From: Deltaproteobacteria bacterium
GTDB taxonomy: Bacteria > Desulfobacterota > Deferrimicrobia > Deferrimicrobiales > Deferrimicrobiaceae
NCBI GenBank assembly: GCA_016219515.1
Contig: JACRMU010000037.1
Location: forward strand, 1-35,991
DNA: 35,991 nucleotides
Direction of reading: 5' to 3'
Under the pieces are notes generated by a model that worked only from the letters and a program-made list of their open reading frames with translations, searched no databases and had not been told where the DNA came from. Shown one piece after another: positions 1 to 35,991 of this stretch (positions are counted from its first letter, which is position 1; every line of letters begins with the position of its first letter). A program made the position numbers and the translations under genes.

Positions 1-857
1 TCGATTTTCCGAAGGGGGAGCGGAAGCGCGTTTTCCTCTACACGGAAGGAGGCATGCTCAAGGCGGACGCCGTGGTCGGGGCGTTCGGGCTCGACGAGGG
101 GATGGTCGACATCTTCGAGACCGCCACGGGGGGGAGATACCGCCGCCCCGGGAAATTCATCCAAACTTACGTCGTCAAGATCCACGCGGACCCCTCCTTC
201 ATCGAGAAGAAGCTGGGGAGCATCATCTACGCGTACCTGTTCCCGCCCGGCATGCCCAACCTGGAATTCGGGGCCATCACTCCGAAAGGGGACCACATCA
301 TCGTCAACGTGGCGGGGACGCACGCCGCGGTCGAGGACATTTTCGCCTTCCTCTCCCTGGACATCGTCCGCGATCATCTCCCGCCGTTTTCCCTCGATGA
401 CCAGGAGGTGTACCGCGGGAAATTCCCGGGCGCGCCCGCGGAGGGGACGGTGGGGGAGTGCTACCTCACGGTGGGGGACTCCACGGGATGGCTTCGCCCC
501 TTCAAGGGGAAAGGGATCAACATGGCGATGGAGACGGGGATCCTGGCGGCGGAGACGCTGGCGGACCACGGAATCTCGCTGTCGTCCTTCCGCCGGTACG
601 AGGAGGTGACGGGACCTCTCCGGGAGGATTACATGTACGGCACGTGGATGCGCAACCTTTGCAGGGTCGGATACGCCGCCGGGACGCTGGGGACCGTTCT
701 TTCGATGGCCAAGGTCGACCAGGGGATCCACGACGCCCTTTTCAACGCTGTGTCGGGCCACGATTCGTTCAAGAACATTTTCCGCGGGTACGCCAGGCCC
801 TCGGTGCTCGCCGACGTGGTCCGGAACTACGTAAGAGACCGCAGGAGGAAACGATGA
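1..857 (+). CDS. FAD-dependent oxidoreductase, geranylgeranyl-reductase-like (5' truncated)
   Basis: The reading frame is open from base 3, so the N-terminal FAD-binding Rossmann motif lies outside the window. The visible 285 codons carry GDSTGWLRPFKGKGINMAM (about nt 475-531). This is the second FAD-binding motif (GD...P..G.G...A) of the p-hydroxybenzoate hydroxylase / geranylgeranyl reductase superfamily, which contacts the ribityl and pyrophosphate part of FAD. The C-terminal 80 residues are helical with no clear membrane segment. Its TGA overlaps the ATG of the next gene (ATGA), so the two are probably translationally coupled. The substrate cannot be told from the sequence: isoprenoid or lipid double-bond reduction fits the family, and other flavoprotein reductases or hydroxylases remain possible. 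The family call is firm, the substrate is not. Confidence 0.75.
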   Translation, partial: DFPKGERKRVFLYTEGGMLKADAVVGAFGLDEGMVDIFETATGGRYRRPGKFIQTYVVKIHADPSFIEKKLGSIIYAYLFPPGMPNLEFGAITPKGDHIIVNVAGTHAAVEDIFAFLSLDIVRDHLPPFSLDDQEVYRGKFPGAPAEGTVGECYLTVGDSTGWLRPFKGKGINMAMETGILAAETLADHGISLSSFRRYEEVTGPLREDYMYGTWMRNLCRVGYAAGTLGTVLSMAKVDQGIHDALFNAVSGHDSFKNIFRGYARPSVLADVVRNYVRDRRRKR

Positions 858-1294
858 ACGTGACGGTGCGGCGGATGAGCCCGCAGGACACGGATGCCAT
901 CCTCAAGATCAACGAGAAGATCACCGGACGGCCGCACGAGGCGCAGTGGGAATCCCGGATCATCGACCTGCTGGCGAGGAACCCGCTCGGCTGCCTCGTC
1001 GCCGAGGCGGATGGAAAGGTCGCCGGATTCGTCCTGGGAGACATCCGCGGGTGGGAGTTCGCCATCCCCAAGAGCGGATGGATCGAGATCGTGGGCGTCG
1101 ACCCGGACTTCCAGGGGAAGGGGGTCGCGCGGGCGCTGATCGAGAAACTGGGGGTTTATTTCAGGAATCACAATGTCGAGCAGGTGCTGACGATGGTCAA
1201 CTGGAACGACGCCGGGCTCGTGGGGTTCTTCCGCACCCTGGGGTTCGAGCGATCGGAATTCATCGTCCTGGAAAAGGGAGCCGTTCCGAGGTAA
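854..1294 (+). CDS. GNAT family N-acetyltransferase
   Basis: A 146-residue single-domain acetyltransferase, typical GNAT length. It shows the acetyl-CoA pyrophosphate loop GVDPDFQGKGVARAL (motif A, Q-x-x-G-x-G/A), preceded by the beta-4 strand GWIEIVGV. The C-terminal motif B is NWNDAGLVGFFRTLGFERSE, matching the usual N...A...FY...GF pattern. The ATG at 854 overlaps the upstream stop and was chosen over upstream in-frame codons because it gives the expected N-terminus (VRRMSPQDTDAIL). GNAT enzymes transfer acetyl from acetyl-CoA to amines, and here the acceptor is unknown. RimI-like protein acetylation or small-molecule acetylation are both possible. The overlap with the flavoprotein gene suggests a shared operon. 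Confidence 0.85.
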   Translation: MNVTVRRMSPQDTDAILKINEKITGRPHEAQWESRIIDLLARNPLGCLVAEADGKVAGFVLGDIRGWEFAIPKSGWIEIVGVDPDFQGKGVARALIEKLGVYFRNHNVEQVLTMVNWNDAGLVGFFRTLGFERSEFIVLEKGAVPR

Positions 1295-1304
1295 GCCGAT
1301 TTTG

Positions 1305-2123
1305 ATGCGACGCCTGATTGCGCTGACCGTCGTCCTGGCCCTTCCGCTTTGCGCGGGCATGCCCGGTGCCGAGGCCGCCGGGAAGCCGGTTTCCGCCGGC
1401 TCCACGGCTCCCGGGACGATCCGGGAGATCGCCATGGAAGCGGTCTACGAACTGGACGTGTCGGCTCCCATCTGCGGCGTGTACCGGGACGGGAAGTGGC
1501 TCCGCCCCCTGGATCCCGACGAGTCGGGGAGGCCCGAGGCGATCGCGCGGGCGAGAGCGGAGGGAGAAGAATACCTCCGTCGGGAGGCGCTGAAGCGATC
1601 CCTTTCGCAGCTGGGGTTCGCCCTGTATTCGCGGGACCGGCTCCCCGGCTGTTCCGTCCGTTACGGGCTGGAGATCCGCACGCCCCAGTGGGAGAAGGAC
1701 CCCCTCGACCTTCTCATGGAGCGGCTCAGTTACCCCCGCCTGTTCGAGGTGCTTTCCCAGGAGACCGTGGAGCGGAACCGGGATCTGCTGCTGTATCGCC
1801 GCATCCGGATCGGGCTCGACGTTTTGAAGGGCCAGCTCGACGCGGAGGGGTACACGCGCGAGAAGAGCTCGCTGCGGGTCCGGTTCGTGCGCGGCACGCG
1901 GCTGGAGGAGCGGACGTTTCTCGATGCGGTCCGGACCCGGTTTCCGTACCTGTCGAATATGGAACCGCAGGCGCCGCAGAAGGGGGGAGCGGAAACCCTG
2001 CTCGTCTCCCATGCGCCGGCGGACAAGGTGGTCGAAAAGCTGAAGGGGATGGATACGGGGCTTATGAAATTCTCCGTCGAGCTGCTTCCCGGCGGCGTCG
2101 TGGAAGTGGCCCTGTGGCGGTAG
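1305..2123 (+). CDS. Exported protein of unknown function
   Basis: The 272-residue product begins with a clear signal peptide (MRRLIALTVVLALPLCAG, small residues to GAEAA), so it is probably periplasmic. I do not recognise a domain. The mature part is rich in Arg and Glu, predicted mainly helical in its middle (about residues 70-190), and ends with a short alpha/beta segment (KVVEKLKGMDTG...FSVELLPGGVVEVAL). A TTG at 1302 is an alternative start three bases upstream; a GAGGT Shine-Dalgarno at 1288-1292 serves either. The 3' end overlaps the Nudix gene by 10 bp, so it is co-transcribed with it. Two Cys residues remain in the mature chain and could form a disulfide. Confidence 0.7.
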   Translation: MRRLIALTVVLALPLCAGMPGAEAAGKPVSAGSTAPGTIREIAMEAVYELDVSAPICGVYRDGKWLRPLDPDESGRPEAIARARAEGEEYLRREALKRSLSQLGFALYSRDRLPGCSVRYGLEIRTPQWEKDPLDLLMERLSYPRLFEVLSQETVERNRDLLLYRRIRIGLDVLKGQLDAEGYTREKSSLRVRFVRGTRLEERTFLDAVRTRFPYLSNMEPQAPQKGGAETLLVSHAPADKVVEKLKGMDTGLMKFSVELLPGGVVEVALWR

Positions 2124-2701
2124 AGAACGGATTCTTCTCCCGCCTGCAAGGGATCCTCCGGCCTGCAACGCTTCGTGTTGCGCCTCCCGAGGGGTTGCGG
2201 TCCGCCGGGGTGCTCGTCCCCTTGCGGGCAAGCGGCGGCGAGGTGACGGTGGTGCTTGCCCGCCGCACCGAACGGGTGCCGCACCACAAGGGACAGATCT
2301 GCTTTCCCGGGGGGAGCCGCGACCCCTGCGATGCGGACCTCCTGGAAACCGCCCTCCGGGAAGCGGGGGAGGAACTGGGAATATTGCGCCAAGACGTGCA
2401 GGTCCTCGGATCGATGGATCCCGTCCTGACCGTTACGGGGTTCTGCATCCAGCCGTTCGTGTCCCGGCTTTCCTCTTCCGCCGTCTTCCGCTTGGACGAT
2501 TTCGAGATGGCCGAGGTCTTCGAGGCGCCGCTTTCCGTTTTCGGACAGTTCGACCGGTACCGGTACGCGGAATCGATCTCGCGGGGCGAGCCGCACCGGG
2601 TATACTTTTTCGATTACGGGCCGCACACCGTCTGGGGCGCCACCGCGACCATCCTGCGCCGGCTTGCCGAGCTTGCGAGCCGCGTCCAAATCCCCGGTTG
2701 A
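2114..2701 (+). CDS. Nudix hydrolase, CoA pyrophosphatase-like (NudL/NUDT7 type)
   Basis: A 195-residue protein with a Nudix box, ALREAGEELGI (REUXEEXGU core), preceded by the CoA-specific signature LARRTERVPHHKGQICFPGG, which matches the LLTxR..x3Rx3Gx3FPGG pattern of CoA pyrophosphatases (UPF0035). Members hydrolyse CoA and its thioesters to 3',5'-ADP and phosphopantetheine, using divalent metal held by the Glu residues of the box. The start is GTG at 2114, the only start codon giving a normal length; it overlaps the previous stop by 10 bp. The open frame extends far upstream, but that part is a shadow of the exported protein. Length is close to E. coli NudL. The biochemical substrate is inferred from the signature. 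Confidence 0.8.
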   Translation: MAVENGFFSRLQGILRPATLRVAPPEGLRSAGVLVPLRASGGEVTVVLARRTERVPHHKGQICFPGGSRDPCDADLLETALREAGEELGILRQDVQVLGSMDPVLTVTGFCIQPFVSRLSSSAVFRLDDFEMAEVFEAPLSVFGQFDRYRYAESISRGEPHRVYFFDYGPHTVWGATATILRRLAELASRVQIPG

Positions 2702-2726
2702 ATGCATTATTCTCTACGGTTAATAT
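2698..2726 (+). promoter_or_regulatory. Sigma-70 promoter for metX-metW
   Basis: TTGAAT (2698-2703), a 17-bp spacer and TAATAT (2721-2726) form a near-consensus promoter overlapping the Nudix stop codon. The leader to the metX ATG is about 40 nt, too short for a SAM riboswitch, and I see none. Confidence 0.6.
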
Positions 2727-2771
2727 AAAAAGTTACATCCGAACGTTATCGTCCGGGAAGAGGGGAAGGGA

Positions 2772-3947
2772 ATGCCCCACAGGAAAGAGGCCGGCCCGGT
2801 CGGGCTGGTCAAGAAGAAGTTTTATACCTTCTGCGAGCCGCCCCACGAAATGGCGCTGGAAGGGGGAGGCCGGCTCGGGCCCGTCACGATCGCCTACGAG
2901 ACCTACGGAAAGCTGAACCGGGACAAGTCCAACGCCATCCTGATCCTGCACGCGCTTTCGGGAGACTCGCACGCGGCGGGGAAATATTCCGCGGAGGAAC
3001 CCAAGCCGGGCTGGTGGGACAACACCATCGGACCGGGCAAGGCGTTCAACACCGACCGATTCTTCGTCATCTGCTCGAACGTGATCGGCGGATGCCAGGG
3101 GAGCACCGGTCCTTCTTCGGTGAATCCGATGACCGGGAAGCCGTACGCCCTCTCGTTCCCGATCATCACCGTCGGCGACATGGTGGAGGCGCAGCGGCAT
3201 CTTATCGACCACCTGGGGATCGACCGGCTCTTCGCGGTGGCCGGCGGCTCGATGGGAGGAATGCAGGCGCTGCAGTGGGCGGTTTCCCACCCCGACCGCG
3301 TGCTCGCGTCGATCCCGATCGCCACGACGGCGAAGCACTCGCCGCAGCAGATCGCCTTCAACCAGGTCGGGCGCGCCGCCATCATGGCGGATCCGAACTT
3401 CAACGACGGGGATTACTACGGAAAGACGGTCCCGAAGGACGGGCTTGCGCTCGCGCGGATGGTCGGGCACATCACCTACCTTTCCGACGACTCCATGCAC
3501 GAGAAGTTCGGCCGCCGTCTCCGGGGAAAGAAGACGCTCGGCTACAGCTTCAACCTCGACTTCGAGGTGGAGAGCTACCTGCGGTACAAGGGGGACGCCT
3601 TCGTCAGCCGGTTCGACGCGAACTCGTATCTTTACATAACGAAGGCGATCGACTACTTCGACCTCTCCCTGCCGTCGGGCGCGCTCGTCAAGGCGGTGGA
3701 GAAGGTGAAGTCGAAGTTCCTGGTGATCTCCTTCAAGTCGGACTGGCTCTACCCCCCGTACCAATCCAAGGAGATCGTGAAGGCCCTGATGGTGAACGGC
3801 GTCGACATCACGTATTGCGAGATCGACTCCCGGTACGGCCACGACGCCTTCCTGATGGACGAGGGAGAGATGCATAAGATCGTCAAGAACTTCCTGGAGA
3901 ACGTCGCCGCGCGCAACGGGATCGCGGCGCCGGCGGGCGGATCGTGA
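2772..3947 (+). CDS. metX: Homoserine O-acetyltransferase
   Basis: A 391-residue alpha/beta-hydrolase-fold enzyme that acylates homoserine from acetyl-CoA, the first committed step of methionine synthesis by the sulfhydrylation route. The substrate-binding start ([30 protein letters not shown]) and the nucleophile elbow [12 protein letters not shown] are intact. The catalytic triad reads Ser160, Asp324 (in SDWLYPP) and His357 (in YGHDAFL), at the same relative spacing as in characterised MetX proteins. An AGGGGAAGGGA Shine-Dalgarno precedes the ATG. Its TGA overlaps the GTG of metW, the usual metX-metW arrangement. Acetyl rather than succinyl specificity is inferred; some MetX-like proteins use succinyl-CoA. 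Confidence 0.95.
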
Positions 3948-4555
3948 CGATGAGGGGGTCGCGGATCGATTACAGCGTCATCCTCGATCTCGTCCCCCAG
4001 GGGACGAAGGTGCTGGACCTGGGGTGCGGCGACGGGTCCCTCCTGGCGGAGCTCGTCCGGACGAAGGGGGTGACCGGGAGAGGGATCGAGATCTCCGAGG
4101 AGGGAGTCGGCGCCTGCATCGCCAAGGGGCTGACGGTCCTACAGGGGGACATCGACGAGGGGCTGCGCGACTACCCCGACCGCTCGTTCGACTACGTCAT
4201 TCTCAACCAGACGATCCAGGCGGTGAAGAAGCCCGACAGGGTCCTCTCGGAGATGCTCCGCGTCGGGAAAAAGGGGGTGGTCGGCATCCCCAACTTCGCT
4301 TTCTGGCGGATGCGCCTCTACCTGATGTTCAACGGGCGGATGCCGAAGACCGAGTTCCTTCCCTACGAGTGGTACGACACGCCCAACATCCACTTCTGCT
4401 CCCTCCTCGATTTCGACGAGTACTGCGGGAAAAACGCGATCGCCGTGGAGAGGCGGGTATATCTTTCCACCGACCGCGGCGGACGGGTGCTGAAAGGAGC
4501 GCGGCCGAACCTGTTCGCCGAGAGCGCCGTCTTCCTGCTCTCCCGGCGCGGTTGA
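3944..4555 (+). CDS. metW: Methionine biosynthesis protein MetW
   Basis: A 203-residue class I SAM-dependent methyltransferase-fold protein. The SAM-binding motif I is [12 protein letters not shown], followed by RGIEISEEG and the family-typical [20 protein letters not shown] and [21 protein letters not shown]. MetW is encoded next to MetX in many proteobacteria and has been reported to be needed for full homoserine acetyltransferase activity. The GTG start at 3944 overlaps the metX stop (GTGA). An ATG at 3950 is an alternative that would lose two residues. The exact reaction, if any, is not known from sequence; the name rests on strong similarity in motif order plus the metX neighbourhood. 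Confidence 0.93.
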
Positions 4556-4580
4556 TTTTTCGGAGAGGCTGGGGTAAATT
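4552..4580 (+). promoter_or_regulatory. Promoter for tRNA-Ala
   Basis: TTGATT (4552-4557), 17-bp spacer, TAAATT (4575-4580). It overlaps the metW stop and lies 16 bp before the tRNA. Confidence 0.45.
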
Positions 4581-4596
4581 CTTACATCCATAACGT

Positions 4597-4672
4597 GGGG
4601 CTGTAGCTCAGCTGGGAGAGCGCCTGAATGGCATTCAGGAGGCCGACGGTTCGATCCCGTTCAGCTCCACCA
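4597..4672 (+). tRNA. tRNA-Ala(GGC)
   Basis: A complete 76-nt cloverleaf. The acceptor stem GGGGCTG pairs with CAGCTCC (one G-U pair). The D-arm contains TAGCTCAGCTGGGAGAGC. The anticodon stem CCTGA/TCAGG encloses the loop ATGGCAT, giving anticodon GGC. The T-arm is CGACGGTTCGATCCCGTTC-like with TTCGATC. The discriminator is A and the CCA end is encoded. Confidence 0.97.
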
Positions 4673-4682
4673 TTGCAATCCG

Positions 4683-4713
4683 CGGCCTGCGGGGCGATCC
4701 GCAGGCCGTTTTT
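4683..4713 (+). terminator. Rho-independent terminator after tRNA-Ala
   Basis: A perfect 10-bp stem CGGCCTGCGG / CCGCAGGCCG with a 6-nt loop is followed immediately by TTTTT (4709-4713). It ends the tRNA-Ala transcript and possibly the metXW readthrough transcript. Confidence 0.9.
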
Positions 4714-4862
4714 CTTTTACGGCCGATTTCCCCGGGTTTGCCCGTTCCGGAAATTGACGAATCCCCCTTATTGATGTTTCATTGAGGTTTGGGGCGATTT
4801 GCGCGGCCGATGCCGTTGCGGCGCCCGGAAACGCAAAATACGATCGGGAAAGGGCGTCCCGC

Positions 4863-7245
4863 ATGCGCATCCGGCATTTCCACGTACGGCCGAACATCCC
4901 CCAGGAGCTTCTTCCGCTCATCGATCTTGCACGGAACCTGTGGTTCTCCTGGAACTGGGACGCCGTGCAGCTGTTCATCCGCCTGAACCCCGTCCTGTGG
5001 GAGAAGTCGTACCAGAACCCGGTCCTGATGCTGGGCTCCCTCACGCAGGCCGAGCTGGAGGCCGCCGCGCGGGACGAAAGCTTCGTCGCCAACCTGAAGC
5101 GCGTGCACGAGAACTTCGCGAACTACCTCAAGGCCCCCGGCTGGTTCCAGGAGACGTACGGCGGAGAGAAGGGATTCCTCGCGGCGTACTTTTCCTGCGA
5201 GTTCGGCATCGACGAGGGGCTTCCCATCTACTCGGGCGGCCTGGGCGTCCTCTCCGGGGATCATCTGAAATCGGCCTCCGACCTGGGACTGCCGCTCGTG
5301 GGGGTGGGGCTCCTGTACCAAAAGGGATATTTCCGGCAGCAGTTGAACCTGGACGGCTGGCAGCAGGAGCTGTACCCCAACAACGACTGGTACAACATGC
5401 CGGTCGCTTTGGAATACGACCCGGAAAGGCGGCCGCTGGAGATCAACGTGCCCATGGGCGGGGAGCAGGTCAAGGCGAGAATCTGGCGCGTCCAGGTGGG
5501 GCGCACGCCCCTCTACCTGCTCGACAGCAACGTGAAGGACAACTCCCCCCGCATGCGGGAAATCACGTCGACCCTCTACGGCGGCGACCGGGAGATGCGG
5601 ATCCGGCAGGAGATCCTCCTCGGAATGGGGGGGGTCCGGGCGCTCCGGGCCCTGAAGCTGTCTCCCACGGTCTATCACATGAACGAGGGACACTCGGCGT
5701 TCCTCGCGATCGAGCGGATCCGGACGCTCGTGAAGGAACAGGGTCTCTCCTTCGCGGAGGCGCGGGAGCAGGTGTTCGCGTCGAACGTGTTCACCACGCA
5801 CACTCCCGTCCCTGCGGGGAACGAGGTGTTCTCCACGGACCTCGTCCGGAAATACCTCCAGCCGGTCGCGGAAGAGCTGGGGCTGCCCTGGCAGGAATTC
5901 CTCGCGTTGGGCCACCAACGGAATCCACACGCGCACGTGGCTGAGCCACGAGGTGGGGGAGCTCTTCCTCCGCTACATGGGGCCGCGGTTCCTGGAGAAG
6001 CCGGGCGATCCGTCGGTCTGGGAACGGGTGGACGCGATCCCCGCCGGCGAGCTTTGGCGGATCCACCAGGTGCGCAAGGAGCGCCTGGTCTTTTTCGTGA
6101 GGAAGCGGCTCACGGCACAGCTGCAGCGGCAGGGGGCGGGCTCCGCCTCGCTGCGGGCGGCGGAGGAGGTGCTCCATCCGGAGGCGCTGACCATCGGCTT
6201 TTCGCGGCGCTTCGCCACCTACAAGCGCGCCGGCCTGCTGTTCCGCCAGCCGGAGCGGCTGGTCCGGCTGCTCACCGATCCGAAACGCCCCGTGCAGATC
6301 CTCTTCGCGGGGAAGGCCCACCCGCAGGACCAGCCGGCCAAGGAGCTCATCAAGTCGGTCGTCCACTTCGCGTCGGATCCGCGCCTCCGGGAGCGGCTGG
6401 TGTTCATCGAGAACTACGACATCAACGTGGGAAGGTACATGGTGCAGGGGGTGGACGTCTGGCTCAACACGCCCAGGCGCCCCCTCGAGGCGTCGGGGAC
6501 GAGCGGCATGAAAGCGGCCGCGAACGGGGCGCTCAACCTCTCGGTGCTCGACGGCTGGTGGTGCGAGGGGTACGCGCTGGACACCGGATGGGCGGTCGGC
6601 AGCGGCGAATTGTACGACGACCCGGAGGTGCAGGACCACATCGAGTGCGAAGCGCTCTTCAACCTGCTGGAGCAGGAGATCATCCCCCTCTTCTACGACC
6701 GCGAGAAAGCGGGGCTGCCGCGGAACTGGATCTCCATGATGAAGTCCTCGATGCGGAAGCTGGGCGCCCGCTTCAACACCCACCGGATGGTCGAGGAATA
6801 CGCGGAGTACTGCTACCTGCCGGCCCACCGGGCGGGCGAGAAGCTCAAGGGGAACGGGTTCGCCGGCGCCAGTGCGCTGGCGGAGTGGCGCGCGCGCGTC
6901 ACGGCCGGCTGGTCCCATCTGTCGATCCGGATCGACGATGTGCGGAAGGAGAAGGAGGTGCCCGTCGGCGCGGCCGTGGGGGTCGCGGTGCGCGCGAACC
7001 TGGGCCCGCTGTCTCCGGACGACGTGTCCGTGGAGGTCTACCACGGGCCGCTGGACACCGCGGGGGAGATCCGGGACGGGGGGATCGTGCGGGCGCGGCA
7101 CGACGGCCGGGACGGCGACGGCGACATCTTCCGGGCGGAGATCCCGTGCAGGGTCACCGGCCGCTACGGCTACACGGCGCGGGTCCTGCCGAAGCACCCC
7201 GACCTCGTCAACCCGTTTACACCGCTACTGCTCACATGGGAATAG
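4863..7245 (+). pseudogene. glgP: Alpha-glucan (glycogen) phosphorylase with internal deletion and frameshift
   Basis: GT35 phosphorylases release glucose-1-phosphate from alpha-1,4-glucans using pyridoxal phosphate. The N-terminal half (MRIRHFHVRPNIPQELLP..., 4863 to about 5910) and the C-terminal half (from TNGIHTRTWLSHE, about 5914, to 7245) are in different frames. At 5909-5913 the first frame ends EFLALG and the other begins ATNGIHT. In intact relatives about 60 residues separate these two points, including the FCMTVLALRLS...NGVSxLHGEVSRxMW segment with an active-site His. So roughly 180-200 bp are missing and the frame is lost. The PLP-lysine region (EASGTSGMKAAANG) is intact. A weak promoter (TTGACG at 4754) precedes it. 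Either the chromosome carries a deletion allele or the assembly collapsed here; as written, no active enzyme can be made. Confidence 0.85.
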
Positions 7246-7342
7246 CGACAGCCAATGCCCATCCGTGAGCATGATGCGGTGTACCCCAGGGAGTGATTTA
7301 CGTCAGGGAAAGGGGACGCCGCTGCTCCTCACCTGGGAGTAG
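7219..7342 (+). repeat. Duplicated 3' end of glgP (27-bp copies at 7219-7245 and 7316-7342)
   Basis: Both copies encode TPLLLTWE plus a TAG stop. They differ at five of 27 positions, and every difference is in a third codon position (ACA/ACG, CTA/CTG, CTG/CTC, ACA/ACC, GAA/GAG). The 70 bp between them contain no gene I can recognise. The second copy is offset by 97 bp, so it is not in frame with the first. It fills most of the space between the convergent glgP and MFS genes; I see no terminator hairpin there. Confidence 0.75.
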
Positions 7343-7351
7343 GCGGCCCGC

Positions 7352-8581
7352 TCAGGCGGCTCTGGGCATGCTCGCGGGCTCGGTCCGCTTCGGCGGTTTG
7401 GGTGGTTTGACGGTCGCGACCAGGAGCGCGGCCAGCAGCGCGAGCAGCGCGGCGATGCGGAACGCCGACGCGTAGCTCTTCGCGGCGTCGTAGATCCACC
7501 CTCCCAGCATCGGCCCGATGATCCCGGCGGTCCCCCAGGCGGTCACCACCACTCCATAGTTGTTCCCCAGGTTGCGCACACCGAAGAAGTCCGCCGTCGC
7601 GGACGGGAAGACGGCGAGCTGCGATCCGTAGCAGTACCCGATCAGGAACACCGAGCCGAACAGGAACCAGCGGGTGGACACTCCCGGCTCGAGCAGGAGC
7701 AGGACCGCCGTCACCCCCATGACGAGCGACAGCGTTCTGGTCCTCCCGATGTGATCGGACAGCCATCCCGAGCCGATCCGGCCGCACCCGTTCCCCACGG
7801 ACAGAATGCCCACCGAGATGGCCGCGTCCGGCCGGGAAAACCCCGCGCCCTGGGCAAACGCCGCCAGGTGCCCTATGACCATCAGCCCCGCCGTCGTCCC
7901 CAGCGCGTACGCCGGCCACATCCGCAGGAACGTCCCGGTGCGCATCATCTCGAGGGGGGCGTAGTCGTGAAGGGTTCGGAACGCGCCCTCCCCGGGGAGC
8001 GGGGCGGTCCAACCCTTCGGCTTCCATCCCTCGGGGGGATTCCGAAGGAAGAAGGAGCCGGCGACGGTGACGAAGAAGCACCCGATGCCGAGGAGCGCGA
8101 AGGTGTGCCTCCATCCGTACCAGTGGATAAGCAGGCCGGCCAGCGGCGCGATCAGCGCTCCTCCCGCGCCGTATCCCATCACCATGAGGCCGGTCACCAG
8201 CCCCCGCTTGTCCGGGAACCATTTGATCCCGACGGCGAGCGGACAGGTGTACCCGACCCCGCTGGCGAAGCCGACCAGCACGCCGTAGAAGATGTACAGC
8301 CACCAGAGGGAGTGGGTGTACTGGGAAAGGAACATTCCCGCCGAGAAGAGGACCGCGCCGGTCAGCGCCACGGGCGCCGGCCCCTTCCGGTCCTGCCATC
8401 GCCCGCCGATCAGGACCCCCATGGAGATGCAGGCGATGGAAACGGTGAATGCGACCGACACCTCGGCCCGCGTCCATCCGAACTCGCTCTGGAGGGGGCC
8501 GAGGAAGACGCTCCAGGCGTAGGCGGCGCCGAAGCAGAGGTTCATGGCGACGCCGCCCGCAACCCGGAACCATCGGTTCAT
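7352..8581 (-). CDS. OFA-type MFS transporter (oxalate/formate antiporter family)
   Basis: A 409-residue polytopic protein with about 12 hydrophobic segments in two halves joined by a cytoplasmic loop (about residues 190-215, PPEGWKPKGWTAPLPGEG). The N-terminus (NLCFGAAYAWSVFLGPLQSEFGWTRAEVSVAFT) and the loop GGRWQDRKGPAPV between helices 2 and 3 match the oxalate/formate antiporter (OFA) family of the major facilitator superfamily. The equivalent loop in the second half is SDHIGRTRTL. OFA members move small carboxylates such as oxalate, formate or pyruvate; the substrate here is not predictable. The ATG at 8581 was chosen as the only start giving a normal first helix. It lies 20 bp after the glycosyltransferase gene and faces glgP convergently. 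Confidence 0.85.
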   Translation of the reverse strand: MNRWFRVAGGVAMNLCFGAAYAWSVFLGPLQSEFGWTRAEVSVAFTVSIACISMGVLIGGRWQDRKGPAPVALTGAVLFSAGMFLSQYTHSLWWLYIFYGVLVGFASGVGYTCPLAVGIKWFPDKRGLVTGLMVMGYGAGGALIAPLAGLLIHWYGWRHTFALLGIGCFFVTVAGSFFLRNPPEGWKPKGWTAPLPGEGAFRTLHDYAPLEMMRTGTFLRMWPAYALGTTAGLMVIGHLAAFAQGAGFSRPDAAISVGILSVGNGCGRIGSGWLSDHIGRTRTLSLVMGVTAVLLLLEPGVSTRWFLFGSVFLIGYCYGSQLAVFPSATADFFGVRNLGNNYGVVVTAWGTAGIIGPMLGGWIYDAAKSYASAFRIAALLALLAALLVATVKPPKPPKRTEPASMPRAA

Positions 8582-8601
8582 GACGCGGGGACCCGCAGGC
8601 C

Positions 8602-9240
8602 TCATCTCCCCCGGCTCCATCCGTAGATGTTTGCGCAGGTCGCGGGGGACATCCCCAGGAAGTGTCCCAGGCGCAGCCCCCACATCAGCAGGATGGTTTT
8701 TCCGCGCCGGGTGATTCGCCGCGAGAACTCCACGTCCTCCATGAGCGGGGCCTCCGGAAATCCTCCTATCGTGTCGTGAGCGTTTTTCCGTACGAAGATC
8801 GCCTGGTCCCCCGTGTAGGCGCGGAAAAGGCGCGAGCGGACGCCGATCATCCTGCCGGTCAGCCGGAGGATCGCCTTCCGGTACGCGGAAGCCGAGGAGG
8901 AAACTCCGAGGCGGACGGAGAACGCCCCTCCCAGGAGGTCCCCTTGCCGCATCGCCGCACGGACGGCGCGGATCGACTCCGGGGGGAGCAGCGTGTCCGC
9001 GTGCAGGAAGAGCAGCACCTCTCCGGAAGATGCGCTTGCGCCCGCGTTCATCTGCGCCGCGCGGCCGGGGGCCGTCGAAAGGAAAATGTCCGCAAGGAGA
9101 CGGGCGGCATCCGGAGTCCCGTCCGCGCTGCCTCCGTCGACGACGATCACCTCGTCGGCCCCGGCCTCCCGCGCGGCCCGGATCGTTGCGGGCAGCGCCG
9201 TCTCCTCGTTGAGCGCGGGGATGATCACCGAGACCTTCAT
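8602..9240 (-). CDS. TIGR04283-type family 2 glycosyltransferase, apparently with an in-frame internal deletion
   Basis: The 212-residue product starts with a GT-A fold (VSVIIPALNEETALPATI), has the nucleotide-sugar-binding VVDGGSADGT and the metal-binding LFLHADT (DXD equivalent), and carries TGDQAIFVRK and GGFPEAPLMEDVEFSRR of the TIGR04283 family. After RRGKTILL the sequence jumps straight to MWGLRLGHFLGMSP. In relatives about 20 residues lie between (a VTSxRRWERxGxxRT-like segment ending in a hydrophobic LL before MW). The frame is kept, so a shortened protein would be made; activity is doubtful. ATG at 9240 overlaps the stop of the TVP38 gene (ATGA). A role in lipid or arsenosugar-related glycosylation is suggested only by the family name. 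Confidence 0.8.
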   Translation of the reverse strand: MKVSVIIPALNEETALPATIRAAREAGADEVIVVDGGSADGTPDAARLLADIFLSTAPGRAAQMNAGASASSGEVLLFLHADTLLPPESIRAVRAAMRQGDLLGGAFSVRLGVSSSASAYRKAILRLTGRMIGVRSRLFRAYTGDQAIFVRKNAHDTIGGFPEAPLMEDVEFSRRITRRGKTILLMWGLRLGHFLGMSPATCANIYGWSRGR

Positions 9241-9956
9241 GGAGGAGGTTCCCCCCCATCCCGTCTTTTCCGTATCCGCTGGAGGAGGGAGGGGAGGAAG
9301 AAGGAAAGGACGAGCAGGGCCGCGGGGACGAGGATGTCGGGCTGGAGCAGGTCGGCGGGCCCGCGGAAGGAGGCCGCGATCTCCCTCAGGTTCCCGAAAA
9401 AGAAGGAAACGATGGCGATGGCGGGGAGGATCCCGAAGACCGTTCCCCAGAAGTAGTCCGCGAACCGGATGCGCGTCGCCCCAGCGGCGTAGTTGAGGAC
9501 GATGAAGGGGAACCAGAAAATGCGAAGGTAGAAAATGACGGAAAACCCGTGCTCCCCGGCTTTCCGGTCCAGGTCCGCAAGCCGGCCGGTGAGGAACCCC
9601 TCCGCGAAGCCGCGCAGCAGATAACGGCCCAGGAGGAAGGAGAGGGACGCCCCTCCGACGGCCCCCAGAAAATTGCACGCCGTCCCCAGGTATTTTCCGA
9701 AGATCAGCGCCCCCGCAGCCGTGAACGGCGTCGCGGGCAGCGCCAGCACGCCCAGCCCGTAGATCGCCACGAAGACGGCCGGCCCCAGCAGGCCGGCGGC
9801 CCGCACGAAGCGGTCGAGCCGCGCCACCAGTTCCCTTCTCCCCTCCTGCGAAAGGAAGAGATCGCCTGCGGGAGTCAGGAAGAGAACGTATCCCGCGATG
9901 CCCGCAAGGAGGAGGAAGCCGGCGAATTTCAGGAGATTATCGGTTCTGACGGACAA
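9237..9956 (-). CDS. TVP38/TMEM64 family membrane protein (VTT/DedA-like)
   Basis: A 239-residue inner-membrane protein with an N-terminal helix (LLKFAGFLLLAGIAGYVLF), a central VTT domain (VFVAIYGLGVLALPATPFTAAGALIFG, then GAVGGASLSFLLGRYLLR and FYLRIFWFPFIVLNYAAGAT) and a hydrophobic C-terminal helix before a basic tail. The PxTPFTAAGxLxFG and FLLGRY motifs are diagnostic. Related DedA proteins take part in lipid-carrier recycling or scrambling. The start is TTG at 9956, with GGGGGG five bases upstream; no ATG or GTG gives a sensible N-terminus. It leads a three-gene minus-strand operon with the glycosyltransferase (4-bp overlap) and MFS transporter. A longer open frame upstream is only an antisense shadow of the kinase. 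Confidence 0.85.
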   Translation of the reverse strand: MSVRTDNLLKFAGFLLLAGIAGYVLFLTPAGDLFLSQEGRRELVARLDRFVRAAGLLGPAVFVAIYGLGVLALPATPFTAAGALIFGKYLGTACNFLGAVGGASLSFLLGRYLLRGFAEGFLTGRLADLDRKAGEHGFSVIFYLRIFWFPFIVLNYAAGATRIRFADYFWGTVFGILPAIAIVSFFFGNLREIAASFRGPADLLQPDILVPAALLVLSFFLPSLLQRIRKRRDGGEPPP

Positions 9957-10029
9957 TCGGACCCCCCGGCGTGATGGGTTTATCTTACGGGACGGGCGGG
10001 TCGAAAGGAAGGCGGGAATCCCCCCGCGC

Positions 10030-10058
10030 TTGTGCGCATGCCGCCCTCCCCCTACAAT
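10030..10058 (+). promoter_or_regulatory. Sigma-70 promoter for the two-component system
   Basis: TTGTGC (10030-10035), 17-bp spacer, TACAAT (10053-10058), in the divergent space between the TVP38 and kinase genes. Confidence 0.55.
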
Positions 10059-10072
10059 GAATGGGAACCCGT

Positions 10073-10103
10073 GCCCCCGATGCAGGCAGGTCGGGGGCCT
10101 TTT
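10073..10103 (+). promoter_or_regulatory. Leader hairpin, terminator-like
   Basis: GCCCCCGA (10073-10080) pairs perfectly with TCGGGGGC (10091-10098) across a 10-nt loop and is followed by CTTTT. It lies between the predicted promoter and the kinase ATG, so it could act as an attenuator; the U-run is short. Confidence 0.35.
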
Positions 10104-10121
10104 CCATCTTCGGAGGCGCAT

Positions 10122-11564
10122 ATGAAGTTCCCACGCTTCTCGATCTCCGACCGGGGGCTGCAGTTCAAGCTCACCATGGTCATGATGATCCTCCTGGCCT
10201 GCTCCATGGGGTCGGTCTTCATCCCCTATTACTTCGGGAAGGAGAGCCTCAAGCACGATCTCGAGGAAAGCTTCCTCGAGCTCTCCAACGCCATCCGCGT
10301 GAGCATCGACCAGCTGACCGCGCCGGCGGCCTCCGAGGAGGACCGGCTCCGCGGCTACGTCGAGTCCCTGAAGAGGACGGGGATCCGCGAAGTGTCCATC
10401 GTCGGGGAGGACATGGGGATCATCGACAGCACCGATCCGAAGGCGATCGGGAAAGTGTCCCGCATCAAGCTGCCGCCGGAGAAACTCATCATCAACGCCA
10501 CCTTCGGGGAGGAAGTTCCGGGGGGGCGCTCGAAGGACCTCGTCATCCCGGTGACGGTGGGCGGCGACACGATGGGGTACATCCATGTCCGGCTGCGGAT
10601 CGACGACTTCACGGACACCATCCGCAAAAACCTGTACCTCCGGTTCTTCAGCACGCTTCTCATCTTTTCCCTGGGGCTCGTCCTGGCGGTCAGCATCTCC
10701 TCCCACTACGTCCGCCCCGTGGAGGAGCTCGCGCACGCAGCGGAAAAGGTGGCGGCGGGCGACCTTTCCCAGGAGCTTCCGGTCACCGGGAAGGACGAGG
10801 TGGGGAGGCTGACGCGCTCGTTCAACGAGATGATCGTCAAGCTGCGCCAGAACCGGGAGCTCGAGGAGAAGGTGCGCGAGAGCCAGTACCTGACCCAGCT
10901 GGGGCGGCTTTCCTCCGGCGTCGCGCACGAGATCCGCAATCCCCTGAACTTCATCGCGCTGGCGGTCGACCACCTCGATGCGCTGTCCGCGGGAAAGACC
11001 CCGGAGGCCGAGAGGGAAAAGGCCCAGGTCGTCGTGCGGGTCAAGGAGGAGATCCAGAGACTCAACGAGCTCGTCACGAACTTCATCACCTATGGGCGGC
11101 CCCCCGCGCCGGAACGGGCCGCGGTGCAGCTGCCGGAGATCGTGGACAGCGTTCTCCGGATGGCGGAGAACCGGATGCGGACGCAGGGGATCCGGTGCCG
11201 GCGGGAGTACCGGGAGGGGCCGCCGGCCCCGGTGGATCCCGACATGATCCGCCGCGCCGTGGTGAACCTCGTGGGGAACGCGATCGACGCCATGCCCAAG
11301 GGAGGGGACCTGTGCGTCTCCGCCGGCCCGCGGGAAGAAGGCGGCTACCTGCTCACGGTCGAGGACACCGGGTCGGGGATCGCCGAGGAAAACCTCGACA
11401 AGATCTTCGAGCCGTACTTCACCACGAAGCCGTCCGGCCTGGGCCTCGGCCTGATCCTTACCCGGAAGATCGTGGAAGCGCACGGGGGGGAAATCGTGGT
11501 AGATTCGCAACCGGGAAAAGGGACGCGGATCCACGTCCTCCTGCCGGGGGGAACTGCGGAGTGA
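10122..11564 (+). CDS. Membrane sensor histidine kinase (HAMP-HisKA-HATPase)
   Basis: A 480-residue kinase. It has one membrane helix at about residues 15-35, an extracytoplasmic sensing domain of about 145 residues, a second helix (LLIFSLGLVLAVSISSHYV), HAMP (VRPVEELAHAAEKVAAGDLSQ), then the H-box SSGVAHEIRNPLNFI with phospho-acceptor His269. The N-box is NLVGNAIDAM, G1 is VEDTGSGIAEE, the F-box IFEPYFTTK and G2 GLGLGL, all intact. It should autophosphorylate and pass phosphate to the regulator encoded 4 bp downstream. The sensor domain is not recognised; a PAS/dCACHE-like fold is possible but unsupported. ATG at 10122 has GGAGG at 10112-10116, so upstream in-frame codons are not used. Confidence 0.93.
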   Translation: MKFPRFSISDRGLQFKLTMVMMILLACSMGSVFIPYYFGKESLKHDLEESFLELSNAIRVSIDQLTAPAASEEDRLRGYVESLKRTGIREVSIVGEDMGIIDSTDPKAIGKVSRIKLPPEKLIINATFGEEVPGGRSKDLVIPVTVGGDTMGYIHVRLRIDDFTDTIRKNLYLRFFSTLLIFSLGLVLAVSISSHYVRPVEELAHAAEKVAAGDLSQELPVTGKDEVGRLTRSFNEMIVKLRQNRELEEKVRESQYLTQLGRLSSGVAHEIRNPLNFIALAVDHLDALSAGKTPEAEREKAQVVVRVKEEIQRLNELVTNFITYGRPPAPERAAVQLPEIVDSVLRMAENRMRTQGIRCRREYREGPPAPVDPDMIRRAVVNLVGNAIDAMPKGGDLCVSAGPREEGGYLLTVEDTGSGIAEENLDKIFEPYFTTKPSGLGLGLILTRKIVEAHGGEIVVDSQPGKGTRIHVLLPGGTAE

Positions 11565-11568
11565 GAGC

Positions 11569-12927
11569 GTGAAGGGCACGATCCTGGTCGTCGACGACGA
11601 GCAGAACCAGCGGGAGATCCTGGGCTCCATCCTCAAGAACGAGGGGTATTCGCCGGTCCTCGCCGGGAGCGGGGTGGAGGCGCTCCGCGCCCTCGAGCGG
11701 GACCCGGTCGATCTCGTCCTGACCGACCTGGTGATGCCGGGGATGACGGGCGAGGAGCTGATCGACGCCGTCCACGCGAGAAATCCGGGCCTCCCGATTC
11801 TGCTGACCAGCGCGTACGGATCGATCCAGACCGCCGTCGACGCGATCAAGAAGGGGGCGTACTACTACTTCGAGAAGCCGGTGGACAAGGCCCGCCTCCT
11901 CATCATCATCGAGCGGGCCATCGAGACGCTGCGCCTCCGCGAGTCGCACCGCATCCTTTCGGAGCGACTGTTCCCCGGTGCCTCTCCCATCATCGGGGAG
12001 CACTCCAGCATCCGCGAAATCAAGCGGATCCTCCCCCGGGTGTCCAAGAGCGACGCCACCATCCTCCTGACGGGCGAGAGCGGCACGGGGAAGGAGGTGG
12101 TCGCGCGGAACATCCACTCGATGAGCGAACGCAGCCAAGCCCCTTTCCTTGCGGTCAACTGCGCTTCCCTTCCGGAGAGCCTGTTCGAAAGCGAACTGTT
12201 CGGACACGAGCGGGGGGCGTTCACCGGAGCGCACCGCCGGGAGATCGGCCTCTTCGAGGCGGCGGACGGGGGGACGCTTTTCCTGGACGAAATCGCCGAG
12301 GTGAAGCTGGACATCCAGGCGAAGCTCCTCCGGGCGCTGCAGGACCGCGAGATCCGCCGCGTGGGGGGGAAGGAGAACATCAACGTCAACGTCCGCATCG
12401 TCGCCGCCACCAACCGGGATCTCGAGGAGGCCGTCAAGGCGGGGAAGTTCCGGGCCGACCTGTTCTATCGGCTGAACATCCTCAAGCTGTCGTTGCCGTC
12501 CCTGCGGGACCGGATCTCCGACATCCCCGCGCTGGCGGAGTTCTTCCTCGGCAAGCACGGAGAGAAGGGCGTTCCGCCCGTGCGGGAGATCACGCGGGAG
12601 GCGATGCGCCTGATGATGCGCTACTCCTGGCCGGGGAATATCCGGGAGCTTTCGTCGCTGATCGAGCGGGCGGTGGTGTTGTCGGAAGAGGGGAAGATCA
12701 CCCCGGGAGTCCTCCCTCCGGAGCTGCGCGACGAGCCGGCGGCGTTTCCTTCGCGGGGGTTCCAGCTACCGCCGCAGGGAGTGGATTTCGAGAAGCTGGA
12801 GGAGAGCTTTCTCCGGCAGGCCGTGGAACGTTCCGGGGGCGTGCATACCCGGGGAGCGGAGCTTCTTCGGATGAGTTATAAAACGTACATATACCGCCTG
12901 AAAAAGTTCGGGATCCTCCCCCCTTAA
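11569..12927 (+). CDS. NtrC-family sigma-54-dependent response regulator
   Basis: A 452-residue regulator: receiver domain (residues 1-120, phospho-acceptor Asp53 in VLTDLVMPG, Lys in FEKPVDK), AAA+ domain (about 140-375) and a Fis-type HTH (about 405-450, SGGVHTRGAELLRMSYKTYIYRLKKFGI). The AAA+ domain has Walker A GESGTGKE, the GAFTGA loop (ERGAFTGAHRRE) that contacts sigma-54, Walker B GGTLFLDEI and the Arg-finger region RADLFYRLN. It therefore activates RpoN promoters. The start is GTG at 11569, 4 bp after the kinase stop. No target is named by the sequence; the gene immediately downstream has a possible sigma-54 site and paired upstream repeats that could be one. Confidence 0.95.
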   Translation: MKGTILVVDDEQNQREILGSILKNEGYSPVLAGSGVEALRALERDPVDLVLTDLVMPGMTGEELIDAVHARNPGLPILLTSAYGSIQTAVDAIKKGAYYYFEKPVDKARLLIIIERAIETLRLRESHRILSERLFPGASPIIGEHSSIREIKRILPRVSKSDATILLTGESGTGKEVVARNIHSMSERSQAPFLAVNCASLPESLFESELFGHERGAFTGAHRREIGLFEAADGGTLFLDEIAEVKLDIQAKLLRALQDREIRRVGGKENINVNVRIVAATNRDLEEAVKAGKFRADLFYRLNILKLSLPSLRDRISDIPALAEFFLGKHGEKGVPPVREITREAMRLMMRYSWPGNIRELSSLIERAVVLSEEGKITPGVLPPELRDEPAAFPSRGFQLPPQGVDFEKLEESFLRQAVERSGGVHTRGAELLRMSYKTYIYRLKKFGILPP

Positions 12928-12934
12928 GCCACTC

Positions 12935-12967
12935 CCCATTTGAGGAATCCGTTGCCCATTTGGGAGG
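12935..12967 (+). promoter_or_regulatory. Paired repeat CCCATTTGRG, possible activator-binding site
   Basis: CCCATTTGAGG (12935-12945) and CCCATTTGGGAGG (12955-12967) are direct repeats starting exactly 20 bp apart (two helical turns), each roughly palindromic (CCCA..TGGG). They lie about 75-105 bp upstream of a sigma-54-like site, a normal distance for an NtrC-family enhancer. Confidence 0.35.
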
Positions 12968-13040
12968 GCGGAGCGGATTTTTTCTTCGGAAAATGTTTTG
13001 AATAGCTTGGAATCATAGGGGAATATAGCTGTTTCCCGAT

Positions 13041-13056
13041 TGGCATTAATCTTGGA
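13041..13056 (+). promoter_or_regulatory. Sigma-54 (-24/-12)-like promoter
   Basis: TGGCATTAATCTTGGA fits TGGCAC-N5-TTGCA except that the -12 GC reads GG. It is 45 bp before the start codon of the exported Lys/Ala-rich protein and follows the NtrC-family gene. The -12 mismatch makes this tentative. Confidence 0.35.
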
Positions 13057-13100
13057 TATTGGATGGACACGAATCATAATCTCTCATGGGAGGAAAGAAA

Positions 13101-13727
13101 ATGAAGAAGATGTTAGCGCTGTTCGTGGCGGTGGCGTTCGCCCTGTCGCTGGCGGTCCTGGCAGTTGCCGCCGAAGAGAAGAAGGCAGCCCCGGCCCCGG
13201 CGCCTGCGAAGGCAGCCCCGGCGAAGGCGGAGCCCGCGAAGAAGGCCGAGCCCGCGAAGAAGGAAGCGGCCAAGAAGCCCAAGGCGAAGGTCGTGACGGG
13301 CACGGTCGAGGCGATCGATGCGGCAGCCGGGACCTTCTCGGTCAAGGGGAAGAAGGAAACGGTCGCGCTGAAGGCCGGCGAGAAGGTGAAGCTGGACGGC
13401 TTCAAGGTCGGCGACAAGGTCACGGCGACCTACGCTGACGGCGTTGCCTCCAAGGTCGTTGCGGCGAAGAAGGCCGCCCCGAAGAAGGAAGCCCCGAAGG
13501 CCGAGCCCATGAAGAAGGAAGCTCCGAAGGCCGAGCCCATGAAGAAGGAAGCAGCCCATGAAGAAGGAAGCGGCTCCGGCGGCCCCGGCGAAGAAGTAGC
13601 TTCGATAGATAAACTGCAAGGACCGCTCCGCCCCACAAGGGCAGGGGCGCCCCGGGCGGGGGGACACAATCCCCCCGCCTTTTTTCTTCCCTCGCTTCGC
13701 ATTGACTTTTCCGGTCGCCTTTGGTAG
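13101..13727 (+). CDS. Exported Ala/Lys/Pro-rich small-domain protein, 3' end frameshifted by repeat slippage
   Basis: A signal peptide (MKKMLALFVAVAFALSLAVLAVAA) is followed by a low-complexity AAPAPAPAKAAPAKAEPAKK linker, a compact domain of about 60 residues (KVVTGTVEAIDAAAGTFSVKGKK...VKLDGFKVGDKVTATYADG, an OB-fold-like beta barrel) and a repetitive basic tail. Start ATG at 13101 has GGGAGGAAAG upstream, so the earlier ATG at 13086 is unlikely. The tail contains two 30-bp repeats (13488-13547) and a 19-bp partial copy (13548-13566) that shifts the frame. Without those 19 bp the protein would end KKEAAPAAPAKK at TAG 13597-13599. As written it runs on through the terminator to 13727. The original stop is therefore probably 13599. 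The function is unknown; a cation- or metal-binding periplasmic role is a guess. Confidence 0.65.
   Translation: MKKMLALFVAVAFALSLAVLAVAAEEKKAAPAPAPAKAAPAKAEPAKKAEPAKKEAAKKPKAKVVTGTVEAIDAAAGTFSVKGKKETVALKAGEKVKLDGFKVGDKVTATYADGVASKVVAAKKAAPKKEAPKAEPMKKEAPKAEPMKKEAAHEEGSGSGGPGEEVASIDKLQGPLRPTRAGAPRAGGHNPPAFFLPSLRIDFSGRLW
13488..13566 (+). repeat. Tandem 30-bp repeats plus a 19-bp partial unit
   Basis: Units 13488-13517 and 13518-13547 differ at one base (GAAGCCCCG/GAAGCTCCG...). The third, 13548-13566, is a 19-nt partial unit sharing CCCATGAAGAAG. Its length is not a multiple of three and throws the reading frame. Confidence 0.8.
13655..13685 (+). terminator. Rho-independent terminator
   Basis: GGCGGGGGGA / TCCCCCCGCC, a perfect 10-bp stem with a CACAA loop followed by six T (13680-13685). 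It lies inside the frameshift-extended reading frame, which supports the earlier stop at 13599. Confidence 0.92.
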
Positions 13728-13730
13728 ACA
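13702..13730 (+). promoter_or_regulatory. Sigma-70 promoter for serA-purA
   Basis: TTGACT (13702-13707), 17-bp spacer, TAGACA (13725-13730), just downstream of the terminator and about 110 bp before serA. Confidence 0.6.
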
Positions 13731-13839
13731 ATCCTTTGCTTTCGCCAGCCCGGTTGTGCCGAGAAGTGCGACGCAATCACCGCGGCCGCCATGGCCGTGA
13801 TGAACCTCGACCAGCAAACAGCGGAAGGAGAGCGGACCG

Positions 13840-16748
<2,909 letters not shown>

Positions 16749-16764
16749 TAATACGTTTCCGGGG

Positions 16765-16840
16765 GAGCCCATAGCTCAGTTGGTAGAGCATCTGACTTTT
16801 AATCAGAGGGTCGCAGGTTCAATCCCTGCTGGGCTCACCA
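16765..16840 (+). tRNA. tRNA-Lys(TTT)
   Basis: A 76-nt cloverleaf. GAGCCCA pairs with TGGGCTC, the D-arm has TAGCTCAGTTGGTAGAGC, the anticodon stem TCTGA/TCAGA surrounds CTTTTAA (anticodon TTT), the T-arm has GGTTCAATCC, the discriminator is A and CCA is encoded. Confidence 0.97.
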
Positions 16841-16851
16841 GCGTTTCGCGC

Positions 16852-16929
16852 GTCCCCATCGTCTAGTCCGGCCAAGGACACCGCCCTTTCACGGCGGCGA
16901 CGCCGGTTCAAATCCGGCTGGGGACGCCA
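16852..16929 (+). tRNA. tRNA-Glu(TTC)
   Basis: A 78-nt cloverleaf. GTCCCCA pairs with TGGGGAC. The anticodon stem CCGCC/GGCGG surrounds CTTTCAC (anticodon TTC), the T-arm is GCCGGTTCAAATCCGGC, the discriminator is G and CCA is encoded. It sits 11 bp after tRNA-Lys and is directly followed by TATTTTTTCG. Confidence 0.97.
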
Positions 16930-16979
16930 TATTTTTTCGTCGCGCGTCTGATCCGGATTTGAACGGGAGCTTGCCGCCG
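16916..16979 (+). repeat. 64-bp repeat, copy A (tRNA-Glu 3' end plus flank)
   Basis: From GGCTGGGGACGCCA through the T-run to GAGCTTGCCGCCG this is identical, base for base, to 17216-17279, exactly 300 bp downstream. It includes GTTCAAATCCGG reversed (16953-16964), a 12-bp inverted repeat with the tRNA T-arm (16906-16917). The 400 bp from 16930 to 17329 hold these repeats and no gene I can support. Confidence 0.9.
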
Positions 16980-17071
16980 ACCGATCAGGGAGGAAAGCCC
17001 GACCTTGCGGAGGGCGACAGGCAAGCGACCCGCCGCGGGGCCGCGTGCGAGAACGCACAAGGCTGATCGGT
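16980..17071. repeat. 92-bp segment bounded by 9-bp inverted repeats
   Basis: ACCGATCAG (16980-16988) and CTGATCGGT (17063-17071) are perfect inverted repeats enclosing 74 GC-rich bases with further pairing potential. The segment begins where repeat copy A ends and ends on the first base of copy B. It could be the remnant of a small mobile element or a structured RNA; I cannot assign it. Confidence 0.45.
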
Positions 17072-17106
17072 CAAATCCGGCTGGGGACGCCATATTTTTT
17101 CGTCGC
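17071..17106 (+). repeat. 36-bp repeat, copy B (tRNA-Glu 3' end)
   Basis: Identical to 16908-16943. It carries half of the T-arm, the acceptor 3' strand, CCA and the downstream TATTTTTTCGTCGC. The upstream part is not a tRNA, so this is a tRNA fragment. Confidence 0.9.
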
Positions 17107-17215
17107 CGTCCCATTACGGATTTGCCGTGATGGTTTCCCGGGCGGCTAAATCCGAATCGATCCCTGATCGATTCGCCGTGGTGGCGTATGGTGGCATTCA
17201 CCGGAGCCGGGCGGC

Positions 17216-17279
17216 GGCTGGGGACGCCATATTTTTTCGTCGCGCGTCTGATCCGGATTTGAACGGGAGCTTGCCGCCG
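17216..17279 (+). repeat. 64-bp repeat, copy C
   Basis: Perfect copy of 16916-16979 at a 300-bp offset. No T-arm sequence precedes it. It ends about 50 bp before the flavoprotein start codon. Confidence 0.9.
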
Positions 17280-17329
17280 GCGCCATCCTTCTTGCTTTTT
17301 TCCGCGACCAAGCCAAAATGGGAAGGATT

Positions 17330-19147
17330 ATGGATTTCCTAAGTCCGGAAAACTTCCTCCGGTTCGGCTACAAGGACTGCATCCTTTGCGAAGTCGAGCG
17401 CAAGGGAGAAGAGAAAAGGTGCAAGCGCTGTTCCGGCAGGGTGAACCAGCGCGACCGCCTGCTCTGGGAGATCAACCGGGCGAGAATTCTTCGCATATCG
17501 GCGACGTTGTCCCTCGTCTTTCCGGGCCTCGGACACTTCTATGCGGGCCGCTATGCCGAGGGAGTCTTCTGGGCGTCGCTCATTCCCTTGAGCATGGGGC
17601 TGGTGCTGAACGTCTGGCAGGGCCCCACGATCGGGCACGCCGTTCTCCTGCTGGAGTTCGGATTGATCTACTACCTTGCCAGAGCCGCCGCGGGCAGGGG
17701 GTTCAAGGATACGCCGGCTCCTTGCCATGCCGCCTGCCCGTCCCGGGTGAACGTTCCCGACTACATCGCTCTCGTCAGGGAAGGGCGCGTTCTCGAGGCG
17801 CTGGCGCTGGTGCATGACCGGCTTCCCTTTGCCGCCTTCTGCGGGAGGGCATGCCCCCATCCCTGCGAGCAGAAGTGCGTCCGGAACGAATACAACGCCC
17901 CGATCTCGATCATGGCGATCAAGCGTTTCGTGGCCGATCTTGGCTACGCCGCGGCGATCGCGCCGTCTTCCGAGGTGAGCGAGGGAACCCACTCGTTGCG
18001 GGTGGCCGTGGTCGGTGCGGGTCCGGCGGGCCTCTCCGCGGCCCATACCCTTGCGCGCCTGGGATGCCGTGTGACCGTGTTCGATGCGAACGAAGAGCCG
18101 GGGGGGATGATGCGGTACGCCGTCGCCGAATTCCGCTTCCCCCGCGAGGCGGGAGTGGCCGACATCAAGACGGTTTTCGACCGGGACGTCCGCTTCGAAG
18201 GGGGGAAGCGGCTCGGACGGGATTTCACCTTGGCGGACCTCGAAAGCCGGGGGTATCAAGCCGCGCTTCTGGCCGTGGGCACGGGCGAGGCGATCCGCCT
18301 GCCGGGCGTCGGCGGGGAGAAGGAAGGATTCCACGACGCCCTGACGTTCCTTGCTTCCGCCCGGCGCGGAACGCCGTACCGGACGTACGGAAAGCTGGCG
18401 ATCGTCGGGGGCGGGAACGTGGCGATCGATGTGGCCCGCGTGGCGGTGCGGCTTGGGACGCACGACGTGACGGTCGTATGCCTCGAATCCAGGGAGACGA
18501 TGCCCGCCTTCCCCTGGGAAGTGGAGGATGCGATCGCGGAAGGGGTCAAGGTGCTCCCTTCCACCGCCGTCAAGAAGTTCCTCGTGCGGAACGGAAAAGT
18601 CGAGGGTTTCGAGGCGCTCGCGGTCGATAAGATCGAGTTCGACGCGAAAGGGCGCATCGTGCCCCGCACGGTCCTCGGAAGCGAGTCCGATGTCCGGGCG
18701 GACATGGTCATCATGGCCGTCGGCAGCCGGGCCGAGCTGGATTTTCTCCCCGCCGCCGCGTCCCGGAAGGCGGTCGATCCCGCGCACAATGTTTCCCAGT
18801 TGATTTTTCGGGGCAAGGAAATTACAATCCCGGTTCATATGTGCGGGGACTGCGTTCGCGGCCCCGGTTCCGTCGTCGAAGCATCGGCATCCGGCAGAGC
18901 GGCGGCTTTGAATATCTACGAGCGGCTCTGCGTCCAAGAGGTCAGGAAGGCGAGGTTCGAGGACAACTACCGCCGCGCGCCCGAGCCCCAGGTTTCCGAC
19001 CGGCCGGAGTGGCGGATCCGAAGACAGGCGCCGCGGCTTTCGCCGGAGGAAAGCAGGCGGACGTTCCACGAGGTCGAAAGGAGATTGCCCGAGGAAAGCG
19101 TTCACCACGAAACCGAACGCTGCGCACGGTGCAATCTCTGGCTATAA
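17330..19147 (+). CDS. Zinc-ribbon / TM2-like membrane / GltD-like FAD-NAD(P) oxidoreductase fusion
   Basis: A 605-residue protein of unusual build. Residues 17-34 hold two Cys pairs (CILC, CKRC) like a zinc ribbon. Residues about 53-118 form hydrophobic segments, with FPGLGHFYAGRYAEG resembling the TM2-domain PGxGxFYxGR motif. From residue 132 a GltD-type domain begins: Fe-S cysteines CHAACP and CGRACPHPCEQKC, FAD motif GAGPAGLSAAHTLARLG, substrate-like EEPGGMMRY, NAD(P) motif GGGNVAIDVARVAVRLG and a second FAD contact (GDCVRGPGSVVEA). It ends CARCNLWL. GltD-type subunits pass NAD(P)H electrons through FAD to Fe-S centres. The membrane anchor and the cytochrome c3 gene 25 bp downstream suggest electron delivery to or from the membrane. 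ATG at 17330 has GGAAGG upstream; ATG at 17318 lacks a Shine-Dalgarno. Confidence 0.8.
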   Translation: MDFLSPENFLRFGYKDCILCEVERKGEEKRCKRCSGRVNQRDRLLWEINRARILRISATLSLVFPGLGHFYAGRYAEGVFWASLIPLSMGLVLNVWQGPTIGHAVLLLEFGLIYYLARAAAGRGFKDTPAPCHAACPSRVNVPDYIALVREGRVLEALALVHDRLPFAAFCGRACPHPCEQKCVRNEYNAPISIMAIKRFVADLGYAAAIAPSSEVSEGTHSLRVAVVGAGPAGLSAAHTLARLGCRVTVFDANEEPGGMMRYAVAEFRFPREAGVADIKTVFDRDVRFEGGKRLGRDFTLADLESRGYQAALLAVGTGEAIRLPGVGGEKEGFHDALTFLASARRGTPYRTYGKLAIVGGGNVAIDVARVAVRLGTHDVTVVCLESRETMPAFPWEVEDAIAEGVKVLPSTAVKKFLVRNGKVEGFEALAVDKIEFDAKGRIVPRTVLGSESDVRADMVIMAVGSRAELDFLPAAASRKAVDPAHNVSQLIFRGKEITIPVHMCGDCVRGPGSVVEASASGRAAALNIYERLCVQEVRKARFEDNYRRAPEPQVSDRPEWRIRRQAPRLSPEESRRTFHEVERRLPEESVHHETERCARCNLWL

Positions 19148-19172
19148 ACCACACGGGGGGGGGTGAGTTTGG

Positions 19173-19514
19173 ATGAAGAAGTTCGCAGCTTTCCTGGCAG
19201 TTGTCGTGGCGGTGATGTTCTCGGCCGGTCTGGTCATCGGCGCGGGCGCCCCGGAAAAGATCTCCATCGATTTCGTCAAGAAGTCGAAGGCGGCGGTGGA
19301 GTTCAATCACAAGGGGCATGCGGAGAAGATCAAGAATTGCAAGGAGTGCCATCACAAGAGCGAGGCCGGCAAGGAGGAGAAGTGCTCCACCTGCCACAAG
19401 GCCAAGGCGGAGGGCAAGACCGTCGAGTTCAAGGAAGCCATGCACACCAAGTGCAGGGATTGCCACAAGAAGCAGAAGGGACCGACGAAGTGTGACGACT
19501 GCCACAAAAAGTAG
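19173..19514 (+). CDS. Periplasmic tetraheme cytochrome c3
   Basis: A 113-residue protein with a signal peptide (MKKFAAFLAVVVAVMFSAG). It has four CXXCH heme sites: Cys56-His60, 71-75, 94-98 and 107-111. The pattern H46..H49, C56KECHH with His61, and His91 reproduces the distal-histidine layout of class III tetraheme cytochrome c3, so bis-His low-potential hemes are expected. It is a plausible soluble electron shuttle between inner-membrane donors and outer cytochromes, in the role PpcA-type c7 plays in Geobacter. It lies 25 bp after the flavoprotein gene, is followed by a terminator, and then by resB-resC needed for its maturation. Confidence 0.92.
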   Translation: MKKFAAFLAVVVAVMFSAGLVIGAGAPEKISIDFVKKSKAAVEFNHKGHAEKIKNCKECHHKSEAGKEEKCSTCHKAKAEGKTVEFKEAMHTKCRDCHKKQKGPTKCDDCHKK

Positions 19515-19532
19515 GTAAAGGCATCGAAAGCC

Positions 19533-19566
19533 CGGGAGGGCGGGGGACCCCCGCCCTCCCGCTTTT
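19533..19566 (+). terminator. Rho-independent terminator after cytochrome c3
   Basis: CGGGAGGGCGGGG pairs with CCCCGCCCTCCCG (13 bp, tight loop), followed by CTTTTC. It separates the flavoprotein-c3 unit from resB. Confidence 0.85.
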
Positions 19567-19570
19567 CAAA

Positions 19571-19600
19571 TTGACGCGGCTCCTTCCCGTAAAGTAATAT
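19571..19600 (+). promoter_or_regulatory. Sigma-70 promoter for the resB-cytochrome operon
   Basis: TTGACG (19571-19576), 18-bp spacer, TAATAT (19595-19600), directly after the terminator. The next strong hairpin downstream is at 34232, so a very long transcript is possible. Confidence 0.6.
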
Positions 19601-19640
19601 TAATAGATAGTCTTACCCATTCATCCGAAGGTGAATCCCA

Positions 19641-21020
19641 ATGGCGGACGATAAACGCACTCAATCTCTTATGGACAAGGTGTGGAATTTCTTCACATCG
19701 CTGAAGCTTGCCATCACGGTCCTGATCATTCTCGCGGTGTCCTCCATATTCGGAACGATCATCGAGCAGAACCAGCCGATGGAGAAATACCAGCAGGTAT
19801 ACACCGACGCTTCCGTTCGGATCATGGATGCCCTGAACCTCTTCGACATGTACCACTCCTGGTGGTTCCTCCTTCTCCTGGTGCTGTTCACCGTCAACCT
19901 TTCCTGCTGCACCATCGACCGCCTTCCCCGGGTCGTGAAAATCGTCCGGAACCCGAAAACGACGCTCGACGAAGGGCTCGAGAAAAGCCTGGGGCTGGTC
20001 GACCGCTGGAAGAAGAAGGGGGCCCTGGACGCATGGGTCGAAAAGTACGCGGAAGCCATGGGGAAGGAGATCGGCAAACCGCGGGTGACGAGGAACAGCG
20101 ACATCGTCCACCTGTATGCCGAGTCGGGGGTCGTCTCGCGGTTCGGGGTTTACGTGACCCATCTTTCCATCGTCATCATTTTCATCGGCGCGATCGTCGG
20201 GAACGTGTTCGGCTACAAGGGGTACGCGAACATCCCGGAAGGGGGGTCGGTCCGGCAGATCCCGACGCGCGGAGGGACCCGGCCGGTCGATCTCGATTTC
20301 GAGGTGCGCTGCAACAAGTTCAGCCTCACCTTCTACAATGACAAGTTCGGGAACCCGACGCAGCAGCCGAAGGAGTACGCATCCGACCTGAGCATCATCG
20401 AGAACGGACGCGAGGTGCTCCGCAAGAAGATCGTCGTCAACGACCCGCTGCAATACAAAGGGATCTGGTTCTACCAGTCGAGCTACGGGCCGACGGGCGC
20501 CGCCACCGCACAGGTCGCGGTCGTCGACCCTGCGGGCGGCCCGGTGACGGGCCTTGCTCTCGCCGCGGGCCAGAAAACTGCTCTGCCGGGGTACGGGACG
20601 ATCACCGGCGTGGATTACCAGCCGAATTTCCAGGGATCCGGCCCCGCCCTACTGGTGGTCCTGGAGAAGCCGGGACAACCGCCCGCGCAGGTCTGGCTGC
20701 CGCAAGGAAAGCCCGACGTAGACCGCAAACGGAACGACCGGTACTTTTTCTCCTTCGGCGGGCTGACCCAGGGGTTCTTCACGGGCCTGCAGGTGGCAAA
20801 GGACCCGGGGGTGAATGTCGTGTGGGTGGGATGCACGTTGATGGTCATAGGCATCATCATCGCCTTTTTCATGTCCCACCAGCGGCTTTGGATCCGCCTT
20901 GCGCCATCCGCCGACGGGCGCGTCGAGATCGTACTTGCCGGGGCGGCAAGCAGAAACAGGCTTGCCTTCGAGAAGAAATTTGAGAAAATACAGGACGATT
21001 TCAAGGCGGTCTCCGCGTGA
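19641..21020 (+). CDS. resB: Cytochrome c biogenesis protein ResB (Ccs1)
   Basis: A 459-residue System II heme-ligation subunit. It starts with a cytoplasmic stretch and first helix (LKLAITVLIILAVSSIFGTIIEQ) and has helices near 75-90 (SWWFLLLLVLFTVNLSCCTIDRLP) and 170-190 (VTHLSIVIIFIGAIVGNVFG). A large periplasmic domain (about 195-385) includes the ResB hallmark DPLQYKGIWFYQSSYGP, and a last helix lies near 395-415. LSCCTIDRLPR and EFxGxxxQYxGI-like elements match the family. With ResC it exports heme and attaches it to CXXCH motifs, as required by the many cytochromes that follow. No CcdA gene is seen in the window. Confidence 0.93.
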   Translation: MADDKRTQSLMDKVWNFFTSLKLAITVLIILAVSSIFGTIIEQNQPMEKYQQVYTDASVRIMDALNLFDMYHSWWFLLLLVLFTVNLSCCTIDRLPRVVKIVRNPKTTLDEGLEKSLGLVDRWKKKGALDAWVEKYAEAMGKEIGKPRVTRNSDIVHLYAESGVVSRFGVYVTHLSIVIIFIGAIVGNVFGYKGYANIPEGGSVRQIPTRGGTRPVDLDFEVRCNKFSLTFYNDKFGNPTQQPKEYASDLSIIENGREVLRKKIVVNDPLQYKGIWFYQSSYGPTGAATAQVAVVDPAGGPVTGLALAAGQKTALPGYGTITGVDYQPNFQGSGPALLVVLEKPGQPPAQVWLPQGKPDVDRKRNDRYFFSFGGLTQGFFTGLQVAKDPGVNVVWVGCTLMVIGIIIAFFMSHQRLWIRLAPSADGRVEIVLAGAASRNRLAFEKKFEKIQDDFKAVSA

Positions 21021-21062
21021 TCGCCGTTTTTGTCCTGCCATCGCAACGGGAGCCGTAACGCC

Positions 21063-21902
21063 ATGCTGAATGTACGCCTCTTCGATTTGACAACCTTGTT
21101 GTTCGGCGCGGCGTCGGTTTGCTACGTCGCCGCCCTGTACGGAAAGAAAGACACGATTGCCCGCGTCGGAACGTGGATCTGCATCATCGCCGCCGTAACG
21201 TCCACCGCCGCCATCGGCGTCCGCTGGGCCGAATCGTACAAAATGGGGATCGGCCGCATACCGGTCACCAACCTCTACGAGTCGCTCGTGTTCTTCGCGT
21301 GGTCGGTGAACCTCTTCTACCTGTTCGTGGAGTGGAAATACAGGAACCGCACCTTCGGCGCCTTCGTCATGCCGATCGCATTTATCACCATGGTGTTCGC
21401 GTTCACCAACGAGAGCAGCATCCAGCCGCTGGTGCCCGCCCTCCAGTCCTACTGGCTCCATGCCCACGTGATCACCTGCTTCATCGGGTATGCGGCGTTC
21501 GCCGTCTCCGCCGGCGTGGCGGTGATGTACCTGCTCAAGGCGAAGCGGGAGGAGGCGAAGTCGGACGGCGGCGTGATCGGCCTTTTTCCCCCCACCAAGG
21601 CGCTTGACGACCTGGTTTACAGGTCCATAATCTGGGGGTTCCCGTTCCTGACCGCGGGGATCATCACGGGAGCGGCCTGGGCGAACTACGCCTGGGGGAC
21701 CTACTGGTCGTGGGACCCCAAGGAGACCTGGTCGCTGATCGTCTGGCTGGTCTACGCTGCGTTCCTCCATGCCCGTATCACCCGCGGGTGGCACGGACGG
21801 CGGGCCGCGATCCTTTCGATCGTAGGGTTCCTGGCGACCATCATGTGCTACCTGGGGGTCAATCTGGTGCTTTCGGGGCTCCATTCCTACGGAGGCTCAT
21901 GA
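21063..21902 (+). CDS. resC: Cytochrome c biogenesis protein ResC (CcsA)
   Basis: A 279-residue membrane protein with about eight helices and the heme-handling WWD motif WGTYWSWDPKETWSLI. Conserved histidines flank it (HAHVITCF before, LHARITRGWHG and SGLHSYGG after), as in CcsA, where they hold heme for transfer to apocytochromes. ATG at 21063 with GGGAG upstream was chosen over an in-frame ATG at 21030, which would add a non-family Cys-His start. It forms the System II synthase together with ResB, encoded 42 bp upstream. Confidence 0.93.
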   Translation: MLNVRLFDLTTLLFGAASVCYVAALYGKKDTIARVGTWICIIAAVTSTAAIGVRWAESYKMGIGRIPVTNLYESLVFFAWSVNLFYLFVEWKYRNRTFGAFVMPIAFITMVFAFTNESSIQPLVPALQSYWLHAHVITCFIGYAAFAVSAGVAVMYLLKAKREEAKSDGGVIGLFPPTKALDDLVYRSIIWGFPFLTAGIITGAAWANYAWGTYWSWDPKETWSLIVWLVYAAFLHARITRGWHGRRAAILSIVGFLATIMCYLGVNLVLSGLHSYGGS

Positions 21903-21950
21903 TAACGACGTAAACGAAACCCTTCACAGTACGGACAGGGGAGGTGCCGC

Positions 21951-23249
21951 ATGCGAAAGTTTGTCGGTTCCATCGGGGTGGCCGTACTCATTCTGGGATT
22001 GGGGATTCTCTACAGCGGCGAAGCGCTCGCGGCGGACGCATGCGTGACCAAGGATTGCCACGCCCGGATGGGCAAGGCGGCCTGGGTGCACGGCCCCGTG
22101 GGGGTGATGCAATGCACCGTGTGCCACGGCGCCGGGAAAAAGGGACATCCGACGAGGCAGAAGCCGGACTTCCAGCTGGTGGCCACGGGCAAGGCGCTCT
22201 GCGAGAAATGCCACCAGCCGGTCGACAAGTTCGAGTTCAAGCACACCCCCGTACGCAAGGGGGAGTGCACCGGCTGCCACGACCCGCACCAGTCCGCGGC
22301 TCCGAAGCAGCTGAAGAAGGTCAAGACTTCCGAGCTGTGCTACCTTTGCCACAAGAACACCCAGCAGATTAAGAAATATCTCCACGGCCCCGTCGCCACC
22401 GGCGACTGCAACGTCTGCCACAACCCGCACTCCTCGCCGAATCCCCGCCAGCTGGTGGCCCGCGGGAACGACGCCTGCTTCCTCTGCCACGAGGACCGCA
22501 AGGCCGAGTTCACCCGGAAATATCCGCACAAGCCGGCGCAGGAGTCGTGCCTGAAATGCCACGACGCGCATAACGCGGACCAGCCCTTCATGCTGTCCGG
22601 CGAGGGGACGGCGCAGTGCCTCGCCTGCCACAAGAAGATGGCGGAGCAGCTCGCCGCGTCGCCCGTGAAGCACGGGGTCCTCCTGAAAAGCCCCTGCACG
22701 TCCTGCCACACGCCGCACTCTTCCGACTTCCCGCGGCAGTTGAAGGCGCACACCAAGGACATCTGCTACACCTGCCACAAGGACATGGGGGCGAAGGTCC
22801 GCGCCTCGAAGCGCCAGCACGGCCCGGTCCAGCAGAACGACTGCTATGCCTGCCACGACCCGCACGGGAGCAAGAGCCCGCTGATCCTGAAAAAATACTT
22901 CCCGGCGGAGTTCTACAAGCCGTACGCGACCGAAAGCTACGTGATCTGCTTCGATTGCCACAATAAGGACATCGCCCTGGACAAGATCACGACGAAGCTC
23001 ACGGGCTTCCGCAACGGCGACGTGAACATGCACTTCCTCCACGTGAACAAGGAGAAAGGCCGTTCCTGCAAGGCGTGCCACGAGGTCCACGCGGGCGACC
23101 AGGACAAGCACATCCGCAAGGAAGTGCCGTTCGGGAAGGCGTGGATGCTCCCCGTGCAGTACACCAAGACCTCGAACGGAGGGACCTGCGTGGTCGGCTG
23201 CCACAAGCCGAAGGACTACAACCGCGTCAACCCCGTGAAATACGAGTAG
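21951..23249 (+). CDS. Multiheme cytochrome c, doubled-CXXCH type (15 heme motifs)
   Basis: A 432-residue exported protein (signal peptide MRKFVGSIGVAVLILGLGIL...ALAA). It has 13 CXXCH motifs plus CVTKDCH (CX4CH) first and CVVGCH (CX3CH) last, about one heme per 28 residues. The body is built from repeats of the form HGPV..G.C..CH.PH.S..P..L, the doubled-CXXCH arrangement of cytochrome c3/NrfB-like wires. It is probably a periplasmic or outer-membrane electron conductor. It has a GGGGAGG Shine-Dalgarno and follows resC by 48 bp. It lacks a lipobox. No close named homologue can be assigned. Confidence 0.9.
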   Translation: MRKFVGSIGVAVLILGLGILYSGEALAADACVTKDCHARMGKAAWVHGPVGVMQCTVCHGAGKKGHPTRQKPDFQLVATGKALCEKCHQPVDKFEFKHTPVRKGECTGCHDPHQSAAPKQLKKVKTSELCYLCHKNTQQIKKYLHGPVATGDCNVCHNPHSSPNPRQLVARGNDACFLCHEDRKAEFTRKYPHKPAQESCLKCHDAHNADQPFMLSGEGTAQCLACHKKMAEQLAASPVKHGVLLKSPCTSCHTPHSSDFPRQLKAHTKDICYTCHKDMGAKVRASKRQHGPVQQNDCYACHDPHGSKSPLILKKYFPAEFYKPYATESYVICFDCHNKDIALDKITTKLTGFRNGDVNMHFLHVNKEKGRSCKACHEVHAGDQDKHIRKEVPFGKAWMLPVQYTKTSNGGTCVVGCHKPKDYNRVNPVKYE

Positions 23250-23258
23250 GAGAAGGCC

Positions 23259-24269
23259 GTGGGCCGGATCCGATATCGCGTTCCGCTGTTCGTTTTCACG
23301 GTGCTTCTGGTCCTGTTCTTCTCCACGGTGCCGGGCACGGGATCGGCGTTCCGGAACCTGAAGGAAGGCGCGCCGGCGATCCCCTTCATCCTCAAGGATT
23401 CCGAGGGGAAGGAGTTCGAGTTCAAGCCGGGCTCGGGAAAGATCACCGTCCTGTCGTTCGTGAAGCTTGCGCAGGAACGGTCGCGGGACCAGATCCGGGA
23501 CCTTGTCGATCTTCAGAAGGAGCTCGAGGCGAAGGGGGTGGACTTCCTCATCGTCTCGGCGTACACCGATACCCCCGACGACGCGAAAAAAATCGCCGGG
23601 GAGCTGAATGCAAGGTTTCAGATCATCCTGGACAGGGAACAGAAGGTCTACGGGGACTACGGGCTGTTCATCCTGCCTTCCACCGGCATCAGCGGGAAGG
23701 ACGGCAAGTTCGTCTTCGAGCATTCCAGCCACGGACGGGACTTCAAGGACGTGGTGGGGGGGAAGGTCAGGGTGCTCGTCGGCCTGTTGACGGAGGAGGA
23801 ATACAGGAAACGGATCACCCCCGTGGAATCCGTTTCGAAAAGCAAGGAGGAAAGCGAGGCCGACCGCCAGATCGCCTTGGGAAGGGCGTTGTCCAAGCGC
23901 GGGATGCACGACAAGGCGGCGGAGAAGTTCCTGAAGGCGCTCGAGCTCGATCCGAAGAACCTTTCCGGACGCATCTCCTACGGAGAGTCGCTGGTCGCGA
24001 TGAAGAAATACGACGAGGCGCTTCTCCAGTTCCAAAAGGCGAAGGAGCTGAGTCCCTCGAGCAAGGAGGCCCAGCTGGGCGTCGGCACGGTCTACCTCGA
24101 GAAGGGGGAGGTCGACAAGGCGATCCAGGAGATCTCCGGGGCGGCGATGCTCAACCCCAGGCCCGAGAAGGCGAACTACTGGCTGGGAGTCGCCTACGAG
24201 AAGAAGGGGGACCTTCCGAACGCGGTAAGGTATTACCGCAAGGCCGTCGAAAAGATGATCAAGGAGTAG
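23259..24269 (+). CDS. Thioredoxin-like (Cys-less) plus TPR protein, copy 1
   Basis: A 336-residue exported protein (leader VPLFVFTVLLVLFFSTVPGTGSA). Residues about 35-190 have the AhpC/TlpA redoxin fold (APAIPFILKDSEGKEFEF, DFLIVSAYTD, YGLFILPSTGISGKDGKFV with the cis-Pro region). At the usual WCxxC position the sequence reads FVKLAQERS, so it cannot do thiol chemistry. Residues about 205-335 are three to four TPR units (KFLKALELDPKN, QFQKAKELSPSS, EISGAAMLNP, YYRKAVEKM), a protein-binding scaffold. GTG start at 23259 after AGGAGAAGG. A chaperone or assembly role for neighbouring cytochromes is inferred from context and from the similar gene at 25000. Confidence 0.8.
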   Translation: MGRIRYRVPLFVFTVLLVLFFSTVPGTGSAFRNLKEGAPAIPFILKDSEGKEFEFKPGSGKITVLSFVKLAQERSRDQIRDLVDLQKELEAKGVDFLIVSAYTDTPDDAKKIAGELNARFQIILDREQKVYGDYGLFILPSTGISGKDGKFVFEHSSHGRDFKDVVGGKVRVLVGLLTEEEYRKRITPVESVSKSKEESEADRQIALGRALSKRGMHDKAAEKFLKALELDPKNLSGRISYGESLVAMKKYDEALLQFQKAKELSPSSKEAQLGVGTVYLEKGEVDKAIQEISGAAMLNPRPEKANYWLGVAYEKKGDLPNAVRYYRKAVEKMIKE

Positions 24270-24285
24270 CGACGGGGTTGCGCGC

Positions 24286-24984
24286 ATGAAGATGGGAAAA
24301 GGGGCCTTGCAGGCCTTGGTGATCCTCGCGCTGATGGCGGGGGGGGGCTTCCTCCCCGCCATTTCCATATCCGGCGATCCCGGAACGCCGGGCCTTGCGA
24401 TCCTTGCGCCGTCCAAGGGGGCCCCGATGTCCGCGGGGCGCGCCCTGGTGATCGGAAAGGCGACGGGGGAAGGAATGAGGCGGGTGGAGATCGACGTGAA
24501 CGGCAAGGGGAAGCAGTCCGTCGCGGTGGCCGGGGGGGGATTCTCGGCGCCGGTGCACCTTTCCTCCGGCAGGAATGTCATCCGCGCGAGGGCCGGGGGG
24601 GCTTCGGCCGCCCTGGAGGTCGCCGTCTCCGCGAAAGGCGGGTACGCCTACCACAAACCGGTGGAGAAGTGCGCCGAATGCCACGGCTCGGCGGGAAAGG
24701 GGTATTCCGTGAAGGCGCCGAAGGACTCCGTGTGTTACCGGTGCCACGGCCGGATGGACGGGAAGAAGCTGGTCCACGGGCCGATGGGGAGCGGCGAGTG
24801 CACGGCATGCCACGACCCCCACGGATCGGCGAACAAGGCGCTCGCGGTGTCGCGGCACGACCTGCTGTGCGTGTCCTGCCACGACCAGAAAAGCTCCGCC
24901 GGGCACATCGCGAAGTCCAGGGGGAAGGCGTGCACGGCGTGCCACGATCCGCACTCGTCGGACAAGGTGTATCTGCAGAGATAG
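24286..24984 (+). CDS. Pentaheme cytochrome c with N-terminal beta-sandwich
   Basis: A 232-residue protein with a hydrophobic leader (ALQALVILALMAGGGFL) and an Ig-like beta domain at about 35-115 (ILAPSKGAPMSAG...VEIDVNG...SSGRNVIRARAGG). The C-terminal heme domain has five motifs: CAECH, CYRCH, CTACH, CVSCH and CTACH. The HGPMGSGECTACHDPHGS block matches the repeat unit of the 15-motif cytochrome. It lies between two Cys-less thioredoxin-TPR genes. ATG at 24286 has only a weak Shine-Dalgarno; 24292 is an alternative. The beta-sandwich may dock the heme domain to a partner or the cell surface (inference). Confidence 0.85.
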   Translation: MKMGKGALQALVILALMAGGGFLPAISISGDPGTPGLAILAPSKGAPMSAGRALVIGKATGEGMRRVEIDVNGKGKQSVAVAGGGFSAPVHLSSGRNVIRARAGGASAALEVAVSAKGGYAYHKPVEKCAECHGSAGKGYSVKAPKDSVCYRCHGRMDGKKLVHGPMGSGECTACHDPHGSANKALAVSRHDLLCVSCHDQKSSAGHIAKSRGKACTACHDPHSSDKVYLQR

Positions 24985-24999
24985 CGATTCGGGGGGGGA

Positions 25000-26133
25000 A
25001 TGGGGAGGTTGGGAAGGGCGGGGAGATTCCTCGCGTCGTTGCTGCTGTTCTTCGCCGGGGCCTGTTTCGCGCCGAAGGCGGCGGCGGCTTTCAGGAACGT
25101 CCAGGGAGGGATGGAGGCGCCCGCGTTCCGCCTGACGGACGTCGGGGGGAACGAGGTTTCCCTGGATGCCTACAAGAAGGAGAAGGCGGTGGTTCTCGTC
25201 TTCTTTGCGGTCTGGAGCAGCCGGTCGCTCGAGGAGCTTAAGGACGTCCAGAAACTTCTTTCGGGGATGGGACCGTTGGGGCTGAAGGCGATCGCCGTCA
25301 ACGTGGAGCACGAACAGATGACCGAGCAGGACCAAAGGGCGGTGCGGGAGAAAGTCGCCGAGCTCAAGCTCACCTTCCCGGTGGTCTTCGACAGGGGGCT
25401 GGAAACGTTCCGCGAGTACGGGGTGGTCGCGGTCCCTTCCACTGCCATCCTGGGCGAGGGAGGGCAGGTCCGAAGCGCCTTCAACGGCTATCCCACGTTC
25501 GCCTTCGCGGAGATGAAGGAGCAGGTGGAAACGCTGTTGGGCCTGAAGAAAACGGAAGAAACCGCAACGGCGGCCAGGAAGGAAACGGCGCATAAGCCCA
25601 ACCGTGTTGCGCTGTTGAACTACAATCTCGGGCGGCGGCTCTACCGTTCCGGGATGGCCGACAAGGCGGAGCCGAAGCTCAAAACCGCAGCGGGGGCGGA
25701 CCCGGAGTGGGCGGCCCCGCACATTCTCCTGGGGGAGATCCACCTCGCCAAGGGGAAAAAGGACCCGAAAAAGCTGGAGGAAGCCCGGAAGGAATTCGAG
25801 GCGGCGGTCGCGGCGGAGAGGGGAAACGCGGTGGCGAGGACGGGGCTGGCACGCGTATACTTCAAAACGGGCGCAGTGCCGGACGCGGAAAGGGAAGCCG
25901 GCGAGGCGCTGAAGGCCGCCCCTTCCTATCCGCCGGCCCTGCTGCTTTCGGCCGCCGTGCTCGCACGGAAGGGAAACCTTCCGGAGGCGGAGAAGCGGAT
26001 CCGCGGCGCTCTCGAGCTTTCCCCCCGGGACGCGGAGGCGCATGCCCTTGCGGGAAGCGTTTTCGAGGGCGCGGGAGAGCTTCGGAAAGCGGCGGAAATG
26101 TACCGGAAGGCATGGCAGCTGGGCGGCGAATGA
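25000..26133 (+). CDS. Thioredoxin-like (Cys-less) plus TPR protein, copy 2
   Basis: A 377-residue exported protein (leader FLASLLLFFAGACFAPKAAAA). The redoxin domain at about 38-185 has APAFRLTDVGGNEVSLDAY, VVLVFFAVWSSRS and VVAVPSTAILGEGG. The catalytic WCxxC is replaced by WSSRS, both cysteines lost, yet the fold motifs and cis-Pro (VPST) stay. About five TPR units follow from residue 205 (NYNLGRRLYRSGMADKAEPKL ... AGSVFEGAGELRKAAEMYRKAW). It shares domain order with the protein at 23259, so they are paralogues placed either side of the 5-heme cytochrome. A lipobox is weak (AGAC). A non-catalytic chaperone function is inferred. Confidence 0.8.
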   Translation: MGRLGRAGRFLASLLLFFAGACFAPKAAAAFRNVQGGMEAPAFRLTDVGGNEVSLDAYKKEKAVVLVFFAVWSSRSLEELKDVQKLLSGMGPLGLKAIAVNVEHEQMTEQDQRAVREKVAELKLTFPVVFDRGLETFREYGVVAVPSTAILGEGGQVRSAFNGYPTFAFAEMKEQVETLLGLKKTEETATAARKETAHKPNRVALLNYNLGRRLYRSGMADKAEPKLKTAAGADPEWAAPHILLGEIHLAKGKKDPKKLEEARKEFEAAVAAERGNAVARTGLARVYFKTGAVPDAEREAGEALKAAPSYPPALLLSAAVLARKGNLPEAEKRIRGALELSPRDAEAHALAGSVFEGAGELRKAAEMYRKAWQLGGE

Positions 26134-26152
26134 CGGAGGCGGCGCGACGGGC

Positions 26153-26293
26153 ATGAAGAACCGATGGCTCGCGTTTCTGATCACCGCGGCGGCGGGCGGC
26201 GCTCTCCTGGTGTACGGAATTTACCGCGAGGAGATCGGCGAGGTGCTGTTCAACGCCGCGATGCTTTGACTGTCCTGCATCGGGGTCGGGTGA
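26153..26293 (+). CDS. Candidate selenoprotein: small membrane UxxC protein (TGA at 26267-26269 read as Sec)
   Basis: A 46-residue protein if TGA 26267-26269 encodes selenocysteine, 38 residues if it is a stop. One membrane helix (WLAFLITAAAGGALLVYGIY) is followed by REEIGEVLFNAAML-U39-LSC42IGVG. This matches, position for position, the small family (I recall it as CD1871A-type) that ends GIYRGE..VL.KA..ICLECIGIG: its first Cys is replaced by the TGA and its second Cys and the IG(V/I)G end are kept. A SECIS-like hairpin follows. Ending at TGA 26291-26293 leaves 4 bp to the NapH-like gene, normal for an operon, against 28 bp for the short form. The spaced GGAGG at 26135 is the only Shine-Dalgarno. 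A membrane selenol-thiol redox role is inferred. Confidence 0.7.
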
Positions 26294-26300
26294 TCCCGTG
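26278..26300 (+). promoter_or_regulatory. Bacterial SECIS-like hairpin
   Basis: The stem is C26278-G26300 and A26279-U26299, a bulged U26280, then CGGG (26281-26284) with CCCG (26295-26298). The 10-nt loop begins G-U (26285-26286), 16 nt after the TGA. Bulged U, short upper stem and a G/U at the loop start are the features SelB recognises in the E. coli fdhF element. An alternative fold pairs CGGG 26287-26290 with the same CCCG. Confidence 0.5.
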
Positions 26301-27188
26301 AGATTCCTGAAGCGACGGATCTTCCAGGCACTGGGGACGCTGCTGCCCAACTCGTATCTCCAGGGGTTCTCCCTTTCCGTGGCCAACGGGGCGCTCAAGA
26401 TTTCGCCCGCCCTGTACCAGGGATCGCTGAAAAGCGTCTGCTCCCCGCTGTTGAACTGCTATGCCTGCCCCTCGGCCCTGTTCTCCTGCCCGATCGGAAC
26501 GCTCCAGCACTTCATGGTGACCGGGAACTTCCCGTTCTACGGCGCGGGGACGCTTGCCCTCATCGGCGCCACGGTGGGCCGGATGACGTGCGGCACCCTC
26601 TGCGCCTTCGGGTTCCTGCAGGACCTTCTCTACAAGTTCCGCAGCTGGAAGGTTTCGATCCCGGTCTGGACCCGTTATCTCCGGTATGCCGTCCTGGCCC
26701 TCCTCGTTTTCCTGATCCCCTACCTCACGCACGAAAACTGGTTCTCCAAGCTGTGCCCCATGGGTACGATGATCGGGGGGCTGACGTGGGTGACTCTCGA
26801 CCTGAACGTCCGCTCGATGATCCGCTACCTCTTCTGGATAAAAATCTCCATTCTGCTCTTCTTCGTGACCACGTCGCTCATGGTCAAGCGCCCGTTCTGC
26901 CGGGCGATCTGCCCGCTGGGGGCGGTCTTCTCCGTTTTCAACAAGTCCAGCTTCCTCCAGCTCGCATGGAACCCCGATACCTGCACCCGTTGCGGGAAGT
27001 GCCGGAAGATCTGCCCCGTCGACATCCGGCCCGACCGGAACCCGACGAACCCGGATTGCCTGCGGTGCCTGGACTGCACCCGCTGTCCCAGTCTGAAGCT
27101 TACGACCGTATTACATAGAAACCCGTTCGCCGCGCCTGCGGGGGGAGGCCAGGGGCCGGCGGGGATCGAGGAGGTACTTGCCCGTTGA
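26298..27188 (+). CDS. NapH-like 4Fe-4S membrane protein
   Basis: A 296-residue polytopic protein with about four or five helices and cysteine clusters of the NapH/RnfH-like family: CYACPSALFSCPIG, MTCGTLCAFGFLQD, KLCPMGT and FCRAICPLGA. Two C-terminal ferredoxin-type motifs follow (CTRCGKCRKICPVD and CLRCLDCTRCPS). Such proteins move electrons from quinol or ferredoxin across the inner membrane to periplasmic acceptors. GTG at 26298 follows the selenoprotein stop by 4 bp, suggesting translational coupling. In other bacteria the small CXXC family is found next to this type of protein (from memory), so the two may form a membrane reductant-delivery pair. The stop overlaps the next gene (TTGA). 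Confidence 0.85.
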   Translation: MRFLKRRIFQALGTLLPNSYLQGFSLSVANGALKISPALYQGSLKSVCSPLLNCYACPSALFSCPIGTLQHFMVTGNFPFYGAGTLALIGATVGRMTCGTLCAFGFLQDLLYKFRSWKVSIPVWTRYLRYAVLALLVFLIPYLTHENWFSKLCPMGTMIGGLTWVTLDLNVRSMIRYLFWIKISILLFFVTTSLMVKRPFCRAICPLGAVFSVFNKSSFLQLAWNPDTCTRCGKCRKICPVDIRPDRNPTNPDCLRCLDCTRCPSLKLTTVLHRNPFAAPAGGGQGPAGIEEVLAR

Positions 27189-28120
27189 AGTCCGCGAAAT
27201 GGTTCCCGTATCTCCTGCTACTCCTGTCTCTTGCGCTGCCGACCGCCGCCGCCGAGGACACGGTCGTCCTGTTCCCGCCGGATTTGACCCTGGCGAAGGA
27301 GGGGAAGATCAAGATCTTCGCGTTCCGCGCCGGCGGGGGCCCTGTTCCCGTCGCGGTGAACGGGGCAGGGAAAGATCCTCTGAAGGGGGACGCGCTGCAA
27401 AGCGGCCAGGCGGACCTGTCCCCCGGCATGAACCTCCTGGACGTGGGGGGGAAGCCCATCCGGGTCTACTACATGGCCAACGCCGGTGCGGACCGGCTTC
27501 GCATTCTCCCTGAAAAGGGCGACGCTACGCTGGAGTTCCAGGCGTATCGCATCCACCCCGCCCTGGAAGACGGCTGTGAGGGGTGCCATGCCGTCGACGG
27601 CGGAAAGTTGAAGGCGAAGGGGCAGAAAGAGGCATGTTACGCGTGCCACGATAATTTCGAAAAGCAGGAAGAGGGGAAAAAGAAATACGTTCATTCCCCC
27701 GTCGCCGCCGGGGAGTGCACGGGGTGCCACGATCCTCATTTTTCCGCCCGCTCCAAACTTCAGAAGCTGGAAAAGGGATGTCTCGAATGCCACGATGCGC
27801 CGGCGGAGACGGGGTCCGTCCATTACCCCGTCCGGGAACGGCAGTGCATCGCATGCCACGGTCCCCACGCAAGCAACGCTCCCAGGCAGCTCGTCCGCTC
27901 CGGAAACGACCTGTGCCTGGGGTGCCACGGGAATCCGCGCTCGCATCATCCGTTCGGAGCCAAGGGGAAGCAGCAGGTGGTTGCCCTGGTACCCCCGGAC
28001 ATTCCGAGGAACAGCGAACAGTTTTCGTGCCTTGCCTGCCACCTTCCGCATCAATCCGCGGAGCGGCGTCTCTTCCGCAAGAGCCAGGGGGATTTATGCA
28101 GAACCTGCCACCCGATCTGA
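27185..28120 (+). CDS. Octaheme cytochrome c with N-terminal beta domain
   Basis: A 311-residue exported protein (MKSAKWFPYLLLLLSLALPTAAA). Residues about 22-115 form a heme-free beta-rich domain (VVLFPPDLTLAKEG, VAVNGAGKD, GKPIRVYYMANAG). Then come eight CXXCH motifs: CEGCH, CYACH, CTGCH, CLECH, CIACH, CLGCH, CLACH and CRTCH, the last at the very C-terminus. The repeats HSPVAAGECTGCHDPHFS and HYPVRERQCIACHGPHASN relate it to the cytochromes at 21951 and 24286. TTG at 27185 overlaps the upstream stop by 4 bp. Probably periplasmic. The shared architecture with the 5-heme protein suggests a common origin. Confidence 0.87.
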   Translation: MKSAKWFPYLLLLLSLALPTAAAEDTVVLFPPDLTLAKEGKIKIFAFRAGGGPVPVAVNGAGKDPLKGDALQSGQADLSPGMNLLDVGGKPIRVYYMANAGADRLRILPEKGDATLEFQAYRIHPALEDGCEGCHAVDGGKLKAKGQKEACYACHDNFEKQEEGKKKYVHSPVAAGECTGCHDPHFSARSKLQKLEKGCLECHDAPAETGSVHYPVRERQCIACHGPHASNAPRQLVRSGNDLCLGCHGNPRSHHPFGAKGKQQVVALVPPDIPRNSEQFSCLACHLPHQSAERRLFRKSQGDLCRTCHPI

Positions 28121-28142
28121 TGTGCCGGGAAGAGGGCGCGTT

Positions 28143-29849
28143 GTGAGAAAGAAGTTTCCGTTTTCAATATTTCTCATTCTGTTTATTGTATCTATTGCAG
28201 CGGCGCCGGCTCCGTGCCCGGGCTTTGCCTCGCCGGATCGGAAAAAGGCCGAACCGGCCGAGAGCGTGAATTTGCCGGAGGGGGAGACGGTCTTCGTTTT
28301 CGACAACACCCCGTTCACTTTCGGGGATGTGAAAATATACCACCTTGAGATCGTGAACGACGGGACGAGCAAGCCATTGACGCGGGAGGAGGTTCGCCGC
28401 ACCGTGGACTCGATGGTCCTCGACCTGGCGCTCTACGATGAGGCGATCGCGAAGAGCCCGAAGATCCTGGACAGCCCGGAGGTGGATTCCCTGGTCGGCA
28501 AGTTCCGGCTCCCCCGCCTGAGGAAGATCTTTTTCGAGAAGGAAGTGGCCCCCGGGGCCGACGTGACGCTCGACGAATATGCCGGAACCCTGCCGCTGCC
28601 CGGCGTGCGGTACGAGATTTCGATGATCCTTGCGGCGGATCAGGACAAGATCAATGAGATCTTCGGGAAGTTGAAGGCCGGGGAAGATTTCGCCGGCCTT
28701 GCGAGGAAGCATTCCGAGGGGTTCACCGCCGAAAAGGGCGGAAAAATGGGGCTGGTCGGGGAAGAGAAGGAGGACATCCTCACCCGCCTCGAGTTCCAGA
28801 ACGTGAAAAAGGTGCCGGAAGGCCGTTTCACGGAGCCGTTCCACAGCCGCGTCGGCTGGGCGATCGTGAGAGTGGACAGGATCTGGAACCCGGTCGATAT
28901 CCGCAGGGAGGGAGCGAAGGCCTCGTTCGAGGTGTACCGGATCGAGAAGGAAAAGGAATATTTCCGGAAGCGGATGGAGGAGATACGCGCCGGGGCGACG
29001 ATCCGCATCGACCAGCCGCTGGTGGATGAACTTGCCTCGCTGGTCAAGGAGGGGAAACGCGTCCCGCAGGATTATTTCGAACGCGAAGTCGCCTCCGTGA
29101 ACGGCAGGAAGATCTACGCCGGCGACGTCCAGAACGTGCTTGCGACGCACTCCGAGGAATCCGTGAACCTTTATCTCGACCGCAGGATCCACCAGGAGCT
29201 CATCGCACAGGAGGCGGAGAAAACCGGGCTTCCCGACGCGAGGTACGGAAAGGTCCTCGATATGAAGAGGAGGCACGAGGTTGCCCGTGTTTTCCTTCGG
29301 GAAGCGGCGGAGGCCGCGGTCCGGGTCAGCGACGAGGAGATGGCGGACTATTACGGAAAGAACAAGGGGAAGTTCGCCGTCCCCGAGCGAAGGATGCTCC
29401 GCGCCATCGAGACGAAGGATGCCGCGAAGTCCGGGAAAGCGCTCGACCGGATAAAGAAGGGAAAGGATTTCAAGGAGGTGGCGCGATCCTTCAACGACGG
29501 GAAAGAGGCGAGAGAAAAATCCGGAGAGGTCGGCTTCGTGCGAAGGGAGGACCTCATCGGAGAAATCGCCCAAAAAGTGTTTTCCATGAAGACCGGCGAG
29601 GTGTCCGGGCCGCACCGGATGGCGACTCGGGAGGGCGGATCGATGTACGTGGTGCTGAAGGTCGAGGAGATCCGCCCCGCCAGCATCCTGCCGTATGAAC
29701 AGGTGGACAAGGATGTCTTAAGGGACCGGATCGTTTCCCGGAAACGGTCCGGAGTGTACGACGAAATATTCCGGCGGCTGCTTGAAAAACACGCAGTCGA
29801 ACTCAAAGGGAGTGCCGGAGAAGGGAAGAGTCATGAAGAGAAGCGGTAA
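28143..29849 (+). CDS. Periplasmic peptidyl-prolyl isomerase with two PpiC domains (SurA/PrsA-like)
   Basis: A 568-residue exported foldase (leader FPFSIFLILFIVSIAAAPAPCPG). The first parvulin domain, at about 160-255, has VRYEISMILAADQDK, AGEDFAGLARKHSEG, GGKMGLVGEEKED and EPFHSRVGWAIVRV. A second SurA-N-like helical region follows (FEREVASVNGRKIYAGDVQN). The second parvulin domain, at about 415-515, has KGKDFKEVARSFNDG, SGEVGFVRREDL and YVVLKVEEI. GTG at 28143 with GGGAAGAGGG upstream gives the correct signal peptide; the upstream open frame is a shadow. Foldases of this type accompany cytochrome conduit and filament genes in Geobacter-like bacteria, so a client among the neighbours is likely. 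It overlaps the next gene by 17 bp. Confidence 0.88.
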   Translation: MRKKFPFSIFLILFIVSIAAAPAPCPGFASPDRKKAEPAESVNLPEGETVFVFDNTPFTFGDVKIYHLEIVNDGTSKPLTREEVRRTVDSMVLDLALYDEAIAKSPKILDSPEVDSLVGKFRLPRLRKIFFEKEVAPGADVTLDEYAGTLPLPGVRYEISMILAADQDKINEIFGKLKAGEDFAGLARKHSEGFTAEKGGKMGLVGEEKEDILTRLEFQNVKKVPEGRFTEPFHSRVGWAIVRVDRIWNPVDIRREGAKASFEVYRIEKEKEYFRKRMEEIRAGATIRIDQPLVDELASLVKEGKRVPQDYFEREVASVNGRKIYAGDVQNVLATHSEESVNLYLDRRIHQELIAQEAEKTGLPDARYGKVLDMKRRHEVARVFLREAAEAAVRVSDEEMADYYGKNKGKFAVPERRMLRAIETKDAAKSGKALDRIKKGKDFKEVARSFNDGKEAREKSGEVGFVRREDLIGEIAQKVFSMKTGEVSGPHRMATREGGSMYVVLKVEEIRPASILPYEQVDKDVLRDRIVSRKRSGVYDEIFRRLLEKHAVELKGSAGEGKSHEEKR

Positions 29850-31455
29850 GTCCGCCGTGGGGGGGTCGGGGCATTCATTTCCTTTTGTCGGGTCAAGCGT
29901 ATTGAAAACGTCGGTTCCGCTGTTCCTTGCCGCATGCCTGTTCCTGGCGGTGCCGGCGGGCGATTCCGCGGCGGCCGGCCCCAACTGGCTGCCGGGGTTT
30001 CCGCTGCGCGCGGGGGAGAACGTCCTTCTGATGTGGATGCCGTTTCCGGGCGCCGGCTCCTACAACCTTTACCGGGGAGAGATCCCTGGAGGTCCCTACC
30101 GGAAAATCGGGACGATCAACATGAACAACTACATGGACCCGTCCGTCCCGACGAGCAAGACCTTCTATTACGTCCTCAAGCCGGTGGTCGGCGGAAAAGA
30201 GGGGGAGGCATCCCCCGAGGTCGTCATCGTGGGGGTCGAGCCGATGAAGGCGCCGCGGTTCACCGGCCACCTCCTGACGGCGGAAAACAAGATTTCCCTG
30301 ATGTGGGACTCCGTCCCGTCGGCCGCCTTCTATAACCTGTACCGGTCGGATGCGGGGAAAAACCAGTTCAACCTGCTCTCCTCGGTCCAGGACACCAAGT
30401 ACACCGACACCGCCGTCCAGGTCGGAAAAGGGTACGACTACAGGGTTTCCGCCGTGAGCACGACGAACGTGGAGTCGGCCAGGTCCTCCGCCTACAAGGT
30501 CATGATCGAGATCAAGAAGGAGGAGGTGCGGCAGAAGGTCCTGCCGTTCGTGAAAAAACCGGTCAAGTTCCTGAACAGCGCATACGGGGACGAGAAGGCG
30601 GAGTTTTCCGCGCCCCAAAAGATCGACTTCGATTCGAAGGGGAACTGGTACGTCGTGGACGGCAGGGGCGTGATCCAGCTGCTGGACCGCGACGGAAATT
30701 TCGTGAAGATCTTCGGCGAAGGAGAACGCGGAAAGCCGATGCGGGGGAGCCCCACAGGCATCTTCGTCCACCGTGCGGGAGGGGACGACGTCTATGTCTC
30801 CTACCTGTCCCCGGGCATCGTGAGGAAATTCAGCAGCGAAGGGAAGCTCCTCTTCGAGTTCTCCCCGGGGAAGCCGGACGAAAGGACGGCCCCCAATACC
30901 GGGTTCGACCCCGCTCCCACCGATGTCGCGGTCGCAAAGGACGGTACGATCTGGGTCGTCGAAAACGCCTATTTCCAGATCGTCCAGTTCAACCAGGAGG
31001 GGAAGGAGCTGAAGCGGATCGGGCTTCCGCGCGGAAACAGCAAGCGGGATGTGAAAAACAGGGACATGACCGTCCCCACCTTCATCTATATCGGCCCCAA
31101 AACCGGGAAACTGTTCGTCTCCGAGACGGCGGGCCAGCGGGTCTCCGTCTTTTCCCCGGAAGGGGCGCGCCTGGGAACGTTGGGCGGTTCCGGCACCGGC
31201 GTCGGGAACTTCCTGAATCCCAACGGGATATCGGCAAGCGACGAGGGGGACCTCCTCGTGACGGATTCGGTGACGGGCAAGGTGGAGGTCTTCGACGAGG
31301 ACGGGACGTATAAATATACCTTCCATGATGCTGGAAAACCCAATGGAAAGGAGACGGAGCTGGGGACGTCGGTTTCTTCCGTGCAGTTCAAGGGGAGGGT
31401 CGCAGTTTGCGAGAATCTCGCCAGCAAAGTGAGTTTTTACGAAATCCTGAAGTAG
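29833..31455 (+). CDS. FN3-like and NHL beta-propeller exported protein
   Basis: A 540-residue protein (signal region SVLKTSVPLFLAACLFLAVPAGDSAAA). Two fibronectin-III-like modules come first (LLMWMPFPGAGSYNLYRGE... and ISLMWDSVPSAAFYNLYRSDAGKN...). From about residue 255 there are NHL propeller strands (PQKIDFDSKGNWYVVDGRG, QLLDRDGNFVKIFGEG, FVSETAGQRVSVFSPEG, NPNGISASDEGDLLVTDS). It has no heme motif. A lipobox is possible (LAAC) but the leader is long. NHL proteins are frequent partners in multiheme cytochrome clusters, probably as surface scaffolds; that role is inferred. ATG at 29833 with AAGGGAAGAG fits better than ATG 29782, deep inside the previous gene. Confidence 0.85.
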   Translation: MKRSGKSAVGGSGHSFPFVGSSVLKTSVPLFLAACLFLAVPAGDSAAAGPNWLPGFPLRAGENVLLMWMPFPGAGSYNLYRGEIPGGPYRKIGTINMNNYMDPSVPTSKTFYYVLKPVVGGKEGEASPEVVIVGVEPMKAPRFTGHLLTAENKISLMWDSVPSAAFYNLYRSDAGKNQFNLLSSVQDTKYTDTAVQVGKGYDYRVSAVSTTNVESARSSAYKVMIEIKKEEVRQKVLPFVKKPVKFLNSAYGDEKAEFSAPQKIDFDSKGNWYVVDGRGVIQLLDRDGNFVKIFGEGERGKPMRGSPTGIFVHRAGGDDVYVSYLSPGIVRKFSSEGKLLFEFSPGKPDERTAPNTGFDPAPTDVAVAKDGTIWVVENAYFQIVQFNQEGKELKRIGLPRGNSKRDVKNRDMTVPTFIYIGPKTGKLFVSETAGQRVSVFSPEGARLGTLGGSGTGVGNFLNPNGISASDEGDLLVTDSVTGKVEVFDEDGTYKYTFHDAGKPNGKETELGTSVSSVQFKGRVAVCENLASKVSFYEILK

Positions 31456-31530
31456 TAACGAAAGGGGGTAGAAAAGTCGCCGCACCGATGGGAGAATACG
31501 ACAGAAACGATAAAGGAAAGGGGGAGGATG

Positions 31531-33054
31531 ATGAGGCGATTGCTGTATTTCCTGCCTGTATGCGTGTTCCTGATGATCGCCGCCGCGCCGGCCTTTGCGG
31601 TGATCGACAACACGCACCACGACATGAACACGTACCTGAGCGGCAGTTTCACCTGCTACGCCTGTCACGGCTATCGCCAGGGGTTGGCTGCCGACAACAA
31701 CCTCGGGACCGTGGGGTCGTTCTGCTACAACCAGTGCCACCGGGGGTCGGGCGGGATCGCGGGCGCCATTCCCATCGCGAGCGATTTCCCCAACACGGGA
31801 AATGAAAACGGAGCGTTGTGGCCCGTCGGCACCAGGGTCGCCAGGGGGGCCATCTACAACGGAGGGACCGCCTCCACGCTGAACAAGTATGCCAACGGCC
31901 ACATGCGAACGTGGAGCAACATGCCCGCGATCGATAACGTGACGACCAAGCCCGCGCAGACCAACAACTGGCCTCACGTGGGCAGCGGCGACATGCAGTG
32001 CACGGGCTGCCACGACGTCCATTCGAACACGTACGCCCCGTTCCTGCGGGCGCCCCTCAGTGTGGGGACCGGGGCGGCCTCCGCCGCCGCGACCTTCTGC
32101 GTCCAGTGCCATACCGGGTCGGACACCACGGCAGGCAACGGCCGCTGGCATTACATCACATCCAGTTCCAACGCCAACGGCGCGCACCCGATCGAGACGG
32201 ATTCCGCCACCGCATCCACCCGAGCCGCCGGTACCGGCACTCCCACCCGGCACGGCCGGCTGATCAATATCAAGGGGACAAGAGGCGCGGCCCGGAACGA
32301 CGCAAACGACAACTCCTCCATCTTCAAGGCGCTCTCCCTGTACGCGACCGGCACGGCGGGACTGGGCAACCCGGCGAACCACTACCGGCCCGGCGGAAAA
32401 CTGGGCGCCATGAACACTCCGGCGGACAACGGCGCGGTGATCTGCATCACCTGTCACGGCGTGCACCTCCCGGGCAACGTCGCCGGGACGAACAACCTGA
32501 CCTACGTCACCATCGGCGACCAGTCCGCGGACACGGAAAGCGTCAACCCGATCTGCGTCGCCTGCCACGGCCCCGGCCCGACGCCTACCGGGACGACCAA
32601 CGCCAACCCGGGGGTCAGCAATTACTATCACCCGGTAAACGGCGAAGCCCTTTCCGTCAGCGGCAGCCGGCCGGAACCCAACTACACGGCTTCCACCGGC
32701 ACCTTCACCTTCACGGTCAACGTGGGTACGGGCACCGGCGCATCGGATCTCGGCTTGAACCTGCGGCTCGTCTGCACCTCCTGTCACACGTACGCCCACG
32801 GCGGTCCCACGGGCACGATGCTCCTGACCTCGCGCGCCCGGACCTGCGGCGGCTGCCACAACACGACTGCCGTCCAGACCGGGAGCGCGGCCAACTCGCA
32901 CCACCGGTACGGCGGAACCACCGACTATACCCAGGCGGCCGGCGGGGGGTACACGAACCCCTCCTACGCTTCAACCTATACGACGGTGAACCTTGCCAAT
33001 GGGCTCGGCTGCGAAGACTGCCACGTCTTCAACGGCACCGCCCATAACTGGTAG
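31531..33054 (+). CDS. Large Thr/Gly/Asn-rich multiheme cytochrome c (9 heme motifs)
   Basis: About 507 residues with a signal peptide (LLYFLPVCVFLMIAAAPAFA). The motifs are CYACH, CYNQCH (CX3CH), CTGCH, CVQCH, CITCH, CVACH, CTSCH, CGGCH and CEDCH, widely spaced by Gly/Thr/Asn/Ser-rich loops. The composition differs from the compact Lys-rich cytochromes upstream and is typical of extracellular multiheme proteins. GGGGGAGG abuts ATG 31528, so the second ATG at 31531 is preferred; the difference is one residue. It ends CEDCHVFNGTAHNW, with the last heme near the C-terminus. The next gene starts 11 bp later with a strong Shine-Dalgarno. A surface electron-transfer role is inferred. Confidence 0.88.
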   Translation: MRRLLYFLPVCVFLMIAAAPAFAVIDNTHHDMNTYLSGSFTCYACHGYRQGLAADNNLGTVGSFCYNQCHRGSGGIAGAIPIASDFPNTGNENGALWPVGTRVARGAIYNGGTASTLNKYANGHMRTWSNMPAIDNVTTKPAQTNNWPHVGSGDMQCTGCHDVHSNTYAPFLRAPLSVGTGAASAAATFCVQCHTGSDTTAGNGRWHYITSSSNANGAHPIETDSATASTRAAGTGTPTRHGRLINIKGTRGAARNDANDNSSIFKALSLYATGTAGLGNPANHYRPGGKLGAMNTPADNGAVICITCHGVHLPGNVAGTNNLTYVTIGDQSADTESVNPICVACHGPGPTPTGTTNANPGVSNYYHPVNGEALSVSGSRPEPNYTASTGTFTFTVNVGTGTGASDLGLNLRLVCTSCHTYAHGGPTGTMLLTSRARTCGGCHNTTAVQTGSAANSHHRYGGTTDYTQAAGGGYTNPSYASTYTTVNLANGLGCEDCHVFNGTAHNW

Positions 33055-33065
33055 GAGGTGGGACA

Positions 33066-34211
33066 ATGAGAAAAATCATAATCATATCGCTCTCCGCGTC
33101 GCTGCTGCTCTCCCTGTGGGTGTATGCCCTTGCGGGGATCGGCCCGTCCAAGGGGCTGCCGACCGTAACGGTCTCCGGAAGCAATGCGCAGAAGTGGGTT
33201 CCTTCCGGTCTGAGCAATTCCGCCGTCACCATGAACAACGGCTCGGTCATGTGCGTGGACTGCCACACCCGGAACCCAAGCCCGTTTGCGCCGCCGGCGA
33301 GCTTCCCCGGGGGGGCGTACAGCCTGAACTTCGTCGGTTCCCATTTCGTGACCAGCACCTTCGCCGACACGAACACCGGCGGGGGTTACGCCGGATCCGT
33401 CAGCGGCATACGGGCCACGAACGACTACTATGTCAAGCGGGACGCATGGACGACGGCCAACGTGGGTTCGAAATACGGCCGCATCGTCAGCGGTTCGCTC
33501 TTCAGCGACAACGCCTCGGGCACCTGGTCCCGGCAGCTGATCTGCGAGTCGTGCCACAACATCACCCGGAACTTCGGAAGGTACAAGCTGCTCGGAACCG
33601 TGGATAACGTTTACCTCTCCGGCGACTCCAACATCTGCTCCGGCTGCCACGCGGACATGCGGATGGCGGTGAACAACGAACCGAGCTTCTTCGACAACAC
33701 GACCGCGGGGAACCATCACCACCGGAACTATCAGCCGACCGCGCTCTACGGCGGCGCTGCAACCCTGGGGACGCACGACGCCAAATTGATCTCGGTGACC
33801 GCCGGCTACTACGGGCCTCCCTCCAAGCTCTGGGCGGCAAGCTACGGCCAATTGACCGGCCTTCCCCGGAATGCCGTGTACGTCAGCGCCACCAACCCCG
33901 GCATCAAGAACTTTACGGTCGCTACGGATTGGGGGATGATCCACGTCGACAACAATGCGTCGCTCTACTGCCTGTCGTGCCACCGGGCGCACAACGCCGT
34001 CTCGTCGACGGCGGGGCTGATTCTCAAGACCGGCGACAATACGTTGTATACATGGGGTGGGTCCACCATCCCGACCAGCAAGGACACAACGTCGGGAAAC
34101 ACCTGGCAGGCGCTGCGGCGCCAGAGCGATTTCGGGGATCCGTCCAATTACACGAACCGCATCATCAAGGACGACCGGCCGCTCTGCAACGGCTGCCACC
34201 AGAACCGGTAA
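33066..34211 (+). CDS. Pentaheme cytochrome c, OmcS/OmcE-like filament candidate
   Basis: A 381-residue exported protein (MRKIIIISLSASLLLSLWVYALA). The heme sites are CVDCH, CESCH, CSGCH, CLSCH and CNGCH, the last five residues before the end. The segments CLSCHRAHNAVSSTAG and RPLCNGCHQNR resemble, from memory, the fifth and sixth heme segments of Geobacter OmcS (CLSCHRAH... and ALCNKCHAKD). Long Gly/Ser/Asn/Tyr-rich loops and a His cluster (GNHHHRNY) supply candidate distal ligands; in OmcS/OmcE filaments some ligands come from the neighbouring subunit. The GGAGGTGGG Shine-Dalgarno is the strongest in the cluster, fitting a highly made structural protein. The first half resembles the cytochrome at 34946. 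Confidence 0.85.
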   Translation: MRKIIIISLSASLLLSLWVYALAGIGPSKGLPTVTVSGSNAQKWVPSGLSNSAVTMNNGSVMCVDCHTRNPSPFAPPASFPGGAYSLNFVGSHFVTSTFADTNTGGGYAGSVSGIRATNDYYVKRDAWTTANVGSKYGRIVSGSLFSDNASGTWSRQLICESCHNITRNFGRYKLLGTVDNVYLSGDSNICSGCHADMRMAVNNEPSFFDNTTAGNHHHRNYQPTALYGGAATLGTHDAKLISVTAGYYGPPSKLWAASYGQLTGLPRNAVYVSATNPGIKNFTVATDWGMIHVDNNASLYCLSCHRAHNAVSSTAGLILKTGDNTLYTWGGSTIPTSKDTTSGNTWQALRRQSDFGDPSNYTNRIIKDDRPLCNGCHQNR

Positions 34212-34231
34212 CCGGGAAGAAAGAATCGGAT

Positions 34232-34266
34232 GGGGACCGGAGGGGTAATCTCCCCCTTCGGTCCCC
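34232..34266. other. 14-bp perfect hairpin between cytochrome and redoxin genes
   Basis: GGGGACCGGAGGGG (34232-34245) pairs with CCCCTTCGGTCCCC (34253-34266), one G-U pair allowed, across a 7-nt loop. No T-run follows, so it looks more like a 3'-end stabiliser or processing site of the cytochrome mRNA than a classical terminator. Confidence 0.6.
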
Positions 34267-34300
34267 CGAGGAAAATCAAGAAGGCAGGGGAGGAAATGCG

Positions 34301-34822
34301 ATGAAAAGAGTCCTGGTGATCCTGCTTGCGATCGCCTTGACCGCGGCCGTTTCGGCAACAGGGTTTGCCGCGGAGGAGAAGGAGGCGGTGAAGTACGGAC
34401 CCAACGTGGGCGACAACTTCAAGCCGTTCACGCTCGCGGATCCCGTCAACCACAAGTCGGTGGCCCTGGCGTCGATGCTGGGGAAAAAGAAGAACACGAT
34501 CCTTTTCTTCATGAACACGACCTGCAGCCTTTGCCTCGCCGAGGAGAAGATGTTCCTGGAGTCCTGGGACAAGATGAAGGACAAGGTGAACCTGCTCCTG
34601 CTGTCGGTGGATTTCGACCCCTCCCGGATCGAAGGGTATGCCAAGACCCAGGAGATACCGTTCACGATCCTGCACGATCCCGAAGGGGAGGTTTTGGGGA
34701 ACGCGGGCTTTACCGGCACTCCGGCTCTCGTGGTGGTCGATCCCGAAGGAAAGATCAAGGAGAAGATCTCCGGGTACGACCAGAACGCCGTCAAGGGATA
34801 TATAAGGAAATTGACCCGTTAA
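34301..34822 (+). CDS. TlpA/ResA-like periplasmic thioredoxin (CSLC)
   Basis: A 173-residue exported redoxin (MKRVLVILLAIALTAAVSATGFA). The active site is TTCSLCLAEE within ILFFMNTTCSLC, the fold continues with LLLLSVDFDPSRIEGYAK, and the cis-Pro region is FTGTPALVVVDPEGKI. Such proteins reduce CXXCH thiols before heme attachment (ResA/CcmG role) or scavenge peroxide; the position between two cytochrome genes favours the first. It has a GGGGAGGAA Shine-Dalgarno. In contrast to the two TPR-linked redoxins upstream, it keeps both cysteines. It needs an electron donor such as CcdA, which is not seen here. Confidence 0.88.
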   Translation: MKRVLVILLAIALTAAVSATGFAAEEKEAVKYGPNVGDNFKPFTLADPVNHKSVALASMLGKKKNTILFFMNTTCSLCLAEEKMFLESWDKMKDKVNLLLLSVDFDPSRIEGYAKTQEIPFTILHDPEGEVLGNAGFTGTPALVVVDPEGKIKEKISGYDQNAVKGYIRKLTR

Positions 34823-34842
34823 GACGGGCCTGATCGGGCAAG

Positions 34843-34873
34843 CGGGGGAGGCCGGCGAAGGTTCGGCCCCCCG
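34843..34873. other. Strong intergenic hairpin
   Basis: GGGG-A-GGCCG (34845-34854, one bulged A) pairs with CGGCCCCCC (34864-34872) around a 9-nt loop. It follows the redoxin stop by 20 bp, with no T-run. The rest of 34823-34933 shows no promoter I would defend and no cyclic-dinucleotide (GEMM) riboswitch core. Confidence 0.5.
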
Positions 34874-34945
34874 TCCTTCGTAACAAGGCGCCGCGGGAGG
34901 ATGTAGTACTTACAAAAACCGCAGGGGGAACCCATTTTTCGATTC

Positions 34946-35740
34946 TTGAGATACCTTTCGTTCCCCTTGGCCTTGCTGTGCCTGCCGGCGTGGGCAGGCA
35001 TCAACCGGCAGCTTCCGGGTCTCCCGACCGTCACCATGTTCGGCCAGGTTTTCGACAACAACAATTTCTCCGTCATCTGCATGGATTGCCACGACAGGAA
35101 CCCGAGCCTGCACACCCCTTCGGACAACACCGGGCTTGGCACGCATTTCGTCTACGGGGGGGCGGCGAAACGGACCGGGAACACCGGCTGGGAGAAGATC
35201 ACCGTCTGGACCTCCGGCGGATTCTCCCGGTACGGGAATTTCAGCACGTTGAAGTCGGTCACGGGAGTGGTGGGGGAAATGATCTGCGAATCCTGCCATA
35301 ACATGGTGACCAACACGGGCGATAAGAAATTGCTGGCGTCGGACAACGTCACCACCGATCCTTCCGCGCTCTGCGAAGGATGTCATGGGGAAACCGCCTC
35401 CAGCCATCACCTGATGACGGGCGACGTCAGCACCATTTACGGCCGGCCGCTCCAGACCGCCGACGACGCGTTCGTGCGCAATCCGCCGCTTACAGGGAGC
35501 AACGTGGCCTATCCCGCCGCGAACGCGCTGAATTGCCAGAGTTGCCATAAGCCGCACGACGCGCAGACGGCGACGGGAGCCAGGATCCTGCGGCGCGGCT
35601 ACAGCGCGACCGGCGGCGCCGTGAGGGGCGCGAGCGCCACCGGCCTGGACCGGCAGACCGATATCGACAACACCGGGGCCAGCCGGCTGGTGACGGAATT
35701 CGAGCCCCTCTGCAACGCCTGCCACAAGGTCAGTTTCTGA
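34946..35740 (+). CDS. Pentaheme cytochrome c, paralogue of the 33066 protein
   Basis: About 264 residues with a short leader (FPLALLCLPAWA). The heme sites are CMDCH, CESCH, CEGCH, CQSCH and CNACH. ICMDCHDRNPS and ICESCHNM align with MCVDCHTRNPS and ICESCHNI of the protein at 33066, and the end PLCNACHK matches PLCNGCHQ, so the pair arose by duplication; this copy is shorter in the middle. The start is uncertain. TTG at 34946 has no Shine-Dalgarno at normal distance. An in-frame ATT at 34934 lies five bases after CAGGGGGAACC-type sequence and would add FRFL, giving a better basic signal peptide. No ATG or GTG is available before the in-frame stop at 34904. Confidence 0.82.
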   Translation: MRYLSFPLALLCLPAWAGINRQLPGLPTVTMFGQVFDNNNFSVICMDCHDRNPSLHTPSDNTGLGTHFVYGGAAKRTGNTGWEKITVWTSGGFSRYGNFSTLKSVTGVVGEMICESCHNMVTNTGDKKLLASDNVTTDPSALCEGCHGETASSHHLMTGDVSTIYGRPLQTADDAFVRNPPLTGSNVAYPAANALNCQSCHKPHDAQTATGARILRRGYSATGGAVRGASATGLDRQTDIDNTGASRLVTEFEPLCNACHKVSF

Positions 35741-35775
35741 TGCTGCGTCCCGAAATTCACCGGTAGAGGCGGAAC

Positions 35776-35991
35776 ATGAAGAAAGTGAAAGCCCTTGCAT
35801 TTCTGCTGGCTCTCCTCCTGTCCGTTTCCGCGCGCGCCGATGCGCCGGGAAAGGAAGGGGGCTTCGTCGGCAAGGCATCCCCGGACTTCGAGGCGGTGGA
35901 CCTGTCCGGGGCGAAAATCACGTCGGGCGAGGTGTTCCGGAGCGGCAGGGCGGTGGTCCTGAACTTCTGGGGGCTCCGGTGCGGCGCCTGC
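35776..35991 (+). CDS. TlpA/ResA-like thioredoxin (3' truncated by window end)
   Basis: The first 72 residues are visible: signal peptide (MKKVKALAFLLALLLSVSARA), then SPDFEAVDLSGAKITSGEVF and NFWGLRCGAC, the window ending on the second active-site Cys of the CGAC motif. It belongs to the same functional class as the protein at 34301 but with a canonical FWxxxCxxC context. With 33066-34211 and 34301-34822 it makes a repeated cytochrome-redoxin pattern. A thiol-reducing role in cytochrome maturation is inferred. Confidence 0.85.
   Translation, partial: MKKVKALAFLLALLLSVSARADAPGKEGGFVGKASPDFEAVDLSGAKITSGEVFRSGRAVVLNFWGLRCGAC

Follow-up and report, generated by a model that had tools for sequence, protein, structure and literature searches.

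Very probable selenocysteine in a 46-residue CD1871A-family protein encoded beside a NapH-like gene and System II cytochrome c maturation genes

A short reading frame on contig JACRMU010000037.1 runs into a TGA codon, continues in frame for a few residues that end in a Cys-containing tail, and stops immediately before a gene for a NapH-like membrane protein. Is this TGA a stop codon or a selenocysteine (Sec) codon, and what might so small a protein do beside its NapH-like neighbor? The window analyzed is a 35,991-nt stretch of this contig, and all coordinates are given in window numbering. The mini-gene and its partner consist of the following features.

26153..26293, + strand: mini-selenoprotein gene (translation; NF040920; 38 TGA and 62 Cys homologous loci; AF2 model)
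26267..26269, + strand: in-frame TGA, very probably read as Sec (aligned with the first Cys of CXXC in every homolog; Sec machinery present)
26282..26297, + strand: SECIS-like hairpin GGGGUC-GGGU-GAUCCC (comparative pairing, TGA versus Cys forms)
26291..26293, + strand: true stop codon TGA, within the hairpin (codon conserved in Sec forms)
26298..27188, + strand: NapH-like polytopic membrane protein, 2[4Fe-4S] (TIGR02163, E = 7.5e-16; PF12801)

From the ATG at 26153, positions 26153 to 26293 translate as MKNRWLAFLITAAAGGALLVYGIYREEIGEVLFNAAML-U-LSCIGVG*, where U is the TGA at 26267 to 26269. The product has 46 amino acids with Sec39 in a UxxC motif and terminates at the TGA at 26291 to 26293, and the NapH-like gene opens at GTG 26298, 4 bp past that stop. 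A preliminary description had read the frame in this way, from ATG 26153 through TGA 26267 and L-S-C-I-G-V-G to a stop 4 bp before the next gene, and had assigned the protein to the CD1871A family; translation confirms the first claim and profile searches the second. NCBIfam model NF040920 (CD1871A) matches residues 10 to 46 (E = 1.7e-7), so that both the TGA and the tail are covered. The match covers profile positions 2 to 38 of 38 and scores 31.0 to 31.1 bits against a cutoff of 32, and each of the 22 scanned members of the window's class matches NF040920 alone. CD1871A proteins carry CXXC after one transmembrane (TM) helix; here UxxC stands for CxxC, and the C terminus is IGVG.

The mini protein has a single N-terminal TM helix and the C-terminal sequence LSCIGVG. 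Its AF2 model contains helices at residues 2 to 23 and 28 to 42 (pLDDT 75), and no relatives were found among solved structures. Invariant positions in the alignment are M1, G22, E27, N34, C/U39, L40, C42, I43, G44, and G46. Without readthrough the tail is lost and the CXXC is gone, so that a gene caller halting at the TGA yields an unremarkable 38-residue helix; automatic annotation would cut the protein at residue 38.

The preliminary description had set the TGA exactly at the first Cys of a conserved CXXC and had proposed examining this codon in relatives and looking for selA, selB, selC, and selD in the genome. Among 100 unique homologous loci, only TGA (38 loci) and the Cys codons TGC and TGT (62 loci) occupy the first-Cys position, while the second Cys of the motif is Cys in all 100 and the LSCIGVG tail is kept. 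Reading of UGA as Trp is ruled out, since homologs have Cys at this position and never Trp. A homolog is encoded by 24 of the 26 genomes in the window's class; 19 have TGA at this codon, and five have only TGC or TGT. One genome (G018) has both a TGA copy and a TGC/TGT copy. The latter (L148) is an orphan beside the Sec copy, and the usual neighbors were not detected around it. A profile search across the phylum gave matches in 90 of 395 genomes, and any stop within a match was TGA. The tails following the TGA in the 38 TGA loci are written in 23 different codon strings that encode essentially one peptide, with Leu specified by four codons and Ser by both the TCN and AGY families. This mostly synonymous variation argues for protein-level selection on the tail.

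All components of the Sec machinery that had been proposed for the search were found in the window's genome: SelA (577 bits), SelB (638 amino acids, over the cutoff), SelD (327 bits), and tRNA-Sec (74.8 bits versus a cutoff of 47). The two findings that the preliminary description had named as refuting, a genome lacking sel genes and close relatives with random sense codons and no conserved tail, are thus both contradicted. SelD has an in-frame TGA of its own, in the active site CAGUASK. At the SelD locus (L017, about positions 1500 to 1580), a G-rich stretch past the SelD TGA is able to form a stem-loop. SelA scored above the cutoff in 32 of 36 TGA genomes; the four in which a match was absent are 62 to 91% complete. 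In the window's family, SelA is present in 17/17 TGA genomes and missing from 3/5 Cys-only genomes (hypergeometric P of about 0.0065, computed by hand). Across the phylum, SelA presence is uninformative as a discriminator because it was also found in 41 of the 44 Cys-only genomes that were searched.

A hairpin with a bulged U had been described as starting right after the TGA. A hairpin downstream of the TGA does exist, but it begins about 12 nt past that codon and covers the true stop codon and the 4-nt gap, and the supposedly bulged U has a possible pairing partner in the A of the stop codon. Among the 38 TGA forms, bases 15 to 30 after the T of the TGA fold as GGGGUC-GGGU-GACCCC or near variants, with a 3' arm that combines the last part of the true stop codon with the four nucleotides that come next. 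In the window, a C26281-G26298 pair lengthens the stem to 7 bp. The outer four pairs, which join coding to post-stop sequence, are complete in 35 of 38 TGA forms versus 2 of 62 Cys forms. When TGA forms were given random Cys-form tails as a control, a mean of 6.2 of 38 were paired, with a maximum of 16 in 20,000 draws. Across 33 sequences, 96% of cells are paired, whereas sliding the partner lowers this share to 68% or less. Variant hairpins still pair, as GGAG/CUCC in L052 and as GGGUUA-GGC-UAACCC, or with UGACCC as the 3' arm, in L093 to L095. Strict compensatory change is seen at one of the six pairs only, in sequences that are related. Folded as a single sequence, the window hairpin is ordinary relative to shuffles (z = −0.63); the evidence for the hairpin is therefore comparative, and single-sequence folding is uninformative as proof of a SECIS.

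The hairpin loop begins with GG, 18 nt downstream of the UGA, which resembles the spacing in a SECIS such as that of Escherichia coli fdhF, and hairpins with a GG-opening loop at this distance occur in nearly all TGA forms but are rare in Cys forms. An Rfam scan of the window returned tRNAs only. Of the 38 Sec forms, 34 have TGA as the true stop and the other 4 have TAA, and the Cys forms have TGA, TAA, or TAG at the same place in 59 of 62. In most Sec forms (34/38), then, one UGA is recoded and the next UGA, 24 nt on, terminates inside the hairpin. It is exceedingly improbable that TGA 26267 is an ordinary stop that leaves a 38-residue helix and a relic of similarity downstream: TGA does terminate many genes of this genome, the mini-gene itself included, but the tail is conserved as protein with synonymous variation in 38 TGA loci, no homolog has TAA, TAG, or another sense codon at the site, the hairpin tracks TGA forms and not Cys forms, and the Cys-form frames end at the same G-x-G. 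We are thus nearly certain that TGA 26267 encodes selenocysteine, and the mini protein is very probably a real selenocysteine protein that is conserved across dozens of related genomes.

The preliminary description had also coupled the mini-gene to the NapH-like gene, and this pairing holds well beyond the window. Whether the mini-gene is a Sec or a Cys form, the NapH-like gene lies 3' of it on the same strand in nearly all loci, mostly within 0 to 100 bp. The NapH-like protein of the window scores 58 bits with TIGR02163 (NapH/MauN), under the subfamily cutoff of 213, which makes it homologous and NapH-like but not classed as NapH. An alignment of 54 homologs contains invariant Cys residues, with two CX3C(P) motifs and the 2[4Fe-4S] domain kept, and an N-terminal segment C-x2-C-x6-C that usually has an extra Cys ahead of it, giving (C)-x6-C-x2-C-x6-C. 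A search of solved structures with the NapH-like protein returned ferredoxin-domain matches only, and Foldseek with its model found no fold match with an E value under 0.001. Profile searches found no DsbD_TM or thioredoxin-fold CXXC match in either the mini protein or the NapH-like protein.

In a quick, midpoint-rooted tree of the NapH-like partners (88 sequences, with SH-aLRT as the only support measure), the Sec label has to change three times, versus a mean of 24 for shuffled labels. On the simplest reading of this sequence tree, the Sec-linked NapH-like proteins would form one clade with two Sec-to-Cys reversions in the window's family. Sec and Cys copies coexist in families f23, f89, and f97, where their NapH partners fall in separate clades.

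The mini-gene and NapH-like gene of the window lie among genes for System II cytochrome c maturation and multiheme cytochromes, as follows.

19641..21020, + strand: ResB, System II cytochrome c maturation (PF05140, E = 5e-104)
21030..21902, + strand: CcsB/ResC, System II cytochrome c maturation (TIGR03144, 292 bits, cutoff 187.6)
21951..23249, + strand: multiheme cytochrome c (TIGR01905, PF09699)
23259..24269, + strand: ResA/AhpC-TSA-like domain plus TPRs, without CXXC (LAQERS) (PF00578)
24286..24984, + strand: multiheme cytochrome c (TIGR01905, PF09699)
25000..26133, + strand: ResA/AhpC-TSA-like domain plus TPRs, without CXXC (WSSRS) (PF00578)
27185..28120, + strand: multiheme cytochrome c, directly after the NapH-like gene (TIGR01905, PF09699)

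ResB and/or CcsB is found upstream in 23 of 33 Sec loci with wide flanks, several of the others ending at contig edges; the linked loci belong to families f1, f2, f23, f46, and f89. A bare ResB-CcsB-mini-NapH unit is present in at least seven genomes. CXXC was seen in no homolog of the ResA-like protein at 23259 to 24269, and that at 25000 to 26133 has a WSxRS-type active site in nearly all homologs and CXXC in none. With CXXC missing from the ResA-like proteins encoded in these operons, UxxC is the dithiol-type center conserved beside ResB-CcsB. Five Cys loci outside the window's class, checked with wide flanks, have the NapH-like gene without ResB or CcsB, indicating that cytochrome maturation is not the role of the whole family. 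Around Cys forms outside the class (L058 to L130), inspection by eye often found an RdgB-like gene 3' and in some cases an MTH1187-like (thiamine-binding) gene 5', which suggests that the role of these Cys forms differs from that of the ResB-CcsB-linked Sec forms. Extra Sec copies in families f23 and f89 adjoin a TlpA-like protein with CVAC and multiheme cytochromes. Two second Sec-form copies, L165 (TGA at 9055) and L170 (TGA at 9025, reverse strand), adjoin a CVAC TlpA-like protein and multiheme cytochromes, and the usual NapH order is missing from them.

In System II, CcdA or DsbD carries reducing equivalents across the membrane to ResA/CcsX, which reduces the apocytochrome CXXCH (PMC4222556), and a role as modular electron carriers that span the membrane and serve respiratory enzymes has been put forward for NapH-like proteins (PMC8238504). 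The ResB-CcsB context points to a more specific electron-transfer role than the preliminary description could state, and for the UxxC/NapH-like pair we infer a topology, an electron path, a direction, and a client. SelB bound to the hairpin at 26282 to 26297 would insert Sec at UGA 26267, and the UGA inside the hairpin would end translation. The UxxC pair would lie where the second helix ends, on its C-terminal side, and a periplasmic orientation is predicted for it from the N-terminal KNR under the positive-inside rule. Electrons from the cytoplasmic side may travel along the [4Fe-4S] clusters of the NapH-like protein, reach its Cys-rich N-terminal segment, and pass from there to UxxC, where the Se-S/dithiol pair would act as a periplasmic thiol reductant. 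Its likeliest client would be the apocytochrome c CXXCH, reduced ahead of heme attachment by ResB-CcsB; a TlpA-like relay is an alternative client. The NapH-like protein and UxxC would thereby take over the job that usually falls to CcdA plus ResA.

We lean toward this model as a whole, namely, a single-pass CD1871A selenoprotein with hairpin-directed Sec that serves as a NapH-fed periplasmic reductant with apocytochrome as its client. The broader proposal that it constitutes a selenium-dependent branch of System II, in which NapH-like FeS protein and UxxC replace the CcdA-ResA route in multiheme-cytochrome-rich bacteria, is put forward tentatively. CcdA had been called absent, which is true of the locus only; the genome does contain it, since another contig has a DsbD_TM match of 149 bits whose neighbor is a TlpA-like protein carrying WCPYC. 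The UxxC/NapH pair is therefore not the only possible route.

Multiheme cytochromes surround the mini-gene, and the modular electron carriage proposed for NapH-like proteins (PMC8238504) would equally suit a respiratory chain in which the pair feeds these cytochromes instead of reducing thiols. We consider this unlikely, as a UxxC pair implies thiol chemistry and the minimal ResB-CcsB-mini-NapH unit occurs without cytochromes in several genomes. The same ResB-CcsB linkage, together with the view that uncharacterized selenoproteins are mostly redox active (PMC13188914), would fit a Sec protein that supplies the electrons to maintain heme iron in its reduced state within the ResB-CcsB channel, or that protects against peroxide, and does not act on apocytochrome thiols; the mini protein has no conserved heme-binding residues, and the probability of such a role appears to be small. 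NapH homologs are considered quinol linked (PMC8238504), so the direction of electron flow is uncertain. An oxidizing pair that, like DsbB/VKOR, draws electrons from thiols of the periplasm and delivers them via the NapH-like protein to the cytoplasm or the quinone pool is nevertheless improbable, given that the neighboring ResB-CcsB and TlpA-like proteins need reductant. A periplasmic thiol reductant is the role that we favor for the pair.

Compared to known systems, the window protein resembles CD1871A (NF040920) in its size, its one TM helix, and its C-terminal CxxC-IGxG. It differs in that Sec takes the place of the first Cys at 38 of the 100 loci, in having LU where the family mostly has IC or VC, in the hairpin, and in the linkage to System II. 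The CcdA/DsbD plus ResA/CcsX branch (PMC4222556) is alike in its ResB and CcsB neighbors and in the proposed delivery of electrons to a periplasmic dithiol for apocytochrome c. The proteins are unrelated in sequence, with an FeS NapH-like protein and UxxC here versus a Cys-only CcdA and a thioredoxin fold there. Flavinylation-associated NapH-like systems (PMC8238504) likewise use an FeS membrane protein (PF12801) to move electrons across the membrane, whereas the NapH-like protein here has no FMN-binding domain and its partner is a UxxC mini protein. TsoA (NF045695, LULAXC) shares the LUL string around Sec but is a 144-position family. Membership in TsoA was rejected: NF045695 has no match in the window's genome (nor in control genomes), and the members match only NF040920.

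NF040920 is not among the 119 prokaryotic selenoprotein families and subfamilies of a 2026 catalogue (PMC13188914) and is missing from the deep-Sep list (PMC12013277). The literature searched yielded no paper naming CD1871A, and reports on selenoproteins with NapH, with ResB/CcsB, or with Geobacter CXXC proteins contained nothing on the CD1871A family. The mini protein thus appears to represent a Sec subfamily of the known Cys family CD1871A and an uncatalogued selenoprotein family, among the smallest. The link between selenium and cytochrome c maturation is a new observation, and the uncharacterized CD1871A/NapH-like pair acquires a role open to testing, that of a thiol reductant working across the membrane. 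With its sister Cys lineages and two Sec-to-Cys reversions, one of them accompanied by loss of SelA, the family would offer a natural experiment on the reasons for using Sec.
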